DNA from: Longimicrobiales bacterium
GTDB lineage: Bacteria; Gemmatimonadota; Gemmatimonadetes; Longimicrobiales; Gaopeijiaceae
Assembly: GCA_951828585.1 (NCBI GenBank)
Contig: OX639991.1
Location: forward strand, 2,574,576-2,638,575
DNA: 64,000 bases
Reading direction: 5' to 3'
A model generated the notes under the pieces. It was not told the DNA's origin. It did not search any database and worked only from the letters and a program-made list of their open reading frames with translations. Shown here piece after piece: positions 1 to 64,000 of this stretch (the first letter of the stretch is position 1; each line of letters opens with the position of its first letter). The translations under genes and the position numbers were made by a program.

Positions 1-432
1 AAGCTCGTTCAGCGTCTCCACGTCGGAGGTGATGCGCGTCATCAGACGACCGACAGGGTTGCGGTCGTAGAAGGCCAAGTCCAGGCGCTGGAGCTGCGCG
101 AAGACCTGGGTGCGCAGGTCGTACATGACCCTCTGGCCCAACCACGTGGTAAGCAGCGCCTGTGCGTACTCGAAGACGAAGCCGAGCACGACCGCAGCGA
201 GGAAGAGGATCGCCAGGAAGGCGAGCTGGCCGCCGTCTCCCTGCGGGATGGCTTCGTCGAGCGCGATCTTGGTCAGATAGGGACCGACGACCGCGAGCCC
301 CGACGCGAGCATGAGAAGGAGGACCGCCCCCACCACCTGCAGCGTGTAGGGGCGAAGGTAGCGAAGCAGCCGGGCCATCAGCCGCGAGTCGTAGGCCTTG
401 CCGAGGACCTCCTCTTCATAGCCGTTGTTCAC
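1..432 (-). CDS. ABC exporter, N-terminal transmembrane part (truncated by window edge)
   Basis: The reverse strand encodes 144 codons that run off the left edge. The visible part begins NNGYEEEVLGKAYDSRLMAR and continues into hydrophobic segments (for example YTLQVVGAVLLLMLASGLAV) and then the cytoplasmic stretch FYDRNPVGRLMTRITSDVE. That last stretch is the signature that ends the first intracellular loop of exporter-type ABC transmembrane domains (MsbA/LmrA-like). The ATPase domain would lie outside the window, so the substrate cannot be judged. The start is the GTG at 432; it lies 22 bp after the stop of the aminotransferase gene on the same strand, so the two are probably co-transcribed. 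An ATG-free start makes the exact N-terminus slightly uncertain. Confidence 0.85.
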   Translation of the reverse strand, partial: MNNGYEEEVLGKAYDSRLMARLLRYLRPYTLQVVGAVLLLMLASGLAVVGPYLTKIALDEAIPQGDGGQLAFLAILFLAAVVLGFVFEYAQALLTTWLGQRVMYDLRTQVFAQLQRLDLAFYDRNPVGRLMTRITSDVETLNEL

Positions 433-454
433 GATGGACGCGCTTTGGGGGCTG

Positions 455-1522
455 CTACACCGCTCCCGACGCCACCAGATCCAGTCCGTCCAGCAGACGC
501 TGCATCTGGTCCCACGGCGCCACCGTGGCCCGCAGTCCATCCCCTCTGGGCGACGCGCTCTGGAACGGACGCACCCGGACCCCGCACCGCTCCAGCCGCG
601 CCGTGGTATCGTTCAGCTCCTCTTCAGGGAGGCGGATGAAGACGAAGTTGGCCGCCGAGAGGGGCACCTGGTAGCCGCGGTGGAGCAGGCTGTCGCGCAC
701 CCGTTCACGGTTCGCACGCGTCTCGGCGATGGTGTCGGCCAGCCAGGACGACTTGCTGGAGATCGCGGCCGCTGCGGCGGCGCTCGTCACGCTCGTCACC
801 ACGAAGGGACCTCGCCCCTTGTCCACCTCGAGCACCATCGCCGCGCTCCCCACGCCGTAGCCGGCCCGCAACCCCGCAAGGCCGTACGCCTTGGAGAGCG
901 TCTTGACGCAGATCGTGCGCTCCCCCGCGAGCGCCAACTCGTAGGGCGTCAAGTCGGAGGCGTCGCGATTGTACTCCCCGTACGCCTCGTCGATGATCAG
1001 CACGCTGCCCACCGCCTCGGTATGCGCGTAGACGGCCCGGATCCACTCGTCGGGGACGGCCTCGCTGGTCGGGTTGCCAGGGTTGGCGAGGAAGACGATG
1101 CACGGCTCGGACCCCCCGAACCGCACCGGGTCGTCCAGCGCCTCCTGCCACTCGACCGCCACCGGCCTGTGCCCGTTCATGACCGCGAGCATCCCCGCGG
1201 CGGGCCAACCCGGGTCGAGGTACCGCATTGTGGTGGGCGCGACGGCCCGCATGAGCGCGTCGAGGACCCCCGTCCCCCCCGCCCCGGTCGTCACGTTCTC
1301 CGGCCCGATGTTCAGCTGGGCCGCCACGGCGCCGACGAGACGGTCCGAGTAGCTTCCCGGGTACTCGGAGGCCGCGGCTGTGTCGGAGCCCGCAAGCACT
1401 TCGAGCGCGGCCGGGTGAGCCCCCCAGAGGTTGCGATTGTCGCTCAGGTCGGCCGGGATCGGCGACCGGTCGGGGAGGTAGCGGGCGAGGCGCTGGTAAT
1501 CCTGGCGGGGGTAGATGTCCAT
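455..1522 (-). CDS. PLP-dependent aminotransferase, HisC-like
   Basis: A 355-aa fold-type I aminotransferase, the usual length for histidinol-phosphate aminotransferase and its relatives. Visible family landmarks are FLANPGNPTSE (substrate/PLP binding loop), the DEAYGEY segment with the PLP-pyridine aspartate, and TLSKAYGLAGLRAGYG carrying the Schiff-base lysine. It probably transfers an amino group to an imidazole- or phosphate-bearing substrate. No other histidine genes are nearby, so it may instead act on another amino acid, as cobalamin-pathway CobD-like decarboxylases and other HisC paralogues do. The start at ATG 1522 is chosen because the protein then begins at the expected N-terminus (MDIYPRQDY). 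It lies upstream of, and probably in an operon with, the ABC exporter, and diverges from uvrA across 114 bp. Confidence 0.85.
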   Translation of the reverse strand: MDIYPRQDYQRLARYLPDRSPIPADLSDNRNLWGAHPAALEVLAGSDTAAASEYPGSYSDRLVGAVAAQLNIGPENVTTGAGGTGVLDALMRAVAPTTMRYLDPGWPAAGMLAVMNGHRPVAVEWQEALDDPVRFGGSEPCIVFLANPGNPTSEAVPDEWIRAVYAHTEAVGSVLIIDEAYGEYNRDASDLTPYELALAGERTICVKTLSKAYGLAGLRAGYGVGSAAMVLEVDKGRGPFVVTSVTSAAAAAAISSKSSWLADTIAETRANRERVRDSLLHRGYQVPLSAANFVFIRLPEEELNDTTARLERCGVRVRPFQSASPRGDGLRATVAPWDQMQRLLDGLDLVASGAV

Positions 1523-1636
1523 GGTCCGTCGCGTCTTGTTGGTAGATTTGCGGGACGGCGGCCGCTCCCGTGCGGGCGCGGCGGCCGTTCCACGGTCGGT
1601 AGAATCGCGCCTCATGGCAACGGGGACCTGCGCAGC

Positions 1637-4513
1637 ATGCACCAATCGATCCGCATCAGGGGTGCGCGCCAGCACAACCTGAAGGACATCGATCTGGATC
1701 TGCCCCGTGGTGTGCTCACCGTTATCACCGGCCCCTCGGGGTCCGGCAAGTCCTCCCTGGCGCTCGACACCCTCTTCGCGGCGGGCCAGCGGCGCTACGT
1801 CGAGGCCCTTTCCACCTACGCGAAGCAGTTCCTCGACCGGCTGGAGAAACCCGACGTCGACCGGATCGAGGGACTCTCTCCCGCAGTGGCCATCGAGCAG
1901 CGCAACCCCACCACCACCAGCCGCTCCACCGTGGGCACGGCGACCGAAGTCCACGACTTCCTCCGCCTCCTCTTCGCGCGCGCCGGCCGCACCCACTGTC
2001 CCGAGTGCGGCGACGAGGTGCGCCCGGACACCGTCTCCACCGCCACCGACAGGGTCGCCGCCCTACCACCCGGCACGCGGGCAATGATTGGCTTCCCGCT
2101 GGCCCGGAGCGGCCGGGTCTCGCATCGCCTCGTGGCGGAAAACCTGCGCTCGCTCGGTTTCGTGCGGGTGCTCGCCGACAGCGTGGCCGCCGAGCTGTCC
2201 GATCTGCTGGCGCCGGAGGCCGAACCGGGCGCGACAGTCCCCGATCTGGCTGCCAGCCGGGAGGTGCTGGTAGTGGTGGACCGGATCAAGGTGGCGAAGA
2301 ACCCCGACCGGAGCTGGACGGACCGCGTGGCCGATTCCCTGGCGACCTGTTTCAGGGAGGGCGAGGGCGAAGCAATGGTAATCCCGGCGGGCGACGGAGC
2401 CGGTCAGCCGCTCCGCTTCTCTGAGGCGTTTCGCTGCCCGCGCCATCCCGAGACGACTTTCCTGGAGCCTGAGCCCAAGCTCTTCTCCTTCAACAACCCC
2501 TACGGCAGCTGCCCGGTCTGCACAGGCTTCGGGGCCACGCTGGAGTACGACCCCGCCCTGATCGTGCCGGATCGCGATCTCTCGCTGGAGCAGGGCGCGG
2601 TCGACCCCTGGGCCAAGCCCCGCTACACGCGCGAGCGAGAGGTGCTGCGCCGTCTCGCGACTCGCGAGCGGGTCTCGTGGTATGCCTCCTGGGACGAGTT
2701 GCCCCCCTCCTTCCGCCGGGCGGTGCTCTACGGCAAGGGGTCGTTCCGCGGCGTGATCGACTTCCTCGTCTCCAAGGAGCGCAAGCGGTACAAGCAGTAC
2801 ATCCGCATCTTCCTGCGGCAGTATCAGCGCCCGCTTCCGTGCCGCGCTTGCCGGGGATCGCGCCTCCGCCCCGAGGCGGGCTACGTGTCGGTCGGGGGAC
2901 TCGATATCGGCGCGGTCGCCGACCTTCCCATCGAGGAGCTCCCGCATTGGCTGTCGCGGCTCGATCTCCGCGCCATGGAGGCCGCCATTGCGACCACGAT
3001 CCTGAGGGAGCTCTCGGCGCGGATCGGCTTCCTGGTCGATGTCGGGCTCGGCTACCTGACGCTCGGCCGCCAGATGCGCACCCTGTCGGGCGGGGAGGCC
3101 CAGCGCATCTCACTGGCCAACTCCCTGGGCTCGCGCCTGGTCGACACGCTCTACGTCCTCGACGAGCCGTCGATCGGGCTGCACCCCCAGGACATGGACG
3201 CCCTCCTCGCGCTCTTGAGGCGGCTACGCGATGGCGGCAACACGGTCGTCGTGGTTGAGCACGACGCCGCCGCGATCATGGCCGCCGACCACGTCGTGGA
3301 GCTCGGCCCGGCCTCGGGTGAGGCTGGCGGCGAGGTCGTTTTCGAGGGTCCACCGACCGTCTTGACAGATTCCGTGACGGCAGATTCTTTGACAAAAACC
3401 GGGCAGTATCTGTCCAGGAATCTGTCCCAGGGGGCCGAAAACAGGGATTGGCCACCCAAATGGCGCCGTCCGGTTGACGGAGCCCGCATCCGGCTCGAAG
3501 GAGCGACGCTGCACAATCTGCGCGGCGCCGAGGCCGAATTCCCCGTCGGCGCGATGACGGTGGTGACGGGCGTGTCGGGTTCGGGCAAGTCGACGCTGGT
3601 GCACGACATCCTCTACCGGGCCCTGGAGCGCGAACTGCAGGGCGGCCGCACTTCGGCCAAGGAACACCTGGGCGAGGTGGTCGGCGCGTACGCTTCGCTC
3701 ACCGGCCTCGAACACCTCGACGACGTGGTGCTGGTCGACCAGAACCCGATCGGGAAGACCCCCCGCTCAAACCCGGTCACATACGTGAAGGCATGGGGCG
3801 AGATCCGGCGCATCTTCGCCAGCGAAAGCACCGCCCGGAGCGCAGGCCTGGACGCGCGCAGCTTCTCCTTCAACGTGAAGGGCGGGCGCTGCGAGGAGTG
3901 CTCCGGCGCGGGATTCGTGCGGGTCGAGATGGTGTTCATGGCGGACATCCACGTTCCGTGCGAGGTGTGCGGCGGGAAGCGCTACCGGCCCGAAGTACTC
4001 GAGGTGACCGTGCGCGGCCACAATGTGAACGATGTGCTCGGCTTCACGGTGGATCGCGCGATGCGTTTCTTTCTGCGCGAGCCGAAGCTGGGCCAGGCGC
4101 TCTGGCACCTGCAGCAGGTCGGGCTGGGCTACCTGCGTCTCGGGCAGCCGGCGACCCACCTCTCCGGCGGCGAAGCGCAGCGGCTCAAGATCGCGCGCGA
4201 ATTGATCGGGGCGGCCGCGCGGAAGGGGACGCGCAAGGTGTACATACTGGACGAGCCGACGACCGGGCTGTCGGGCGAGGATGTCGCTCAGCTCAATGGC
4301 GTGCTCCGCAAGCTGGTGAAGGTGGGGCACACGCTGGTGGTGGTCGAGCACGATCTGGACGTGATCCGTGCGGCGGACTGGGTGGTCGACATGGGGCCGG
4401 GGGCGGGGGCGGGTGGTGGGGAGGTGGTGGCGATGGGGAGGCCGGAGGACGTGGCGACGGTGCCCGAGAGCGTGACTGGGCGGTTTCTGGGGGGGTTGGT
4501 GGGGGACGGGTGA
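1637..4513 (+). CDS. uvrA: UvrABC excinuclease subunit A
   Basis: A 958-aa UvrA-family ATPase of nucleotide excision repair, which dimerises, recognises distorted DNA and loads UvrB. The start MHQSIRIRGARQHNLKDID matches the canonical UvrA N-terminus, so ATG 1637 is chosen over any in-frame extension. Two ABC ATPase halves are visible: Walker A GPSGSGKSS at residues 32-40 with LSGGEAQRISLA signature and DEPSIGLH Walker B, and a second Walker A GVSGSGKST near residue 645 with LSGGEAQRLKIA and DEPTTGL. Zinc-binding cysteines are present (CPECG near 120, CPVC near 297, CRAC near 400, and CEECSGAGF/CEVCGG near 752-782). The linker between halves (residues about 573-615) is unusual: it contains a short inverted repeat annotated separately. 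The GT gene downstream overlaps its stop by 4 bp. Confidence 0.97.
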   Translation: MHQSIRIRGARQHNLKDIDLDLPRGVLTVITGPSGSGKSSLALDTLFAAGQRRYVEALSTYAKQFLDRLEKPDVDRIEGLSPAVAIEQRNPTTTSRSTVGTATEVHDFLRLLFARAGRTHCPECGDEVRPDTVSTATDRVAALPPGTRAMIGFPLARSGRVSHRLVAENLRSLGFVRVLADSVAAELSDLLAPEAEPGATVPDLAASREVLVVVDRIKVAKNPDRSWTDRVADSLATCFREGEGEAMVIPAGDGAGQPLRFSEAFRCPRHPETTFLEPEPKLFSFNNPYGSCPVCTGFGATLEYDPALIVPDRDLSLEQGAVDPWAKPRYTREREVLRRLATRERVSWYASWDELPPSFRRAVLYGKGSFRGVIDFLVSKERKRYKQYIRIFLRQYQRPLPCRACRGSRLRPEAGYVSVGGLDIGAVADLPIEELPHWLSRLDLRAMEAAIATTILRELSARIGFLVDVGLGYLTLGRQMRTLSGGEAQRISLANSLGSRLVDTLYVLDEPSIGLHPQDMDALLALLRRLRDGGNTVVVVEHDAAAIMAADHVVELGPASGEAGGEVVFEGPPTVLTDSVTADSLTKTGQYLSRNLSQGAENRDWPPKWRRPVDGARIRLEGATLHNLRGAEAEFPVGAMTVVTGVSGSGKSTLVHDILYRALERELQGGRTSAKEHLGEVVGAYASLTGLEHLDDVVLVDQNPIGKTPRSNPVTYVKAWGEIRRIFASESTARSAGLDARSFSFNVKGGRCEECSGAGFVRVEMVFMADIHVPCEVCGGKRYRPEVLEVTVRGHNVNDVLGFTVDRAMRFFLREPKLGQALWHLQQVGLGYLRLGQPATHLSGGEAQRLKIARELIGAAARKGTRKVYILDEPTTGLSGEDVAQLNGVLRKLVKVGHTLVVVEHDLDVIRAADWVVDMGPGAGAGGGEVVAMGRPEDVATVPESVTGRFLGGLVGDG
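3364..3426. repeat. 10-bp perfect inverted repeat inside uvrA linker
   Basis: GACAGATTCC at 3364-3373 is the exact reverse complement of GGAATCTGTC at 3417-3426. The intervening 43 bp contains further partial copies (CAGATTC at 3381-3387 and ATCTGTCC at 3408-3415). The local base composition is clearly more AT-rich than the rest of uvrA. The element is read through in frame as part of the linker between the two ATPase halves (DSVTADSLTKTGQYLSRNLS). It looks like a small palindromic element tolerated inside a flexible protein linker; this is an interpretation. Confidence 0.6.
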
Positions 4514-5655
4514 CTGCGCCTTCTCACGACCACCCCCTCGTCTCGGTCGTCCTGCCGGTCCGCGACGGGGCGGCCACTCTCGACGCGGCCCTGCAGTCGA
4601 TCCGCGCGCAGACCTTCCCGCACTTCGAGGTCCTCGTCGTGGACGACGGCTCCCGCGACGCGACCCCCCGGATAGCGCGCGCATGGGAGCAGCGCGACGC
4701 TCGCTTCCGCCTGCTGCGGAGTGTCCCGGGCAGCGATGTCCTGCCGTCCCCAGCGGACGTGGCCCAGCGCCGCCGCGCTCCCGGCGGTATCGCAGCCCGA
4801 CACCACAAGGCTGCTGGCGGTATCGCGGCCCGACACCTCGAGGCCCCCAACGGGATCGTGGCCGCCCTGCAGCGCGGCCTCGCCGAGTCACGCGGTGACT
4901 ACATCGCGCGCATGGACGCCGACGACGTGTCCCACCCCGAACGCCTGTCCGCCCAACTCGACCTGCTGAACCGCTCGCCCGACCTCGCCGGCTGCGGCAC
5001 CGGCGTCCGCTGCGTCCCCGAATCCACGGTCACCCCCCGGGCCGCCGAATACGCCGCCTGGCTCAACTCCATGACCGACTGGCCCACCGTCGCCTCCAAC
5101 ATCTTCGTCGAGTGCCCCCTGGCCCACCCGACCTTCATGTTCCGGCGAACAGCGCTGACCGCGATCGGCGGCTACCGCGACCGCGCCTGGCCCGAGGACT
5201 ACGACCTGCTGCTTCGCCTGTGGCGGACCGGTCACCGCTTCGTCTCCGTCCCGCGCGTCCTCCTTGACTGGGGCAACGCTCCGGGCCGGTTGAGCCGCAA
5301 TCACCCCGCGTACTCGCTGGCCGCGTTTCGGGCGTGCCGGGTGCACTATCTGCGGCAAAGCATGCTGATCGGGCGGGAGGTGGTGGTGGTGTGGGGCGCG
5401 GGGCCGACGGGGAAGAGTCTCGCGGTCGAGTTCCAGCACCAAGGGGTGCGGGTGGCGGCCTTCGTTGAGGTCGACCCGCGCAAGCTCGGGCAGGTGATCC
5501 ACGGGGCGCCGGTGTGTAAGGCGGCGGCCGCGCGGGAGTTCGGGGCCGTGCTCCATGTGGGGGCCGTGGCGCGGGCGGCTGGCCGCGAAGCGGTGCGGAC
5601 GGCGGCTCGGGAGGCTGGCCTGGAGGACGGTGTGGACTTCCTTTCGATGGCGTGA
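4510..5655 (+). CDS. Family-2 glycosyltransferase with C-terminal Rossmann-like domain
   Basis: A 381-aa protein. Residues about 1-280 are a GT-A glycosyltransferase: it begins with PLVSVVLPVRDGAATLDAAL, has VVDDGSRDAT (nucleotide-sugar binding) and the metal-binding ARMDADDVSHPERL, and later WPEDYDLLLRL typical of GT2 acceptor-side motifs. The last about 110 residues form a separate Rossmann-like unit starting VVVVWGAGPTGKSLAVEF, like nucleotide-binding domains sometimes fused to GT2 enzymes. It probably adds a sugar to an envelope polysaccharide. The GTG start at 4510 overlaps the uvrA stop by 4 bp, so translation is likely coupled. Between the two GT motifs lies a 33-nt in-frame triplication described separately. 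Acceptor and donor cannot be told. Confidence 0.85.
   Translation: MTAPSHDHPLVSVVLPVRDGAATLDAALQSIRAQTFPHFEVLVVDDGSRDATPRIARAWEQRDARFRLLRSVPGSDVLPSPADVAQRRRAPGGIAARHHKAAGGIAARHLEAPNGIVAALQRGLAESRGDYIARMDADDVSHPERLSAQLDLLNRSPDLAGCGTGVRCVPESTVTPRAAEYAAWLNSMTDWPTVASNIFVECPLAHPTFMFRRTALTAIGGYRDRAWPEDYDLLLRLWRTGHRFVSVPRVLLDWGNAPGRLSRNHPAYSLAAFRACRVHYLRQSMLIGREVVVVWGAGPTGKSLAVEFQHQGVRVAAFVEVDPRKLGQVIHGAPVCKAAAAREFGAVLHVGAVARAAGREAVRTAAREAGLEDGVDFLSMA
4783..4881 (+). repeat. Three in-frame 33-nt tandem repeats in the glycosyltransferase gene
   Basis: Related units start at 4783, 4816 and 4849, exactly 33 nt apart. The first two share the string GGCGGTATCGC(A/G)GCCCGACAC; the third, AACGGGATCGTGGCCGCCCTG, encodes what a normal GT2 has here (NGIVAALQRG). 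At the protein level they read GGIAARH, GGIAARH and NGIVAAL with 11-residue spacing. The pattern suggests stepwise duplication of the ancestral third unit. The frame is kept. Confidence 0.75.
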
Positions 5656-5975
5656 GTGGTTCGCCGGCGATGTAAAGGTGGAGTCGAGGGAAGAGTTCGA
5701 GGCCTACGATCCGGTGTTGAGCGAACTCATCGGCCGGGTTTCCGGTACGCATCACATTCCGATGGACATCTACCACGGGGAGCGGATTCGGCCGGTGACG
5801 TGTCCGGCTCAGCCGGGCGGATAACGGTGCGAGCAGCACCCCATCCACCCCCCGATTCCCACCTTGAAGCAACCCCCGAAAACAGCTATTATTAAAGGCT
5901 GTCCGAGGCCCGCTTCCCACGCCCCCGGCAGCCCCTCCCGGCCCCACGGCCCACCGCCCCCCTCAACGCGAATCC
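5656..5975 (+). other. Intergenic region before gyrA
   Basis: This 320-bp gap carries the gyrA promoter (separate entry). A short GTG-initiated frame of 48 codons at 5678-5824 (VESREEFEAYDPVLSELIG...) is open and not obviously a shadow of another gene, but it has no clear ribosome binding site and no family I recognise, so it is not called as a gene. Just downstream of the -10 box is a short dyad, CAGC and GCTG around TATTATTAAAG. Confidence 0.4.
5864..5892 (+). promoter_or_regulatory. Sigma-70-type promoter for gyrA
   Basis: TTGAAG (5864-5869) and TATTAT (5887-5892) are separated by exactly 17 bp in a small AT-rich island, about 85 bp upstream of the gyrA start. The boxes match the TTGACA/TATAAT consensus at 4 and 5 of 6 positions. 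Transcription would begin near 5899. Confidence 0.65.
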
Positions 5976-8438
5976 ATGCCCGAAACCGACCAGGGCGCCG
6001 CCGGCGAACGGGTCCTCGAGAGGATCCTCGAACAGGAGATGCGCGAGTCGTTCATCGACTACTCGATGAGCGTCAACGTGCAGCGGGCCCTGCCCGATGT
6101 GAGGGACGGTCTCAAGCCGGTTCACCGGCGCATCCTCTACGCCATGTCGGAGTTGGGACTCTCCCCCGGGCGCGCCTACAAGAAATGCGCGACAGTCGTG
6201 GGCGAGGTGCTCGGCAAGTACCACCCGCACGGCGACTCCGCGGTCTACGACGCCCTGGTCCGCATGGTCCAGGACTTCTCTCTCCGCTATCCGCTGGTGG
6301 ACGGCCAGGGCAACTTCGGGTCCGTGGACGGTGACTCGGCGGCCGCCTATCGCTACACCGAGGCCCGGCTGCAGCGCCTCTCGATCGAACTGCTTGCCGA
6401 CATCGACAAGGACACCGTCCGCTTCGACGAGAACTTCGACGGGCGTTTGAAGGAACCCTCGGTCCTCCCATCCAAGGCCCCGAACCTGCTCATCAACGGC
6501 TCATCGGGGATCGCGGTGGGGATGGCGACCAACATCCCGCCCCACAACCTGCGCGAGGTGGTCGCCGGCCTGCTGGCCCTGATCGATGACCCCGAACTGC
6601 CGCAGGAGACGCTCGAGGGACTCATCCCGGGACCGGACTTCCCCACCGGAGGCTACATCTGCGGCACCGAGGGGATCCTCGAGGCGTACCGAACGGGGCG
6701 CGGACGGATCGTCATCCGCGCGGCCGCCGACATCGAGGACGATGGCGAGGGCGCGGCCCGGATCATCATCACCGAAATCCCGTTCATGGTGAACAAGTCC
6801 CGCCTCATCGAGCAGATCGCGGCCCTGGTGCGCGTGAAGAAGATCACCTCGATCCGGGACCTGCGCGACGAGTCGGACCGGGACGGCATGCGCGTGGTCA
6901 TCGAACTGAAGCGCGACGCGGTCCCCCAGGTCGTCCTCAACCGCCTCTACAAGCACACGCAGATGCAGTCCACCTTCGGCACGATCTTTCTCGCGCTGGT
7001 GGACGGCGTGCCGAGGGTCATGCCGCTCCGCGAGATGCTCCTCCACTTCATCGGCCATCGCCACAACGTGGTGGTGAGGCGCAGCCGCTTCGACCTGGTC
7101 GCCGCGCAGCAGCGCGAGCACGTTCTGGAAGGCCTCCGCATCGCCGTCGACAACATCGACGAGGTGGTGAAGATCATTCGCGCCTCGCGGGACGCGCACG
7201 AGGCCGCCGTGAGTCTGCGCAACGCCTTCGACCTCTCCGAGCGTCAGGCCCGCGCCATTCTGGACATGCGCCTCGCCCGCCTCACCGGCCTCGAGATGGA
7301 GAAGCTCGACTCCGAGCTGGCCCAGGTGCGGGCGCGGATCGCCGAACTGGAGCACATCCTGGGCGACCGCGCGGTCCGCATGGACATCATCAAGGACGAG
7401 CTGCGCGAGATGGCCCTGCGCTACGGCGACGACCGGCGCTCCGGAATCCGGGGCAGCGTCACCTCCTTCGAGGTCGAGGACCTGATCGCCGACGAAGAGG
7501 TCGTGATCACGATGTCCCGGCAGGGTTACGTCAAGCGCATCCCGATCGACACCTACCGCGCCCAGAGGCGGGGTGGACGGGGGATGCGGGGCATGGACAC
7601 CAAGGCCGAGGACTGGGTCGAGCACCTCTTCATCGCCTCCACGCACGACTACCTCATGGCCTTCACCGACCGGGGCCGCTGCCACTGGGTGAAGGTGTGG
7701 GGGATCCCCCACGGCAGCCGCTACTCCAAGGGGAAGCCGATCGTCAACTTCCTGGACCTGGCGCGCGGCGAAAAGGTCGCGTCGGTGCTCCCGGTGCGCG
7801 ACTTCGCCCGCGACCGCTTCCTCCTCTTCTGCACTCGCAATGGCGTGGTCAAGAAGACCCCGCTGTCGGCCTACGGCAACGTGCGCGCGGTGGGGATCTA
7901 CGCAATCAAGTTCCGCGAGGGCGACGCGCTCATCGACGTGCGGATCACCGACGGCACCAACGAGGTGCTGCTGGCGACCCGTCTGGGCAAGGCGATCCGC
8001 TTCAAGGAGTCCGATGTACGGCCCATGGGGCGCAACACCGAGGGCGTGATGGGGATCCGCCTGGGCGAGGGCGACGAGGTGGTGGGGATGGTGGTGGTTC
8101 GCCGGCCGGAGGAAACGCTCCTGGTCGCCACCGAGCGCGGAATGGGCAAGCGCAGCGAGATCAGCGACTACCGCCTGCAGCAAAGGGGCGGGCTCGGCGT
8201 GATCAACGTGAAGCACTCGAAGAAGACGGGGAAGGTGGTTACGGTCAAGGCCGTGGCCGATGGCGACCAGCTCATGGTGATCACCCGCAACGGGGTGGTG
8301 AACCGGCAGCGCGTGGACGAGATGCGGGTGATCGGGCGGGCGACCCAGGGGGTGCGTGTCGTGAACCTCGACAAGGGAGACTCTGTCGTGGACGTGGCCC
8401 TGGTGGTCGGCGGCGACGATGAGGACGAAGAGGAATAG
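5976..8438 (+). CDS. gyrA: DNA gyrase subunit A
   Basis: An 820-aa type IIA topoisomerase A subunit that cleaves and rejoins DNA to introduce negative supercoils with GyrB. The catalytic tyrosine is Tyr127 in the motif [10 protein letters not shown]. The quinolone-binding helix reads [15 protein letters not shown], with Ser88 and Asp92 at the positions of E. coli Ser83 and Asp87, i.e. the residues associated with drug sensitivity. The GyrA box QRRGGRG (about residues 530-536) is present, which marks a gyrase rather than topoisomerase IV ParC; it is followed by the six-bladed C-terminal pinwheel and an acidic tail (DDEDEEE). The start at ATG 5976 gives the usual N-terminus. The dehydratase gene downstream starts 20 bp before this stop, so the two are likely translationally coupled. 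No gyrB is in the window. Confidence 0.98.
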
Positions 8439-9417
8439 CCAGGATCTCGTCCCGCTTGGGGACATCCGGGCGGCGGCCGAACGCATTCGCGGCACCGTCG
8501 TCCGCACCCCGCTGATCCCCGACCTTGACCTCTCGGAGACGGTAGGCGGCGAGATCCGCCTCAAGTGCGAGTCGCTGCAGAAGGCCGGCGCCTTCAAGGC
8601 CCGCGGCGCCTGCAACTTCCTGGCGCAGCTGTCCCCCGACGAACTCGAGCGCGGGGTGATCACCTACTCGTCGGGGAACCACGCCCAGGCCGTTGCCTTC
8701 GCCGCCGGGCTCGCGGGCGCCCGCGCCGTCGTGGTCATGCCCACCACCGCGCCGAAGGTCAAGAGCGACGGCGCCCGCCGCCTGGGCGCGCGGGTCGAAT
8801 TCGCGGGAACCACCTCGGAGCACCGCCGCGCCCGCGCCGAGGAGATCGCCGCCGCCGAAGGACAGGTCATGGTCCCCCCCTTCGACCACCGGTGGATCAT
8901 TGCGGGTGCGGGGACGGTGGCGCTGGAAGTGACCGAGGACTGGCCGGAAGTCGACACGCTGCTGGTTCCGATTGGTGGGGGAGGACAGGTGGCTGGCTGC
9001 GCGGCTGCCCTTCGGCGGCTGAAGCCGCAGAGCACGATCATCGGGGTGGAACCCGCGGGAGCACCCACCATGCGGCAGGCACTCGACGCTGGGACCCCCA
9101 CCACCCTGGAACGCATCGACACGATCGCCGACGGCCTCGCACCCACCCGCGCCGGCGATCTCACCTTCGCCCACGCCGCCGCCCTCCTGGACGATGTGGT
9201 GCTCGTCGAGGACGACGACATCCGCCGCGCCGCCGCCCACCTAATCACGCGCCGCAAGCTCGTGGTCGAGTACTCCGGCGCGGCAACCGTCGCCGCGCTC
9301 CTCTCCGGGCGCGTCCCGGCGGCGGGCCGCAAGGTCTGCGCGGTCCTCTCAGGCGGCAACCTGGACACCTCGCAGCTCGGCGAGATCCTGGACACGGCGT
9401 CCGCGCCGGCCCGGTAG
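8419..9417 (+). CDS. Threonine/serine dehydratase family PLP enzyme
   Basis: A 332-aa fold-type II PLP enzyme. The Schiff-base lysine is Lys60 in [13 protein letters not shown], the substrate loop reads [10 protein letters not shown] and the phosphate-binding glycine loop is [10 protein letters not shown] (about residues 184-193). These match catabolic threonine/serine dehydratases, which deaminate L-threonine to 2-oxobutyrate or serine to pyruvate. The length shows it lacks the C-terminal ACT-like regulatory domains of biosynthetic IlvA, so it should not be isoleucine-regulated. Serine racemases share this fold and size and cannot be excluded. The start at 8419 lies inside the 3' end of gyrA in another frame. 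Confidence 0.88.
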
Positions 9418-9481
9418 CACATACCTCGTAGCCCGTGTCAGAACCACTCCCGCCGTTCGCACGCGACAGCTGAGTCCGCCC

Positions 9482-10171
9482 GTGCTCCTCCTCTTCGACA
9501 TCGACGGAACGCTCACCACCGGGGGTCCCGGCAAGGCCGCTTTCGGTGCCGCCCTCACGCGCACCTTCGGCACCGCCCGGCCCATCGTCAACCACGACTT
9601 CTCGGGCAAGACCGACCCGCTCATCCTGCGGGAACTCCTCACCGCAGCCGGCCACGCTCCTCACCAGATCCAGGCCGGCCTGCCGCGCTTCTGGGATCTC
9701 TACCTGGCCGAACTGGAGGCCCGGATCGGCGCGGATCCGGTGTACGTGCTGCCGGGCGTGCGCAAACTGCTCGGTGAGTTGGCGGCGCGCGACGGTGTGC
9801 ATCTCGGCCTGGTCACCGGTAACGTGCGCGGGGGCGCCAAGGTGAAACTCGGCTCGGTGGGGCTGTGGGAGCACTTCCCCGTCGGGGCCTTCGGCTGCGA
9901 TCACGAGGTGCGTGACGACCTGCCTCCCGTCGCGCTCCAACGTGCCCGCGCACACTGGGGCCGCCCGTTTCGCGCCGAAGACACGGTGGTCATCGGCGAC
10001 ACGCCCCGGGACGTGGCGTGCGGCAAGGCGGTGGGCGCGGCGACGGTGGCGGTGACGACGGGACGGTTTTCGGCGGCGGCGCTCGAAGATGCGGGTGCGG
10101 ACCGGGTGCTGGCGGGGTTCGCGGACACCCACGCGGCGCGGACGGCGATCCTGGATTTCAATAAAGACTAG
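9482..10171 (+). CDS. HAD-family hydrolase, phosphoglycolate phosphatase-like
   Basis: A 229-aa haloacid dehalogenase-superfamily phosphatase. Motif I is FDIDGTLT with nucleophile Asp6 and acid/base Asp8; motif II is around LVTGNV; motif IV is VVIGDTPRDVACG, which binds the magnesium. A helical cap sits between motifs I and II, as in the phosphoglycolate phosphatase/beta-phosphoglucomutase group. The GTG start at 9482 is favoured because the HAD core begins at residue 3. It follows the dehydratase by 64 bp and may belong to the same transcript. Substrate is unknown. Confidence 0.85.
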   Translation: MLLLFDIDGTLTTGGPGKAAFGAALTRTFGTARPIVNHDFSGKTDPLILRELLTAAGHAPHQIQAGLPRFWDLYLAELEARIGADPVYVLPGVRKLLGELAARDGVHLGLVTGNVRGGAKVKLGSVGLWEHFPVGAFGCDHEVRDDLPPVALQRARAHWGRPFRAEDTVVIGDTPRDVACGKAVGAATVAVTTGRFSAAALEDAGADRVLAGFADTHAARTAILDFNKD

Positions 10172-10182
10172 TCTGACTAGTC
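10166..10182. repeat. Tandem palindrome at the 3' end of the HAD gene
   Basis: GACTAGTC occurs at 10166-10173 and again at 10175-10182, separated by one base. Each copy is its own reverse complement, so the RNA can fold as GACTAG / CTAGTC with a 5-nt loop. It overlaps the HAD stop codon and lies in an AT-rich stretch. There is no following T-run, so it is a weak terminator candidate at best. Confidence 0.35.
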
Positions 10183-10381
10183 ATAATCCTGCATGCCTTC
10201 GGAGGGTGCCGGAAGTTGGGCGAATCCTGCCGCCGTCCTTGATCTTGACTCCGTCCCTGTCGCATCTTGAAAGTCCACCGGACCTGACGAATGCCGAGCG
10301 AAAGAGCCTGGGGCCGGGGACCGGTTGCGACCGCCGACCGGCACGGGACCAACCATGGCAACAAACGTGAACGGAGCGAGC

Positions 10382-11062
10382 ATGAAGAACTTCTACCTCA
10401 TCATCCTGGCCGTCGCTGTCGTCGGCGGCGGGGTCCTCTATTACGCCATGAGTGGCGGCACTCCCACGCTTGAGCCCGTCGAGCTCGGCGAGTTGGGCAA
10501 CGCCGAGCTGATCGAGCTGGCGCAACCGGCCTACGTGTTCGGCGATCCCGATGCGCCGGTCACGATCATGGAGTTCGCCGACTATCAGTGCGGTGCGTGC
10601 AAGCGATTCGCGGTGATGGTCAAACCGCAGGTGGACGCGGCGTACATCAGCACCGGTCAGCTGAAGCTCGTGTTTCACGACTTCCCGCTGCTGAACCTGC
10701 ATCCCCACGCCTTCCTCGCGGCCCGGGCTGCGCGGTGCGCGGGCGACCAGGATCTTTACCCCGAGTATCACGATCTCCTCTTCGACACGCAGAACGATTG
10801 GTTCGAGATGGTGAGCGCCACCGGGCACTTCAAGGACCTGGCGAAACAGCTCGATCTGGATACGCGCGCCTTCAACGGTTGCGTGGACAGCGACCGGCAC
10901 GCCGACGTCGTGACTGCGAACATGAGGCTTGGAGGGGCGTTTCGGGTCTCCAGCACTCCGACGCTGTTCATCCACGAGGGCGGGCCGCCCGTCTACCAGC
11001 TTGGAGGATCCGGATTCCTGGATATCCAGCAGGCCATGGAACCGGACAGCATGGAGAATTGA
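10382..11062 (+). CDS. DsbA-like membrane-anchored thioredoxin-fold protein
   Basis: A 226-aa exported disulfide oxidoreductase. The N-terminus NFYLIILAVAVVGGGVLYYA is a single membrane anchor or uncleaved signal. The thioredoxin fold follows, with the redox motif Cys70-Gly-Ala-Cys73 in DYQCGACKRF and a cis-proline loop SSTPTLFI. This arrangement matches the Thioredoxin_4/DsbA group that oxidises cysteines of exported proteins. The start at ATG 10382 is preferred over ATG 10355 because GGAG lies 8 bp upstream and the membrane anchor then begins at residue 3. The VKOR-like gene follows by 23 bp and is the expected partner that re-oxidises this protein. Confidence 0.85.
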   Translation: MKNFYLIILAVAVVGGGVLYYAMSGGTPTLEPVELGELGNAELIELAQPAYVFGDPDAPVTIMEFADYQCGACKRFAVMVKPQVDAAYISTGQLKLVFHDFPLLNLHPHAFLAARAARCAGDQDLYPEYHDLLFDTQNDWFEMVSATGHFKDLAKQLDLDTRAFNGCVDSDRHADVVTANMRLGGAFRVSSTPTLFIHEGGPPVYQLGGSGFLDIQQAMEPDSMEN

Positions 11063-11085
11063 CCGGACCGGGCCGCCCTTCCGCG

Positions 11086-11577
11086 ATGGAGCAGCTGGAA
11101 CCCCGGGGAGAGCCAGGGGCCGTTTTCCCCACGGACACGCCTCCCAGGAACAGAATGGCCGTCGCCGTTCTGTCTCTGGTCGGGGCCTTCCTCGCCTTCT
11201 ACCTGCTCGCGGCCAACCTGGGCTGGACCCCGCCGGTGCCGTGCGGGACCGGCGACTGCGGGACGGTCCAGTCGTCGAAGTATGCGAAGGTGGGTCCGCT
11301 GCCGGTATCGGGGATCGGGCTGGCGGGGTACGTGGCGCTCCTCGGCCTCTCGCTGGCAGGCTTGCAGGATCGGCTGAGCCGGTCCCGGCTGATCGCGTTT
11401 CTTCTCTTCGGCGGAGCGCTCTTCGGGGTCCTCTTCAGCGGGTACCTCACCTATCTGGAGGCAGCGGTCATCAAGGCTTGGTGCCGCTACTGCGTGATTT
11501 CGGCCGTCATCATCACCATCGTGTTCGCGGCCACGCTTCCCGAACTGAAGCGCATCCGCGGCGGGAGCGGTTCATGA
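11086..11577 (+). CDS. Vitamin K epoxide reductase (VKOR) family membrane protein
   Basis: A 163-aa integral membrane protein with about four transmembrane segments. The VKOR signature is clear: loop cysteines Cys53 and Cys58 in VPCGTGDCGTVQSSKY, followed by GPLPVSGIGLAGYVAL, and the membrane-embedded active-site pair Cys133-Arg-Tyr-Cys136 in KAWCRYCVISAV. Bacterial VKOR homologues take electrons from DsbA-type proteins and pass them to quinone, replacing DsbB. The upstream DsbA-like gene supports this. ATG 11086 is used as start; an in-frame TTG at 11059 overlapping the previous stop and ATG 11155 are alternatives, and no strong ribosome binding site decides between them. Confidence 0.85.
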   Translation: MEQLEPRGEPGAVFPTDTPPRNRMAVAVLSLVGAFLAFYLLAANLGWTPPVPCGTGDCGTVQSSKYAKVGPLPVSGIGLAGYVALLGLSLAGLQDRLSRSRLIAFLLFGGALFGVLFSGYLTYLEAAVIKAWCRYCVISAVIITIVFAATLPELKRIRGGSGS

Positions 11578-11777
11578 GCAACGAACGGATACAGGTCCGG
11601 ATCCTCTACGCCGGACGGGGCGGGTATCACTCCGAGGTCATTTCGGTTCCCGGCCGTGGCATGGAGGAGCACGACCGTCTGATCGACTTCATCCGGGAGG
11701 ACCCGGCGGTCGCGGCGGAGTGCTACATCGATGCCGCGCGGCTGTGTTCGGCGCAGATCGTCGAGGAAGAGGACTGA
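11574..11777 (+). CDS. Small conserved-looking hypothetical protein downstream of VKOR
   Basis: A 67-aa soluble protein (MSNERIQVRILYAGRGGYHS...) whose ATG overlaps the VKOR stop by 4 bp, so it is almost certainly translated from the same mRNA. It has no signal or membrane segment, has two cysteines (Cys in AAECYID and RLCSAQ) and an acidic end (EEED). I do not recognise a family. The overlap and normal codon use argue that it is a real gene; a role linked to the DsbA/VKOR pair is only suggested by position. It converges on the DUF402 gene with a 5-bp gap. Confidence 0.7.
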   Translation: MSNERIQVRILYAGRGGYHSEVISVPGRGMEEHDRLIDFIREDPAVAAECYIDAARLCSAQIVEEED

Positions 11778-11782
11778 GGGAG

Positions 11783-12364
11783 TCAGCCCATCCCGCCGCA
11801 CACCTTCAGCGCCCTCACGAGAGACCACTCGGCGGTCACCGGAGGCGGCCAGGCTCCTGCCCGGGAGGCGTGCATGAGCGCCGTTGCCTCGGCCTTGGCG
11901 CGTGCGGCCAGCTCCGGGTCGATCCGGCCCCCGGTCTCCGCGGCGTCGAGTTCATCCTCGTCCAGCAGCCGCGACGAACCCCACCGTGGCACCCAGATGT
12001 CGAGGCAAAGGTCCGTCGTTGCCCAGAGATGCCCGTCGACGAACTCGAGCGGGGTGAGGATGTTGCCGTAAAACCCCGTGTCGGCGCCGTTGGTACGGTG
12101 AAAGAGACCGATGTCGTACCACTTGTCCAGAAAGCTGAACCAGATGACCGGCGAGCGGGGCTCGAGGATCGTCAGACCATCGACGACGAGGGGCCTGGCG
12201 ATGGGCGTGCGCGGCTGAAAGGTGACGACCACATCGGGGCGGGTCTCCAGTACGAACTGCCGGTAGACCTGGGCGGGTTGTCCGATTCGCCGATAGTGGA
12301 TGTCGACGACACTCCCCGGGCGGGGAAGCGAGAGTTCGGACCCCCCCGTCGCCGAACCCGTCAT
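11783..12364 (-). CDS. DUF402 domain protein
   Basis: A 193-aa protein with the DUF402 core: YRRIGQPAQVYRQFVLE, then RSPVIWFSFLDKWYDIGLFH, and the acidic YGNILTPLEFVDGHLWATTDLCLDIWV and RLLDEDELDAAE stretches that supply metal ligands in this family. Characterised DUF402 proteins include nucleoside di/triphosphatases and FomD-like phosphoesterases, so a phosphohydrolase role is plausible but unproven. The start at ATG 12364 overlaps the stop of the short XdhC gene by 4 bp, which ties it to the XdhC/MobA operon; its link to molybdoenzyme maturation is unclear. Confidence 0.75.
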   Translation of the reverse strand: MTGSATGGSELSLPRPGSVVDIHYRRIGQPAQVYRQFVLETRPDVVVTFQPRTPIARPLVVDGLTILEPRSPVIWFSFLDKWYDIGLFHRTNGADTGFYGNILTPLEFVDGHLWATTDLCLDIWVPRWGSSRLLDEDELDAAETGGRIDPELAARAKAEATALMHASRAGAWPPPVTAEWSLVRALKVCGGMG

Positions 12365-12690
12365 GACCGGGTGAAGAGATCCGGGTTGGCGCGCTCGATG
12401 AAGACATCCATGATGCCGCCGCAGACGGCGGGGCTCCACGAGGTCAGCTCATCGGTGAGGTCCACGCGCACGGTTCTCGGACCGCCGCCCCGAAAGAGCT
12501 CATGCGCCGCCTCGATCACCTCCCCCTCCCCGCACCCACCCCCAACCGTCCCGGCGATGACCCCGCCTGTACCCACCAGCATCCGCGCGCCGGTCTTGCG
12601 CGGCGTCGATCCCTTCGCGGACACAATCGTGGCGAGGACGGCGGGCTCCTCCAGTCCCGCCAGCCGGGCCAGCAATTCCTTCTCGTCCAT
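12361..12690 (-). CDS. Single-domain XdhC/CoxI-type protein
   Basis: A 109-aa protein made only of the XdhC_CoxI N-terminal domain: it shows ATIVSAKGSTPRKTGARMLV, the glycine-rich IAGTVGGGCGEGEVIEAA and the cysteine in AVCGGIMDVFIE. In complete XdhC proteins this domain precedes a Rossmann domain and handles sulfuration or insertion of the molybdenum cofactor into xanthine dehydrogenase-type enzymes. Here the Rossmann half is absent and a separate longer XdhC lies immediately upstream (6-bp gap). It may act as a partner of that protein, as two-gene XdhC arrangements do. The start ATG 12690 gives the expected beginning. Confidence 0.82.
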   Translation of the reverse strand: MDEKELLARLAGLEEPAVLATIVSAKGSTPRKTGARMLVGTGGVIAGTVGGGCGEGEVIEAAHELFRGGGPRTVRVDLTDELTSWSPAVCGGIMDVFIERANPDLFTRS

Positions 12691-12696
12691 GCGCCT

Positions 12697-13563
12697 CTAT
12701 TCCGTTGCCCTCCGTGACGGTGTCGGGGTGCCCGGGCTCCGCCGCGAGAAGAAGCGTTCCACGACCCGCTCCTTATCGACCAGGGGGACCCCCGAGCCAC
12801 CGGAGTGAAACATAACGATCTCCGCAGCCACGGAAACCGCGATCTCGACCGGCGTCTGGCCGCCCAGATCCAGCCCCACCGGTGCGCGGACCCGTCCCAT
12901 CTCCGCGGTGGTGAAACCGTCGCGCAGCAGTTGCTCGTGGGTGGCACGGACCCGCCGCCGGCTCCCGATCATCCCGATATAGTCCGGTGGATCGGCCATG
13001 CGCAGCAGCCGAACCAGACACTCGTAGTCGAAGCTGTGGCCGCGGGTCACCAGGACGACGTGGTCGTACGGCGCGAGCGGCGTATCCGCAAAGGGGTCGC
13101 GGAAGTCGATGACGCGCACCGCGGCGGCCTCGGGAAAGCGTTCCCGGGCCGCGAAATCGGGTCGGTCGTCGAGCACCTCGACGCGGAGCCCGAGCATGTC
13201 TCCCAGCCGGGCCAGGGGGATTGCGACGTGCCCCGCGCCCACGATCACCATCCTGGCGGGCGGGCCGTGCAGCTCGACGTAGACCCTGGCGTTGCCCGCG
13301 CGTCCGCCTTCGCGGTACTCGAAGTCGCGGCTGAGCGCACCGCGTGATTCCCGTGGGGGGAAGAGCGTCGGCAGCGCCGCGGCCACCTTGTCGTCGAGGG
13401 ACGGGCTGCCGAGCGTGCCCCCGTTGCGCCTGCCGGAGCGCCACCACCGCCGCCCGATCAGCGACGGGTCGGCCGAATCGGTGACGACCGCCGTATGGAT
13501 GCGCTCCCCCTTCTCCAGCGCGTCCATCACTCGGGCGGCTACCTGCGCCGGTGACGGGTTCAC
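12697..13563 (-). CDS. XdhC family molybdenum-hydroxylase maturation protein
   Basis: A 288-aa XdhC-type protein. Residues about 1-105 resemble a divergent CoxI domain; residues about 106-265 are the Rossmann domain with RMVIVGAGHVAIPLARL, VLDDRPDFA, VVLVTRGHSFDYECL and GMIGSRRRVRATHEQL, which are the hallmarks of the XdhC C-terminal half. The family binds the molybdenum cofactor and helps deliver its sulfurated form to molybdenum hydroxylases. The GTG start at 13563 overlaps the MobA-like gene stop by 4 bp. No hydroxylase subunits are in the window, so the client enzyme must be encoded elsewhere. Confidence 0.88.
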   Translation of the reverse strand: MNPSPAQVAARVMDALEKGERIHTAVVTDSADPSLIGRRWWRSGRRNGGTLGSPSLDDKVAAALPTLFPPRESRGALSRDFEYREGGRAGNARVYVELHGPPARMVIVGAGHVAIPLARLGDMLGLRVEVLDDRPDFAARERFPEAAAVRVIDFRDPFADTPLAPYDHVVLVTRGHSFDYECLVRLLRMADPPDYIGMIGSRRRVRATHEQLLRDGFTTAEMGRVRAPVGLDLGGQTPVEIAVSVAAEIVMFHSGGSGVPLVDKERVVERFFSRRSPGTPTPSRRATE

Positions 13564-14318
13564 GCGGATGTCCCCCCTGACCGGCGCGGTCGCGCTCTCC
13601 TCTCCCCCCCCGGTCCCCCCACCGGTCCACGCGGGCCGCCAAAACGCTCCCGGTACCGCTCGGGCGTGTCGAGATCGTCGGCTACCCCGGGGTCGGCCAC
13701 CTCCACCTCGAGTACCCGGCCGGGATCCCGCCGCACCACCGTGCGCGCGCCTTCACGCAACCCCTCCGCGCGGAATTCGCCGGCCATCCTCATGTCGGCC
13801 ACTACCGGGTGACCCCGCACTTCACCGTACCGGGGCAACACGATGGACGCCCCCGACCCGCGCCAGGCCTCCACCAACGCCCGAACGGTAGCCGGCGCCA
13901 CGGATGGATTGTCGACCGGCGTGAAGGCGAAGGCGCCGGGCGGGTCGGTCAGGCCCTCCAGGTGGTCGAGCGCCGCCTGCAGCGAGCCGATCTGCCCGCC
14001 CCGTCCACCCAGGTTCACGACCAGCACCCCGGGGCCGCGGATGATCTCGTCCGCCAGTGCTCCGGCATCGGACGCGCCCACCACCACCACGGGGTCGCAG
14101 CCCCCGCGGGCCAGGGCGTCGACCAGGCGCGCGGCGAAGGTCATCCCCCCCGCGTCCAGCAGTGGCTTCGGCACGCCCATGCGCACCGAGGCGCCCGCCG
14201 CCAGAACGACCCCCGCCACCGAAGCCGCGCGCCGCTCGTCATTCCGCGTCCCGGACACTCCGCTGCCCCGCGAGTGGCCATGCCGGCCCGAAGGCCCTTC
14301 TTTGCCGTCTTCCCCCAT
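13560..14318 (-). CDS. MobA/MocA-like nucleotidyltransferase
   Basis: A 252-aa NTP-transferase-fold protein. It carries VAGVVLAAGASVRMGVPKPLL, the nucleotide-binding signature of MobA-like enzymes, and FAFTPVDNPSVAPATV, the metal-binding aspartate region (usually PxDxP). MocA-type members attach CMP to molybdopterin for xanthine dehydrogenase-family enzymes; the following XdhC genes support exactly that role. The first about 35 residues are a low-complexity basic extension, so the start could be later; ATG 14318 is the first Met after the FadJ stop (4-bp gap). The C-terminus is also a low-complexity Gly/Pro/Arg tail that overlaps the next start. Confidence 0.8.
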   Translation of the reverse strand: MGEDGKEGPSGRHGHSRGSGVSGTRNDERRAASVAGVVLAAGASVRMGVPKPLLDAGGMTFAARLVDALARGGCDPVVVVGASDAGALADEIIRGPGVLVVNLGGRGGQIGSLQAALDHLEGLTDPPGAFAFTPVDNPSVAPATVRALVEAWRGSGASIVLPRYGEVRGHPVVADMRMAGEFRAEGLREGARTVVRRDPGRVLEVEVADPGVADDLDTPERYRERFGGPRGPVGGPGGERRARPRRSGGTSA

Positions 14319-14322
14319 GACG

Positions 14323-16536
14323 TCACGCCCTTCCACCGCGCACGGCCGCCGACTCCGAATCCCCGCGCCCGGCCGGAAAGGCATCGTGAAAGGTCTGCCC
14401 CGATTGCGCCAGCTCGACCAGCAGGGGACTGGGCTGGAAGCGGCTGCCCACCTCGCTCGAAAAGCCCTCCACGACCCCCAGCACCTCACCGAGCCCGCGG
14501 TCGTCGGCATACCGGAGCAGGCCCCCGCGGAAGGGTGGAAACCCCGTCCCCATCACCATCCCCAGGTCCACGTCGGCCGCCGAACCCACGATCCCGTCCT
14601 CCAGGATCCTCGCGGCCTCGTTCACCATGGCCAGCACGATCCTGTCGCACGCGCGGGCCGGGTCGGGCGAGACGCGGCGCGAAGACTGCCCCATGTCCGC
14701 GTACACGGTGTTGTCGAACCCCTTCTTTTTCCCACGCTCGTACAGGTAGAAGCCCCTTCCTGCCTTGCGCCCCAACCGCCCCGATTCCCCCAGAGCGACC
14801 AGCGATGCGCTCGGCGCCAGGCGTTCGCCGAAGGCCTGGGCCAGCGCGTCTCCCGCGTGGCGCGCGATATCCATCCCGACTTCATCGATCAGGCGGCAGG
14901 GCCCCATCGGCATCCCGAAGTCCGTCCAGATGCGGTCCAGGGCCTCCGCATCGCAACCCTCGTCGAGGAGGTGTCCGGCCTCGTTCAGCGCGAGTCCCAA
15001 TACGCGGTTGACGAGGAAGCCGGGGCCGTCGCGCGTCACCACGGGGACCTTGCCCATGCGAACAACCAGCGCCGCGATCGTCTCGATGGTGCCGGGGTCG
15101 GTTTTTTCCCCCCTCACGACCTCCACCAGCGGCATGCGGTGGACCGGCCCGAAGAAGTGCATTCCCGCGAAGCGCCCGGGGCGTTCCAGAACCGAGGCCA
15201 TCTCGTCGACCGAGAGCGAAGAGGTGTTCGTGGCGACTACCGCATCGGGCCCGACCACCGCCTCGACCTCCTTGAGGACGGCCTTCTTGACATCCATGCG
15301 CTCGACCACCGCCTCCACGACAAGATCGGCCTGCCCCACCCCGGCGTAGTCCAGACCTCCCGAGATCAGGCCCATCCTGCGCATCGCCTCCCGGCGCCGG
15401 AGCGACCTGCGCTTTACCGCGCCGTCGAAGATGGCACGCGCGTGCGCCAGTCCCCCCGCCACCGCCTCGTGCCGCACGTCCTTCATCCGCACGCGGATAT
15501 CGTTGTACGCCGCCACCTGCGCGATGCCGCCCCCCATCTGCCCCGCCCCGATCACCGCCATACGCCCCACCGGGGCCGCGCGGCCACCCTCCGCCCACGG
15601 CCCCTTGCGCGCACCTTCGCGCAGCTGAAAGAGGAAGAGGAGGTTCCTGCACTGAGGAGAGACCACCAGTTCGCCAGCCGCCTTCGCCTCCAGTTCCAGA
15701 CTTGCCGCGACCGAACGCCCCAAACCCTTCCGTACGACTCCCAGGATCTTGAGCGGTGCCGGGTAGTGACCCCGGGTGCGCTTCAGGACCTGCTTCCGGG
15801 CGGTGCGGAGCACGACGGCCCGGCCGGGCGGGGTCCCATCCAGCAGCCACCCGGAGATCCCTCTTCGACGCCTGGTTCCGGCCGGTCCCCGGCCCCCACT
15901 CCCCGCGCGCCCCACCACCGACCGCGCGAACTCCACACTCCGTTCCCGGAACTGCTGCCGCGGAAACACCCGGTCCACCAGGCCGATGCGCCTGGCCTTC
16001 GAGACACGGGCGGCCTTCCCGGTAAGCATCAGGCCCAGCGCGGCGCGCAGACCCACCAGGCGGGGCAGGCGCGTCGTGCCGCCCCACGCGGGCAGAATCC
16101 CCAACTGCACTTCGGGAAGGCCGACGCGGGTGCGGTCGTCGTCGTCGCAGACGCGGTAGTCGCACGCCAGCGCCAGCTCCGTACCGCCCCCCAGACAGAT
16201 CCCATGAATGGCCGCCACGGTGGGTACCGGCAGCTCGGCGATCCGTTGAAAGAGCGCCTGTCCCGCGCGCACGGCTCCGATCGCGATCTCGCGGTCCCCG
16301 ATTTCGGCGATGGCGGCGATGGCCGTTACGTCGGCCCCGGCGATGAACGAACCCGGCTTGGCGGACTCGACCAGCAGCGCCCGGAGGGTACCGGCACGTG
16401 CATCGTCGCCCGCCTGCGCAACGATCCCGTCCAGGCCCTCCAACACCTGTTCGGTCAGGATGTTATGGGCCAGACCAGGATCTTCGAAGACGATGCGCCC
16501 GACGCCGTCCGCGTCGATCTCGAAGCGTGGATTCAC
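14323..16536 (-). CDS. fadJ: FadJ/FadB-type multifunctional beta-oxidation protein
   Basis: A 737-aa fusion of enoyl-CoA hydratase and 3-hydroxyacyl-CoA dehydrogenase. The hydratase half (residues about 1-290) shows the oxyanion-hole region AAIHGICLGGGTELALACDY and GLPEVQLGILPAWGGTTRLP with the two catalytic glutamates of the crotonase fold. The dehydrogenase half starts near residue 326 with MAVIGAGQMGGGIAQVAAY (NAD binding), followed by ATNTSSLSVDEMA and the catalytic HFFGPVHRMPLVEVV, and the duplicated C-terminal domain with DGPGFLVNRVLG. The size equals E. coli FadJ. The protein hydrates and oxidises acyl-CoA intermediates in the cytoplasm. The start is GTG 16536. No thiolase is adjacent, so the partner is elsewhere; it might also serve the aryl-CoA pathway nearby. 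Confidence 0.93.
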   Translation of the reverse strand: MNPRFEIDADGVGRIVFEDPGLAHNILTEQVLEGLDGIVAQAGDDARAGTLRALLVESAKPGSFIAGADVTAIAAIAEIGDREIAIGAVRAGQALFQRIAELPVPTVAAIHGICLGGGTELALACDYRVCDDDDRTRVGLPEVQLGILPAWGGTTRLPRLVGLRAALGLMLTGKAARVSKARRIGLVDRVFPRQQFRERSVEFARSVVGRAGSGGRGPAGTRRRRGISGWLLDGTPPGRAVVLRTARKQVLKRTRGHYPAPLKILGVVRKGLGRSVAASLELEAKAAGELVVSPQCRNLLFLFQLREGARKGPWAEGGRAAPVGRMAVIGAGQMGGGIAQVAAYNDIRVRMKDVRHEAVAGGLAHARAIFDGAVKRRSLRRREAMRRMGLISGGLDYAGVGQADLVVEAVVERMDVKKAVLKEVEAVVGPDAVVATNTSSLSVDEMASVLERPGRFAGMHFFGPVHRMPLVEVVRGEKTDPGTIETIAALVVRMGKVPVVTRDGPGFLVNRVLGLALNEAGHLLDEGCDAEALDRIWTDFGMPMGPCRLIDEVGMDIARHAGDALAQAFGERLAPSASLVALGESGRLGRKAGRGFYLYERGKKKGFDNTVYADMGQSSRRVSPDPARACDRIVLAMVNEAARILEDGIVGSAADVDLGMVMGTGFPPFRGGLLRYADDRGLGEVLGVVEGFSSEVGSRFQPSPLLVELAQSGQTFHDAFPAGRGDSESAAVRGGRA

Positions 16537-16623
16537 CGGTCGCCGACCGGTCTCGGGCGGCTAACTGCCCGCGGCGAAAATCGCCGCTGCATTCGGCTCC
16601 CGCCCCACGGCTCGGCGCGCTCG

Positions 16624-17394
16624 CTAAAAGATCGGCCTCCGTTCGGCGTTGGCGCGAGTAAGCCGCACCACCACCGGATCCCCCCGCTCGACCGTCACGG
16701 GGACATTCCAGTATAGCTCGTCGTACAGAAGCTCGTAGCGTGCGTAGACCCAGTACTGCCCCGGTGCGACCTCGACCAGAGCTGCCCCTTGGACACCGGT
16801 GGTGTCCGCCACCTCCTCCAGGCCGGAGGCATCGATGCGGGCAGCGATCACGTCGCCGATATCGCTGAAGGCCTGATTCGCCCAGTTCTCCTGCTGGATC
16901 CTGACGGCGTCCATTCGCTCGAGGTTGGCCTGCTGCAGGTCGTTGAACGTCTCGAAGAGGGACTGCACTTCCCCCTCGAGGCCCTCGAACTCGGTGATCA
17001 TCGGGTCGACCTGCAGGAACAGCTCCTTGTAGTCGTTCATGGCCGGGTTCAGCTCGTCGAGCTTGCTGCGCAGCTTCAAAATCGTATCGCGGAGTTCCGC
17101 CTCGCGGGTTGACGCGGCGGACCAGGCCCGCTGCGCCTCGGCGATGTCATCTCGCGCCGCCAGAAGTTCGGGGGGAATCTGGGGTTCGGGTGTGGGCGCG
17201 GCCTGGGTCAGGGAGTCGAATACCCGGTCCCGGTCGTAGGGCAGGATACGAACCTCGATGTCTTCCAGAAGCCTGGCATCTCCGCCGTCTTCGCCCTCGA
17301 GTTCGACGACGACCGAAATGCTCGCCGTGCCACATGCCGTGAGCGCCAGAGTGGCGATAAGTGCCACCAAACCGAAACCAGTTCTGCGTCGCAT
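16624..17394 (-). CDS. Exported lipoprotein with central coiled coil
   Basis: A 256-aa protein with a clear lipoprotein signal (TGFGLVALIATLALTACGT; lipobox LTAC, mature Cys near residue 21). The middle part (about residues 80-180) is rich in heptad-like Glu/Leu/Ala (for example ELRDTILKLRSKLDELN) and should form a coiled coil; the ends are beta-rich, and the C-terminus (GQYWVYARYELLYDELYWNVP) looks like a small beta domain. No enzyme motif is visible and I do not recognise a family. It lies downstream of the M23 peptidase gene on the same strand with its own likely promoter; an envelope role is reasonable. Confidence 0.8.
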   Translation of the reverse strand: MRRRTGFGLVALIATLALTACGTASISVVVELEGEDGGDARLLEDIEVRILPYDRDRVFDSLTQAAPTPEPQIPPELLAARDDIAEAQRAWSAASTREAELRDTILKLRSKLDELNPAMNDYKELFLQVDPMITEFEGLEGEVQSLFETFNDLQQANLERMDAVRIQQENWANQAFSDIGDVIAARIDASGLEEVADTTGVQGAALVEVAPGQYWVYARYELLYDELYWNVPVTVERGDPVVVRLTRANAERRPIF

Positions 17395-17473
17395 GGTAAG
17401 TCTACTCCCTGAAGTTGCCCCGATGGTGGCCGGCCCGGTTCGGTTGGGACGGCCTGGACTGTCACAGTGGCCC

Positions 17474-17502
17474 AAGGTAAGGACCGAAAAGGATGGATTC
17501 AA
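17474..17502 (-). promoter_or_regulatory. Candidate promoter for the coiled-coil lipoprotein gene
   Basis: On the minus strand, TTGAAT (17502-17497) and TACCTT (17479-17474) are separated by 17 bp, 80 bp upstream of the lipoprotein start. The -35 box is good and the -10 box weak. Confidence 0.35.
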
Positions 17503-17542
17503 GGTTGCTGTACCGCGTGGATGGCGGTGGCGCCAGAATCTG

Positions 17543-18484
17543 CTACCGCCGCGGTACCCGCGCCCCCGCATTCGGCATCATGTAGTTCAGCGGGTTGACG
17601 GCCTGGCCGTTCTCGTGGATCTCGAAGTGAAGATGAGGCGCCTCGCTTGTGCCCGTGTTTCCGACCTGGGCGATGACCTCCTTGCGCTGAACGCGCTTGC
17701 CCGGGTACACCAGCAACCTCGATGCATGCGCGTACCGGCTGATGAACCCGTAACCGTGGTCGATCTCCACCATGAGTCCGTAACCCTGCTTTCGGCCGGC
17801 GAAGGTGACCACGCCTTTGCCGGCGGCGATGATCGGGGTGCCGGTGATTGCGCTGATGTCGATGCCCTTGTGACGCCGGATTTCCTGGTAAACAGGGTGG
17901 AACCGGCTACCAAAGCGGCTCGAAAGAGGCCCGCCGACCGGAAAGAGGGTCGGCATCGCCTCCATGCGGTCCCGCTGCTCCTCGAACATGGAGGCCGTCA
18001 CGAGGAAGCTCTCCTCCAGCAGGTCGGCCCGGCGCTCGAGTACTTCGATATCGTAGAGGGTCGCGTATGCCAGTTCCGAGGCTTCCGGATCGAGGGACCA
18101 CAGTTCTCCTTCGTCCGGAGTGGCCAGTCCCGGACCCCCGACACCGACCTCGAACACGTCCTCGTCGATGCCTACCCGGCCCGCCTGAATGCGTGTCTGC
18201 CGGTCGCGCTCCGCCAGATCGGCGATTCGCGTTTCAAAGTCGCCGACCCTGGCCCGCAGACCGCCCAGCTTCTGCTCCAACAGCTGGTTCTCGCGTGCCA
18301 AGAGACCGGCGCGCACTCGTGCGCCGGAGTCGTAGACGAGGAAGGCGGTGGCGCTCAGCACCAGGGCGGCCAGTATTCCCGCACACACGAGCACCGGGCG
18401 CACTGCCCGCAACGGCAACGAGAATTGCCGTAGAGCCTTCGCCTCTCCCCTCAGGAACAGGACCGTCCATCTTTCGCGTATCAT
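17543..18484 (-). CDS. M23 family metallopeptidase (membrane-anchored LytM-type)
   Basis: A 313-aa bitopic membrane protein. A transmembrane helix at about residues 30-52 (PVLVCAGILAALVLSATAFL) is followed by a coiled coil (LLARENQLLEQKLGGLRARV) and a periplasmic peptidase domain from about residue 190. The zinc ligands of the M23 fold are visible in RRHKGIDIS (His, Asp) and the closing HLHFEIHENG. The sequence PVGGPLSSRFGSRFHPVYQ is the typical domain start. It probably cleaves, or regulates cleavage of, peptidoglycan cross-bridges. A promoter sits only a few bases upstream of ATG 18484 and there is no Shine-Dalgarno, so the mRNA may be leaderless. Confidence 0.9.
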   Translation of the reverse strand: MIRERWTVLFLRGEAKALRQFSLPLRAVRPVLVCAGILAALVLSATAFLVYDSGARVRAGLLARENQLLEQKLGGLRARVGDFETRIADLAERDRQTRIQAGRVGIDEDVFEVGVGGPGLATPDEGELWSLDPEASELAYATLYDIEVLERRADLLEESFLVTASMFEEQRDRMEAMPTLFPVGGPLSSRFGSRFHPVYQEIRRHKGIDISAITGTPIIAAGKGVVTFAGRKQGYGLMVEIDHGYGFISRYAHASRLLVYPGKRVQRKEVIAQVGNTGTSEAPHLHFEIHENGQAVNPLNYMMPNAGARVPRR

Positions 18485-18493
18485 CGGGACGGT

Positions 18494-18522
18494 AGCTTAC
18501 AGGGCGAAGCCCACGAGGTCAA
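18494..18522 (-). promoter_or_regulatory. Promoter for the M23 peptidase gene
   Basis: On the minus strand, TTGACC (18522-18517) and TAAGCT (18499-18494) are 17 bp apart. The predicted transcription start near 18487 is about 3 bases from ATG 18484. The spacer contains GGGCTTCGCCC, a compact UUCG-type hairpin that could equally be part of a terminator for metG upstream. Confidence 0.5.
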
Positions 18523-18560
18523 GTAGAGGTGTATCCTGATGTGTATCCCGCGCGCCGGCG

Positions 18561-20096
18561 TCAGTCCGGATCCACCCGCGGGAACAGAGGTGAGCCGACC
18601 GTCACCGATCGTCCTCCGACCTCCAGCGCGTCCAGCTCAGCGAAAAGTGGGACGTGGTCCAAATCCAGTCGCATAGACAACTTACGGGCTTTGGTCGGAG
18701 TCACGGGTTCGAACATGGCAGCCAGAACCGCCAGCGTTCGCACCAGCGTGGCGAGGGTCCGGTCCAGCTCGTCCGCACCCTCCGGATCGCGCGCCAGTAC
18801 CCACGGTTCCCGCGCCTCCACGAACCCGTTGGCCCCCCTGGCCAGATTCATGGCCGCAGCGAAGCCTGCGTGCAGCCGGTAGCCCTCCAATCCGTCGCGG
18901 TAGGCGGTGAGCGCGGCTTCCGTGTCGGCGGCGAGCCCGTCGGCGGGCGCGTCGGGTACGACACCCCCGCGATACCTCTTCACCATGGACAGCGTGCGGT
19001 GCGCCAGGTTGCCCAGAATGTTGGAGAGTTCGTCGTAGCGGGTCAGGAAGCGGCCGGGGGTATACGACGCGTCCTGGCCGGTGGCCATTTCGCGCATGAG
19101 GTACCAGCGCACGGCGCCGGTGCCGAACCGGTCCCGCAGGTCCAGCGGATCTACGACGTTGCCGAGCGACTTGGACATCTTGGTGTCGCCGACCACCCAC
19201 CACCCGTGGGCCAGGATCTTGCGGGGCAGCGGCAGGTTGGCCCCCATCAGCAGCGTGGGCCAGTAGACGGAGTGCGTGGTCAGGATGTCCTTCCCCATAA
19301 GGTGCACGTCGGCGGGCCAGCGGGAGGGGCGGAGGTCACCGAAGCCGCGCTCCTCCTTCGGGGCGTCGGGGTCGATGGCGCCGGACGCCGTCACATAGTT
19401 CGTCAGCGCGTCCACCCAGACGTAGCAGACCTGCGCATCGTCCCACGGCAACGGAATGCCCCAGTGTATGCGCGAGCGGGGCCGCGAAATGGACAGATCG
19501 GCCAGCGGCTGGGCGAGGAACCCGAGCACTTCGTTGCGGCGCGTGGCCGGCACGATCCAGTCCGGGTTCTCCTCGATGTGCCGGATCAACCGTTCCTGGA
19601 AGTGGCTCATGCGGAAGAAGTAGTTCTTTTCGCGGATGCGCTGCACCGGCCCCCCGGCAATCGGATCCACGCGGTCGGGCCCGATCTCCTTCTCGGTGAA
19701 GTAGCGTTCCTGCCCCACCGAGTACCACCCCGCGTATTCGGCCTCGTAGATGTGCCCGTTGTCCTTCAGACGCTCCAGCAGCGCCGCAACCACCGCGCGG
19801 TGCTCGGCCTCGGTGGTGCGGATGAAGCGGTCATTCGAGATGCCGAGGTCCTCCCAGGCGGCCTCGAAACGGCCCGCCATGAGATCGCAGAGCTCCAGCG
19901 GCGACATCCCCTGCTCGGCGGCCGCCTCCTGGATCTTCTGACCGTGCTCGTCGGTGCCCGTCAGGAAGAGGACGTCCTGGCCCGCGCGGCGCCGGTAGCG
20001 CGCGATCACGTCGGCGAGAATCGTGGTGTAGGCGTGACCCAGGTGCGGCTCGCCCGACGCGTAGTAGATGGGTGTGGTCAGGTAGAAGGAGGACAT
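18561..20096 (-). CDS. metG: Methionyl-tRNA synthetase
   Basis: A 511-aa class I aminoacyl-tRNA synthetase that charges tRNA-Met. It begins MSSFYLTTPIYYASGEPHLGHAYTT with the HIGH-type motif HLGH and has the KMSKS loop in GDTKMSKSLGNVVDP. The connective region GWYSVGQERYFTEKEIG lacks the four zinc cysteines of some MetRS types, and the C-terminal tRNA-binding (EMAP-like) appendage is absent; this compact form is common in many bacteria. The anticodon-binding helices occupy roughly residues 370-510. ATG 20096 has a GGAGG-like element (AAGGAGG upstream region) and follows the FMN reductase stop by 4 bp, so it is in the operon headed by the aryl-CoA ligase. Confidence 0.96.
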   Translation of the reverse strand: MSSFYLTTPIYYASGEPHLGHAYTTILADVIARYRRRAGQDVLFLTGTDEHGQKIQEAAAEQGMSPLELCDLMAGRFEAAWEDLGISNDRFIRTTEAEHRAVVAALLERLKDNGHIYEAEYAGWYSVGQERYFTEKEIGPDRVDPIAGGPVQRIREKNYFFRMSHFQERLIRHIEENPDWIVPATRRNEVLGFLAQPLADLSISRPRSRIHWGIPLPWDDAQVCYVWVDALTNYVTASGAIDPDAPKEERGFGDLRPSRWPADVHLMGKDILTTHSVYWPTLLMGANLPLPRKILAHGWWVVGDTKMSKSLGNVVDPLDLRDRFGTGAVRWYLMREMATGQDASYTPGRFLTRYDELSNILGNLAHRTLSMVKRYRGGVVPDAPADGLAADTEAALTAYRDGLEGYRLHAGFAAAMNLARGANGFVEAREPWVLARDPEGADELDRTLATLVRTLAVLAAMFEPVTPTKARKLSMRLDLDHVPLFAELDALEVGGRSVTVGSPLFPRVDPD

Positions 20097-20100
20097 CGGT

Positions 20101-20670
20101 TCAGCTCCCTTCCCCCACCGCCGCACCAATCACGCGGGCGTACCACTCGAGGGTCTCGAAGAAGCCCGCGAAGGACTTCTCGTACTGCGCCTCCCGGGGC
20201 TCGCCGTCTTCCTCGAAGTTGCGCGACACGTTCGAGACCGCCATGTGGGCGACCGGTAGCGCCTTCACGCGCAGGAAGAGAAGCTGGAGATGGTTGTGCA
20301 GCTGCACGCCCCCGTAACCGCCCGCCGAAACCGTCACGATCCCGACCGGCTTCCGGAACCACTCCCCGTAGATGTAGTCGAGCGCGTTCTTCAGCACCCC
20401 CGGCATGGACCCGTTGTACTCGGGACTGACGATCACCACAGCGTCGGCGGAGGCGATGGTCTCGGAGAAGAGCTCCAGCCCGGGCGGAGGATCGTCGCGC
20501 ATGTGCAGGCGCTCCTCCATGATCGGGAGGTCCAGCTCGGCGAGGTCGAGGAGGGCGGCGTCGGCACCCGCGCTTGCCAGACGGTCGACGGCGAAGCGGG
20601 CTGCCCGTATCGACTGGCGGCCGCGCCGCACCGAGCCGATGACGACCGGGATGCGCAGGGGGGCGGTCAT
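20101..20670 (-). CDS. NAD(P)H-dependent FMN reductase
   Basis: A 189-aa flavodoxin-like reductase. PVVIGSVRRGRQSIRAARF binds the FMN phosphate and SPEYNGSMPGVLKNALDYI is the diagnostic loop of the NADPH-dependent FMN reductase/azoreductase family. It should deliver reduced flavin or reduce quinones. Its ATG at 20670 overlaps the stop of the aryl-CoA ligase by 4 bp, which suggests a role connected with the aromatic pathway, for example quinone or flavin reduction; that link is inferred from position only. Confidence 0.88.
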   Translation of the reverse strand: MTAPLRIPVVIGSVRRGRQSIRAARFAVDRLASAGADAALLDLAELDLPIMEERLHMRDDPPPGLELFSETIASADAVVIVSPEYNGSMPGVLKNALDYIYGEWFRKPVGIVTVSAGGYGGVQLHNHLQLLFLRVKALPVAHMAVSNVSRNFEEDGEPREAQYEKSFAGFFETLEWYARVIGAAVGEGS

Positions 20671-22199
20671 CGCGGCCCCCGTTTGAGCGCGCCCCGGTCC
20701 ACCTTGCCCAGATGGGTGCGGGGCAGGTCATCCAGGAAATGGATTTCGCGGGGATGCTTGTACGACTCAAGGCGCCCGCGCAGGTGGGCGCGCAGGACCG
20801 CGCGCGTCGCCCCGTCGCCGGTGGCCTCCGACGGCACCACAAACGCCGCCGGGACCGTCAGCCCGTCTTTCGTTTCGATTCCCACCACCGCCGCCTCCTT
20901 GACGTCCGGGTGTTCCAGCAGGCACTCCTCGGCCTCGCGGGGCGAGAACCACTTCCCCGAGACCTTGAGCAGGTCGTCGTCGCGTCCCTGGTAGGTGAAG
21001 TAGCCGTCACGGTCGCGAGTCATCATGTCGCCCGAAATGTACCACTCGCCGGCGAAAGCGTTCCGCGTGGCTTCGGGGTGCTGCCAGTAGCCGTGGGCGC
21101 GGGAATGGCCCCGCACCCGCATCCGGCCGACCTCGCCGGGACCGACCTCGCGGCCGTCGTCGCCGCGGAGCCGCACCTCGAAGCCGGGGACCTCGGTGCC
21201 GAGGGTGCCGGGACGCACCCGGCCGGGCCGGTTCGAGATGAAGACGTGCCACATCTCGGCCGTGCCGAGGCCGTCGAGGAGCTCGACGCCGAAGGTGTCG
21301 TTCCAGCGGTGGTGGAGGGGGACGGGGAGGGGTTCGCCGGCCGAGGTGGCCAGGCGGAGGCAGCTCAGGTCGCGGTTGTGCGCCTCTGGGTGCGACACCA
21401 TGTGGTTCACCATCGTGGGCACGTTGATGAGGATCGTGGGGCGGTGCCGCTCGATCTGCGCGAAGAGCTCGTCGGCGGTGCAGCGCTCGGGGAAGAGGAC
21501 CGCGGACCCGCCCGCGGCGAGGGGGAAGAAGAGGTTGGATCCGGTGGCGTAGCCGAAGTAGAGCTTGGGGACGGAGAGGGTGATGTCGTCGGCGGTGTGG
21601 CCGATGACCTGCTTCGCGTAGCACTCGGTGGAGTTGGCGAATGAGGCGTGACTCTGGACGACGCCCTTGGGACGACCCGTGGTCCCGCCGGAGAAGAGCC
21701 AGATGGCGGGGTCGTCGGAATGTGAAGCGTAGTTGACATAATGTAAACTGGAGTTGTCAATTTGTGCGTCTCCGTCGTCGGTGCCGAGGACTAGGAGGCG
21801 GGGGGCGTGGTGTGCTCCGCGGGTCGCGCGGGTGAAGGTGACGGCGTGGTCGGCGTGGACGACGGCGGCGTTGGCGCGCGTGTAGTCGTACAGCTCGCGG
21901 ATGCGGTTTTCGCCCAGGTAGCAGTTGACCATCACCCCCACCGCGCCGCGCTTGAGTGTGCCGAAGAGGGCGGCGGGGAAGTCGGGGATGTCGGGGAGGC
22001 CGATGAGGACGCGTTCTTCGGGGCGCACTCCCATGGCCTCGAGCGCGTTGGCGAAGCGGTTGGCGCGAGCCTGGAGGGCGGCGTAGGTGACGGTGCCGTC
22101 CCGGGTTCGTAGCGCGATGCGTTCGCCCAGTCCCTCCCGGATGCGGTCGTCGAGGAAGTAGTCGGCGATGTTGAAGGGGTGGGGTGGGTGGAAGGGCAT
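20667..22199 (-). CDS. Benzoate/anthranilate-CoA ligase family protein
   Basis: A 510-aa acyl-adenylate-forming enzyme. The AMP-binding loop is FSGGTTGRPKGVVQSH, the adenine-binding region YFGYATGSNLFF and LLDGLGTAEMWHVFIS match benzoate-CoA ligase-type enzymes, then YISGDMMTRDRDGYFTYQGR and the hinge/catalytic lysine region LPRTHLGKVDRGALKR. It activates an aromatic acid with ATP and CoA. Because the facing operon makes anthranilate from tryptophan and contains an aryl-CoA monooxygenase/reductase, anthranilate (2-aminobenzoate) is the most likely substrate; salicylate or benzoate are alternatives. It diverges from the operon over 218 bp, consistent with shared regulation. Confidence 0.88.
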   Translation of the reverse strand: MPFHPPHPFNIADYFLDDRIREGLGERIALRTRDGTVTYAALQARANRFANALEAMGVRPEERVLIGLPDIPDFPAALFGTLKRGAVGVMVNCYLGENRIRELYDYTRANAAVVHADHAVTFTRATRGAHHAPRLLVLGTDDGDAQIDNSSLHYVNYASHSDDPAIWLFSGGTTGRPKGVVQSHASFANSTECYAKQVIGHTADDITLSVPKLYFGYATGSNLFFPLAAGGSAVLFPERCTADELFAQIERHRPTILINVPTMVNHMVSHPEAHNRDLSCLRLATSAGEPLPVPLHHRWNDTFGVELLDGLGTAEMWHVFISNRPGRVRPGTLGTEVPGFEVRLRGDDGREVGPGEVGRMRVRGHSRAHGYWQHPEATRNAFAGEWYISGDMMTRDRDGYFTYQGRDDDLLKVSGKWFSPREAEECLLEHPDVKEAAVVGIETKDGLTVPAAFVVPSEATGDGATRAVLRAHLRGRLESYKHPREIHFLDDLPRTHLGKVDRGALKRGPR

Positions 22200-22417
22200 G
22201 GGGCGGGGGCGGTGGGGGGCGAAGGCGGAAGGGGTGACGGGTTGCGCCGTGGGGTGGGCGGGATGGAGGTGGGTCCCGGTCGCGAAGATGCGGTGCAGGG
22301 AAGGATTATCTTTAGGAAAGTCAAAGGTGCGGTCAATGGAAAATCGGATCCGCGGCCGGAGTGCAGGGCGCCAGCCAGCGGCGGCAACGAGGCGACGAAC
22401 CGACCAGGAGCATACGA
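22200..22417. promoter_or_regulatory. Divergent intergenic region between CoA ligase and tryptophan/anthranilate operon
   Basis: These 218 bp separate the two arms of the pathway. The stretch 22300-22345 is the least GC-rich part and should hold the control elements. On the minus strand TTGACC (22336-22331) and GATAAT (22310-22305) resemble promoter boxes but are 20 bp apart, which is longer than usual. GGAG at 22406-22409 is the ribosome binding site for the creatininase-family gene. No regulator gene is adjacent. Confidence 0.4.
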
Positions 22418-23302
22418 ATGGGTACAGCGTCGAGCGGGGATCGGGCGCCCACCGAGGGCCGCCGAAGCCTACGCCACGGGCCGTCCTGGGGTTACGCGAC
22501 CTGGACCGAGCTGGCGGGGGCCGGGTTGGGGCGGCGTGCGGACGCGGCGCGGCTGGTGGCGCTTGTCCCGGTCGGGGCGGTCGAGGCCCACGGCCCCCAC
22601 CTCCCCCTCGTCACCGACGTCGTGATCGCCAGCGCGGCCGCCGAAGCCGCGCTGCCGGGTCTTCGCCGCCTCGGCCTGCACCCCATGCTGCTGCCCCCCC
22701 TCCCCTACACCGCCGCACCCTTCGCCGAAGCCTTCCCCGGTACCATCTCGGTGCGTCCCGCCACCGTAGCCGCGCTGTTGGCGGACATCGCCACCTCCCT
22801 GGAACGGCAGGGCGTGGCCGCGCTTGTCGTCGTCAACGCGCACCTCGATCCCGCCCACCTGGACGCCATCCGCGACGCCGTCCGCGCACACGACGGCCCC
22901 ATGCCCGTCATCCACCCCGACCTCACCGAACGGCGGTGGGTGCTACGCCTGACGGACGAGCTCCGTAGCGGGGCGTGTCACGCGGGATGCTACGAGACCT
23001 CGGTGGTGATGGCCGCCGCGCCCCACCTGGTCCGCGAGGAGTCGCGCCGGGCGCTGCCCGGGAACCCGGCTTCGCTGTCGGCGGCGATCCGCGCCGGGAA
23101 GACCACCTTCGAGGACGCGGGGGTGGCGGACGCGTATTGCGGGGACCCCGCCGCGGCGACCGTGGAGGAGGGCAGGGAGACGGTGGCCGTGCTGGGACGG
23201 ATCGTAGTGGAGGCGGTGGCGGAGCGGGTCGGTGGAGAGGGGGATGCGGGCGTCCGTCAGAAGCGTGTGGCGGAAGTGATGGGGGACGGAGGTGAGCGAT
23301 GA
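22418..23302 (+). CDS. Creatininase-family amidohydrolase; candidate N-formylkynurenine formamidase
   Basis: A 294-aa protein with the creatininase-family metal site EAHGPHLPLVTD (Glu56, His58, Asp67), a further ligand region VVVNAHLDPAHLDAI, and GACHAGCYETSVVMAA with the conserved Glu. Members hydrolyse cyclic amides or formamides (creatinine, GTP-derived formamides such as FAPy in ArfB/MftE relatives). It heads an operon that encodes tryptophan dioxygenase and kynureninase but no recognisable KynB-type formamidase, so it is a good candidate to hydrolyse N-formylkynurenine; alternatively it may open a ring intermediate. ATG 22418 has GGAG 8 bp upstream. The next gene overlaps by 4 bp. Confidence 0.8.
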   Translation: MGTASSGDRAPTEGRRSLRHGPSWGYATWTELAGAGLGRRADAARLVALVPVGAVEAHGPHLPLVTDVVIASAAAEAALPGLRRLGLHPMLLPPLPYTAAPFAEAFPGTISVRPATVAALLADIATSLERQGVAALVVVNAHLDPAHLDAIRDAVRAHDGPMPVIHPDLTERRWVLRLTDELRSGACHAGCYETSVVMAAAPHLVREESRRALPGNPASLSAAIRAGKTTFEDAGVADAYCGDPAAATVEEGRETVAVLGRIVVEAVAERVGGEGDAGVRQKRVAEVMGDGGER

Positions 23303-24132
23303 GAGACTCCGAACAGCGCGGAGAGGAGGCCCGGCGGATGGCCAGGCGCCACTCGACGCCGACGCTCTCCGGCAAGGGCGCCGTGGTGACGGGTGGCGGA
23401 CGGGGGATCGGGGCGGCTGTTGCACGGGCGTTGGCCGCGGAGGGGGCCGCGGTCGTCGTGACGGCGCGCACTCTGGACGAGATCGTGGCAGTCGCCGAGG
23501 ACCTGCGCCGGAGCGGCGGCAGCGCCCACGCGATCGTCTGCGACGTGACCGACCAGGGCTCCGTCGCTGCAATGGCGGCCCGGGCGCACGAGCTTCTGGG
23601 CAGCGTCGATATCCTGGTCAACAACGCCGGCGTGGCGCGTTCGGCCCCCTTCCTGAAGGTGACGCTCGACGAGTGGGAGACCATCCACCGCGTAAACGCG
23701 ACCGGGCCGCTCCTGGTGGCGCAGGCGTTTCTTCCGGCCATGCTGGAACGGGGGTGGGGCCGGATCGTCAATGTGGCGTCGGTGGCGAGCCTCCTGGGGG
23801 CCCGCTACATCACCTCCTATGCGGCTTCGAAGCACGCCCTCGTGGGAATGACTCGCTGCCTGGCCGATGAGCTGGCGGGCACCGGCGTCACCGTCAACTC
23901 GGTCTGTCCCGGCTACGTGGACACGCCCATGACGAACGAGAACATCGAACGAATTGCGGCAAAGACGGGCAAGGACGCGGAAGAGGTCCGCACGGGCCTC
24001 GAGGAGATGCAGCCTGGTGGCCGCCTTATCACGCCGGAAGAGGTGGCGCACGCCGTGATGACCTTCGTGCCACAGGAGGCGGCGTCGCTGCAGGGCGCGG
24101 AACTGGTGGTGCGGGGTGGGGGTGCCAGGTGA
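23299..24132 (+). CDS. Short-chain dehydrogenase/reductase
   Basis: A 277-aa classical SDR. The NAD(P) loop is VVTGGGRGIGAAVARAL (about residues 29-45), the structural NNAG motif is present, and the catalytic tetrad includes the Ser in ASVASLLG, Tyr174 and Lys178 in SYAASKHAL. An N-terminal extension of about 25 residues precedes the fold. Position between the creatininase-family and RidA genes in the aryl-CoA operon suggests it oxidises or reduces the alicyclic 3-hydroxy/oxo CoA intermediate formed after ring reduction. Start and stop both overlap neighbours by 4 bp. Confidence 0.88.
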   Translation: MRDSEQRGEEARRMARRHSTPTLSGKGAVVTGGGRGIGAAVARALAAEGAAVVVTARTLDEIVAVAEDLRRSGGSAHAIVCDVTDQGSVAAMAARAHELLGSVDILVNNAGVARSAPFLKVTLDEWETIHRVNATGPLLVAQAFLPAMLERGWGRIVNVASVASLLGARYITSYAASKHALVGMTRCLADELAGTGVTVNSVCPGYVDTPMTNENIERIAAKTGKDAEEVRTGLEEMQPGGRLITPEEVAHAVMTFVPQEAASLQGAELVVRGGGAR

Positions 24133-24572
24133 CCTTCGAGATCTTCAATCCGGCGGCGCTGGGGGCTCCCCGCGGGTGGAACAACGGGATGCTCGCGCCT
24201 GAAGGGGGTCGGGTGCTCTTTGTGGCGGGGCAGATCGGGGTGGGGGCGGGGGCGACGCTCGCCACCCAGTTCGAGGCTGCGCTCGCCAACGTTGCGGCGG
24301 TGGTGGAGGAGGCCGGGGGGACGGTCGCCGACGTAGGGCGGCTGACCACTTACGTGACCGACATGGAGGCCTATCGCGAATCGCTGGCCGAGGTGGGGGC
24401 CGCGTACAGGGCCGTCTTCGGGAAGCACTTTCCCGCCATGGCGCTGGTGGCCGTGACCGAGCTGGTCGATCCGCGTGCGGTGGTGGAGGTCGAGGCCGCG
24501 GCGGTCATCCCGCAGGCTCAATCGGGTGGGGACTCCGCCATGGACCTGCCCACAGCGAAGCAACAGCCATGA
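24129..24572 (+). CDS. RidA-family protein (candidate enamine/imine deaminase)
   Basis: A 147-aa YjgF/YER057c/UK114 (RidA) protein; GRVLFVAGQIGV and LATQFEAALANVAAVVEEAGG followed by TDMEAYRESLAEV match the trimeric barrel fold, and AMALVAVTELVDPRAVVEVEA is the typical C-terminal strand. RidA enzymes hydrolyse enamines/imines to ketones and ammonia. In this operon the predicted product of the fused monooxygenase/reductase, 2-amino-5-oxocyclohex-1-enecarboxyl-CoA, is an enamine, so this protein may release its nitrogen. The GTG start overlaps the SDR stop by 4 bp. The canonical arginine that binds the substrate carboxylate is not clearly visible (DPRAVVEVE is the best match), which could reflect a CoA-bound substrate. 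Confidence 0.82.
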   Translation: MTFEIFNPAALGAPRGWNNGMLAPEGGRVLFVAGQIGVGAGATLATQFEAALANVAAVVEEAGGTVADVGRLTTYVTDMEAYRESLAEVGAAYRAVFGKHFPAMALVAVTELVDPRAVVEVEAAAVIPQAQSGGDSAMDLPTAKQQP

Positions 24573-25390
24573 CCGCACTTGATTCCTTATCCATGGAAGC
24601 CCCCCGTTCGTTTCTGCTGGACTTCGATCCGGAGACGGCGGTCGTGCGGATCACCCTCAACCGGCCCGAGCGGCTGAACGCGCTGACCTTCGAGGTCTAC
24701 GACGAGCTGAGGAACACCTTTCGGGCGCTGGACGGCGAGGCGGAGGTGCGCGCGATCGTGATTACGGGGGCGGGGCGCGGGTTTTGTACGGGCGGCGATG
24801 TGGAGGACATTATCGGGGCGCTCTTTGGGCGGGACTTCGAGGGGCTGCTCGAGTTTACGCGCATGACTTGCGACCTGATCGCGGCGATTCGGCAGTGCCG
24901 ACAGCCGGTGGTGGCGGCGCTCAACGGAACCGTGGCGGGCGCGGGGGCGATCATCGCGACGGCGTGTGATGTGCGGATCGCGGCCGAGTCGGCGCGGATC
25001 GCGTACCTGTTCACGCGGGTGGGCCTTTCGGGCGCGGACATGGGCGCGGCGTGGATGCTGCCGCGAATCGTGGGGCTTGGGCGGGCGAGCGAGCTGCTCA
25101 TGTCGGGGGCGTTCATCGATGCGACGGAGGCACATCGGATCGGGCTGTACAATAGCGTGGTGCCCGACGGGGAGGCCCTTGGTGTGGCGACGGAGTTTGC
25201 CGAGAAGCTGGCGCGGGGGCCGTCGTTCGCACTGCAGGTAACCAAGGAGGCGCTCAACCGCGAGGCGCACATGGAGCTGGAGGACGCGCTCGAGGCGGAG
25301 GCGCGGGCGCAGGCGATGTGCATGCTGAACCCGAACTTCCGCGAGGCGTACGAGGCGTTCGTGGAGAAGCGGAGGCCGCGCTTTGTTTGA
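24569..25390 (+). CDS. Enoyl-CoA hydratase/isomerase family protein
   Basis: A 273-aa crotonase-fold protein. ITGAGRGFCTGGDVEDI and ALNGTVAGAGAIIATACDVRIA form the oxyanion hole that stabilises the CoA thioester enolate; the following TRVGLSGADMGAAWMLPRIVG segment has Ser/Gly/Asp where classical hydratases carry the catalytic glutamate (usually GxxPExG), so the chemistry may be isomerisation or ring hydrolysis rather than simple hydration. The operon position fits a step after ring dearomatisation of anthraniloyl-CoA. The ATG overlaps the RidA stop by 4 bp. Confidence 0.88.
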   Translation: MTALDSLSMEAPRSFLLDFDPETAVVRITLNRPERLNALTFEVYDELRNTFRALDGEAEVRAIVITGAGRGFCTGGDVEDIIGALFGRDFEGLLEFTRMTCDLIAAIRQCRQPVVAALNGTVAGAGAIIATACDVRIAAESARIAYLFTRVGLSGADMGAAWMLPRIVGLGRASELLMSGAFIDATEAHRIGLYNSVVPDGEALGVATEFAEKLARGPSFALQVTKEALNREAHMELEDALEAEARAQAMCMLNPNFREAYEAFVEKRRPRFV

Positions 25391-26540
25391 CGCGGGCGGG
25401 CTGTCGCTGGATCCGGTTGCGGCCTTTATCGATGGGCGCCACCGGGAGTACCGGGAGCGGGTGGTGACGTTTTGCCGGGAGGAGATCGGGGACGGGCACG
25501 ATCCCGAGACGGATGCGGCGGCGCGGATGCGGGCGCGGGAACTGGTGGGGCGGATGGGGGCGGCGGGCCTTTTCGAGCCGATCCGCGACGGGGATGTGCG
25601 CGGCTGCCTGGTGGCGCGGGAGGTGCTGGGGTGGTGGTCGCCGCTGGCTGACGCGGTATTCGCGCTACAAGGGCTGAGCGCGACGCCCGGGTTGACCCGG
25701 AAGGTGGATCCGGGGGGCTGGGTGGATTTGGCGCTGGCGGGCAAGGCAATGGGCGCATTCGCCATGACGGAGTGGGAGGCGGGCTCGGATGTGGCCTCGA
25801 TGACCACGACGGCGGTGCCGGACGGCGCCGGGTACCGGCTGAACGGGGGGAAGACCTTCATCTCGAACGCGGGGATCGCGGACTTCTACGTGGTGTTCGC
25901 GTCGACCGACCCGGAGGCGGGGACCTGGGGGATCTCGTGCTTCGTGGTTCCCTCGGATGCCGAAGGCTTCGAGTTCACCGGGTCGCTGGTGATGAGCGCG
26001 CCGCATCCGCTGGGCGAGGTGCGGTTCAACGACTGTCGCGTTCCGGGCGAGATGATGCTCGGAGACGTGGGGACCGGATTCAAGACCGGGATGGCCACGC
26101 TGGACCGACTTCGTCCGACCGTCGCGGCGGCGGCGTGCGGGATGGCGGGCCGGGCGCTGTGGGAAGCGCTGGAGCACGCCCGGGGGCGGGAGCAGTTCGG
26201 CAAACCGCTGGGGTCGTTCCAGCTGATCCAGGAGAAGCTGTCCCATTCCGCCATGGAGCTGACCGCGGGGCGGTTGCTGGCGTACCGGGCCGGGTGGGAG
26301 AAGGACCGGGGGGCCGAGCGCATCACGATGGAGGCAGCGATGGCCAAGGCGTTCTCGACCGAGGCGGCGCAGCGGATCGTGGACCGGGCCGTGCAGGTGC
26401 TGGGCGGCAGGGGCGTGCTGGCCAGTCATCCGGTGGACCACCTGTACCGCAGCGTGAGGGCGCTCAGGATCTACGAGGGGACGACCGAGGTCCAGCACCT
26501 GATCATCGGGGGTGGGCTGGTGCGGGGGGACGGGCGGTGA
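25383..26540 (+). CDS. Acyl-CoA dehydrogenase family protein
   Basis: A 385-aa FAD-dependent acyl-CoA dehydrogenase. AFAMTEWEAGSDVASMTTTA is the flavin/substrate signature, FISNAGIADFYVVFA follows, and the C-terminal helical bundle has REQFGKPLGSFQLIQEKL and VLGGRGVLASHPVDHLYR, ending RALRIYEGTTEVQHLIIG, where the Glu of YEGT is the usual catalytic base. It probably dehydrogenates a cyclohexane- or ring-opened CoA intermediate. The start is TTG 25383, chosen because GGAGG lies 8 bp upstream at 25370-25374 and it overlaps the previous stop by 8 bp. Confidence 0.9.
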   Translation: MFDAGGLSLDPVAAFIDGRHREYRERVVTFCREEIGDGHDPETDAAARMRARELVGRMGAAGLFEPIRDGDVRGCLVAREVLGWWSPLADAVFALQGLSATPGLTRKVDPGGWVDLALAGKAMGAFAMTEWEAGSDVASMTTTAVPDGAGYRLNGGKTFISNAGIADFYVVFASTDPEAGTWGISCFVVPSDAEGFEFTGSLVMSAPHPLGEVRFNDCRVPGEMMLGDVGTGFKTGMATLDRLRPTVAAAACGMAGRALWEALEHARGREQFGKPLGSFQLIQEKLSHSAMELTAGRLLAYRAGWEKDRGAERITMEAAMAKAFSTEAAQRIVDRAVQVLGGRGVLASHPVDHLYRSVRALRIYEGTTEVQHLIIGGGLVRGDGR

Positions 26541-26556
26541 CGCGGAGCCGGCAACC

Positions 26557-29106
26557 TTGAGGATCAATGTGATAGGGGGTGGGCCCGGCGGGCTCTTCGC
26601 TGCGCTGCTCCTCAAGAAGGACGACCCGGGCCGCACCATCGAGGTCTTCGAGCGCAATCGCCCGGATGACACCTTCGGCTTCGGGGTGGTCTTCTCGGAC
26701 GCGACCCTGGAGGAGGTGGCCGAGGCCGACCCCGAGACCTTCCGCGAGATCGCGCAGCGCTTCTACCACTGGGACGACATCGACATCCACTACCAGGGTG
26801 AACTGCTGCGTTCGACGGGACACGGGTTTGCGGGACTGTCGCGCCGGGACCTGCTGTTGCTGCTGCACCGCCGCTGCCGGGAGGTGGGGGTCGTCCTCCA
26901 CTTCGAGCATGAGATCGCCGACCTGAACCCGTATCTGGACGCCGATCTGGTTATCGGGGCGGACGGGCTGAACAGTCTGGTGCGGGAGCGGTTTGCGGAC
27001 GCCTTCGAGCCAGCGGTCGACCGGCGCCCGAACCGCTTCGTCTGGCTGGGGACGACCCGGCCCTTTCCGGCATTCACCTTCTACTTCCGCGAGGACGAGC
27101 ACGGTCTATGGCGGGTGCACGCCTACCAGTACAAAGCGTCGGGCAAGTCGACCTTCATCGTCGAGGCCACCGAGGAGACGTGGCGGCGGGCGGGGTTGGA
27201 TACGGCCAGCGAGGAGGAGACGGTGGGTTTCCTGTCCCGGCTCTTCGAGGAGGAGCTGGAGGGGCATGCGCTGATCCGCAACCGGTCGCTGTGGCGGCAG
27301 TTTCCGACGATCGTGAACGGGCGCTGGTCGGCGGGGAATGTCGTACTGATCGGCGACGCGGCCCACACGGCGCACTTCTCGGTGGGGTCGGGGACGCGGC
27401 TGGCCATGCTGGACGGCATTGCGCTGGCCGGGGCGATGCGGGGGTTGGGGGGGGGTGCGACCGGTCAGGCGGAGGGAGCAGCGCAGGCGAAAACGGATGA
27501 GGCGACGAGGGACCCAGAATCCGACACGTGCCCGCGGGCCGGTGACCGGGCGGGTGATACAGGCTTCGCCGGTGCCCTGGCGGCCTACGAAGAGGAACGC
27601 CGCCGCCCGGTGGAGTCGTTGCAACGGGCGGCCCAGGCCAGCCTTCAGTGGTTCGAGGACACGGAGCGGTACTTCCGGCTCGAGCCCGTACAGTTTGTCT
27701 TCTCTCTGTTGACGCGGAGCCTGCGCATCTCGCACGAGAACCTGCGCGAGCGGGATCCGGCGTTCGTCGATGTGGTGGACCGGTGGGTGGCCGCGAAGGC
27801 CGAAGTCCAGGCGGGGGTGACCATCGCCGAGCACGAAGCCGCATTGGGGATCGTGCGGGAGCCCGGGGAGGCTGGGCCGGTTACTCCAGAGCCCGAGGCA
27901 TCTGCCAAAACCGGGGTCGTCGTCGGCCCGGCGCTTCCCGGTACCCTGGAGCCTGTCCGCCGGTTACCGCTTCCCCATCCCCCCCCGCCCCCCCTCTTCA
28001 CCCCCTTCCGGCTGCGCGACATGTTGCTCGCCAACCGCATCGGCGTATCGGCCATGTGCCAGTACTCCGCCGAGGACGGCACGGTCGACGACTGGCACCT
28101 GGTCAACCTCGGATCACGGGCGATCGGCGGCGCGGGGCTGGTCATGACGGAGATGACCGCGATTGGGCGCGACGGACGAATCTCGCCGGGGTGCGCGGGG
28201 CTGTACACGGGGGAGCACGTAGCCGCATGGCGCCGCTTGACCGGATTTGTGAAGCGTTTCACAAGCGCGAAGATCGGCATGCAGCTCGGCCACGCGGGCC
28301 GCAAGGGGTCGACGCGGCTGTTCTGGGAGGGGCCCGACGAGCCGCTGGAAGAAGGCGGCTGGCCCATCGTGTCGGCGTCTCCGATCGGGTACTTCGACCA
28401 CAGCCCGGTGCCGGACGAGCTGGACGAGGCTGGCATGCGTGCCCTGATCGGCGAGTTCGAGCGTGCGACCGCCATGGCGGCCGAGGCCGGCTTCGACCTC
28501 GTCGAGATCCACATGGCGCACGGCTACCTGCTGGCCAGCTTCCTGTCCCCGCTCACTAACCTTCGAACCGACCGCTACGGGGGAAGTCAGGAGAACCGGT
28601 TGCGCTTCCCGCTGCGGGTCGTGCGGGCCGTGCGCGCACTCTGGCCCGACGAGAAGCCTCTGTCGGTGCGGCTGTCCGCGGTGGACTGGTGGCACGGCGG
28701 CAACGAACCGGGCGACGCCGTCGAGATCGCCCGGGCGCTCAAGGCGAACGGTTGCGACATCGTGGATGTCTCGTCGGGGCAAACGGTTCCGTACCAGCGC
28801 CCCCGCTACGGCCGCCAGTACCAGACCCCATTCGCCGACCGGATCCGCCACGAGGCCGGGATCGCGACGATGGCGGTCGGCAACATCTCGTCCTTCGAGG
28901 ACGTCAACGGGATCATCGCGTCGGGCCGCGCCGACCTCTGCCTCATGGCGCGCGCTCACCTGTGGGATCCATACTGGACCAGGCACGCCGCGTACGCGCT
29001 GGGGTATCCCCTGCAGTGGCCTCCACAGTACGACACACTTGACCGGTACACGCCGCGCTTCGGGGCGGCAGCCGAGGCCTTCGGGCCGGAGACCCGAGAT
29101 GAGTGA
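26557..29106 (+). CDS. Fused aryl-CoA monooxygenase/reductase (anthraniloyl-CoA or salicylyl-CoA type)
   Basis: An 849-aa two-domain flavoenzyme. Residues about 1-420 are a FAD aromatic hydroxylase (RINVIGGGPGGLFAALLL at the N-terminus; GDAAHTAHFSVGSGTRLAML near residue 265). Residues about 475-845 are an Old Yellow Enzyme-type FMN reductase (LANRIGVSAMCQYSAEDG, IGMQLGHAGRKGS, EIHMAHGYLLASFLSPLTN). This fusion is known from 2-aminobenzoyl-CoA monooxygenase/reductase, which hydroxylates and then reduces the ring of anthraniloyl-CoA; salicylyl-CoA 5-hydroxylase relatives share it. Two low-complexity insertions (about residues 295-335, and a Pro-rich linker at about 430-478) make it longer than I expect for the family. 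The TTG start at 26557 is preferred: GGAG lies 9 bp upstream and the FAD loop starts at once. Confidence 0.9.
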   Translation: MRINVIGGGPGGLFAALLLKKDDPGRTIEVFERNRPDDTFGFGVVFSDATLEEVAEADPETFREIAQRFYHWDDIDIHYQGELLRSTGHGFAGLSRRDLLLLLHRRCREVGVVLHFEHEIADLNPYLDADLVIGADGLNSLVRERFADAFEPAVDRRPNRFVWLGTTRPFPAFTFYFREDEHGLWRVHAYQYKASGKSTFIVEATEETWRRAGLDTASEEETVGFLSRLFEEELEGHALIRNRSLWRQFPTIVNGRWSAGNVVLIGDAAHTAHFSVGSGTRLAMLDGIALAGAMRGLGGGATGQAEGAAQAKTDEATRDPESDTCPRAGDRAGDTGFAGALAAYEEERRRPVESLQRAAQASLQWFEDTERYFRLEPVQFVFSLLTRSLRISHENLRERDPAFVDVVDRWVAAKAEVQAGVTIAEHEAALGIVREPGEAGPVTPEPEASAKTGVVVGPALPGTLEPVRRLPLPHPPPPPLFTPFRLRDMLLANRIGVSAMCQYSAEDGTVDDWHLVNLGSRAIGGAGLVMTEMTAIGRDGRISPGCAGLYTGEHVAAWRRLTGFVKRFTSAKIGMQLGHAGRKGSTRLFWEGPDEPLEEGGWPIVSASPIGYFDHSPVPDELDEAGMRALIGEFERATAMAAEAGFDLVEIHMAHGYLLASFLSPLTNLRTDRYGGSQENRLRFPLRVVRAVRALWPDEKPLSVRLSAVDWWHGGNEPGDAVEIARALKANGCDIVDVSSGQTVPYQRPRYGRQYQTPFADRIRHEAGIATMAVGNISSFEDVNGIIASGRADLCLMARAHLWDPYWTRHAAYALGYPLQWPPQYDTLDRYTPRFGAAAEAFGPETRDE

Positions 29107-29890
29107 ACAACAGGATCCGATCAATTACCAGAGCCTCGCGATGCTCCCGGAGCTGCTGTCCCTGCAACGGCCGATCTCCGACCCGCCGGAGCATGACGAG
29201 ATGCTCTTCATCATCGTGCACCAGGTCCACGAGCTGTGGTTCAAGGCCCTCCTGCACGAACTCGACCGCGTACGGGAGCTTCTCACGGCGGGCGATGAGG
29301 CCCGGACCGCCGCGACGCTGAAGCGTGTGCGCGCGATCGTGAAGGTGCTGGTCGGCCAGCTGGACATCCTGGAGACGATGACCCCCGTCGAGTTCGAGTC
29401 CTTCCGGGATCACCTCGAAACGGCCAGCGGTTTCCAGTCGTCCCAGTTCCGCGAGCTGGAGTTCGCGCTGGGAATGAAGCGGGCGGCGGTGCTCGAGGCG
29501 TTCCCGGATCCCGGCGAGCGGGGCCGGCTGGAGCGCAGACTCGCGGAGCCGTCGCTCTGGGATGCCTTCCTGCGGTTCCTGGTCCACAACGGCTACGAGG
29601 TCCCGGAGCGGGTGCTGGCTCGTGATCTGACCCAACCGGTCGCGTCCGACGCTGAGGTGCAGCGGGTGCTGGCCGAGGCGTATCGCGCGGACCCGGCGCT
29701 GGTCAACCTGTGTGAGTGCCTGGTGGACCTGGACGAGGGTTTCCAGGAGTGGCGCTACCGGCACCTCAAGATGACGGAGCGCACGATCGGCAACAAACCG
29801 GGAACCGGTGACAGCGCGGGGGTGGCCTACCTGGCATCCACCCTGAAGCCGGCGTTCCCGGATCTGTGGGAGATGAGGACGGCGTTGTGA
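29099..29890 (+). CDS. kynA: Tryptophan 2,3-dioxygenase
   Basis: A 263-aa heme dioxygenase that opens the indole ring of L-tryptophan to N-formylkynurenine. The conserved substrate-binding segment DEMLFIIVHQVHELWFKALLHE near residue 38-58 holds the distal His; FRDHLETASGFQSSQFRELE is the family signature; the heme-ligand histidine lies in EWRYRHLKMTERTIGNKPGTG (about residue 220). The length is normal for bacterial enzymes. ATG 29099 overlaps the end of the aryl-CoA monooxygenase/reductase gene by 8 bp, and kynureninase follows with a 4-bp overlap. Confidence 0.96.
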   Translation: MSEQQDPINYQSLAMLPELLSLQRPISDPPEHDEMLFIIVHQVHELWFKALLHELDRVRELLTAGDEARTAATLKRVRAIVKVLVGQLDILETMTPVEFESFRDHLETASGFQSSQFRELEFALGMKRAAVLEAFPDPGERGRLERRLAEPSLWDAFLRFLVHNGYEVPERVLARDLTQPVASDAEVQRVLAEAYRADPALVNLCECLVDLDEGFQEWRYRHLKMTERTIGNKPGTGDSAGVAYLASTLKPAFPDLWEMRTAL

Positions 29891-31107
29891 CCGGGGGGCT
29901 TGCCCGCCACTACTCGCGGTTCCGGGTCTCGGAGCGGGTGCTGCTGACGGGGCACTCCCACCAGGCCTGGCCGGATATGGCCTTCGAGGCGCAGCAGCAG
30001 GCGTGGCTGGATGCGGCCGAGATGGTGGACGACAAGTGGGACCGGGCGTTCGGAATGGCGGACGAGGTGCGGGCGGGGTACCGGCGGTTGTTGGACGATC
30101 CGGATGGGCATATTGCGCTGGGACATAACACGCACGAGCTGGTGGTGCGGTTCCTGTCGGCGTTGCCGTTGCGGGAGCGGCCGCGGCTGGTGACGACGGA
30201 CGGGGAGTTTCATACGGTGCGGCGGCAGCTGGATCGGCTGGAGGAAGAGGGGATTGAGGTGGTGAGGGTGGGGACGGGTGGGGGGCGGGGGACGGGACGG
30301 GGGCCGTCGGATTCGGGTGGGGCGCCGGACGCGGGTGATTCGATCGCCGGACGAATCATTGCGGCGGTCGACGACCGCACGGCGGCGGTGCTGGTGTCGT
30401 CGGTGCTCTTCCGGGACGCGCGGATTGTGGATGGGCTGGACGAGGTGGCGCGGGCGTGTGCGCGGGTGGGGGCCGAGTTGTTGGTCGATGCGTACCATTC
30501 GCTCAACGCGGTGCCGTTTTCGGTGGTGGGGATGGGGCTGGGGGACGCGTTCGTGGTGGGAGGCGGGTACAAGTACTGCCAGCTCGGGGAGGGGAACTGC
30601 TTCTTGAGGTTTCCGCGGGACTGCGGGTTGAGGCCGGTGTTGACGGGGTGGTTTGCGGAGTTCGGGACGCTGGCGGGGGGGCCGGGGGAGGGTGGGGTAT
30701 CGTATGGGGAGGGACATCTTCGGTTTGCGGGGTCGACGTATGATCCGGTCAGTCACTACCGGGCCGCGGCGGTGTTCGAGTTTTTTCGGGAGCAGGGGTT
30801 GGGTGTGGACCATTTGCGCGAGGTGAGCCTGGCGCAAATACGGCGGCTGGCGGGGGGGGTGGACGCGCTGGACGCGGATCCGGACGTGCTGAGCCGGGAT
30901 CGTAGCGTGCGGCTGTCGAAGCGGGGCGGCTTTCTGGCCATGGACACGCCCCGTGCCGGGGAGATCTGCTGCAAGTTGCGGGGTCGTGGGGTCTATGCGG
31001 ACTTCCGGGGCCGCGTGTTGCGGTTGGGGCCGGCGCCGTATGTGACCGGGGAGCAGCTGGATGAGGCGGTGGCCGTGCTGGGGGAGATGGCAGCCTCGCT
31101 GTCGTGA
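29887..31107 (+). CDS. kynU: Kynureninase
   Basis: A 406-aa fold-type I PLP enzyme of the class V aminotransferase group. HYSRFRVSERVLLTGHSHQAWP is a kynureninase-like N-terminus, DAYHSLNAVPF holds the PLP aspartate, and GGGYKYCQLGEGNCFLR has the Schiff-base lysine (Lys229). It cleaves kynurenine to anthranilate and alanine, which links the tryptophan dioxygenase to the anthranilate-activating CoA ligase. A Gly-rich insertion (about residues 130-150) resembles those in the monooxygenase/reductase. GTG 29887 overlaps the kynA stop by 4 bp; a GTG at 29866 is possible but less likely. Confidence 0.92.
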   Translation: MTGGLARHYSRFRVSERVLLTGHSHQAWPDMAFEAQQQAWLDAAEMVDDKWDRAFGMADEVRAGYRRLLDDPDGHIALGHNTHELVVRFLSALPLRERPRLVTTDGEFHTVRRQLDRLEEEGIEVVRVGTGGGRGTGRGPSDSGGAPDAGDSIAGRIIAAVDDRTAAVLVSSVLFRDARIVDGLDEVARACARVGAELLVDAYHSLNAVPFSVVGMGLGDAFVVGGGYKYCQLGEGNCFLRFPRDCGLRPVLTGWFAEFGTLAGGPGEGGVSYGEGHLRFAGSTYDPVSHYRAAAVFEFFREQGLGVDHLREVSLAQIRRLAGGVDALDADPDVLSRDRSVRLSKRGGFLAMDTPRAGEICCKLRGRGVYADFRGRVLRLGPAPYVTGEQLDEAVAVLGEMAASLS

Positions 31108-31274
31108 AGATTGCCATCCACGGCGCCGGAGGTGTCGGCGGCTACTACGGTGCCGTCCTCGCACGCGCCGGACACGATGTCTCCCTGGTCGCCCGGGCGG
31201 GAGTGCCAACCCCCTTGCAGTCCCTAATTTACTCCATGTTGCTTCCCCGGGAGATCAAGGCGAGGGGAGAATGA
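31104..31274 (+). pseudogene. Truncated 2-dehydropantoate 2-reductase (panE-like) fragment
   Basis: A GTG overlapping the kynureninase stop by 4 bp opens a 56-codon frame that begins VKIAIHGAGGVGGYYGAVLA and continues RAGHDVSLVARAG. This is the unmistakable NADP-binding start of PanE/ApbA reductases, normally about 300 aa. Similarity stops after about 33 codons (near 31203), and the remaining residues (TPLQSLIYSMLLPREIKARG) are unrelated. The gene has lost its body, probably by deletion or recombination just after 31200. The intact start and overlap suggest it was once the last gene of the operon. Confidence 0.8.
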
Positions 31275-31305
31275 TATGATTATGATATCAAAACGATATC
31301 AGAGT
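31273..31305. repeat. Three 11-bp-spaced GATATSA repeats
   Basis: GATATGA at 31273, GATATCA at 31284 and GATATCA at 31295 are spaced exactly 11 bp apart, in a markedly AT-rich island directly after the panE breakpoint. One-turn spacing places the motif on the same face of the helix, like an operator for a multimeric regulator or a recombination footprint. The rest of 31306-31535 shows no gene I can support. Confidence 0.55.
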
Positions 31306-31535
31306 CTGGCATTGCGATGGCGAGCCTCCTCCTCCAACGCGAGGCCAACGGGACCGGAGGTTGAAGCGCGACAGCCGGGACAGGGTCACCCGGAAAACCC
31401 CCAACGCGCGTGCCGAGATCGAAACCGGTAGATTCCGGACACGAAGTGTTGGTCTTCACTCCCACCACGAAATGAGGGTCTTCGCGATCCCGCCGCCGGG
31501 ACCCGAGGCCCTTCCATCCATCCCGGAGACAAACC

Positions 31536-32303
31536 GTGATCATGACGCCATGGGTTCAGCGGCTATTGCTGACGAACGTGGTCGTCTTTCTGTTCTCGAT
31601 GGTCTTCCGGGCCCTCATCGTGGACTTCGCCCTGGTCCCCATGGCGATCCTCTACCGTCCGTGGACGCTGGTCACCTACATGTTCCTCCACGGCGGCTTC
31701 GGCCATCTCTTCCTAAACATGCTGATGCTCTTCTTCTTCGGGCCGCGGTTGGAAGAGCGGCTCGGAAGCCGGACGTTCATCTGGTTTTACCTGGCGTGCG
31801 GAGTGGGCGGCGCGATCCTGTCCTTCGCGACCCCATACGCGATGATTGTGGGGGCGTCGGGAGCGATCTTCGGGGTGGTGGTGGGATTTGCGCGGTACTG
31901 GCCCCGCGAGAACATCTACATCTGGGGCGTGCTGCCGATCCAGGCGCGGGTGCTCGCGATCTTCATGGTGGCCATCAGCCTCTTCGCCGGTTTCGCAGGG
32001 GCCCAGGACGGAGTCGCACACTTTGCCCACCTGGGGGGACTGGTCGCGGGGTGGCTGTTCCTGAGGATCTGGGAGCGGCAGCGTCAGCGACGCGTCGTGA
32101 AACAGCCCGCGCGGCCTCGCAAGGTGTCGATCGTGGTTGACCTGGAGTCGTTGGAGCGGTGGAAGTCGATACCCCGTGAACGGCTGCACGAAATCAACCG
32201 GGAAGAGGTGGACAAGCTGGTGCGGAAGGCGAACCAGTCCGGGGCGCGGTCGCTCACGACCGACGAGCGGGAGTTTCTGGACCGGATGTCGGAGTCGGGG
32301 TAG
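31536..32303 (+). CDS. Rhomboid-family intramembrane serine protease
   Basis: A 255-aa membrane protein with six likely transmembrane segments in residues 1-185. The rhomboid signature is complete: WTLVTYMFLHGGFGHLFLNM (loop-1 and His region), GASGAIFGVVVGFA with the catalytic Ser, and the partner His in VAHFAHLGGLVAGWLF. It cleaves membrane proteins within or near the bilayer. The last about 65 residues are a charged cytoplasmic tail (DLESLERWKSIPRERLHEIN, ending in DEREFLDRM), common in this subfamily. GTG 31536 has GGAG upstream; ATG 31542 is a possible alternative. Confidence 0.9.
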   Translation: MIMTPWVQRLLLTNVVVFLFSMVFRALIVDFALVPMAILYRPWTLVTYMFLHGGFGHLFLNMLMLFFFGPRLEERLGSRTFIWFYLACGVGGAILSFATPYAMIVGASGAIFGVVVGFARYWPRENIYIWGVLPIQARVLAIFMVAISLFAGFAGAQDGVAHFAHLGGLVAGWLFLRIWERQRQRRVVKQPARPRKVSIVVDLESLERWKSIPRERLHEINREEVDKLVRKANQSGARSLTTDEREFLDRMSESG

Positions 32304-32386
32304 CGCTGCCGGCCCGGCGCCTCGCCGCGCTCGGTGTCCTTGCGGAGTAGTAATCGGACTGCGAGGGACAGGGTGGGGATGGTCCG

Positions 32387-32415
32387 TTGCATCTGGACGC
32401 CGTTGCCGCTACAAT
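32387..32415 (+). promoter_or_regulatory. Promoter of the ParS/RES toxin-antitoxin operon
   Basis: TTGCAT (32387-32392) and TACAAT (32410-32415) are separated by exactly 17 bp. The boxes match consensus at 4 and 5 of 6 positions and lie 44 bp upstream of the antitoxin start. Confidence 0.6.
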
Positions 32416-32417
32416 TC

Positions 32418-32427
32418 ACCAATTGGT
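32418..32427. promoter_or_regulatory. 10-bp palindrome overlapping the transcription start of the TA operon
   Basis: ACCAATTGGT is a perfect palindrome two bases after the -10 box, exactly where an autoregulatory operator is expected for a toxin-antitoxin promoter. Binding by the antitoxin's Xre-like domain is an inference. Confidence 0.5.
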
Positions 32428-32458
32428 CATTCTCTATATACCGTTTGGAGTAATTCGA

Positions 32459-32878
32459 GTGCAACTCTACAAGCAGGGGGTGCCCGGGCCTCTGTCGCCC
32501 CTTCTCGTCCGGGAAGGCGTTGTGACTGTGGTCCGTCGCGGCCTTCCCTTCCCAATGCTGGATGAAGTGGCCGCCGCCGCTGGAGTCGGGCGACTGGCAA
32601 TGGCCAGGGTGATCGGCCTGTCCCCCACCACCATGACGCGAAGGCGGAAGTCAGGTGCGCTGACGACTGAGGAATCGGACCGGCTCGTACGTGTGGCGAG
32701 GCTGGTGGGGATGGTCTACGAACTGATGCGGGGGGACGGGGAGGCGGCGCGCCGGTGGCTCGGGGAGGGGCATGAATTGATCGAAGGAGAGTCGCCGCTC
32801 GAACGGGCGTCGACCGAAGTGGGTGGCCGGGAAGTCGAGCAGCTCATTGGACGACTCCGGCACGGAACGTTCAGTTAG
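32459..32878 (+). CDS. Xre/MbcA/ParS-type antitoxin
   Basis: A 139-aa antitoxin of the DUF2384 (ParS/MbcA) family. The N-terminal half holds an Xre-like helix-turn-helix (AAAAGVGRLAMARVIGLSPTTMTRRR); the C-terminal half (TEESDRLVRVARLVGMVYELM followed by AARRWLGEGHELIEGESPLE) is the toxin-binding domain, whose conserved W-L-x(n)-P-L pattern is clear. It neutralises the RES-domain toxin encoded 41 bp downstream and probably represses its own promoter. The GTG start at 32459 has GGAG at 32447-32450. Confidence 0.9.
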   Translation: MQLYKQGVPGPLSPLLVREGVVTVVRRGLPFPMLDEVAAAAGVGRLAMARVIGLSPTTMTRRRKSGALTTEESDRLVRVARLVGMVYELMRGDGEAARRWLGEGHELIEGESPLERASTEVGGREVEQLIGRLRHGTFS

Positions 32879-32919
32879 CGATCCGTGAAGAGGAATCCGG
32901 CAGTCAGCCTGTGGAGCGC

Positions 32920-33396
32920 ATGATCGAGGCGTGGCGCCTTGCCGCGCCGGAGCACTCCAGGACGGTTGGCGACATGCTCTCCGGAGAGGGGGCACTTCGG
33001 TTCGGCGGGCGGTGGAACAGTCCGGGGCGCAGAGCGGTGTATCTGGGTGGCAGTCTCGCTCTTGCGAGCGTGGAGTTGCTGGTGCATCTGAGGGTGCCGG
33101 ATGTGTTGAGGACGTACCGCAAGCTCCGCGTGAGAATCCCGGAAAGGCTGATCTCCGAGGTTGATGAACGGGGATTGCCGGCTGGATGGGCGATGCCCAG
33201 CCTGCATCCGGTCACCCAGGAGATCGGAGATCAGTGGCTTGCGTCGGGGGGCTCCGCCGTGTTTCGCGTGCCCAGCGCGGTGGTCGACGGTGAACGGAAC
33301 TACATCCTGAATCCCATTCATCCGGGCTTCGCCGAGATCGAGGCTGGCAGTATCGAGGACTTCCGATTCGATGCCAGGATCGTGAAGTCGGAGTAG
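32920..33396 (+). CDS. RES-domain toxin (NAD+ phosphorylase family)
   Basis: A 158-aa RES-family toxin. The three signature residues appear in ALRFGGRWNSPGRRAVYLG (Arg), the YLGGSLALASVELLVHL region (Tyr, Glu) and a conserved Ser (SAVFRVPSAVV, followed by the NYILNPIHPGF motif), which line the ADP-ribosyltransferase-like pocket. Characterised members (MbcT, ParT and relatives) degrade NAD+ or modify a target, arresting growth. It pairs with the ParS-type antitoxin just upstream. ATG 32920 is used; GTG 32911 is an alternative with no better ribosome binding site. Confidence 0.88.
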   Translation: MIEAWRLAAPEHSRTVGDMLSGEGALRFGGRWNSPGRRAVYLGGSLALASVELLVHLRVPDVLRTYRKLRVRIPERLISEVDERGLPAGWAMPSLHPVTQEIGDQWLASGGSAVFRVPSAVVDGERNYILNPIHPGFAEIEAGSIEDFRFDARIVKSE

Positions 33397-33487
33397 GGGC
33401 GTGGGCGAACAGGGCCGAACCAGGAGGCCGTTCCCGTCCTTCGCCTTCGCTTGAGAGGGTCGAACGCCTATGTTGTCCGCCCAGCCG

Positions 33488-33516
33488 CGGTGGAAAGGGA
33501 ACGGGGGTTTCCACCG
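33488..33516. repeat. 9-bp perfect hairpin upstream of the DUF1761 gene
   Basis: CGGTGGAAA (33488-33496) pairs perfectly with TTTCCACCG (33508-33516) around an 11-base loop. It lies between the RES toxin and DUF1761 genes. No T-run follows, so it is either an inefficient terminator or a 5'-UTR element. Confidence 0.4.
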
Positions 33517-33557
33517 GGCAATCCAATCCGATCCCCCGGCCTGTGGAGGAATCCCCA

Positions 33558-33992
33558 ATGCACGATGTCAACCTGTTCGCGGTACTGGTCGCCGGCGTCG
33601 TCCCGATGGTCATCGGCGCGCTCTGGTACGGCCCGGTCTTCGGCAAGCGCTGGATGGCGCTCATGGAGACCACCGAGGAAGAGCTCCGGGAGGGGTTCAA
33701 CCCCCTCAAAGTCCATGGTGTGGGTTTCGTGCTGGCGCTGGTCACGGCCTACGTGATCGCGCAGCTGGTGGCCGAGGTCTCGCCCGAGAGCGTCTCCTCG
33801 ATGGGGGGAAGTGGAGGATCCGCGATGGTCGGGGTCCACGTGGCGCTAATGGCGCTGGTGGCCTTCGTGCTGCCGGTGTCACACCAGTCGGTCACATTCG
33901 AGAGGCGCAAGGCGGGGCTCGCGTGGTTGAACATCGGCTACAACGGCGTTGCGCTGCTGGGGCAGGCGGTGGTTATCGCGTTGTGGAGGTGA
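33558..33992 (+). CDS. DUF1761 membrane protein
   Basis: A 144-aa protein with four predicted transmembrane helices: LFAVLVAGVVPMVIGALWYG, VHGVGFVLALVTAYVIAQLV, MVGVHVALMALVAFVLPVSH and LNIGYNGVALLGQAVVIALW. The WYGPVFGKRWMALMETTEEE loop after helix 1 is the DUF1761 hallmark. Function is unknown. ATG 33558 is supported by GGAGG at 33545-33549. Confidence 0.88.
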   Translation: MHDVNLFAVLVAGVVPMVIGALWYGPVFGKRWMALMETTEEELREGFNPLKVHGVGFVLALVTAYVIAQLVAEVSPESVSSMGGSGGSAMVGVHVALMALVAFVLPVSHQSVTFERRKAGLAWLNIGYNGVALLGQAVVIALWR

Positions 33993-34008
33993 GTGGGGCT
34001 GAGGCCGG

Positions 34009-34530
34009 TCACCCATCCTGTCCGTTTGATTCCCGCTTCGGGATCACCTTCCCCGTCTCGCGATCGTAATCCACGATGTGCTCCCATTCCGACGCATCGG
34101 AGCGCGCCACTACCGCGACCACATCCTCGGTGTCGCTCTCGTTGAAGACCTCGTGGGGAACGCCCGGCTCGATGAAGATGAAGTCGCCCGCGTGATTCAC
34201 GATGGAGTGGCGGAGGTTGGGGCCGAAGTCGTGGCGGACGGTGCCTTCGAGGATGTAGAGCATGACCTCGAAGTCGACGTGGATGTGGGCGAAGGCGACG
34301 CCGCCGGGCGGGATGCGGGCCACGTTCATGGACAGGTCGCGGGCGGGGACGTTCTTTCCCGAGAGGCCGGTCTTGTAGTGGATGCCGTTCCAGCCGCGGT
34401 GGATGCCGCTGGCGCGGATGGTGTGGATGCCGTCGTGGCCGTCCGGGGTGCCGGGCCGGTTTTCGTGCGGTGTGAGGCCGGGTTTCGCGGCGGGCGGGCC
34501 ACCCGCGTCGGAGGGGCTGCGGTCAGTCAC
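34009..34530 (-). CDS. Cupin-domain protein
   Basis: A 173-aa single-cupin protein. The barrel motifs are AFAHIHVDFEVMLYILEGTV (metal-binding His-x-His...Glu) and GDFIFIEPGVPHEVFNES (second-motif His). The first about 40 residues are a low-complexity Pro/Gly/Asp region. The protein may be a sugar isomerase-like, oxygenase or sensory cupin; no substrate can be assigned. The GTG start overlaps the HAD gene stop by 4 bp, so the two are coupled. Confidence 0.82.
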   Translation of the reverse strand: MTDRSPSDAGGPPAAKPGLTPHENRPGTPDGHDGIHTIRASGIHRGWNGIHYKTGLSGKNVPARDLSMNVARIPPGGVAFAHIHVDFEVMLYILEGTVRHDFGPNLRHSIVNHAGDFIFIEPGVPHEVFNESDTEDVVAVVARSDASEWEHIVDYDRETGKVIPKRESNGQDG

Positions 34531-35234
34531 CGGGCCCCCAGGAGCAGATCGGCCAAACTGGCCATGTCGGGGACTTCGGCGTTTGCGCGCGCAACGGCCG
34601 GAGGCGTCGCGCCGCTGTCGCTCCCGCGGCTGGGCCGGTTGACGTGCACGGTGGCGTAGCCGAGCGTCGAGGCCGGAGCAATGTCGTGGAAGAGGCTCTG
34701 CGCGACGTGCAGCGTGCGGTCCACGGGAATCCCTGAACGCATGGCCATCTCCTCGAAGTGTGCGGGGTCGGGTTTGTAACTGCCGACCTGCTGCGCCGTG
34801 ACCACCCAGTCGAAGTCGGTGTCGAGCCACTCCGTGGTGGCGGCGAAGAGGTCGTCGTCGACGTTGGAGACGATACCGAGCTGGAAGCGTGCCCCGAGGC
34901 GGTGGAGGGCGTCGATGGTGTCCGGGAAGGGGGGCCAGCCGCCGACCGAGGCCGCGAAGGCGTCGCACTGGGACGGCGTGGGGTGGAAGCTGAGTGGGGG
35001 GCCCATGCGTTCCAGCGTGAGAGCGAGGACTTGGCGGTAGGTGCGATAGCGCTCCGCCTGTACGACGTGTTCCGCATCGCCGAAGGCCGCGAGGATGGCG
35101 GCGTCGCTTGCCGCCGTGCCGTGTTGGGCGCAGGCCGCATTGACCGCCCCGATGATCCCCGCCTCCCAGTCGACCAGTGTGCCGTAGCAGTCGAATGTGA
35201 GAAGGTCGAAGCGATTGGGATCGAGGGCACGCAT
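34527..35234 (-). CDS. HAD hydrolase, haloacid dehalogenase type II-like
   Basis: A 235-aa HAD protein beginning with DLLTFDCYGTLVDWEAGIIG, where the nucleophile Asp and the Cys-Tyr-Gly-Thr variant of motif I resemble L-2-haloacid dehalogenases and related phosphatases. SNVDDDLFAAT (motif II region), the Lys in GSYKPDPAHF (motif III) and the motif IV region VAQSLFHDIAPAS are present. Whether it dehalogenates or removes phosphate cannot be told. ATG 35234 is a sound start. It forms a two-gene unit with the cupin gene. Confidence 0.85.
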   Translation of the reverse strand: MRALDPNRFDLLTFDCYGTLVDWEAGIIGAVNAACAQHGTAASDAAILAAFGDAEHVVQAERYRTYRQVLALTLERMGPPLSFHPTPSQCDAFAASVGGWPPFPDTIDALHRLGARFQLGIVSNVDDDLFAATTEWLDTDFDWVVTAQQVGSYKPDPAHFEEMAMRSGIPVDRTLHVAQSLFHDIAPASTLGYATVHVNRPSRGSDSGATPPAVARANAEVPDMASLADLLLGAR

Positions 35235-35266
35235 GCTCTTGGGGGCCGATGGTTTGGGCGGTGCCG

Positions 35267-35773
35267 CTACATGTCCGGGAAGTCGGCAGTCGGTCCGAAC
35301 TGTTGGGGCACCGGAACGTCGAGCATGCGCAGGTAGACACCGAGTTGGGCACGGTGGTGGATCATGTGGTCCATGATGAAGGTCCGCACCACAACGCCCT
35401 TGGGAAGCGTGAATCGCGGCTCGCCAGCCACGAGCATGGTCCACGGACCCGCGAGATCCTCCTCCGAGCAGCTCTCGATGGCGCCGCGGGCCGCGGCGGT
35501 GGCCTGGTCCAGTGCCGTGGTGAGTTCGGCGGCGGAGCCGAGCGCTGGCATCGGCGGGGGGGCGCCCTCCGCAGGACTGATGTCGAACTCGGACATCGAC
35601 AGGGTCGCCACGGTCCAGTTGGGGAGGTTGGCCAGATGGGTCGCCAGTTCGCCCAGCGTCCAGGATCGGTCGTGGGGTCGCCAGTCCAGATGATCGTCCG
35701 GAACCGCTTCCAACAGCGTCCTCGACCCCGCCGCGATCTGATCGAACGCTGCCAGGGTGTGTCTTACAGACAT
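35267..35773 (-). CDS. DinB-family metal-dependent protein
   Basis: A 168-aa four-helix-bundle protein of the DinB/YfiT type. The metal-binding histidines are in WTLGELATHLANLPNW and DHMIHHRAQLGVYLRML, which together give the three-His site of the family. DinB-like proteins include mycothiol- or bacillithiol-dependent transferases, while many remain uncharacterised. ATG 35773 has a strong GAGGAAGAG ribosome binding site. Confidence 0.88.
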   Translation of the reverse strand: MSVRHTLAAFDQIAAGSRTLLEAVPDDHLDWRPHDRSWTLGELATHLANLPNWTVATLSMSEFDISPAEGAPPPMPALGSAAELTTALDQATAAARGAIESCSEEDLAGPWTMLVAGEPRFTLPKGVVVRTFIMDHMIHHRAQLGVYLRMLDVPVPQQFGPTADFPDM

Positions 35774-35870
35774 GGTCTCTTCCTCGGTCCTTGTGATGGG
35801 TCGTGTTGCCCGCCCGTCGGCCGGCGCGCCGGAAAAGTAACACGCTTGCCTGCGGTCACACGCGGCAATC

Positions 35871-36923
35871 CTACCACTCGATCCGCCAGACCCGCCCCCC
35901 ACCCCCCGCCGCCCACCCCACCCGTCCCCCCGGCGCGAACTCCACCGCCCACGCACTCACCTCGGGCAGTCCCCGCCAACTCTTCCCCATGTCCACCGTG
36001 TACACAGCCCCCGGCGGCGCCACCGCCACCACAATCCGGTTCGCGCCGATCCCCCCCGCCGCGCTCCCGTACACGGCCCCGTTGATCGGCGCGGGACTGA
36101 CCAGCATCCAGGTGCGGCCCGCATCCTCAGTCACCGCTGCGTTGCCGGCCACCACCTCTTCGCGCCGGTCGAGATCGCCGCCCAGCACCATGAGCGGCCG
36201 CCCGTCCGCGACCACCATGGTGAAGATCCCGGCCAGCGGCCCTTTCACCACCGGGGTTTCGGCCGCCGTCCAGGTGCGCCCGTAGTCGCCCGTCGAGAGC
36301 ACCCGCGCCGATCCCCCCGCACCGGTGCCGATCCAGCCCCGGCCTCCCGGCGCGGCGCGGGCGCAGGTGCCGCTCGCCGCGAAGCCGCCCTCGCCCTCGT
36401 TGGCGGGCGGAGACGTTTCAGCTGAAACGCGCGTCCAGTCACGGCCGCCGTCGCGCGTGAGGAGGATGTACGGAACGCCGTCGAAGGAGTCCCCGTAGGC
36501 GAAACCGTGGTTTTCGTCCCAGAAGTCGAGGCAGTCGAGGAAGCCGGCGGGCTCCTCCATGAGGAAGCCGAGCGTCCAGGAAGCGCCTGCGTCCTCGGTG
36601 CGGTAGAGGCGCGACAACGGCCCTTCACCCGCGGTGAGTGCGACGGCGGCTTCGGACGAAAATCCGTGGATGTCCCGGAACTGGAGCGAGTCGCCCCCCG
36701 GCGCCGCCACGCGTTCCCACGCCGCCCCACCGTCCAACGTCCGCAGGATGACCCCGCCGTGACCGCTCACCCAGACGGTTTCCTCCGAGACGGGACTGAT
36801 CGCCTGCAGCGTCTCGGTGGTGCCGCTCGATTGTTCGGCGACCGTGGGCTGTTGTGTTCCGGCACCCCTGTGCGGGTGGAGAAGGGCGGCCGTGAGGACG
36901 AGTGTGGCGAAGTGTATGGTCAT
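35871..36923 (-). CDS. Exported BNR/Ycf48-like beta-propeller protein
   Basis: A 350-aa secreted protein: a signal peptide (IHFATLVLTAALLHPHRGAG) followed by repeated sialidase-type Asp-box motifs (LRTLDGGAAWERV, YRTEDAGASWTLG, LTRDGGRDWTRV, STGDYGRTWTAAE, VTEDAGRTWMLV), about one per 50 residues. This is the WD40/YVTN/BNR-like propeller seen in Ycf48/HCF136 and many Gemmatimonadota and Bacteroidota secreted proteins. The role is probably binding or assembly; no catalytic residues of a sialidase are visible. It is unrelated to the tandem lipoprotein propellers nearby. Confidence 0.85.
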   Translation of the reverse strand: MTIHFATLVLTAALLHPHRGAGTQQPTVAEQSSGTTETLQAISPVSEETVWVSGHGGVILRTLDGGAAWERVAAPGGDSLQFRDIHGFSSEAAVALTAGEGPLSRLYRTEDAGASWTLGFLMEEPAGFLDCLDFWDENHGFAYGDSFDGVPYILLTRDGGRDWTRVSAETSPPANEGEGGFAASGTCARAAPGGRGWIGTGAGGSARVLSTGDYGRTWTAAETPVVKGPLAGIFTMVVADGRPLMVLGGDLDRREEVVAGNAAVTEDAGRTWMLVSPAPINGAVYGSAAGGIGANRIVVAVAPPGAVYTVDMGKSWRGLPEVSAWAVEFAPGGRVGWAAGGGGRVWRIEW

Positions 36924-36989
36924 GCCTTGGCGGGGATGGGGGATGGGGGACGATGGGCCAGGCGTTGATCGTACCGCGGGAGGTAGGGT

Positions 36990-37229
36990 GGGAACCAGAC
37001 CCTGGGAGAATGGGCCTGGTGGACTAGGGAATACGACCTTCCCAGTGAGGAGCGTGCCGCGCCTCTCTGGACCGTCTTCGATCCGGAGGGGCATGTGCTG
37101 GGATTCGTGGAGACGCCCGCGGGGCTCATGATTTTCGAGATTGGCGAGGACTACATCCTGGGCCACTCCATGGATGAACTCGGGGTGGAGTCGATTCAGG
37201 TGTGGCCGCTGGATCGGGGGGGTGGCTGA
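36990..37229 (+). pseudogene. C-terminal remnant of a 6-bladed beta-propeller lipoprotein gene
   Basis: A frame ending at TGA 37227-37229 reads WTREYDLPSEERAAPLWTVF, then DPEGHVLGFVETPAGL, IGEDYILGHSMDELGVES and IQVWPLDRGG. It is plainly homologous to the last about 70 residues of the five intact propeller lipoproteins at 44.3-50.5 kb (which have WVREYDFPREERPAPLWTVF and YVQVWPLER). No start codon or upstream part of such a gene exists, so it is a decayed or recombined fragment. Its left edge is approximate. Its stop overlaps the next frame as TGATG. Confidence 0.85.
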
Positions 37230-37990
37230 TGGGCCGTTCACGCCCCTCGCCGAGATGTGCTGACGGTGCCGACACGGTTCACGCAGGCCGGCTGCCCGTG
37301 GGTCCGGAGTTTGCGGCGATTGCCGTCGGGTTGCTCGGTGCATGTGATGGGCGTGCGGCCCCCTCCTTCGCGGAGCCCGTGCACTTTTCCGTGGGCGACT
37401 CGGCATACGTGATCAGCGCGGTCGACGCCCGTCTGGGTGGGCTCGGCGACGAGCGGGTCGTATTCGGTTCGATCCTTGACGTCGACCGGACAGCATCCGG
37501 CTGGGTGGTCGTGGACGGCTTGGCAGACCACAGCATCGTACTCCTGGACGACGATCTGAACCCGGTGGGCATCACGGGACAGGCTGGCGAGGGCCCCGGC
37601 GAATTCCAGGCAGCCGTGCAGTTGTCGGTTCTGGGCGATACCCTGACCGCAGCCGAAAACGCGACTTGGCAATATGACCCAATGGGGGTGCAGATAATGA
37701 CGAAGGTCGATCCTTTGGCCGACGGGTCGCTGTTCCTGAGTGTCCGCCACGGCGCCGCCGTGGGATACGTCGTGGACACGGCATCCCTGACGGCAACACC
37801 GATCGTGATTGGCGATGATTGGCCTTGGCTGCGACCCCAGTACTTTGATGGCAGACGCCTGGTCCTCGGCGGCGGCCAGATGACGCGGGAATTGGTGCTG
37901 GCCACGACCGAATTGGTGCCGCGGTCGATTGCGGAGGGAGCGGAGCGACCGGAGCGCGGCCGCTTGCCGGGTGCTGGAGGGCCTTCATGA
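37229..37990 (+). pseudogene. Truncated 6-bladed beta-propeller lipoprotein
   Basis: A 253-codon frame contains a lipoprotein-type signal (EFAAIAVGLLGACDG; lipobox LGAC) and blades with the family motif GQAGEGPGEFQ, matching GGEGEGPGEF of the tandem lipoproteins. Intact family members here are 401-408 aa with a conserved C-terminus (LWTVFDPEG...WPLER) that this frame lacks: after LVLATTELVPRS it degenerates into low-complexity residues and stops just before the methyltransferase gene. It is a diverged, 3'-truncated relative. ATG 37229 gives an improbably long pre-signal region, so an in-frame GTG closer to EFAAIAV may be the original start. Confidence 0.65.
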
Positions 37991-38024
37991 GGCTGGCTTT
38001 TCCTCGACCACTTCGGTCATGGAT

Positions 38025-39025
38025 TCAGGGGTACCTTCTGGTCCCCACCTCCAACCCCGCCCGCCCGAACAGCCCGCCCGTCTCATCCAGGAATCGACGC
38101 CGCGCCATGTCCATGTACCCCTTGTCGATCTCCACCCCCACGCTGTTTCTGCCCGCCCGTGCCGCGGCCACCGAGGTCGTCCCGGTCCCGAGAAACGGAT
38201 CGAGCACTGTGTCGCCGACGAAGGAGAACATCCGGATCAACCGCGTTGCGAGTTTCAGCGGAAACGGTGCCGGATGGTCGCGCGTGGACGCGCCGGGGAC
38301 TGTCCAGATCTGCCGAAACCACTCCCGGTGCTCGGTCGCGGAGATCACGCTCAGCGCCCGTGCGGCCGGGGATGGGCTACGATACCCGCCCGGCTTCCGC
38401 TGCATGAGAATGAACTCGATGTCGTTCTTGATGACTGCGTTGGGTTCGTAGGGCTTTCCCAGGAATCCGCCCCCGCCGCCCATCTCGAAGGTGGCGTTGG
38501 CGATCTTGTGCCAGATGATCGGGGCCAGGTTGTCGAAACCGATCCTCCTGCAGGATTCCTGGATCCCAGCGTGCAGCGGCACGACGACGTGGCGGCCGTG
38601 TCGGCGCCGCGAAAGACAGACGTCGCCGACCACGATAATGAGCCGTCCACCGGGGACGAGGACCCGAAAGCACTTTTGCCAGGCCGTTGCCAGTTCTGCT
38701 AGAAACTGCTCGTAGTCCTCTATCGCCCCGAGCTGGTCTTCACCTTCGTTGTACTCCTTCAGCGTCCAATAGGGCGGGGACGTTACAACGAGATGGACGG
38801 ACCGTCGGCAAGCGCCGACAGATCCCGGGCATCGCCATGGACCATGCGGTGATGTGACCGCACCTCCTGAACGGCACCCGCTACTTTGGCGGAATCCGCC
38901 GAACTCCGGGCGATGCCGGGCAACGCAGTCTTCAGGTCCGCGTCGGACAAGCGCAGGTCCGGCAGGTGCCGCTGAACCACAGCCTCCAGCCCGGGATCAC
39001 GCAGGGCTGCCTTGGGCGGCGTCAT
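38025..39025 (-). pseudogene. Site-specific DNA methyltransferase (beta class, N4/N6), frameshifted
   Basis: The first 75 codons from ATG 39025 (MTPPKAALRDPGLEAVV... ending VHGDARDLSALADG) lead directly into the second part, SVHLVVTSPPYWTLKEYNEG, only if one base is added at about 38800-38803. The downstream frame (38801-38025) then runs 258 codons with the catalytic motif TSPPYW, the GGGGGFLGKPYEPNAVIKND region, and the AdoMet motif DPFLGTGTTSVAAARAG near the end. Catalytic motif before AdoMet motif defines the beta class of N4-cytosine/N6-adenine methyltransferases. Repaired length is about 333 aa. As it stands, the product is truncated, unless the shift is an assembly error. It lies at the end of the STAND/ATPase block. 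Confidence 0.85.
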
Positions 39026-39201
39026 CGGGGGCGCTCCAGGATCGGATTGCATTCCCGGACAGCGGCCACAAGCCTGTCGAAGAAGGCCGCGGCGTCCGAA
39101 GCACCGGAGACCAGGACAGGGCCGTCGGAGAAATCGACCTCCAGGAACAGGGACGCCTCGATCATCCCGATGCTCCACGATGGGGGCCGCCGGCCGGACA
39201 T
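39022..39201 (-). CDS. Small protein upstream of the methyltransferase
   Basis: A 59-aa frame beginning MSGRRPPSWSIGMIEASLFL and ending AVRECNPILERPR overlaps the methyltransferase start by 4 bp (ATGA), the arrangement of coupled genes. It reads FLEVDFSDGPVLVSGASDAA then AFFDRLVAAVRECN, which looks like a compact alpha/beta protein. No family is recognised. A shorter form from the internal Met (MIEASLF) is possible. The overlap is the main evidence that it is real. Confidence 0.55.
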   Translation of the reverse strand: MSGRRPPSWSIGMIEASLFLEVDFSDGPVLVSGASDAAAFFDRLVAAVRECNPILERPR

Positions 39202-39323
39202 CAGGGCACATGGCGGTTGAGGGGGACCATTATTGGAAGATAGGCTCGCGTTTCGGGCGCCGAAATGCTCGGATGCGCCTCCCTGGTCCGAGTCGGCGCG
39301 CGGTCCGGCAGCGCTGGTGCCGC

Positions 39324-42300
39324 TCAGGTGCTCACCGGGGCTTCTACTCCACAGTCCGAATAGCCGTGCGCCCGCGCCAGCCGAACCAGTTCGTTTCGTT
39401 CGGGGGACGGCACGCCATTGAGCGGGGCCAGGTGCGCCTCCTTCGGCAGATGCCGGTGTAGGAGCACTCGGTACAATTCGGGGTCACCGCCGACCAGGCG
39501 AGCGAAGAACCGCTCATCGGTGTGTGACGGAATGGCGCCAATGAGGTCGCGGCGGTCCTCACCGGTCAGCGCGGCGACGGCACTGTCCAGCAAATCCAGA
39601 TACCGTCCAGGAAGGACGTCACCCAGAAACACCACCCTTTCGGACAAGGGAAGCTCCCTGCCCTGCCATGGGTGCCAGTCCTTCGCCCCCACCGGCTCGC
39701 TGGAGAACACCCGGGCCTGCTGAAGGATCCAGGTCCGCGCCACCTCGCGATCCACCGAGAACAGTTCCTTCAGCATTTCCGCGTTGCCGGACTCGATGAC
39801 AGCATCCTGAAGCAGCCGCCCCAATGATCCATCGGGCCGCCCACGCCTGTAAGCCCGCCACAGTCCGGCGGCTGCCGCGGCTCGCACTCGAGCGTCGGTG
39901 TCTTGCAGCAGGCGACGTTGCCACTCGCGTGGAAGGTCATGCCAGGGCACCGAGTCGGAACGACGCCGCACAGCGTCCATGATGCAGCCGACCGCCTCTG
40001 GAGGAAGTCCGGAGACCTTCAGCCCGACCTTGATGGATACCTGGTCGTACCTATCGTTGCGTGCAACCATCTCGCAGGCGGTTTGGGTTGCCGGAGAAAC
40101 CACTACTGCGGCTTCGAGGAACGGGAGGATCCACGCCGGGGGTGACTCCTGGTCGAGGAGAGCCCGCAACCACGGCTCCGGCTCGTCAACGCCTTGGGCG
40201 ATCTTGTCCGGGACGTACGTGAGGACATCCGGATACCTGTGGCCTGCCAAGTGCCTTTGACGCTCACAGTAGAGCATGCGCTGGACTACCACGTCGGGGT
40301 CTTCCCGCGACCATTCGTCGGCGATCTCGGCCGCCGCGGCCACAATGACCTCGCGAGGCGGATGCTTCTCGTGCGGGTATCGCTTGGGCGGGAATAGTAT
40401 GGGCAGGAGGGAATCGCCAATGTCCGGAAGCCTGGCATGGAACCCCCGGTGGCGGGCGAGCCTGCGAGCCCACATCACGATGCCGGGCGCCTGCTCGGCC
40501 AATTCGACCACGCCTTCCAGCATTCTCGGGGCTTCCCGCTCCGCCGTGGGATTCGTTTCCGGGTGCTGGCCGGCAACCCGCAGCCTGCCCGTCCATTCGT
40601 TGAGTATGTCACGCGCGCACAGGATTCCGTCGTCTCCGAGGGAGCGCATGGAGTCCAAGACGGTCGGCCATTCTCGAGCCAGGGCACGTACTTCCGCAGC
40701 GAGCAATGAACCAGAAGTAATTCTGAGTTCTTCAGAGTCAAGCGGGCTGGTTTGTACACCGTGGACATTGAGTGCGAAGGCGTCACGAAAGAGATTGGCT
40801 GGAGTCCTCCGACTTGAAGTCCACCGGTCCCGTTGCTCTCTGTCCGCGTGACCTATGTGCGCTACCACGCGTTCGACCAGGAGGCGCCGGCGCTGGAGCG
40901 CGTCTCTCCCCGGTAACTCGGCCTGAGCCCAATTCCCGATGATCTGCCAAGGGTCCCGGCCGCCGAGCCCCCCGTCCGCCGGGGCTCTGAGCAGAAGGTC
41001 CAGTGCCAACTCCGGCACGACACTGAGTGCCGCACTACCCACCGACACCGTCATCCCGGGGTGAGTTTCCAGTACCCACCGGGCAGCCGACTTTCCAGTC
41101 CGGACGTAATCCGACCACAGGCCGCCCATGAAGCTGGAGCCATGCAACTTCTCCAGCCGCGTGCGAATGAGACGGTGCGGGACCGGCCCACCGCTCGCCA
41201 AGACCCGAATGAGCGTGTAGGTACCCGCGGCCGGGTCTTCCAAGTGAGGAAGCGCCTTCTCCACGTTCAGGCTGAGACCGCCGGAGAAACAGGAACGCTC
41301 GACCAACGCTACCCGTAGCGCACCCGGCTTGACCGTCAAGGAGCCGACATGGGGTCCGGGCTCCTCGAATTCCTGCAACACGCCGGTGCCGGAGACGGGG
41401 CGAAGGGCCCGCCGGAGGTCTGTCTCGGAGATTCCCAGGGCCACGGCGGCCGACGAAAGCCTCATTCCGAGCCCGCCTCCGAGGGCGAACGGCGCCAACG
41501 CTTCGAGCGTCGAGTCAGCCTGAGGCAACCCAATCCTGATCTGCCGCAGCAGGAGTCGCCCGTTTATCAGGTCCTTCAACTCACCCCGGTGTGCCCATTG
41601 GGCCAGGGTAACAGCCAGTCCGGGTCTGCCATCGCTCTTATCGAGGATCTCGCCGATCAGTATGTCAGCAAAGCGACGACTGACGCCGCGGACGAGATCC
41701 AGGATGATTTTTCGTTCGAGCGGTTTCACACGCAGGGTTTGATCGTCGGTTAGGTAGAGCACTTGCCGAATGTCATCCTCATGCCCCGGCCAGGTTGTGG
41801 CCACGATCCGAAAACCTGCTTCGAACTCCTGACGAAGCCGAAGCAACTTGCCGAGAATGGAGTCGTGGGGGTGCACGGCATCCAAGTGGGCGTCGTCGAC
41901 GAAGACTCGTCGTGGCTCTTGTTCTCGATACGCGTCGGCGATGCGCCCGATGTCCCGCGATACCACGAACAGCCCTTCGCCCTCTCTGGCCAGCTTCTCC
42001 AGAAGCGCGGTCTTCCCGACTCCGGGCTGGCCCGACAATACCACGTCGCCCTCGACTCCGCGAAGCCATTCCAGTTCCTTGTCACGTCCGAGCAACTCCG
42101 TCGCTGGCCAGGGGTGTGGCGATCTCGGGAAGGTGGACAAGGCAGGCGGGTTTCCGGTCAGGCCCGGGAACAGGTCCTTTCGCGCAACCGGATCACGGTA
42201 CAGCCGGCCCACAAAGTCGGCCTGGTCATGGATCTGGCGCAGGATGAAGCCGAGTTCGCCGGCTCGTTTCTCCAGGTTCCTGCGCTGCCGACCAGTCATC

Positions 42301-42599
42301 CGCCGCGACGTAGCGAGCACAGCTTCGCTCGCCGTTCCCCCCCCACCCCGGTACGACTCCAGGTTCCCGGTGAGATTGCCGATCACACTTCCGCGGGTCG
42401 TCACCACCAGCGGAATCGGCGCCGCCCCACGCGAATCCGCAATCGCCCCGTCCATCCCCCCATCATCCCCTCCGCGAATCGGAACGAGCCCCGGGTAGAC
42501 GGCACGCAGCATGTCCACCGCACACCGTTCGAAGTCGTCTGGATTCGGTCCCTCCTCAAGACGTCTCTCAATCGCCCGGTACAGCGGATCCCTCACCAC
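39324..42599 (-). CDS. Large STAND-type NTPase with Mrr-like N-terminal domain; candidate defence protein
   Basis: A 1091-aa protein. Residues 1-110 resemble a restriction-endonuclease (Mrr/PD-(D/E)XK) domain: Glu24 in DFERCAVDML and Asp50 in GGDDGGMDG are in place, but the usual (E/Q)xK is VVTTRG (Thr67, Arg69), so catalysis is doubtful. A P-loop NTPase follows: Walker A SGQPGVGKTALLEKLA (about 187-201), Walker B RRVFVDDAHL (about 230-239) and IVATTWPG (about 265). The remaining about 750 residues are mostly helical and repeat-like, as in sensor domains of STAND proteins such as Avs. This architecture is typical of anti-phage effectors, but the sensed target is unknown. The GTG start lies one base after the upstream ATPase gene stop. 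Confidence 0.75.
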   Translation of the reverse strand: MVRDPLYRAIERRLEEGPNPDDFERCAVDMLRAVYPGLVPIRGGDDGGMDGAIADSRGAAPIPLVVTTRGSVIGNLTGNLESYRGGGGTASEAVLATSRRMTGRQRRNLEKRAGELGFILRQIHDQADFVGRLYRDPVARKDLFPGLTGNPPALSTFPRSPHPWPATELLGRDKELEWLRGVEGDVVLSGQPGVGKTALLEKLAREGEGLFVVSRDIGRIADAYREQEPRRVFVDDAHLDAVHPHDSILGKLLRLRQEFEAGFRIVATTWPGHEDDIRQVLYLTDDQTLRVKPLERKIILDLVRGVSRRFADILIGEILDKSDGRPGLAVTLAQWAHRGELKDLINGRLLLRQIRIGLPQADSTLEALAPFALGGGLGMRLSSAAVALGISETDLRRALRPVSGTGVLQEFEEPGPHVGSLTVKPGALRVALVERSCFSGGLSLNVEKALPHLEDPAAGTYTLIRVLASGGPVPHRLIRTRLEKLHGSSFMGGLWSDYVRTGKSAARWVLETHPGMTVSVGSAALSVVPELALDLLLRAPADGGLGGRDPWQIIGNWAQAELPGRDALQRRRLLVERVVAHIGHADREQRDRWTSSRRTPANLFRDAFALNVHGVQTSPLDSEELRITSGSLLAAEVRALAREWPTVLDSMRSLGDDGILCARDILNEWTGRLRVAGQHPETNPTAEREAPRMLEGVVELAEQAPGIVMWARRLARHRGFHARLPDIGDSLLPILFPPKRYPHEKHPPREVIVAAAAEIADEWSREDPDVVVQRMLYCERQRHLAGHRYPDVLTYVPDKIAQGVDEPEPWLRALLDQESPPAWILPFLEAAVVVSPATQTACEMVARNDRYDQVSIKVGLKVSGLPPEAVGCIMDAVRRRSDSVPWHDLPREWQRRLLQDTDARVRAAAAAGLWRAYRRGRPDGSLGRLLQDAVIESGNAEMLKELFSVDREVARTWILQQARVFSSEPVGAKDWHPWQGRELPLSERVVFLGDVLPGRYLDLLDSAVAALTGEDRRDLIGAIPSHTDERFFARLVGGDPELYRVLLHRHLPKEAHLAPLNGVPSPERNELVRLARAHGYSDCGVEAPVST

Positions 42600-42600
42600 C

Positions 42601-44133
42601 TCAGCCCCCGATCAGCCAGACCAGCAGCCCCGTCGGGACCGCCATGAACTCCGGATCACTCAGGTCCAGCGCGCTCCTCGTGGCCATGATGCCCCGCCAG
42701 CGCGACGCCCTCATCGTCCGGGCAGCCCGCTTCCACCGGTCGCCGTCCACATACTTCGATTCGATCGCGAGATCCCCGAATCCCGGACCCACGAAGTCGA
42801 TCTCCTTGCCCGTCTTCGTTCGGTGATAGAGAACGGCGTCGAAGTCCACATACCCGCCCGGATCACTTCGGGTGAACGACCTGACCAGGGCCATTCCCAA
42901 CTGCTGTTCGGAGAGCGGACCGAAGTCGGCGGAGGGTTGCGAGCGTGGAGAAAGACGCGCGTAGACGGGGTCGGTGAAATACGTCTTCTCCTGCGAACGG
43001 AGAGCTGGCCGCAATTTGCGCTCCAGGTGGCACGGCCACACGACGAAACTCTCGCGCAGGGAATCGATCCGGCGGCGAACGGTGTTTCCGGATGTGCCCG
43101 TGTCCGTGGCGATGTCATGGCAGTTGGTCGGCGATGCGATGCCCCTCGCGACTCGTTGAACGAATGCATCGGTCTGCGTGCGCGACCACCTGGCCTGCCC
43201 GAAGGCCTCGCCATGGATCACGTCGAGCAGACTCCGCCTGAGGGCGCGGTCGATCCCCGTTCCACCGACATCGAAGTCCCGGCTGAACGCGGGCGAGAAC
43301 GCGCCTGGGGCCGGCCAGTCTCCGGTCTCGTAGGCGGCGACGGCCCGCGGAAAGCCACCAACGGTCAGGTAGAGCTCCCATTCGTCGACGAACCGGTGCA
43401 TCCAGGGGGCCAGCGCCCGAACCGCGTCCGCCAGGGTGTTCTGGGCAAGGTCGGCGACGGCGACCGGTCCGAAGTCATCCGGCGGCGGGTTGGCGAGGTC
43501 ATCCGGATCGCCGCTGGAACGGACCTTTGCGAAGTTGCGGAATGACATCGGCAGGAGGATGCGGTCGGAATCGAGGGCGTCCCCGCGCCTGCCGGCCAGA
43601 GCCTTGACCGCCTCCGCGAGGTTGGCAGCGGAGGAACCGGTCAGAACCACGGTGTCCAGGCCGAAGCGGAGATCGTTGTCGCGAAACCATTTGACAGCGG
43701 CCGGCCAGCCATCGGGAATCGCGGTGATCTCGTCGATGAACCAGAATCGGCGTCCGTCGCGGGGGGTCAGACCGGCTGCGGCATCCACCGCCCTGCGCAG
43801 ATCGGCGGCCGTCAACCCGTCGGCGGCAATATGGATGATCCGGCGGGGATCCTCGCCGCCTTCAATGAGCTGCCGTATCTTCTTCTTCACCTCGACCGAC
43901 TTCCCGACCCGCCTTGGGCCGCGGAGCAGATAGAGGCCGCCCGGTATCAGGTTGCCGAGGACATCCGCGGAGTACTCGAACGGAGCTTCGCGGGCCCGGC
44001 GCAGGTCCAGGTCCCTGAGAACCCACGTTCGGGGTTCGGCCCACCAGGCGGTGCGGGCCAGGGTGTCTCGCAGTTCGCGTGTGGTCGGCAGGGGATTACT
44101 CCAGCAAGGAACGATCGTGGACGCACCCCACAT
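42601..44133 (-). CDS. AAA ATPase with DUF4143/PD-(D/E)XK C-terminus
   Basis: A 510-aa protein. A P-loop ATPase is seen at LLRGPRRVGKSVEVKKK (Walker A, residues 72-79), RRFWFIDEITAIPDGW (Walker B, Asp134/Glu135) and VVLTGSSAANLAE (sensor), followed by a winged-helix-like region (DIATDTGTSGNTVRRRIDSL) and a DUF4143-type nuclease-like end with KEIDFVGPGFGDLAIESKY, whose Asp and Glu-Ser-Lys fit a PD-(D/E)XK site (about residues 445-460). Such proteins occur in variable and mobile regions of bacterial and archaeal genomes; function is largely unknown. Start ATG 44133; GTG 44151 is possible. One base separates it from the STAND gene, so the two are co-translated. Confidence 0.82.
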   Translation of the reverse strand: MWGASTIVPCWSNPLPTTRELRDTLARTAWWAEPRTWVLRDLDLRRAREAPFEYSADVLGNLIPGGLYLLRGPRRVGKSVEVKKKIRQLIEGGEDPRRIIHIAADGLTAADLRRAVDAAAGLTPRDGRRFWFIDEITAIPDGWPAAVKWFRDNDLRFGLDTVVLTGSSAANLAEAVKALAGRRGDALDSDRILLPMSFRNFAKVRSSGDPDDLANPPPDDFGPVAVADLAQNTLADAVRALAPWMHRFVDEWELYLTVGGFPRAVAAYETGDWPAPGAFSPAFSRDFDVGGTGIDRALRRSLLDVIHGEAFGQARWSRTQTDAFVQRVARGIASPTNCHDIATDTGTSGNTVRRRIDSLRESFVVWPCHLERKLRPALRSQEKTYFTDPVYARLSPRSQPSADFGPLSEQQLGMALVRSFTRSDPGGYVDFDAVLYHRTKTGKEIDFVGPGFGDLAIESKYVDGDRWKRAARTMRASRWRGIMATRSALDLSDPEFMAVPTGLLVWLIGG

Positions 44134-44169
44134 AGTACCCCGGCTTCGCACGGTGAGCCAAGGAATGGG

Positions 44170-44270
44170 ATCGTCAATTGGATGATTTGGAGAAATATCT
44201 ATGGTTTTATCGTCATGAATAGCAAATAATATATACTTTTATCGTCAAATCCACTCGAATTTTGGCTGTG
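44170..44270. promoter_or_regulatory. AT-rich divergent regulatory region with TTTTATCGTCA direct repeats
   Basis: This stretch is far more AT-rich than anything around it and separates the minus-strand ATPase/STAND block from the plus-strand lipoprotein array. TTTTATCGTCA occurs at 44205-44215 and 44237-44247 (32 bp apart), with a third partial copy ATCGTCAA at 44170-44177. TTATCG (44207) and TATATA (44230) are 17 bp apart on the plus strand; TTGACG (44248-44243) is a good -35 on the minus strand. Either or both genes could be driven from here. Confidence 0.5.
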
Positions 44271-44307
44271 TCGGTTGTTCTGCTTTCCCCACCGAGGAGC
44301 CCACACC

Positions 44308-45513
44308 ATGAAGTCCCGGATACCGATCACCCTCGTCGCCGCACCGATCCTGATCCTCCTCCCCGCCCTCGCCTGCCAGCAGGGCGACACCGGCACGAGC
44401 GCACTTCGCAGCCAAACCCGCGACAGCGCCGGCATCCGGGTCGTCGAAAACCCCGCTCCCCCCTTAGGCTCGCGCCTTGAGTGGCGGATCGGACCGGAGC
44501 CGAGGGTGTCGATCGGAACCCGAGAGGGCGAAGAGGCTTACCAGTTGTACATCGTCCGGGATGCCATGATGCTGCCGGACGGGAGAATCATCGTAGCCAA
44601 CGGCGGTAGCGGCGAACTGCGGATGTTCGATGCCATGGGAACGCACCTGGCGACATGGGGAGGGGAGGGCGAGGGACCCGGCGAATTCGGCAACCTTTGG
44701 CAGATCGAGCCGTGGACGGGAGACTCGATTGCCGCGTGGTTCGCGCCGCGAATGGGCATTTCGGTCTTCGACGCCGAAGGGAACTACGCCCGCACCTTCA
44801 CGCTGGCGGCCGCCCCGGGCACGCCACCCTGGCTCCAGTCCTGGCCGTTTGCCTCGACGAGCGACGGCTTCATCCTCTCCGTCAGGACCGCGGATACCGT
44901 CGTCGTGCAACTCCACGATGGCGAGGGCAAGGTGCGAAGCTCGCTGGGGGTGCACGAGGGCTCGGACCAGAACGTCGTGAATGAAGGGACCGATCGGGAG
45001 GTCGTGATCAGCACGATCTTCGGCGGGAGATCCGTCTGGGCACCCTGGGGCGATCTGGTCGTGATCACCACCACGAGCCGTTATGATCTCAGGGCGTTCA
45101 CAAAGGATGGCGTCCTCGCTCGGATCGTTCGCCGTGGCCACGAGCCGCGTGCGCCAAACGAGGCCGAAATCGAGGCCGTGATCCAGACAAAGGCCTTGAT
45201 CGCCCAGGCGGGGTCCGAACCGACGCGTCGCCCCTACCGCTCCTCGGTTGCCGAGCACTATCCGGCGTTCGCGTCCGTCATGTCCGACGCCGTGGATCAC
45301 CTGTGGGTGCGGGAATATGAGGTCCCCGGTGAAGGGCGGCCGGGTTCGCTCTGGACCGTATTCGACGCGGAAGGACGGGTGCAGGGGTTCGTGGAGATGC
45401 CTGCGGGGCTGGAGATTTTCGAGATCGGGGAGGATTACATCCTGGGCAAACTTCAGGACGAGCTGGACATCGAATATGTACAGGTGTGGCCGCTGGAGCG
45501 GCAAGTGGGCTGA
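44308..45513 (+). CDS. 6-bladed beta-propeller lipoprotein, copy 1
   Basis: A 401-aa exported lipoprotein (signal ITLVAAPILILLPALACQQ; lipobox ALAC). After a short linker with the family tag RDSAGIRVVEN, blades recur with DGRIIVANGGSGELRMFDAM, GGEGEGPGEFGNL, ISVFDAEGNYARTF and SRYDLRAFTKDG, and the C-terminus is SLWTVFDAEGRVQGF to VQVWPLERQ. The fold is that of NHL-like six-bladed propellers; no catalytic residues are evident, so a binding role at the outer membrane or periplasm is likely. It is the first and most diverged of five tandem copies. GAGGAG upstream of ATG 44308 supports the start. Confidence 0.85.
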   Translation: MKSRIPITLVAAPILILLPALACQQGDTGTSALRSQTRDSAGIRVVENPAPPLGSRLEWRIGPEPRVSIGTREGEEAYQLYIVRDAMMLPDGRIIVANGGSGELRMFDAMGTHLATWGGEGEGPGEFGNLWQIEPWTGDSIAAWFAPRMGISVFDAEGNYARTFTLAAAPGTPPWLQSWPFASTSDGFILSVRTADTVVVQLHDGEGKVRSSLGVHEGSDQNVVNEGTDREVVISTIFGGRSVWAPWGDLVVITTTSRYDLRAFTKDGVLARIVRRGHEPRAPNEAEIEAVIQTKALIAQAGSEPTRRPYRSSVAEHYPAFASVMSDAVDHLWVREYEVPGEGRPGSLWTVFDAEGRVQGFVEMPAGLEIFEIGEDYILGKLQDELDIEYVQVWPLERQVG

Positions 45514-45597
45514 GTGGCGTGCGGGACGCGATTCAATCCTATATTCTTAGGAGATAATGCCGCTTGGAGAAGGCGGGACACTGACGGAAGGGCGAAC

Positions 45598-46824
45598 ATG
45601 AACACGGTACGCATCACAACACTCGTCGCCTTGGCCGCGCTTGCCTGCGCGCAGGATGATCAGCAACAACAGAGCCCGACCGGCCTGGCAAGCCTCGTCC
45701 GGGACAGCGCGGGCATCCGAATCACGGAGAACGCCCGGCCGCTCGCGGGGTCGCGACTGCCATGGCGGATCGGATCGGAGCCGACGGTGTCGATCGGCAA
45801 ACTCGAAGGCGAAGAGCCGTACATGCTCCACTGGGCCGGCAGTCTCGCCAGGCTGTCCGATGGACGCATCATGGTTGGGAACTCGGGATCGAGCGAAGTG
45901 CGAATGTTCGATGCATCGGGAACTCACCTGGTCTCCTGGGGAGGTGAGGGCGAGGGACCCGGCGAATTCATGACCCTGGCCCGGGCAGCTCCGTGGCCCG
46001 GTGACTCCATCGTGGCCTGGTACTCGTCCGGGCTCAGCATCTCCGTCTTCGATTCGGATGGCAACTACGGCCGCTCCTTTGTCCTCCAGAGTGGTGAGGC
46101 CGAGGTGTGGCGACGTCCCCGCCCGATCGCCGTGCGAGCCGACGCAACGATCCTGGCCATCAGGGATCCGGAAGACGCCGACACGGCGGTGGTCGAAATA
46201 TGGGATGCCGATGGCGCGCTGTCCGCCTCGTTGGGCACGCATCCCCACAGAGAGGTGATCGTCACCACGAACGAGCAGGGCTTCAGCGAACTCAGTTTGC
46301 CGGCCTACGGTCGGGAGCTGGTGACGGGCCAATGGGGCGATCTTGTCGTGGCCAGCCACACCGCACGGTACGAGATCCGGGCGTTCCGTTCCGACGGCAC
46401 GCTGGCCCGGATCGTGCGCCGTGAACACGTCCTGCGGGTGCCCACGCAAGAGGACCGCGAACCGTACATCGAGGAGCAGCTCGCCATGTATGCGACAATC
46501 CCCGATTTCCCCCCGGAGATGGTGGAACAGGCGCGCAAGTCCTTCGAGTCCACTCCCCTCGCCGAAGCCTTCCCCGCCTTCTCAAGGGTCCTCTCCGACG
46601 CCGCGGGCAACCTCTGGGTTCGCGAATACGACTTCCCCCGCGAGGAGAGACCCGCACCGCTCTGGACCGTATTCGATCCGGAGGGACGGGTGCTGGGGTT
46701 TGTCGAGACGCCGAAGGGTCTGCGAATCGACCAGATCGGCGAGGACTACATCCTGGGCCACTTTCGGGACGAGCTGGAGGTCGAGTATGTGCAGGTGTGG
46801 CCGCTGGAGCGGTCGGGGGGCTGA
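45598..46824 (+). CDS. 6-bladed beta-propeller lipoprotein, copy 2
   Basis: A 408-aa lipoprotein: signal VRITTLVALAALACAQD (lipobox ALAC), the tag RDSAGIRITEN, and propeller motifs SEVRMFDASGTHLVSW, GGEGEGPGEFMTL, ISVFDSDGNYGRSF and TARYEIRAFRSDG, ending LWTVFDPEGRVLGFVETP...VQVWPLERS. Compared with copy 1 it has a longer acidic segment (TQEDREPYIEEQL) before the last blades, shared with copies 4 and 5. It begins 84 bp after copy 1 with a modest ribosome binding site (GGAAGG) and its upstream region (ATATTCTTAGGAG) is locally AT-rich, so it may have its own promoter. Confidence 0.85.
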   Translation: MNTVRITTLVALAALACAQDDQQQQSPTGLASLVRDSAGIRITENARPLAGSRLPWRIGSEPTVSIGKLEGEEPYMLHWAGSLARLSDGRIMVGNSGSSEVRMFDASGTHLVSWGGEGEGPGEFMTLARAAPWPGDSIVAWYSSGLSISVFDSDGNYGRSFVLQSGEAEVWRRPRPIAVRADATILAIRDPEDADTAVVEIWDADGALSASLGTHPHREVIVTTNEQGFSELSLPAYGRELVTGQWGDLVVASHTARYEIRAFRSDGTLARIVRREHVLRVPTQEDREPYIEEQLAMYATIPDFPPEMVEQARKSFESTPLAEAFPAFSRVLSDAAGNLWVREYDFPREERPAPLWTVFDPEGRVLGFVETPKGLRIDQIGEDYILGHFRDELEVEYVQVWPLERSGG

Positions 46825-46855
46825 GTACGGAGGAGACTGCAGAAGGGAGAAAGGA

Positions 46856-48070
46856 ATGAAGAATCGCATCGTTGTGGAGTTCGTAGTCGTGTGTGCCGTC
46901 GCCTGCCAGGAGGATCCGCAGGGTTCCACCAGGCCGTCGAGCGAGACGACCGACAGCGCGGGAATCGAAATCGTCGAGAACGCCCGCCCCCCGGACGGCT
47001 CGCGGCTGGGTTGGCGGATCGGTCCTGAACCGGTTGTCTCCATCGGGGAAGTCGAAGGCGACGACCCCTACCTGCTGTACGCTGTCCAGGATGCCATGAT
47101 GCTTTCCGACGGCCGGATCGCCGTGGCGAATTCCGGTACGTCCGAAGTGCGGGTCTTCAACGCATCGGGAATCCACATGTCAACCTGGGGCGGCCAGGGC
47201 GAAGGGCCGGGCGAGTTCTCCTGGCTTCGCACCATTGAGCCCTGGTCCGGCGACTCGATTGCCGCCTGGTACGGGCCGCGCCGCGACATCTCCGTCCTGG
47301 ATGCGGAAGGAAATTTCGGACGGGGCTTCACGCTGGAGACGAACGACGACGATCGGCATTCGTGGGCCCTCACGCCGCGGTCGACCACGCGCGACGGGTG
47401 GATCATGGCTTGGCACGACCCTCACCTTCTGGACACCGTTGGGGTCGAAATCCGGGACGCGGACGGCAGATTCCGGAGTTCGCTGGGAGTGTATCCGGGA
47501 CAGGAAATGGCCGTGGTGGGAGGAAGAATGATGGACGCGATCCTCTTCAGTGTGTCGCTGCCGCAGGAAACGTGGGGCGATCTGTTTGTCATCGGTCCCA
47601 CCAACCGCTACGAAATCAAGGCCTTCGCGAGGGACGGAACGCTGGCGAGGATCGTCCGCCGCGGCCACGAACCGCGTCCGGTGACCCCGGCCCACATCGA
47701 CGCCTACGTCGAGGAAAGTATCTCCTCCTATCCCGACGACTGGACCGAGAGCCAGATCCAGGCCTACCAGGCAGAGCAGCGCCAGCGGTACAGGTCTGCC
47801 CCGGTCGTGGAGCACTTTCCGGCGTTCGCTTCGCTGATGGCCGATGCCCTGGACCACCTTTGGGTCGAGGAATACGAGTTTCCGGGAGAAGAACGGCCGG
47901 GCGTGCTCTGGACGGTCTTCGATCCGGAAGGGCGAGTGCTGGGCCTTGTCGAGATCCCGAAGGAACTGGAGGTCTACGAGATCGGTGAGGACTACATCCT
48001 GGGGCGGGTCAGGGACGAGCTCAGCGTGGAGTACGTGCAGGTGTGGCCGCTGGAGCGGTCGGGGCGCTGA
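46856..48070 (+). CDS. 6-bladed beta-propeller lipoprotein, copy 3
   Basis: A 404-aa lipoprotein whose signal is short (NRIVVEFVVVCAVACQE; lipobox AVAC). Blade motifs include SEVRVFNASGIHMSTW, GGQGEGPGEFSWL, ISVLDAEGNFGRGF and NRYEIKAFARDGTLARIV, with the usual end VLWTVFDPEGRVLGLVEIP and VQVWPLERS. In the region before the last blades (EESISSYPDDWTESQIQAY) it resembles copy 1 more than copies 2, 4 and 5, so at least two subtypes exist in the array. It follows copy 2 by 31 bp with GGAGA-type ribosome binding sites and shares its first residues (MKNRIVV) with copy 4. Confidence 0.85.
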   Translation: MKNRIVVEFVVVCAVACQEDPQGSTRPSSETTDSAGIEIVENARPPDGSRLGWRIGPEPVVSIGEVEGDDPYLLYAVQDAMMLSDGRIAVANSGTSEVRVFNASGIHMSTWGGQGEGPGEFSWLRTIEPWSGDSIAAWYGPRRDISVLDAEGNFGRGFTLETNDDDRHSWALTPRSTTRDGWIMAWHDPHLLDTVGVEIRDADGRFRSSLGVYPGQEMAVVGGRMMDAILFSVSLPQETWGDLFVIGPTNRYEIKAFARDGTLARIVRRGHEPRPVTPAHIDAYVEESISSYPDDWTESQIQAYQAEQRQRYRSAPVVEHFPAFASLMADALDHLWVEEYEFPGEERPGVLWTVFDPEGRVLGLVEIPKELEVYEIGEDYILGRVRDELSVEYVQVWPLERSGR

Positions 48071-48083
48071 AAGGGGGAGCAGA

Positions 48084-49298
48084 ATGAAGAATCGGATCGT
48101 TGTGGCGTTGGTCGTCGTGTGTGTTGTCGCCTGTCAGCAGGACCAGCAGAACCCGCCCGGGCCGCCGAGTGTCGTTCGTGACAGCGCGGAGATCCGGATC
48201 GTCGAGAACGCGAAGCCGCCGGAGGGGTCTCGGCTCCCGTGGCGGATCGGGCCGGAGCCGACCGTGTCGATCGGGGTGGTGGAAGGCGAGGAGCCGTACA
48301 TGCTGCACAGGGTCATTGATGCGACGAGGGTGTCCGGCGGGCGAATCGCGGTGGCGAACAGGGGCACGGAGGAAGTGCGGATGTTCGACGCACGCGGGGT
48401 GCATTTGGTCACCTTTGGCGGGCGTGGCGAGGGACCGGGGGATTTCAGGAGCCTGTGGCGCGTTAAGTCCTGGCCGGGTGATTCCATCCTGGCCTGGCAG
48501 CTCGTCAACCGCCGGTTTTCCATCTTCGACTCAAACGGCAACTACGGCCGTTCGTTTGTCCTGCAGAGTGACGAGAACGCTTCGTCACGGCGGTCGCTGC
48601 CCCTGGTGGCGACGCGTGGGGACGGAACCATTGTGTCCATCGTCGAGGGGGACGCCGATTCCACTGGGGTCGAGCTTGTGGACGGCGAGGGTAGGCTCCT
48701 GGTGTCGCTGGGTGCGTATCCCGACGAGGACATGATCACCGCGCGCGGGAGTCGTGGCTACACGGAACGCATGCCGGCCGCCTACAGCCGGGAACTCGTG
48801 ACATCGCTCTGGGGGGATTTGGTCGTTGCCAGCCCGAACCATCGCTACGAGATCAGGGCGTTTGGTGCGGATGGTGCGCTTGCTCGCATTGTCCGACGCG
48901 AACACACGCTACGCATCCCGACCGAAGCCGACAAGCAGTTCTACCTTGACCGGGAGATTGCCCTTCGTGACGCGCCCGACGTGCCGGCGGAGTTGCTCGA
49001 AGAAATGCGCCGGGTCTTCGGGTCGGTCCCGGTCGCGGAGACGTTCCCGGCGTTCTCCACGATCCTCGCCGACGACGCAGGCTACCTATGGGTTCGGGAA
49101 TACGATTTCCCCCGCGAAGAAAGACCTGCCCCGCTCTGGACGGTCTTCGATCCAGAAGGGCACGTGCTCGGGTTCATGGAGACCCCAAACGACCTGCGCA
49201 TCCATCACATCGGAGAGGACTATGTCCTGGTAGGGGTACAGGACGAACTCGGAGTCCAGTCCATTCAGGTCCGGCCGCTCGAGCGGGCGGAGCGCTAA
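48084..49298 (+). CDS. 6-bladed beta-propeller lipoprotein, copy 4
   Basis: A 404-aa lipoprotein: signal NRIVVALVVVCVVACQQ (lipobox VVAC), tag RDSAEIRIVEN (the usual Gly replaced by Glu), propeller motifs EEVRMFDARGVHLVTF, GGRGEGPGDFRSL (Glu to Asp in the GPGEF motif), FSIFDSNGNYGRSF and HRYEIRAFGADGALARIV, and the end LWTVFDPEGHVLGFMETP...IQVRPLERA, where the normal WPL is RPL. It starts 13 bp after copy 3, with GGGGGAG upstream of the ATG, so it is certainly on the same mRNA. Confidence 0.85.
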   Translation: MKNRIVVALVVVCVVACQQDQQNPPGPPSVVRDSAEIRIVENAKPPEGSRLPWRIGPEPTVSIGVVEGEEPYMLHRVIDATRVSGGRIAVANRGTEEVRMFDARGVHLVTFGGRGEGPGDFRSLWRVKSWPGDSILAWQLVNRRFSIFDSNGNYGRSFVLQSDENASSRRSLPLVATRGDGTIVSIVEGDADSTGVELVDGEGRLLVSLGAYPDEDMITARGSRGYTERMPAAYSRELVTSLWGDLVVASPNHRYEIRAFGADGALARIVRREHTLRIPTEADKQFYLDREIALRDAPDVPAELLEEMRRVFGSVPVAETFPAFSTILADDAGYLWVREYDFPREERPAPLWTVFDPEGHVLGFMETPNDLRIHHIGEDYVLVGVQDELGVQSIQVRPLERAER

Positions 49299-49314
49299 GA
49301 AGTCGCCCGGACAT

Positions 49315-50535
49315 ATGCACACTCGTATTCTCGCGGCGGTCGTCGCTCTGGCCGCGGTCGCCTGCCAGCAGGGCCAACAGAGCCCGACCGGATCGGGGAG
49401 CCTCGTCCGAGACAGCGCGGGCATCCGGATTGTCGAGAACGCGAAGCCTCTGGAGGAGTCTCGGCTCCCGTGGCGGATCGGACCTGAGCCGACCGTCTCG
49501 ATCGGGGTGCTCGAAGGCGAGGAGCCGTACATGCTGCACCATGTCTCGCACTCCGCCCGGCTGTCCGACGGGCGTATTGCGGTGGCGAATGCGGGACCCA
49601 GCGAAGTGCGAATGTTCGACGCCTCCGGAAACCACTTGCTCACCTGGGGAGGACCTGGTGAAGGACCCGGTGAGTTCATGGGTCTGTACCACGCGGGTCC
49701 CTGGCCGGGCGACTCCATAGTAGCCTGGTTCGCGGCGGGGAGACGCATCTCGATCTTTGATTCGGATGGCAACCACGGTCGCACCGTTGGATTCCGGCGT
49801 GGTCGGAATGCCATGTGGATGCCTCCCAGCCCCGTCGCCGTGCGCGCGGATGGCACGATCCTGTCGGTGAACTATTCCTCCTTTACCCGCGGTGCCGACA
49901 CGGTTGCGGTGGATGTATGGGACGGTGACGGCAGGCTCTTCGGCTCACTGGGTAGGCACTTGAACCGGAAGGTGAGATTCACAACGGACGAACGTGGCCA
50001 ACGGCAGTTGAAATACTACCATTTCGGCTGGAAGTTCATCACAGGGCTCTGGGGCGATCTTATCGTGGCCGGCCCGAACAGACGGTACGAACTCCAGGCG
50101 TTCCGGGCCGACGGCACTCTCGTGCTTATCGTTCGGCGTAAGCACGTCCCGCGCGTGCCGACCGAAGCCGATGTCGAACCTTCCAGACAGGCGGGATTTG
50201 CAAACAAGCCAGGGATACCCGAGGAGATCAGGGAAGAGCTGCTTCTGGGTCTCCGCTCACGCCCTCTCGCCGAGACCTTCCCAGCCTTCTCGACGATCCT
50301 TGCCGACGCCGCCGGGAACCTCTGGGTTCGCGAATACGACTTCCCTCGCGAGGTGAGACCGGCCCCGCTCTGGACGGTCTTCGATCCGGAAGGGCGGGTC
50401 CTTGGTTTTGTCGAGACTCCGGAGGATCTGCTGCACCTCCACGAGATCGGCGAGGACTACATCCTGGGCGTCGCCCTCGACGAACTCGGGGTGGAGACGG
50501 TTCAACTCTGGCCGCTGGAGCGGTCGGAAGGGTAG
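49315..50535 (+). CDS. 6-bladed beta-propeller lipoprotein, copy 5
   Basis: A 406-aa lipoprotein: signal TRILAAVVALAAVACQQ (lipobox AVAC), tag RDSAGIRIVEN, motifs SEVRMFDASGNHLLTW, GGPGEGPGEFMGL, ISIFDSDGNHGRTV and RRYELQAFRADGTLVLIV, and the end LWTVFDPEGRVLGFVETPED...VQLWPLERS. It starts 16 bp after copy 4. It is closest to copies 2 and 4 in its central insert. It is the last gene of the array and converges on the outer-membrane-type gene at 50.7 kb; the 165-bp gap between them shows an open reading stretch (from GTG 50566) but nothing I can support as a gene. Confidence 0.85.
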   Translation: MHTRILAAVVALAAVACQQGQQSPTGSGSLVRDSAGIRIVENAKPLEESRLPWRIGPEPTVSIGVLEGEEPYMLHHVSHSARLSDGRIAVANAGPSEVRMFDASGNHLLTWGGPGEGPGEFMGLYHAGPWPGDSIVAWFAAGRRISIFDSDGNHGRTVGFRRGRNAMWMPPSPVAVRADGTILSVNYSSFTRGADTVAVDVWDGDGRLFGSLGRHLNRKVRFTTDERGQRQLKYYHFGWKFITGLWGDLIVAGPNRRYELQAFRADGTLVLIVRRKHVPRVPTEADVEPSRQAGFANKPGIPEEIREELLLGLRSRPLAETFPAFSTILADAAGNLWVREYDFPREVRPAPLWTVFDPEGRVLGFVETPEDLLHLHEIGEDYILGVALDELGVETVQLWPLERSEG

Positions 50536-50700
50536 AGGACAGTATGAAAAACCCTTGGAGGAGCTGTGCTCACTCACGCACTCGTCCTTGTCGAATGTGA
50601 CGATGGCGCGTCGCTCGCGAAGACAGACAGAGGCTATCTCGGAGTCCTTGGCCCCGCCGAGCGCCTGGTCGAGAACCGTGAGCGCATCATGACTTTGGGA

Positions 50701-51258
50701 CTAGCTTCCTCCTCCCAGCTGATAGGCGAACCCGAAGTCCAGGGAAATCGCGGTGGCATGATCGTTGTCGGACGCAGACTTCGCCTGCATCCGGCGCCAC
50801 GAGAGTCCGGGGAGGAACCGGAAGCCGCCCGATCCCACCGTGAGCCCGCCCGCTGCATGAAAACCGATCCCGATGGTGGGAGAGTCTCCCCGGGACCCGG
50901 CCCCGGTAGTGCCGAGCATCAGCCCGGTCCGCAACCATGGTCCGCCGCTTCCCCATTCGACACCGAGCACACCGTGATTGCCCACGATGGTGATGGAAGG
51001 GTCCTGGTCCTTGCAGAATCCTTCGGTGCAGCCAAAGGCCGTGCGAAAGTACCCGCCGAAGACGGCAAAGCGTGGATGGATCTGCCGCCTGACGACGGCG
51101 TCGAAAGATATGGACGGCTTGATGTCCAGCGCCGCCGCGGAAGCGGAGTGGCTCCCGATCGTGAGGCCCCCGCGGACCTCGGCCTGCATCTGGCCCGAAG
51201 CCGACCCGTGCGCGAAGGCTGCGGCCAGAATCAGGGTCTGCATCAATCTGCGGTTCAT
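50701..51258 (-). CDS. Predicted outer-membrane beta-barrel-type protein
   Basis: A 185-aa exported protein with a signal peptide (RRLMQTLILAAAFAHGSASGQ) and alternating hydrophobic/polar strands rich in Gly and aromatic residues (QAEVRGGLTIGSHSASA, FAVFGGYFRTAFGC, GVEWGSGGPWLRTGLMLGTT, GIGFHAAGGLTVGSGGFRF, ISLDFGFAYQLGG). The pattern fits a small outer-membrane beta-barrel. There are two cysteines (GCTEGFCKD) that could form a loop disulfide. Function unknown. ATG 51258 has AGGAGGTG upstream and overlaps the stop of the 86-aa gene by 4 bp. Confidence 0.75.
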   Translation of the reverse strand: MNRRLMQTLILAAAFAHGSASGQMQAEVRGGLTIGSHSASAAALDIKPSISFDAVVRRQIHPRFAVFGGYFRTAFGCTEGFCKDQDPSITIVGNHGVLGVEWGSGGPWLRTGLMLGTTGAGSRGDSPTIGIGFHAAGGLTVGSGGFRFLPGLSWRRMQAKSASDNDHATAISLDFGFAYQLGGGS

Positions 51259-51515
51259 CGTACACCTCCTGGAATCCCATCGCTGAACATGATCTCGAAT
51301 GTGCTGCCCTCGACGGCCGCCGGGACCGTGCCGTCCCAATCCCTGAGGAAGGCCCGTATCTGACCCGAAACGCTGTTACGGACGATCGCCATGGGAGGGG
51401 CGCTCATCGGGCTGAGAGAGTCTTCCCCGGCGGGGCCTGAAAGGACGACCCGCTCCAGCGCTCCAGCGCGGACGAGGTCGTACGGCAGGTTGAAGTGGAA
51501 GCGGGCGCTCCTCAT
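51255..51515 (-). CDS. Hypothetical protein upstream of the outer-membrane-type gene
   Basis: An 86-aa protein beginning MRSARFHFNLPYDLVRAGAL and ending VEGSTFEIMFSDGIPGGVR. It has no signal, no cysteine and no motif I recognise. The ATG at 51515 has AGAGAGG upstream; an in-frame ATG at 51602, also with GAGAGG, would give 115 aa. Its stop overlaps the next start (ATGA), so it is the first gene of a two-gene unit. Confidence 0.55.
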   Translation of the reverse strand: MRSARFHFNLPYDLVRAGALERVVLSGPAGEDSLSPMSAPPMAIVRNSVSGQIRAFLRDWDGTVPAAVEGSTFEIMFSDGIPGGVR

Positions 51516-51615
51516 CGTATCATCCTCTCTGAAAGGGGCCAGACCGTATCCCGGGACTACCCCGTGTCCATGGCGGGCGACCGTTACCCTTGTGATAGCC
51601 ATTCTTGTACCTCTC

Positions 51616-51644
51616 AGATGACGAGAGAGTTCCGGCATTGTCAA
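51616..51644 (-). promoter_or_regulatory. Candidate promoter for the 86-aa/outer-membrane protein pair
   Basis: On the minus strand a perfect -35 hexamer TTGACA (51644-51639) is followed after 17 bp by TCATCT (51621-51616), a weak -10. The start codons at 51602 and 51515 lie downstream. Confidence 0.4.
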
Positions 51645-51675
51645 GCGAACGCCAGCCGAACCGCGAGGAAGGATC

Positions 51676-52425
51676 TCACCGCTCCCGGATCCTGACGTTG
51701 CGGTACCAAACCGGATCTCCGTGGTCCTGCAACCCGACGTGCCCCCCCTCCGCCATCCCGTAACCCGGCCATTCGGTGAACTTCGTCTCCGCCACCAGCG
51801 CCCGCCACTCGTCCGTCCACAGCTCGTATTCAACGATCTTCACACCGTTCATCCAGTGTTCCACATGAGGCCCACGGACCACGATCCTCCCCTGGTTCCA
51901 ATCTCCAACTGGGCGGGTCACGTCTTCGACCGGAGCGTGGAGAGCGTAGTTGGCCCCGGCCGAGGTCTCGGGCTGCCGCCCATCCGGGTGACCCGCATTG
52001 TCCAGCACCTGGTACTCGGGGCCGGTCCAGTAGGGTGCGCGCTCGGCCTCGGTCACCTTGTAGAAGACGCCGCTGTTGCCGCGCTCCTCCACCCTCCACT
52101 CGAAGGCCAGCTCGAAGTCGGCGAACTGGTCCCTGGTGATGATGCTGCCGCTTTCCGCGCCCGGGGTGAAGGAAATGGCACCATCGGTCGCCGACCACCC
52201 ACCGGGAACATCGTCCCGACGGTATCCTCGCCACGCATCGAGGGTACCATCGGAGAGGAGTCTCCAGCCGGCCTCCTCCGCCTCGGCGGTGAGCCGATTC
52301 ACCGGGGCCTCCCGGTTCTCCACGGCACCGGTCTCCATCCCGTCACCGCTCCCCCCGGCCCCTCCACCCCTGCATCCCCCCGCACCGATCAGCACCACCG
52401 TGCCCACTGCAATCATCAAGCGCAT
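51676..52425 (-). CDS. DUF1080 lipoprotein (3-keto-glycoside hydrolase-like fold)
   Basis: A 249-aa lipoprotein (signal RLMIAVGTVVLIGAGGCRG; lipobox GAGGC). The DUF1080 lectin-like jelly roll is evident from WRLLSDGTLDAWRGYRRDDV, ADFELAFEWRVEERGNSGVF, YWTGPEYQVLDNAGHPDG, WNQGRIVVRGPHVEHWMNGV and GHVGLQDHGDPVWYRNVRI. DUF1080 proteins are 3-keto-disaccharide hydrolases or carbohydrate-binding relatives and travel with Gfo/Idh/MocA oxidoreductases and xylose isomerase-like genes, exactly as here (next three genes upstream). A joint role in oxidative glycoside or inositol breakdown is inferred. Confidence 0.88.
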   Translation of the reverse strand: MRLMIAVGTVVLIGAGGCRGGGAGGSGDGMETGAVENREAPVNRLTAEAEEAGWRLLSDGTLDAWRGYRRDDVPGGWSATDGAISFTPGAESGSIITRDQFADFELAFEWRVEERGNSGVFYKVTEAERAPYWTGPEYQVLDNAGHPDGRQPETSAGANYALHAPVEDVTRPVGDWNQGRIVVRGPHVEHWMNGVKIVEYELWTDEWRALVAETKFTEWPGYGMAEGGHVGLQDHGDPVWYRNVRIRER

Positions 52426-52467
52426 CGCAAATCGTCTCCTCTCTGGACGCCCCTTTGCGGGGCAACC

Positions 52468-53472
52468 TCATTCACCGCCTCCGAACGCGGCGTCGAAGGC
52501 GGTATCCGACGGCGGGAACGCCAGGCTGCGCACGAAATCGCACGCCTCTGCCGCGCCGTGTTCACGGTCCATGCCGGAATCTTCCCACTCCACCGAGAGC
52601 GGACCGCCATAACCCGCCCGGTTCAGTGCGCGGATTACCTCCTCGAAGTCTACGCGACCGCGGCCCAATGAGCGAAAGTCCCAGAAGCGGCGCGCGTCGC
52701 CGAAGTCCGTGTGTCCACCGAAGACGCCCGCGTGCGCCGGCCTGCCGGACCACCACACGTCCTTCATGTGCACGTGCGCGATCCGGTCCCCGAACCTGCG
52801 GATGAACTCGATGTAGTCGACGCCCTGGTACGCAAGGTGACTCGGATCGTAGTTGAAACTGAACGCGGCGTGCCCGTCCAGCGCAGCCAATGCGCGTTCC
52901 GTGGTGACGATGTCGAAGGCGATCTCGGTGGGGTGGACTTCCAGCGCGAAGCGGACGCCTTCGTGCGAGAACACGTCGAGGATCGGTGCCCATGCTGCGG
53001 CAAAGTCGCGAAATCCTTCGTCGATCCACTCCGGCGGCACCGGCGGGAAGGAGTAGAGAAGGTGCCAGACCGGGCTTCCGGTGAAGCCGTTGACCACCCC
53101 CACTCCCAGCCGCGCCGCGGCCCTCGCCGTGTCTTCCATTTCGCGGGCCGCGCGGCGGCGCACCCCGTCCGGGTTGCCGTCGCCCCAGACCCTCTCGGGA
53201 ACGATGGCACGGTGGCGGTCGTCGATCCGGTCGCACACGGCCTGTCCTGCCAGGTGGTTGCTGATCGCCCGGACATCGAGGCCGTGCCGGGCCAGGAGGT
53301 CGCGCCGGCTCCGGCAGTAGGACGGATCCGCGAGCGCGGCCTGCACGTCGAAGTGGTCTCCCCAGCATGCGAGTTCCAGCCCGTCATACCCCCACGCAGC
53401 CGCCTTTTCGGCCAGGACGTCGAGGGGCAGGTCGGCCCACTGGCCCGTGAAAAGGGTGACCGGGCGGTTCAT
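52468..53472 (-). CDS. Sugar phosphate isomerase/epimerase (xylose isomerase-like TIM barrel)
   Basis: A 334-aa TIM-barrel protein. The metal-binding glutamate/histidine residues appear in [53 protein letters not shown] and [15 protein letters not shown]. This matches the AP endonuclease 2/xylose isomerase-like group that acts on keto- or inosose-type sugars. The start ATG 53472 ([20 protein letters not shown]) is natural; the Gfo/Idh/MocA gene upstream stops 5 bp before it, so both are one operon. Confidence 0.9.
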
Positions 53473-53477
53473 CCGTC

Positions 53478-54719
53478 TCACCCTGCGGCGGAAGCCGCCG
53501 GAGAACCGGACGAGTCCCGCGGTCCGACCCCGCCAGCTTCCCGCCCCGGCCGAAATCCCCCCATCCCCACCCAGCACTCCCGCGCATCGGACCTGACCAC
53601 GCTCTCGATGAAATGCATGCCGCGGGCACCGTCGAGGTGATCTGGAAAATCACGGTCCAGCGGGTCCGCCTCCACCCCCGCGAGCGCCGCCCCGATCACC
53701 CTCCCCGCACACCGGTACACGTTGGCAAAGGCCTCGATGAAGCCCTCCGGATGCCCCGGAGGCAGCCGCGTCGCGTGCCGCGCCGCCGCCGACATCCAGG
53801 AGCTTCCACGCGTGAGCGTCTGTCGCGGGGCATCCGGAAAGAGCAGGTGCAGCCGGTCCGGCCGTTCCTGCCGCCAGACCAGACCGCCCTTCTCCCCGTA
53901 CACCTTGAGCGCCAGCCCGTTCTCTTCCCCCGTCGACACTTGGCTCGCGAGAATGACGCCGCGCGCGCCCCCGACAAAGCGGACCAGGATCCCGGCATCG
54001 TCCTCCATGATGCGCCCCGGGACCTGGGCCGAGAGGTCGGCGAAGACCGCGTCGATCTCGAGACCCGTCACGTAGCACGCCAGGTTGTGTGCGTGCGAGC
54101 CGATGTCGCCCACTGCCGACGACCTCCCCGCCTGGCCGGGGTCCTGCCGCCAGCCCGCCTGCTTGTGGCCGGTCTCCTCCAGCCGCTTGGAGAGCCACCC
54201 CTGCGGGTACTCGGCCACCACTTTGCGCACGGTTCCCAGCCGTCCCGAGCGGACCAGGTGGCGGGCCTCCTTTACCAGTGGGTAGCCCGTGTAGTTGTGT
54301 GTGAGCGCGAAGGTGAGGCCCGTGCGCTCCACCGTGTCGCACAGGTCTTCGGCGTCGGTCAGGGTGGTGGTCATCGGCTTGTCGCAGATGACGGGGATGC
54401 CCGCATTCAGGAAGGCCGTCGCGACGGGGTGGTGGAGATGGTTGGGGGTGACGATCGACACGGCTTCGATGCGCCGGTCTTCGCCAAGCGCGGCCTCCGC
54501 CTCGGCCATCTCGCGCCAGGTGCCGTAGACGCGCCGCTCGTCGAGTCTGAGCGTCCGGCCCTTTTCCCGCGAGCGTTCGGGCCTCGACGCGAAGGCTCCC
54601 GCGACCAGCTCGAACTCGCCATCGAGCGCGGCCGCCATCCGATGCACGCCACCGATGAAGGCGCCGGGACCGCCGCCCACCATGCCGTACCGGAGCCGCC
54701 GACCAATATGGAGGTTCAC
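53478..54719 (-). CDS. Gfo/Idh/MocA family NAD(P)-dependent oxidoreductase
   Basis: A 413-aa oxidoreductase. The Rossmann N-terminus is [20 protein letters not shown]; the conserved catalytic lysine lies in [19 protein letters not shown] (the EKP motif appears as DKP); the substrate domain follows with [18 protein letters not shown]. Such enzymes oxidise sugars or inositols to keto forms that the neighbouring isomerase and DUF1080 protein can process. The last 35 residues are a low-complexity Gly/Pro/Ala extension. The start is GTG 54719; the MFS gene upstream ends 18 bp before. Confidence 0.92.
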
Positions 54720-54737
54720 TTCGCGGCCGGGTTCAGG

Positions 54738-56231
54738 TCAGGACAGGCGCTCGGCCCGATACCCGCCAGAACGCCGCTCCCGCATGTACAGAAGTCCGAA
54801 TACCAGCACCAGCACCGCACTGAGCGGCACCAGGTAACGGAAGGAGACCAGTCCCCCCTGGTTCTCCGCAGGCCCCAGAATACCCTGCACTTGCTCCACG
54901 ACCGGCGAGGTGGAGCCCGATTCGGTGAAGGCGCGCATGGCCCTGGCGGTCTCGAGCTCCGGGAGGATCGGCTCCTCGCCAAGCGGCGGGAGCACGTCGG
55001 TGAGAAACTCGAGCGCCGACCTCAAGTCGTCACCCTCGGGACCCGGCGTGCGAAGTGACTCCGACTGGAGCGCACCGGCAGCCTGCACCAGCACCACATA
55101 GGCCCGATCCTTGTCGAGCGCTTCATGCGTAACCCGGTCCGCGATCCCCCCCATCCAGGGGGAGGTAACCAGCCCGACCACGGCCATCCCCACCGTGCCC
55201 ATCAGCCCCAGTCCCAGCGCCCCGCTTCTAGGGACGCGCTCCGACACGAAGCCGAGCATCGTGGGCCAGAAGTAGCACACACCGATCGCGAAGACCGTCG
55301 CCGAAGCAAGCACCGAAGCCATCGATCCCCCGAAGCTGAGCCACAGCAGCCCGGCCCCCGAGATCACCGCCGAAGCCACCAGGATGCCCGTGGGCGACAG
55401 ACGGTGCACGACTGGCCCCGCCCAGTAGCGCATGACCGCCATGATGCCGTTGACGTACACGAGCACCAGGATGCCGGCCATCCCCCCCGCTTCCAGCACG
55501 GCGGGGACCCAGCGGTTCGGCCCGAGCTCGATCGACGCCGTCATGGCCATGCACAGCAGCATGAGCAGCATCAGCGGAGTGGTCAGCGTGGCGCGGAACA
55601 TCTCTCCCATGGAGACGCCGGAGCGGACGCCTTCGGTCGCCGGGAAGCGCTGGCCGAGCAGCAGCACGCCGTACGCAACGGTTGGGATCAGGATCAGCGC
55701 GATCTTGATCTGCCACGACGTGATCCCGGCGCTGTCAAGCCCGAATGCCGCCAGTCCCCCGAGTACGATCCCGCCTGGGAACCACACGTGGAACTGGTTG
55801 AGCTTGACCGTCTTGTTGTCCGGGAAGAGCGCCGCGACCAGCGGGTTGCACGCGGCCTCGACCAGTCCGTTGGCCATGGCGATGATCAGGGCGCCGGCGA
55901 AGAGAGTCGCGAACCCGCCGCCGAAGATCATGACCAGTGACCCGGCGAGGTGGCCGACGAAGGCCATCCGGACCAGGAACCGCATGCCCAGCGTATCGCA
56001 CAGCGGCGCGAAGACCACCTGCGACACCGCGAAGCCCCAGAGCGCCGCCCCCCCGATCCACCCCACCTGGGCGTTGTTGAGGGCGAACTCGCCTTTGAGG
56101 GCGAACATCACCGCGCCTACGGTCGCGAAGGCCACCGAAGTGGCGATCAACGCGACACAACTCCCCAGAAATAGACGGCCCGCGTTTGCGCCGTGGTCTC
56201 CGCCGGATCCAACGTTCGTCGATTCGCTCAC
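54738..56231 (-). CDS. Major facilitator superfamily sugar-type transporter
   Basis: A 497-aa membrane protein with about 12 hydrophobic segments (for example LFLGSCVALIATSVAFATVG, LVEAACNPLVAALFPDNKT, MGTVGMAVVGLVTSPWMGG). The pattern FPDNKTVKLNQFHVWFPGGI and ACNPLVAALF is typical of FucP/NagP-like MFS permeases, common in sugar-degradation clusters. A soluble loop of about 90 residues (ALDKDRAYVVLVQAAGALQ...) before the last helix is unusual in length. GTG 56231 is the start. It probably brings the substrate of the oxidoreductase cluster into the cell. Confidence 0.9.
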   Translation of the reverse strand: MSESTNVGSGGDHGANAGRLFLGSCVALIATSVAFATVGAVMFALKGEFALNNAQVGWIGGAALWGFAVSQVVFAPLCDTLGMRFLVRMAFVGHLAGSLVMIFGGGFATLFAGALIIAMANGLVEAACNPLVAALFPDNKTVKLNQFHVWFPGGIVLGGLAAFGLDSAGITSWQIKIALILIPTVAYGVLLLGQRFPATEGVRSGVSMGEMFRATLTTPLMLLMLLCMAMTASIELGPNRWVPAVLEAGGMAGILVLVYVNGIMAVMRYWAGPVVHRLSPTGILVASAVISGAGLLWLSFGGSMASVLASATVFAIGVCYFWPTMLGFVSERVPRSGALGLGLMGTVGMAVVGLVTSPWMGGIADRVTHEALDKDRAYVVLVQAAGALQSESLRTPGPEGDDLRSALEFLTDVLPPLGEEPILPELETARAMRAFTESGSTSPVVEQVQGILGPAENQGGLVSFRYLVPLSAVLVLVFGLLYMRERRSGGYRAERLS

Positions 56232-56453
56232 CCTTGACTCCCTGGAAGTGTTGTGGTGCAGTGTCCGAAGCCGTCAGGTCCCGGACAGGTAACGATAGCT
56301 CGCCTCGATGGACGCGAGGGGTTCGCCGGGCTGGTCGTGCTCGACGAAGAAGTGCAAGAGCCCCGCCGTGTCCGACAAAGCGAAGAGCTCGGCCCAGTCG
56401 ATCTCTCCCGCGCCAACATCCGCCATGCGTCCGTCGGCGTTGAGGTCCTTCAT

Positions 56454-56458
56454 GTGAC
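56454..56458. repeat. Target-site duplication, left copy (GTGAC)
   Basis: GTGAC at 56454-56458 is repeated at 58229-58233 on the other side of the IS. Removing the IS and one copy restores the isomerase reading frame. Confidence 0.85.
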
Positions 56459-58228
56459 CCCCCCTTATTCACGAATGGCCGGGAGGCGAGGCGACGTGAG
56501 GCGGCAAGTGCTTTAGATTCAGAGTGTTAGAAGGATCGCGAGCACCTGCCAGCCATCACGTCGGGGGTGAAGATAATGGATGCGCCGTTCAGCTTCAACA
56601 GGTCGATCAGGATTGGGTCCGGCCGGGACCGGATCACGGGGGATTCGGGGGCTCTGACGGGGCGCGAGCTGCTGCGGCGCAGCAGGGTGGCGCGGTTTCT
56701 GGCGGAGGGGCTGCCGGACAAGCGGGACGGGCGCCGGATCCGGCATTCTCAGAGGCGGCTGGCGCGGACGCTTCTGCTGCTGGCGGGGCAGGGCCGCCGG
56801 GACCATGGCGACGCGACGGAGCTGCGCGACGATCCGGCGCTGCGGCTGGCCACCGGCGACCGGGCGGGCACGGCTCCGCTGGGCGAGGGCGGGTGCCTGC
56901 CCTCGCAGCCGACGCTGTCGCGGCGGGTGGCGGCGTGGTCGGCGAAGGAGGGCGTCGAGGTGCTGCGCGAGGGGTTGCAGCGGCTGGCGGGGTGGCGGCT
57001 GAAGGCGATGGGCGGCCGGCGGCGTCCGAAGACGCTGGTGATCGACATCGACAGCCTGCCGGTCGAGGTCCATGGGGAACAGCCGGGCAGCGCGTGGAAC
57101 GGCTACTATCACCGGCGCGTGTATCATCCGATCGTGGCGGCGGCGGGGGAGACGGGCGACATCCTGGATCTGCGGCTGCGCGAGGGGCAGGTGCACACGG
57201 CGGACGGCGGGCTGGAGTTCGTCCTCGAGGTGCTGGAGCGGGCGGAGCGGCATCTGTGCGGGAAGGCAGCGGTGCGCTTCGACGCGGGATATCCCGGCGA
57301 GCCGCTGATGGCGGCGCTGGAGGAGCGGGGCACGCACTACGTGGCCCGGGTGCGCAACAACGCCGTGCTGAAGCGCCTGGCGCTGCCGGCCATGGACGCC
57401 GTGGTCTGGGATGCGCTGAACAACGGGGCGCCCGGCGGCGAGCCCCGCACCTGGGTTTGCGAGTCGTCCTACCGGGCCGGGTCGTGGTCCCGTTCCCGCC
57501 GGGTCGTGCAGGTCGTCGTCGAGCGGCCGGGCGAACTCATCCCGCGCTGCTTCTGGCTGCTGACCTCGATGCCGTCGGAGGAGATGTCCGGCGAGGACCT
57601 CCTGGCGCTGTACCGCAAGCGCGCCCGTGGCGGAGGGCCACCTGGGCGAGCTGATGAGCGTCGTCTCCCCGGCCCTGTCGTCCACGTCGCGCCGCAAGAG
57701 CCACTACCGGGGCAAGAAGATCGCGAAGCGCGAGAAGGGTGTGGACCCCTTCGCGTGCAACCAGGTGCGCCTGCTGCTCGCCGGCTTCGGCTACCAGATC
57801 ATGCACGTCCAGCGCGCCGTGCTGGAGCGCATGACCGGAACCGGCTGGAGCCTGCGGCGTCTCGCGGACCGCGTGCTCCGCACCCCGGCGCGCTTCACCG
57901 TATCGGGCCGCCGGATTACGATGACCATCGGAGGCGCGTCGGCGCACTGGCGCATGCTCGCCCGCGGGCTCGCGACCCTGCACGGGCCCTCCGGATAGCG
58001 CGGGCGCCGCCAGGCGCCGAACCCTTTCCCGGCCCCGGCGGCCGCAAGGACGCCGAGGTGTCTCCAAGCGCCGGAAACCGGCTCGGTTCGGTCGAACAAA
58101 CTAACCTTTTCGGACTCGAAACGCCTGTTTTTTGCCCCCGGAACCGCCCCCGACCCGCCATCGGGGTTGTGAGAGGCCTCTCAGCCCCCTACCTTGCCCT
58201 CGACTCGCGAATTCATGAATAAGGCAGG
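56459..58228 (+). mobile_element. IS1380-family insertion sequence, 1770 bp
   Basis: The element is bounded by imperfect 18-bp terminal inverted repeats: CCCCCCTTATTCACGAAT at 56459-56476 and, read inward from the other end, CCTGCCTTATTCATGAAT at 58228-58211 (15 of 18 identical). It is flanked by a GTGAC direct duplication, interrupts a sugar isomerase gene and carries one transposase gene. Length, ends beginning CC and the transposase type fit IS1380. The transposase is frameshifted, so this copy may no longer move on its own. Confidence 0.92.
56576..57998 (+). pseudogene. IS1380-family transposase with a +1 frameshift
   Basis: The frame from ATG 56576 (GTG 56567 is an in-frame alternative) encodes a DDE transposase: an N-terminal DNA-binding part (SLPSQPTLSRRV-like at LPSQPTLSRRVAAWSA), the first catalytic Asp in TLVIDIDSLPVEVHGEQPG, then SAWNGYYHRRVYHPIVAAAG, and RFDAGYPGEPLMAALEERG. 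At 57626 one extra C (CGCGCCCGTGG) shifts the reading frame; the true continuation GHLGELMSVVSPALSSTSRR to SAHWRMLARGLATLHGPSG lies in the neighbouring frame and stops at 57998. Full repaired length is about 474 aa, normal for the family. IS1380 is not known to use programmed frameshifting, so inactivation is the simpler reading. Confidence 0.88.
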
Positions 58229-58233
58229 GTGAC
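58229..58233. repeat. Target-site duplication, right copy (GTGAC)
   Basis: Second copy of the 5-bp duplication created by IS insertion; see the left copy at 56454. Confidence 0.85.
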
Positions 58234-59159
58234 ACAGGGTGAAGCGCCCGGGGTTGTCCCGCAGCAGGGCGGCGGAGTCGGCGCCTCCGACCGCCGACCA
58301 GTGGAAGTCGATCTCCAGGTCCGTCAGCGCCGGGTCGAGGTGCTCGAGGAGGAGCGAGTAGCCGGTGGTGCCGTCGTCGTCCACCGTCTCGAACTCGAAC
58401 GCGTGGTTGTGGTAGGCGACTCTCAGGTTGGCCTGGGCGGCCGTCTCGCCGGCCGCGTTCAGCAGGTCGGCGAGCGCACGATAGCCGTCGGTCGTGCGCA
58501 TCTCGTCGGGCATCCAGGGGAGGACCAGCCATCGCTGGCCGAGGGTGGACGCGGTCTCGATCGCAGCGTCCAGGCCCGCCCCCGCCAGGTCTTCCATCCC
58601 GACGTGCGCTGCGGGGGACGAGAGTTGGGCCGCATCGAGCCATCCGCGGACCTCGGCGGGCGTGTGGCCGAAATAGCCGGCGAACTCGACTTCGTCATAG
58701 CCGATGGCCGCCACCGCGTCCAGGGTGCCGGCCACGTCCTGGGCCATGAGGGAGCGGACGGTGTAGAGCTGGAGGCCGATCCGGTCGAGGAGTGGTTGGG
58801 GTGTGGCGTCGGCGCTGTCGGCGGCTGAATCTCCCGACGCCGGACCGTCCCCACGGGCACACACCGCCAGCCACCCCGCCCCGCACACCACCCCCGCCGC
58901 GCGCAGGAAGTCCTTGCGGTCCATCCGGCCGCGGCCCACCGGCCCACCTCTCTCCCCGCTCCGTGCCACGCGACCGCTCTCATCCATCCAGCCGCCACCC
59001 TCCGCGCGGCCGGCCCTGTCGATACCTCCGTCTCGCTTGATCATGCGGCAAGATAGGCGACTCGCACCGCTTCCGCACAATCCCTATCCACGGTGCTGGA
59101 TGAATCCGCCCACCCGCCGGAAGCATTGAGCCCCGGCAACGCCCCACCCCCACCCCATC

Positions 59160-60308
59160 TCATCGCACCATGAAGCCCCCACCCAGTGGGTCCCCCTCCT
59201 CACCCCGGAACCGCGCCTCGCCCGTGTAGTGCGCACGCCCACCCACCAGCACCGTCACCGCCTCCTGCTCCCCCACCCGCGTCTCCTCCACAATGCACCC
59301 CGTGAACACCGACCCGGTCACGCTCGAGAACCGCCGCTCGTCCCCCACCCCCACCTGCCCCCGCGCCTTCTGGATGGCCATGCGCGCCGTCACCCCGCTC
59401 CCCGTGGGACTGCGGTCCACCTGACGGTCCGCGAAGACACAGACGTTCGCGCTCGGGCGGTCGTCGCCCAGGGTGCCGTCAATGAGGATGGTGCCGTACA
59501 GGTAGGCGAGATCCGGGTGCTCGGGGTGATCCAGGTCGAGTTGCGCCTTGGCCGCACAGGTAACGGCCCAGGCCGCGTCGACCAGGGTGCGCGCCGGAGA
59601 TGTGCGCACATCCAGCCCGAAGCGCGATGCGGGGGCGAAAGCGTAGAAGGCGCCGCCGTACCCGATGTCGACCTCGACCGTGCCCATGCCTTCCACCTCC
59701 ACCTTCGCGTCCAGGAGGGGGGCGAAGGCGCCCACACTCTCGAAGTGCACCATCCCGGCGCGGCCGTCGTTAACCCGCACATGCGCGGTGACGAGTCCGC
59801 ACGGGCACTGGATGCGCACGGTGGTGCGGGGCTCGCGGGGCGCCACCACCCCCTCGTCAACCGCCCATCTGGCCATTGCGATGGTCGCATGCCCGCACAT
59901 CGTCGAGTAGCCCTCGTTGTGGCAGAAGAGCACGGCCAGGTCCGCGTCGGGGTGGTCCGGCTCGACCGGGATCACCCCGTACATGTCCGCGTGGCCGCGC
60001 GGCTCGTGCATGAGGAAGCGGCGCAGATGGTCCAGGTGCTCGCGCGCGTGACGACGCTTTTCGAGGATGGTGGCGCCGGGGATGGGGGGGTAGCCGGCCG
60101 TGACGATGCGCACCGGTTCGCCGCCCGTGTGCATCTCGCAGGTGCGGATCTCGGGGGGGAAGACATTCCCCGGGCCAATACTCCTGTCCCCACCACCACG
60201 AGGCTGCGCGTCCCCCGGGCTCGACGCCCGATCGAATGGACCGCCCTCCTCCCCACCGTCGCGCGGGTACGAGGCGCCAAGCGAGTGTTGTGACCTGCCG
60301 TTAGTCAT
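59160..60308 (-). CDS. Trans-3-hydroxy-L-proline dehydratase (proline racemase family)
   Basis: A 382-aa proline racemase-fold protein. IRTCEMHTGGEPVRIVTAGY and STMCGHATIAMARWAVD contain the first catalytic Cys; the second active-site position, in VDRSPTGSGVTARMA, is Thr instead of the Cys found in racemases and 4-hydroxyproline epimerases. The Cys/Thr pair is the known mark of trans-3-hydroxy-L-proline dehydratase, which removes water to give pyrroline-2-carboxylate. The first about 55 residues are low complexity and probably not part of the fold, so the true start is uncertain (ATG 60308 used; GTG 60329 also in frame). A sodium symporter and a P1 peptidase are encoded immediately upstream on the same strand. 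Confidence 0.85.
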   Translation of the reverse strand: MTNGRSQHSLGASYPRDGGEEGGPFDRASSPGDAQPRGGGDRSIGPGNVFPPEIRTCEMHTGGEPVRIVTAGYPPIPGATILEKRRHAREHLDHLRRFLMHEPRGHADMYGVIPVEPDHPDADLAVLFCHNEGYSTMCGHATIAMARWAVDEGVVAPREPRTTVRIQCPCGLVTAHVRVNDGRAGMVHFESVGAFAPLLDAKVEVEGMGTVEVDIGYGGAFYAFAPASRFGLDVRTSPARTLVDAAWAVTCAAKAQLDLDHPEHPDLAYLYGTILIDGTLGDDRPSANVCVFADRQVDRSPTGSGVTARMAIQKARGQVGVGDERRFSSVTGSVFTGCIVEETRVGEQEAVTVLVGGRAHYTGEARFRGEEGDPLGGGFMVR

Positions 60309-60344
60309 CTGCGATTTACTTAATGTCACGTAAAGTTGACATTT

Positions 60345-61736
60345 TCACCCGATTCCGCCCGTCACCCGCCGCGCCCCGAAGAAGATACCGAACGCCGCCC
60401 CCGCCGCCAGAAGTCCCCAGGCCGTCGGGGGCATCCAGCCGCCGAAACCCGCCGACCGCACCACCAGCAGCACCACAACCCCCGCGGCCGCCGCCGCCAA
60501 CGCCTCCCCCGCCCCCGGCCGCCGCGAGTGCAGCCCCGCGACCACCGGCACGAAGAGGCTGACCGACAGCAGCGAATAGAAGATCGTCAGCGCCCCCACC
60601 ACATTCGGGATCACCACCGCCAGCACCACGCCCGCCAGCCCGCCAGCCACCGCCGCCCCCCGCGCCACCTTCAGCACCTGTCCATCCGTCGCTTCCGGCT
60701 TCACGAACCGCTTGTAGAGATCCTTGGACAGCGAGGTAGAGAGCATGAATAGGATGGCGTCGGCCGAACTGATCTCGGCCGAGAGCACCGCGGCAAGCCC
60801 CAGCAGCCCCACCCACGCGGGCACGCCCTCGGTGAGGATCACCGGAAGCGCCTTCTCCGCGTCCTCCAGCCCGGGGGCCACCGCATGGGCCACCATTCCG
60901 AGCAAGGGCGGCAGAATCGCGAAGAGCATGAGCGCGATCCCGCAGGCGCTCACGCCGAGCCGGACCGTCCGCACGTCCCGCGCCCCGAAGATCTTCTGCA
61001 GGATCCCCGGCGAGACGATGAAGGCCGGGGCCAGCAGGATCAGGTACATCCACCCCGAATCCCCGTTGCTCATGAAGTCCAGGCGACCCGGGACGGTCCG
61101 CGCGGTGTCCAGCACCGCCGCGAGCCCCCCCGCCCCCTCCACCGCCAGCGGCGCCGCGATCAGGAAGCCCACCATCAGCACCACCAGCTGCACGAGGTTC
61201 ACCCACGCCGAGCTCAGCAGCCCACCCGCGACGAAGTAAACCGTCATCACCACACCCCCCACCACCGCCCCCAGCCAGCGCGGCGCGCCCGCCACCACCT
61301 CGAGGATCCACGCCATGGCGATCAGCTGTCCCGCCAGGATCGCGAGCGTGCCCAGCCAGAGCAGCATCGCCATCGCCGCCCGTACCGAGGGCCCGTACCG
61401 GTGCTCCAGGTAGTCGCCGACGGTGCTGAGCGAGTGGTCGCGGGCGACGCGCCACATGCGCGGCCCCAGCCACAGCGCGAGGATCAGGGTGCCGATACCG
61501 GCGGACCCCACCCACCACCACGCGGCGAGCCCGTTCTCGTACCCGAGCCCCGCCGCCCCCACCGTGGAGCCCGCCCCGATGTTGGCCGCAAGCAGCGTCG
61601 CGAAGAGGAGCACGGGACCGAGCGTGCGCCCCGCGACGAAGAAGTCGCTCGTCCCCGAGACGCGCCGTCCTATTGCAAGGCCCACCGCCGTGATGAGGAC
61701 GACGTAGAGGAGGAGTACCGGCAGCGTGGCGCTCAT
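60345..61736 (-). CDS. Sodium:solute symporter family transporter
   Basis: A 463-aa integral membrane protein with about 13 hydrophobic segments. SGTSDFFVAGRTLGPVLLFATLLA and NIGAGSTVGAAGLGYENGLA are the classic SSS/PutP N-terminal signature, and LGLAAVLSAEISSADAILFML is the sodium-site helix (TM8 region). It imports a small organic solute with sodium; the neighbouring hydroxyproline dehydratase and peptidase suggest proline derivatives or small peptides. Its start ATG 61736 overlaps the peptidase stop by 4 bp. Confidence 0.92.
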   Translation of the reverse strand: MSATLPVLLLYVVLITAVGLAIGRRVSGTSDFFVAGRTLGPVLLFATLLAANIGAGSTVGAAGLGYENGLAAWWWVGSAGIGTLILALWLGPRMWRVARDHSLSTVGDYLEHRYGPSVRAAMAMLLWLGTLAILAGQLIAMAWILEVVAGAPRWLGAVVGGVVMTVYFVAGGLLSSAWVNLVQLVVLMVGFLIAAPLAVEGAGGLAAVLDTARTVPGRLDFMSNGDSGWMYLILLAPAFIVSPGILQKIFGARDVRTVRLGVSACGIALMLFAILPPLLGMVAHAVAPGLEDAEKALPVILTEGVPAWVGLLGLAAVLSAEISSADAILFMLSTSLSKDLYKRFVKPEATDGQVLKVARGAAVAGGLAGVVLAVVIPNVVGALTIFYSLLSVSLFVPVVAGLHSRRPGAGEALAAAAAGVVVLLVVRSAGFGGWMPPTAWGLLAAGAAFGIFFGARRVTGGIG

Positions 61737-62788
61737 CGGGCTCCCGGAAGGTCGCGCACGGCGGGGATCCCCGGCAGACCGCTGGCCGCCCGCACCGCGC
61801 GCAGGATCGCGTCGGCGACGACCTCGGCGGCGAGACCGCCGACCTGGCTCAGGGTGTAGCCTTCGGCGAGGGTCCCGGTAGCCAGGGAGAAGACCGTGTC
61901 GCCGTCGCCGGGCGTGTGGCTGGGGACGATTGCACGGGCCAGCCCGTCGTCGGCCATCAGTGCCATCCTGGCGGCCTCCACCTTGGTGAGCCGCGCGTTG
62001 GTGGCGACGACGACGATGGTGGTGTTCTCAAGCTCCGAGGGAGGCGGCACCAGACCCCGCAGGATGCGCCGGGAATCGGCGAAGGTCCCGTCCTCGTTGC
62101 GCGCCCCCGCGACGACCTGACCGGTGGCAGGATCGATCACGTCCCCCACCGCGTTGACCACCGCGATGGCGCCCACCACCAGGCCGCTCTCGAGGGTTAC
62201 CGAGCTGGTGCCCACCCCTCCCTTCATCGCCCGGTCCATCCCCAGCATCTTCCCGACCGTGGCGCCGGCTCCCGCGCCCACGCTTCCCTCCGCGACGGGG
62301 CCGGTATCGGCGGCAGCAGCGGCCTGGTAGCCGCAATCGGGGCCGGGGCGCACATCGGTCACGCGCAGGTCAAAAATGATCGCACCCGACACGATCGGAA
62401 TGACGCCCAAACCGGGAATCGGGTAGCCGCGGCCCTGTTCCTCCAGGTAGCGCACGATCCCGTCCCGCACGGCGAGGCCGAAGGCGCTCCCCCCCGCGAT
62501 GACTACCGCGTCGGGGCCCTGCACGCTGTTGACCGGATCCAGCAGGTCGGTCTCCACCGTGCCCGGAGCGCCGCCGCTCTGGTCCACCGACCCGATGGTG
62601 CCCTCGGGAGCGATCACGACCGTGCACCCCGTCGGATCGTCCGGGTAGGTGAAGTGGCCGACACGGACGCCCTCGACGGCGGTTATGCCTTCCGGGTTGG
62701 CGGCTGTTGCGGACTGGGCGGCGGCGGGGTGGGGGGTGAGCGTCAGGGCGCACACGACCGTTGCGATCAGCAGGGAACTCTGCTGCAC
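61733..62788 (-). CDS. Exported P1-family (DmpA-like) peptidase
   Basis: A 351-aa protein with a signal peptide (SSLLIATVVCALTLTPHPAAA). The mature part begins with GITAVEGVRVGHFTYPDDPT, has VVIAGGSAFGLAVRDGIVRYL and GGVGTSSVTLESGLVVGAIA, and TIVVVATNARLTKVEAARMA; the catalytic Ser/Thr of DmpA-type N-terminal nucleophile peptidases falls at the ATNARLTK region, where self-cleavage occurs. Family members release N-terminal D- or beta-amino acids or glycine from peptides. It heads the operon with the symporter and hydroxyproline dehydratase. GTG 62788 is supported by GGAGGAG upstream. Confidence 0.88.
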   Translation of the reverse strand: MQQSSLLIATVVCALTLTPHPAAAQSATAANPEGITAVEGVRVGHFTYPDDPTGCTVVIAPEGTIGSVDQSGGAPGTVETDLLDPVNSVQGPDAVVIAGGSAFGLAVRDGIVRYLEEQGRGYPIPGLGVIPIVSGAIIFDLRVTDVRPGPDCGYQAAAAADTGPVAEGSVGAGAGATVGKMLGMDRAMKGGVGTSSVTLESGLVVGAIAVVNAVGDVIDPATGQVVAGARNEDGTFADSRRILRGLVPPPSELENTTIVVVATNARLTKVEAARMALMADDGLARAIVPSHTPGDGDTVFSLATGTLAEGYTLSQVGGLAAEVVADAILRAVRAASGLPGIPAVRDLPGAR

Positions 62789-62945
62789 TGGTCTCCTCCG
62801 GTGCTGGTGATCACACCCGGGCTCGGCACAAACCACCCGGAGCAGAAGATAATGCCATCGAGCGGTCGGGGGCGGTATTCCCGGGGGTGTCCAACGCACT
62901 GCGGAGGTGTTCCACCGAGCCGGAAGGGCGCGATCGCCCGCGGAT

Positions 62946-62955
62946 TGTCCGGACA
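62946..62955. promoter_or_regulatory. Perfect palindrome upstream of the sigma-54 promoter
   Basis: TGTCCGGACA is a perfect 10-bp palindrome centred about 94 bp before the expected transcription start, the usual place for an enhancer-binding protein. The assignment as an activator site is inferred from its position. Confidence 0.4.
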
Positions 62956-63016
62956 TGCAACCATTTCCCCCCGAATCGGGTCCAATAAACCAACAGCAAC
63001 CGCCGCCGCGAACATT

Positions 63017-63033
63017 CTGGCACGAAAATTGCT
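63017..63033 (+). promoter_or_regulatory. Sigma-54 (RpoN) promoter
   Basis: CTGGCACGAAAATTGCT matches the -24/-12 consensus YTGGCACGRNNNTTGCW at every defined position, with GG at 63019-63020 and GC at 63031-63032. Transcription would start near 63044, 43 bp before the start codon of the small exported protein. Confidence 0.85.
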
Positions 63034-63086
63034 GCAGTAGTGGACATCGCCGGGACGCCCCCGGCGGACAAGAACGGGAGAGGGAA

Positions 63087-63338
63087 ATGAGAACCATACG
63101 CTTGAGACGACGCGGAAACCGCCGGCTGACGGCAGCGGGGTTGGCCTTGTCCCTGGGATTGATCCTGGGCGCCGACGAAGTCATCGAATCCCGGACGGCG
63201 GCCCAGGAGCCGCCCGCGCCGCAGCCTGAAGAGGTGGTCGAGCCCGTCGACCATCGCTCGCTCGAACAGTCCCCCGCCGCGACGCGGAGTGTCCACCAGA
63301 AGGGACACCCGCGGATCGGCCGGAGCTTCCAACTGTAG
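63087..63338 (+). CDS. Small exported hypothetical protein under sigma-54 control
   Basis: An 83-aa protein with a basic N-terminus (RTIRLRRRGNRRL) and a hydrophobic segment (LTAAGLALSLGLILGADEVI) that fits a signal peptide or anchor, followed by a Pro/Glu-rich stretch (QEPPAPQPEEVVEPVDHRS) and a polar tail. The ATG has GGGAGAGGG upstream. No family is recognised. It is preceded by a perfect sigma-54 promoter, so it is probably expressed only when an enhancer-binding regulator is active (for example for nitrogen, stress or envelope signals). The region 63339-63448 shows no gene. Confidence 0.7.
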   Translation: MRTIRLRRRGNRRLTAAGLALSLGLILGADEVIESRTAAQEPPAPQPEEVVEPVDHRSLEQSPAATRSVHQKGHPRIGRSFQL

Positions 63339-63448
63339 CTTCGCGGACCACTGGCCTGACGCCCCTGATCGTGCATACCCTTTAGTCGATGAGCCGGGGA
63401 GCCGCCCCGCATCGACCCCAATGACGCCGGAACCCTTCCCGGCACCCA

Positions 63449-64000
63449 ATGCACGCACTCCTCAAACGCTTCGCAGGACGCTTCGCCCTCACCCTCACGC
63501 TCGTGGTGCTTGAGGCGGCGGGGTGGATCCTCTTCCCGCTGGTAATCGGCCGCGCCATCGACAGCGTCCTCGCGGACTCGACCCGCGGCCTCTACGAGTT
63601 CGCCGTGCTCGGCATCGTCACGATGGGAATCGCGGTCCTCCGGCGCCTGGTGGACAGCCGGGCCTACGCGCGGATTTACGTCACGCTGGGCGAGGAAATG
63701 GCGGAATCGGCCGCCGGGAGCAGCACCTCGACCCGTACGGCGCGGCTCGGGATGCTCAAGGAGATCGTCGAGTTCTTCGAGAACTCCCTGCCGGAGCTGA
63801 TCAACGCGGGGATCGGCCTGGCCGGCACGGTGGTGATCCTGGCCGCGCTGAACATCCCGGTCTTCCTGGGGTGTCTCGTGGTCGCCGTCGCCACGGTGGT
63901 GCTCTACGCACTGACCGGCGGACTGACGATGCGCTACAACCAGGGGCTCAACGACGAGCACGAACGGCAGGTCGACGCCGTCCACAGCGGGGACCCCGCC
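63449..64000 (+). CDS. ABC transporter-type six-TM domain protein (truncated by window edge)
   Basis: 184 codons visible from ATG 63449, open to the right edge. It begins MHALLKRFAGRFALTLTLVV and has several transmembrane segments (LEAAGWILFPLVIGRAIDSV, YEFAVLGIVTMGIAVLRRLV, LINAGIGLAGTVVILAALNI, FLGCLVVAVATVVLYALTGG), in the order seen in ABC exporter membrane domains, with EIVEFFENSLPELIN in place of the usual loop before TM3. I cannot see whether an ATPase domain follows. The substrate is unknown. Confidence 0.8.
   Translation, partial: MHALLKRFAGRFALTLTLVVLEAAGWILFPLVIGRAIDSVLADSTRGLYEFAVLGIVTMGIAVLRRLVDSRAYARIYVTLGEEMAESAAGSSTSTRTARLGMLKEIVEFFENSLPELINAGIGLAGTVVILAALNIPVFLGCLVVAVATVVLYALTGGLTMRYNQGLNDEHERQVDAVHSGDPA

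Follow-up and report, generated by a model that had tools for sequence, protein, structure and literature searches.

The first gene of an eight-gene operon, here termed CRE, encodes a creatininase-family protein that probably acts as an N-formylkynurenine formamidase standing in for KynB; we infer its substrate, metals and mechanism by analogy and from genome comparison. An initial annotation, made from the DNA sequence alone, had proposed such a non-orthologous replacement. The gap in the operon, the tie of CRE to tryptophan 2,3-dioxygenase (TDO) and the avoidance of KynB in Gemmatimonadota argue for that proposal, and the lack of such avoidance in Acidobacteriota argues against it. The stretch analysed, hereafter the window, comprises 64,000 nucleotides (G000:C1:2574576-2638575); the genome consists of one contig of 4,472,315 bases. 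Its relevant features are as follows.

20667-22199, minus strand: LIG, benzoate-CoA-ligase family, likely 2-aminobenzoate-CoA ligase, divergent to CRE (TIGR02262, 465.4 bits; cut-off 375.25)
22418-23302, plus strand: CRE, creatininase-family metallohydrolase of 294 aa, candidate N-formylkynurenine formamidase (PF02633, metal-site alignment, model)
23299-24132, plus strand: SDR, short-chain dehydrogenase (NCBIfam search)
24129-24572, plus strand: RidA-like protein (Rid/YjgF), which may act on the ring product as an enamine deaminase
24569-25390, plus strand: ECH, enoyl-CoA hydratase family (NF006107, 374 bits; cut-off 330)
25383-26540, plus strand: ACAD, acyl-CoA dehydrogenase
26512-29106, plus strand: ACMR-like fusion of an FAD monooxygenase and an old-yellow-enzyme domain; start codon uncertain
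29099-29890, plus strand: KynA/TDO, tryptophan 2,3-dioxygenase (PF03301, 200.9 bits)
29866-31107, plus strand: KynU, kynureninase, divergent in sequence (KYNU_C, 32.8 bits, cut-off 27; PDB 1qz9)

The eight plus-strand genes from 22418 onward have neighbouring ends that overlap by 4-29 bases, in the order CRE, SDR, RidA-like, ECH, ACAD, ACMR-like, TDO and KynU. The ACMR-like product matched both PF01494 and PF00724 above their cut-offs, and its score of 1055.2 bits against NF006101 (salicylyl-CoA 5-hydroxylase/oxidoreductase) lay slightly under the cut-off of 1078. The presence of both KynA and KynU, as first annotated, was borne out by the profile scores listed above. KynU also matched the PDB kynureninase 1qz9 at 3.2e-9, and an NCBIfam search with it returned no match at E up to 0.001; judged by its sequence, it is a real but divergent kynureninase. 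It represents a divergent kynureninase branch common to CRE operons. Read together, the cluster would lead from tryptophan through anthranilate to a non-aromatic CoA product, and the sole step in it without an assigned enzyme is the deformylation of N-formylkynurenine. In the pathway that we propose, TDO would make N-formylkynurenine from tryptophan, CRE would hydrolyse it to kynurenine and formate, KynU would turn kynurenine into anthranilate, the divergent ligase would make anthraniloyl-CoA, and ACMR with the beta-oxidation-type enzymes would break the latter down. By analogy with creatininase and the creatininase-family deformylase BrbF, CRE would hold two divalent metals, and a metal-activated water would attack the formyl carbon.

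The CRE reading frame runs uninterrupted from ATG 22418 to the stop at 23302; an alternative longer reading begins at GTG 22361. In a Pfam profile search the product matched PF02633 with 167.6 bits (cut-off 31.3), which upholds its assignment to the creatininase family, and no other Pfam family, the KynB family PF04199 included, matched at E up to 1. The metal-site residues E56, H58 and D67 lie where they had been placed at first, within EAHG at 56 and LVTD at 64; together with H142 and E193 they are invariant in all 82 aligned members, and position 144 is Asp in 73 and Glu in nine. Residues E56, H58, D67, H142, D144, H188 and E193 align with the metal-site region of creatininase, D144 falling at creatininase E122. 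Residues of this region serve as metal ligands in creatininase, and E122 is named in PDB titles. An AlphaFold2 model built from the 82 aligned members had a mean pLDDT of 90.3 and superposed on creatininase 3a6f with Z 24.3 and an rmsd of 2.5 over 232 residues. CRE is thus predicted to have the creatininase fold with the conserved residues of a two-metal site, in which the metals themselves would be held as in creatininase.

Of the five PF02633 matches in the whole genome, CRE alone lies in the operon. Compared with eight paralogues, its clade has EAHG in place of EQHG and mostly, with variation in some members, N[AS]H[LF][DE]P for NGHGGN and HAG[RQC] for HAGE. A homologue at L257 is 82% identical to CRE. 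In a tree of 50 rows (41 CRE and nine other), a branch with an SH-aLRT of 99 set the CRE rows apart, several phyla being intermixed among them; the placement of one long row (own_L001) is unsure. Assignment of CRE as a true creatininase (TIGR04448, 73.3 bits; equivalog cut-off 235), as MftE (TIGR03964, 106 bits; equivalog cut-off 172) or as IolN (NF041098, 25.9 bits; equivalog cut-off 245) was rejected.

The statement that the window lacks a KynB-type cyclase proved correct, and we extended the search to the 4.47-Mb genome. Its only PF04199 match (C1:458388-458912) lies about 2.1 Mb from the operon and encodes a protein of 281 aa with, by inspection, a lipoprotein-like N-terminus. This protein scored 66.9 bits against TIGR03035 (cut-off 223) and, in a tree of 54 cyclases, grouped on a long branch with two other distant ones. 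We therefore rejected it as the KynB of the operon on account of that score, its remote locus and its position outside both clades of TDO-linked KynBs. A co-regulated KynB elsewhere in the genome had been named as the result that would speak against the replacement; the only cyclase found is distant in both sequence and place. In the region L007 (genome 448-466 kb; L004, L006), an exported-looking creatininase relative lies about 4 kb from this lipoprotein-like cyclase, and by inspection a quinoprotein-like gene is near both. The window had also been said to lack an alpha/beta-hydrolase formamidase. Nine gene-call open reading frames contain a GxSxG motif; for seven of them, all but 33543-33992 and 34527-35843, the claim stands, since five belong to other families and two are CRE and KynU.

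To place the operon in a wider context, we searched 200 Gemmatimonadota genomes, the set being identical for every search. CRE orthologues were found in 47, TDO in 125 and ACMR (counted at E <= 1e-114, full-length) in 90; CRE and TDO occurred together in 45 (Fisher 8e-9), one of which (G137) was counted on a fragmentary TDO match. The 47 were drawn from 50 matching genomes, with G070 (147 bits, 37%), G106 (80.5) and G038 (78) left out as other relatives; four genes, each split over two matches (G057, G063, G066 and G151), were counted once each. In the two CRE genomes without TDO (G110 and G159), the expected place of TDO is beyond the contig end, judged for G159 by the gene order of G096. TDO coordinates were available for 122 of the 125 TDO genomes. 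Among the 44 CRE genomes with listed TDO coordinates, 32 have CRE and TDO 3.2-7.1 kb apart on one strand, and 12 have the two genes on separate contigs.

We next considered the distribution of KynB. A strong KynB was defined by a score of at least 155 bits, with the addition of G079 (matched in two pieces); this threshold, which 28 of the 30 TDO-linked KynBs attain, was chosen because all 200 genomes stay under the TIGR03035 cut-off. The 81 genomes with both TDO and ACMR divided into 43 with CRE, 30 with a strong KynB, two with both and 10 with neither (Fisher 3e-11), counts that are not independent because the KynB genomes come mostly from one family (f5). In 30 genomes KynB and TDO are no more than 2 kb apart, and CRE orthologues are absent from all 30; part of this exclusion may be due to descent because the f5 modules form a separate lineage. 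The exclusion is also seen within a second family (f4), in which 13 genomes have CRE and six (G036, G040, G103, G106, G120 and G147) have a TDO-linked KynB. In the cyclase tree, the cyclases of five CRE genomes (G142, G177, G221, G222 and G224) fell outside both TDO-linked KynB clades, that of G177 being the sister of one.

A total of 34 TDO genomes (24 without and 10 with ACMR) contain neither CRE nor a KynB of 155 bits, and the absence of KynB alone therefore does not demand CRE; at a looser 94 bits, neither enzyme was present in 30 of 122 genomes. Examples are G006, G044, G140 and G189, and some such genomes have an adjoining kynureninase. Weaker cyclases occur in three of the 24 genomes without ACMR (G143, 153 bits; G176, 145 bits; G171, 119 bits, that of G171 being beside TDO). 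Among the 10 with ACMR, the clusters of G052, G083 and G194 are broken by contig ends; in G107 a PF04199 cyclase and ACMR are separated by about 4 kb. No formamidase was recognised among selected genes inspected by eye near TDO at L131, L133, L135-L138, L143, L144 and L147-L149, where neither enzyme is present; at L136, about 2 kb separate TDO from a creatininase relative (46 bits) that looks exported. In G192, which belongs to the genus of the window, CRE, the ligase and ACMR have been lost while ECH, TDO and KynU are kept, and no match to TIGR03035 was found. The locus concerned (G192:C5; L150, L374) is a natural deletion, with the remaining ECH, TDO and KynU beside a MetG-like gene.

The distant CRE relative of G070, a genome with a TDO-linked KynB, is found beside ligase and ACMR-like genes. 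It is encoded at L371 (G070:C22:8000-20108) between ACMR-like and hydantoinase-like genes, carries EPHG, NNHFEP and HAGRYE, and has transporter-like genes as well as the ligase at the same locus, the gene names being partly by eye; the locus perhaps serves the uptake and hydrolysis of another anthranilate amide.

Among 199 Acidobacteriota genomes, CRE was detected in 12 at 240-376 bits, the next score being 123. TDO is present in 11 of the 12 (G407 is the exception) compared with 51 of the 187 others (p 1e-5). Five of the 12 (G234, G250, G290, G295 and G407) have a cyclase of 156-166 bits, none of them beside TDO. Judged by score, a cyclase of at least 155 bits occurs in 4 of 11 TDO genomes with CRE versus 23 of 51 without it (p 0.74); CRE does not avoid KynB-like cyclases in this phylum. 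KynB is beside TDO in eight Acidobacteriota (G257, G283, G306, G316, G343, G361, G369 and G409), none with CRE, and eight are too few to tell. The gene order in G255 and G226 is the same as in the window, and in G295 the ligase lies between TDO and CRE. At L345 (G290:C18:1-14000), a weaker creatininase relative (80.8 bits) is flanked on one side by a TDO of the long type and on the other by a ligase.

A scan of named genomes for CRE gave 509 confirmed loci, of which the best 80 were read; some of these are on contigs of genomes that belong to the 200-genome set as well. They came from Gemmatimonadota, a few unplaced bacteria, Acidobacteriota, Planctomycetota, Polyangia/Myxococcales and Eisenbacteria, and since nearly all of the genomes are metagenome bins, single contigs may be misplaced. 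None of these 80 loci contained a KynB over 100 bits. All 26 whole genomes that are titled as another phylum among the 80 were then searched for TDO and cyclase; the set of 199 Acidobacteriota contains two of them (G213 and G216) as well. TDO was present in 26 of 26, including those without TDO near CRE, and a cyclase over 70 bits in three (G224, 177 bits; G222, 150 bits; G221, 146 bits), whose cyclases form a clade of their own apart from the TDO-linked KynBs. In seven of the 26 (G200, G201, G205, G210, G211, G214 and G217) the TDO is a longer, one-piece protein encoded on another contig, and the tie between CRE and TDO is therefore not just the inheritance of a shared cluster. The co-occurrence with TDO that the initial annotation had suggested examining thus holds across these sets; the rarity of KynB alongside CRE holds for Gemmatimonadota and the 26 genomes of other phyla and fails in Acidobacteriota.

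The neighbours of CRE bring up a second reading. Among the best 80 of 509 loci, many broken by contig ends, a ligase was found at 66, ACMR at 45 and the window-type TDO at 34; the 24 with full flanks gave 19, 16 and 14, respectively. The ligase is thus the most constant neighbour of CRE in these 80 loci, ahead of TDO, and it stays beside CRE at three loci where TDO is elsewhere (L202, L214 and L252). Kynureninases can accept N-formylkynurenine. CRE could hence be an arylformamidase or amidase of the following step, in which case KynU would yield N-formylanthranilate and CRE would free anthranilate for the ligase. Relatives of CRE may liberate anthranilate from further amides, N-acyl or cyclic. 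The constancy of the ligase fits this scheme, as do the ligase, ACMR-like and hydantoinase-like genes beside the distant relative of G070. The scheme explains the tie to TDO no better than deformylation of N-formylkynurenine does, however, and requires that N-formylkynurenine first pass kynureninase. Moreover, in G250 CRE lies directly 3' of TDO, and the 14.9-kb contig that carries CRE yielded no ligase. We regard action after kynureninase as unlikely.

CRE is also tied to anthranilate activation, a point absent from the initial annotation. The ACMR module accompanied CRE in 20 of the 20 neighbourhoods read first, and none of 20 TDO-KynB pairs had an adjoining ACMR. ACMR was found in 45 of the 47 Gemmatimonadota genomes with CRE, and in the other two the CRE contig ends before the place of ACMR; CRE was lost along with ACMR in G192; and 27 of the 82 CRE members gave weak matches to the IolN model. 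IolN is a creatininase-family enzyme that reportedly acts on a cyclic diketone. These observations would suit a ring-opening or C-C hydrolase acting on the product of ACMR, with the link to TDO arising from inheritance of a shared cluster. Against this role, CRE is absent from 45 of the 90 Gemmatimonadota ACMR genomes, kynureninase-ACMR clusters included, and such a role gives no reason to expect that CRE and KynB would avoid each other, as they do in Gemmatimonadota. We also rejected the idea that CRE is a swap for a 4HBT thioesterase, since this possible stand-in occurs in just 7 of 25 CRE-less ACMR loci and in 3 of 114 CRE-side sequences. We hold a role downstream of ACMR to be decidedly improbable.

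Twenty ACMR loci picked from genomes without CRE, not all of which have TDO or KynB, were read individually. Eighteen had an ACMR, ECH and ACAD module of another lineage, with ACMR 45-58% identical; the remaining two were a CRE-type cluster broken by a contig end (G194) and ACMR with a weak SDR only (G079). In G106, which is of the same family as many CRE genomes, KynU, TDO and KynB form one operon and the ACMR module is elsewhere, and in G018, G038, G054 and G078 a kynureninase adjoins ACMR, an IDO-type dioxygenase is close by, and a strong KynB is encoded at another locus. From the CRE-less ACMR genomes with KynB, it seems that where KynB is present, ACMR can break down anthranilate derived from tryptophan without CRE. 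Three candidates for a kynureninase beside TDO in f5 genomes were rejected as plain class-V aminotransferases without KYNU_C, and the link from TDO to ACMR is therefore not established for most f5 genomes; KYNU_C matches occur elsewhere in many of these.

Finally, deformylation by an alpha/beta-hydrolase, the exported-looking cyclase, a further creatininase relative or slow spontaneous hydrolysis, with CRE engaged in another reaction, for instance the hydrolysis of peptides or lactams, is very unlikely: the genome does have five PF02633 matches, the alpha/beta-hydrolase type was sought in the window only, and strong KynB and CRE are both missing from 34 TDO genomes, but CRE alone of the five is in the operon, and it is co-conserved with TDO. 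By inspection, moreover, the cyclase looks exported, as does at least one further relative of creatininase.

If CRE is the N-formylkynurenine formamidase, the second step of tryptophan catabolism gains the enzyme that it had lacked in many Gemmatimonadota, and likewise in some Acidobacteriota, Planctomycetota and Myxococcota that are mostly known from metagenome bins. The CRE clade, as a further kynurenine formamidase family, would have EAHG, N[AS]H[LF][DE]P and HAG[RQC][YF]E as its distinguishing motifs, a signature that would then separate CRE-type proteins from other creatininase relatives; clusters running from tryptophan to anthraniloyl-CoA with a refilled formamidase slot would also have been described. 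An arginase-family (PF00491) gene lies between kynureninase and ACMR in two Gemmatimonadota, G078 (L357:11517-12317, minus strand) and G054 (L358:9073-9885, plus strand); L355 and L356 have IDO, KynU and ACMR without it. The PF00491 gene of such IDO-KynU-ACMR operons is a possible third type of formamidase. That three unrelated metallohydrolase families (KynB, the CRE clade and the arginase family of some IDO-kynureninase-ACMR operons, L357 and L358) fill the deformylation step in several phyla is a speculation to which we give little credence at present.

Several known systems bear comparison with CRE. Kynurenine formamidase is described, in passages of PMC4243253, as a notable exception to the conservation of the pathway; the same passages present KynB as a two-zinc amidase with a fold of its own and describe a 365-nm kynurenine assay for formamidase. 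KynB (PF04199/TIGR03035) shares with CRE the proposed reaction, a metal dependence that is predicted for CRE, and the place in the TDO/kynureninase pathway, but no sequence relation between them was seen, CRE matching PF02633 only. Searches of open-licence PMC papers found no report of a creatininase-type kynurenine formamidase and no paper treating 2-aminobenzoyl-CoA together with kynureninase. The aerobic 2-aminobenzoyl-CoA pathway of Azoarcus evansii, as outlined in parts of PMC4539516, shares the ligase, ACMR and beta-oxidation-type enzymes, to which the cluster of the window adds TDO, KynU and CRE. Creatininase itself (PDB 1j2t and 3a6f) lines up with CRE in fold and metal-site residues, whereas the two are 25% identical and CRE has instead the NxH[LF][DE]P and HAG[RQC] motifs. 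Among NCBIfam models, MftE, the mycofactocin peptidase, gave CRE its best score, under the cut-off. The claim that relatives in the family hydrolyse formamides agrees with BrbF (SMc02977), annotated as a creatininase, which according to passages of PMC9478397 deformylates a formylamino-pyrimidine in riboflavin synthesis. By that description BrbF resembles CRE in its assignment to the creatininase family and in the deformylation proposed for CRE, and differs from it in pathway and in the substrate proposed for CRE; a formamidase of the creatininase family is thus already in print and is a family precedent for CRE.
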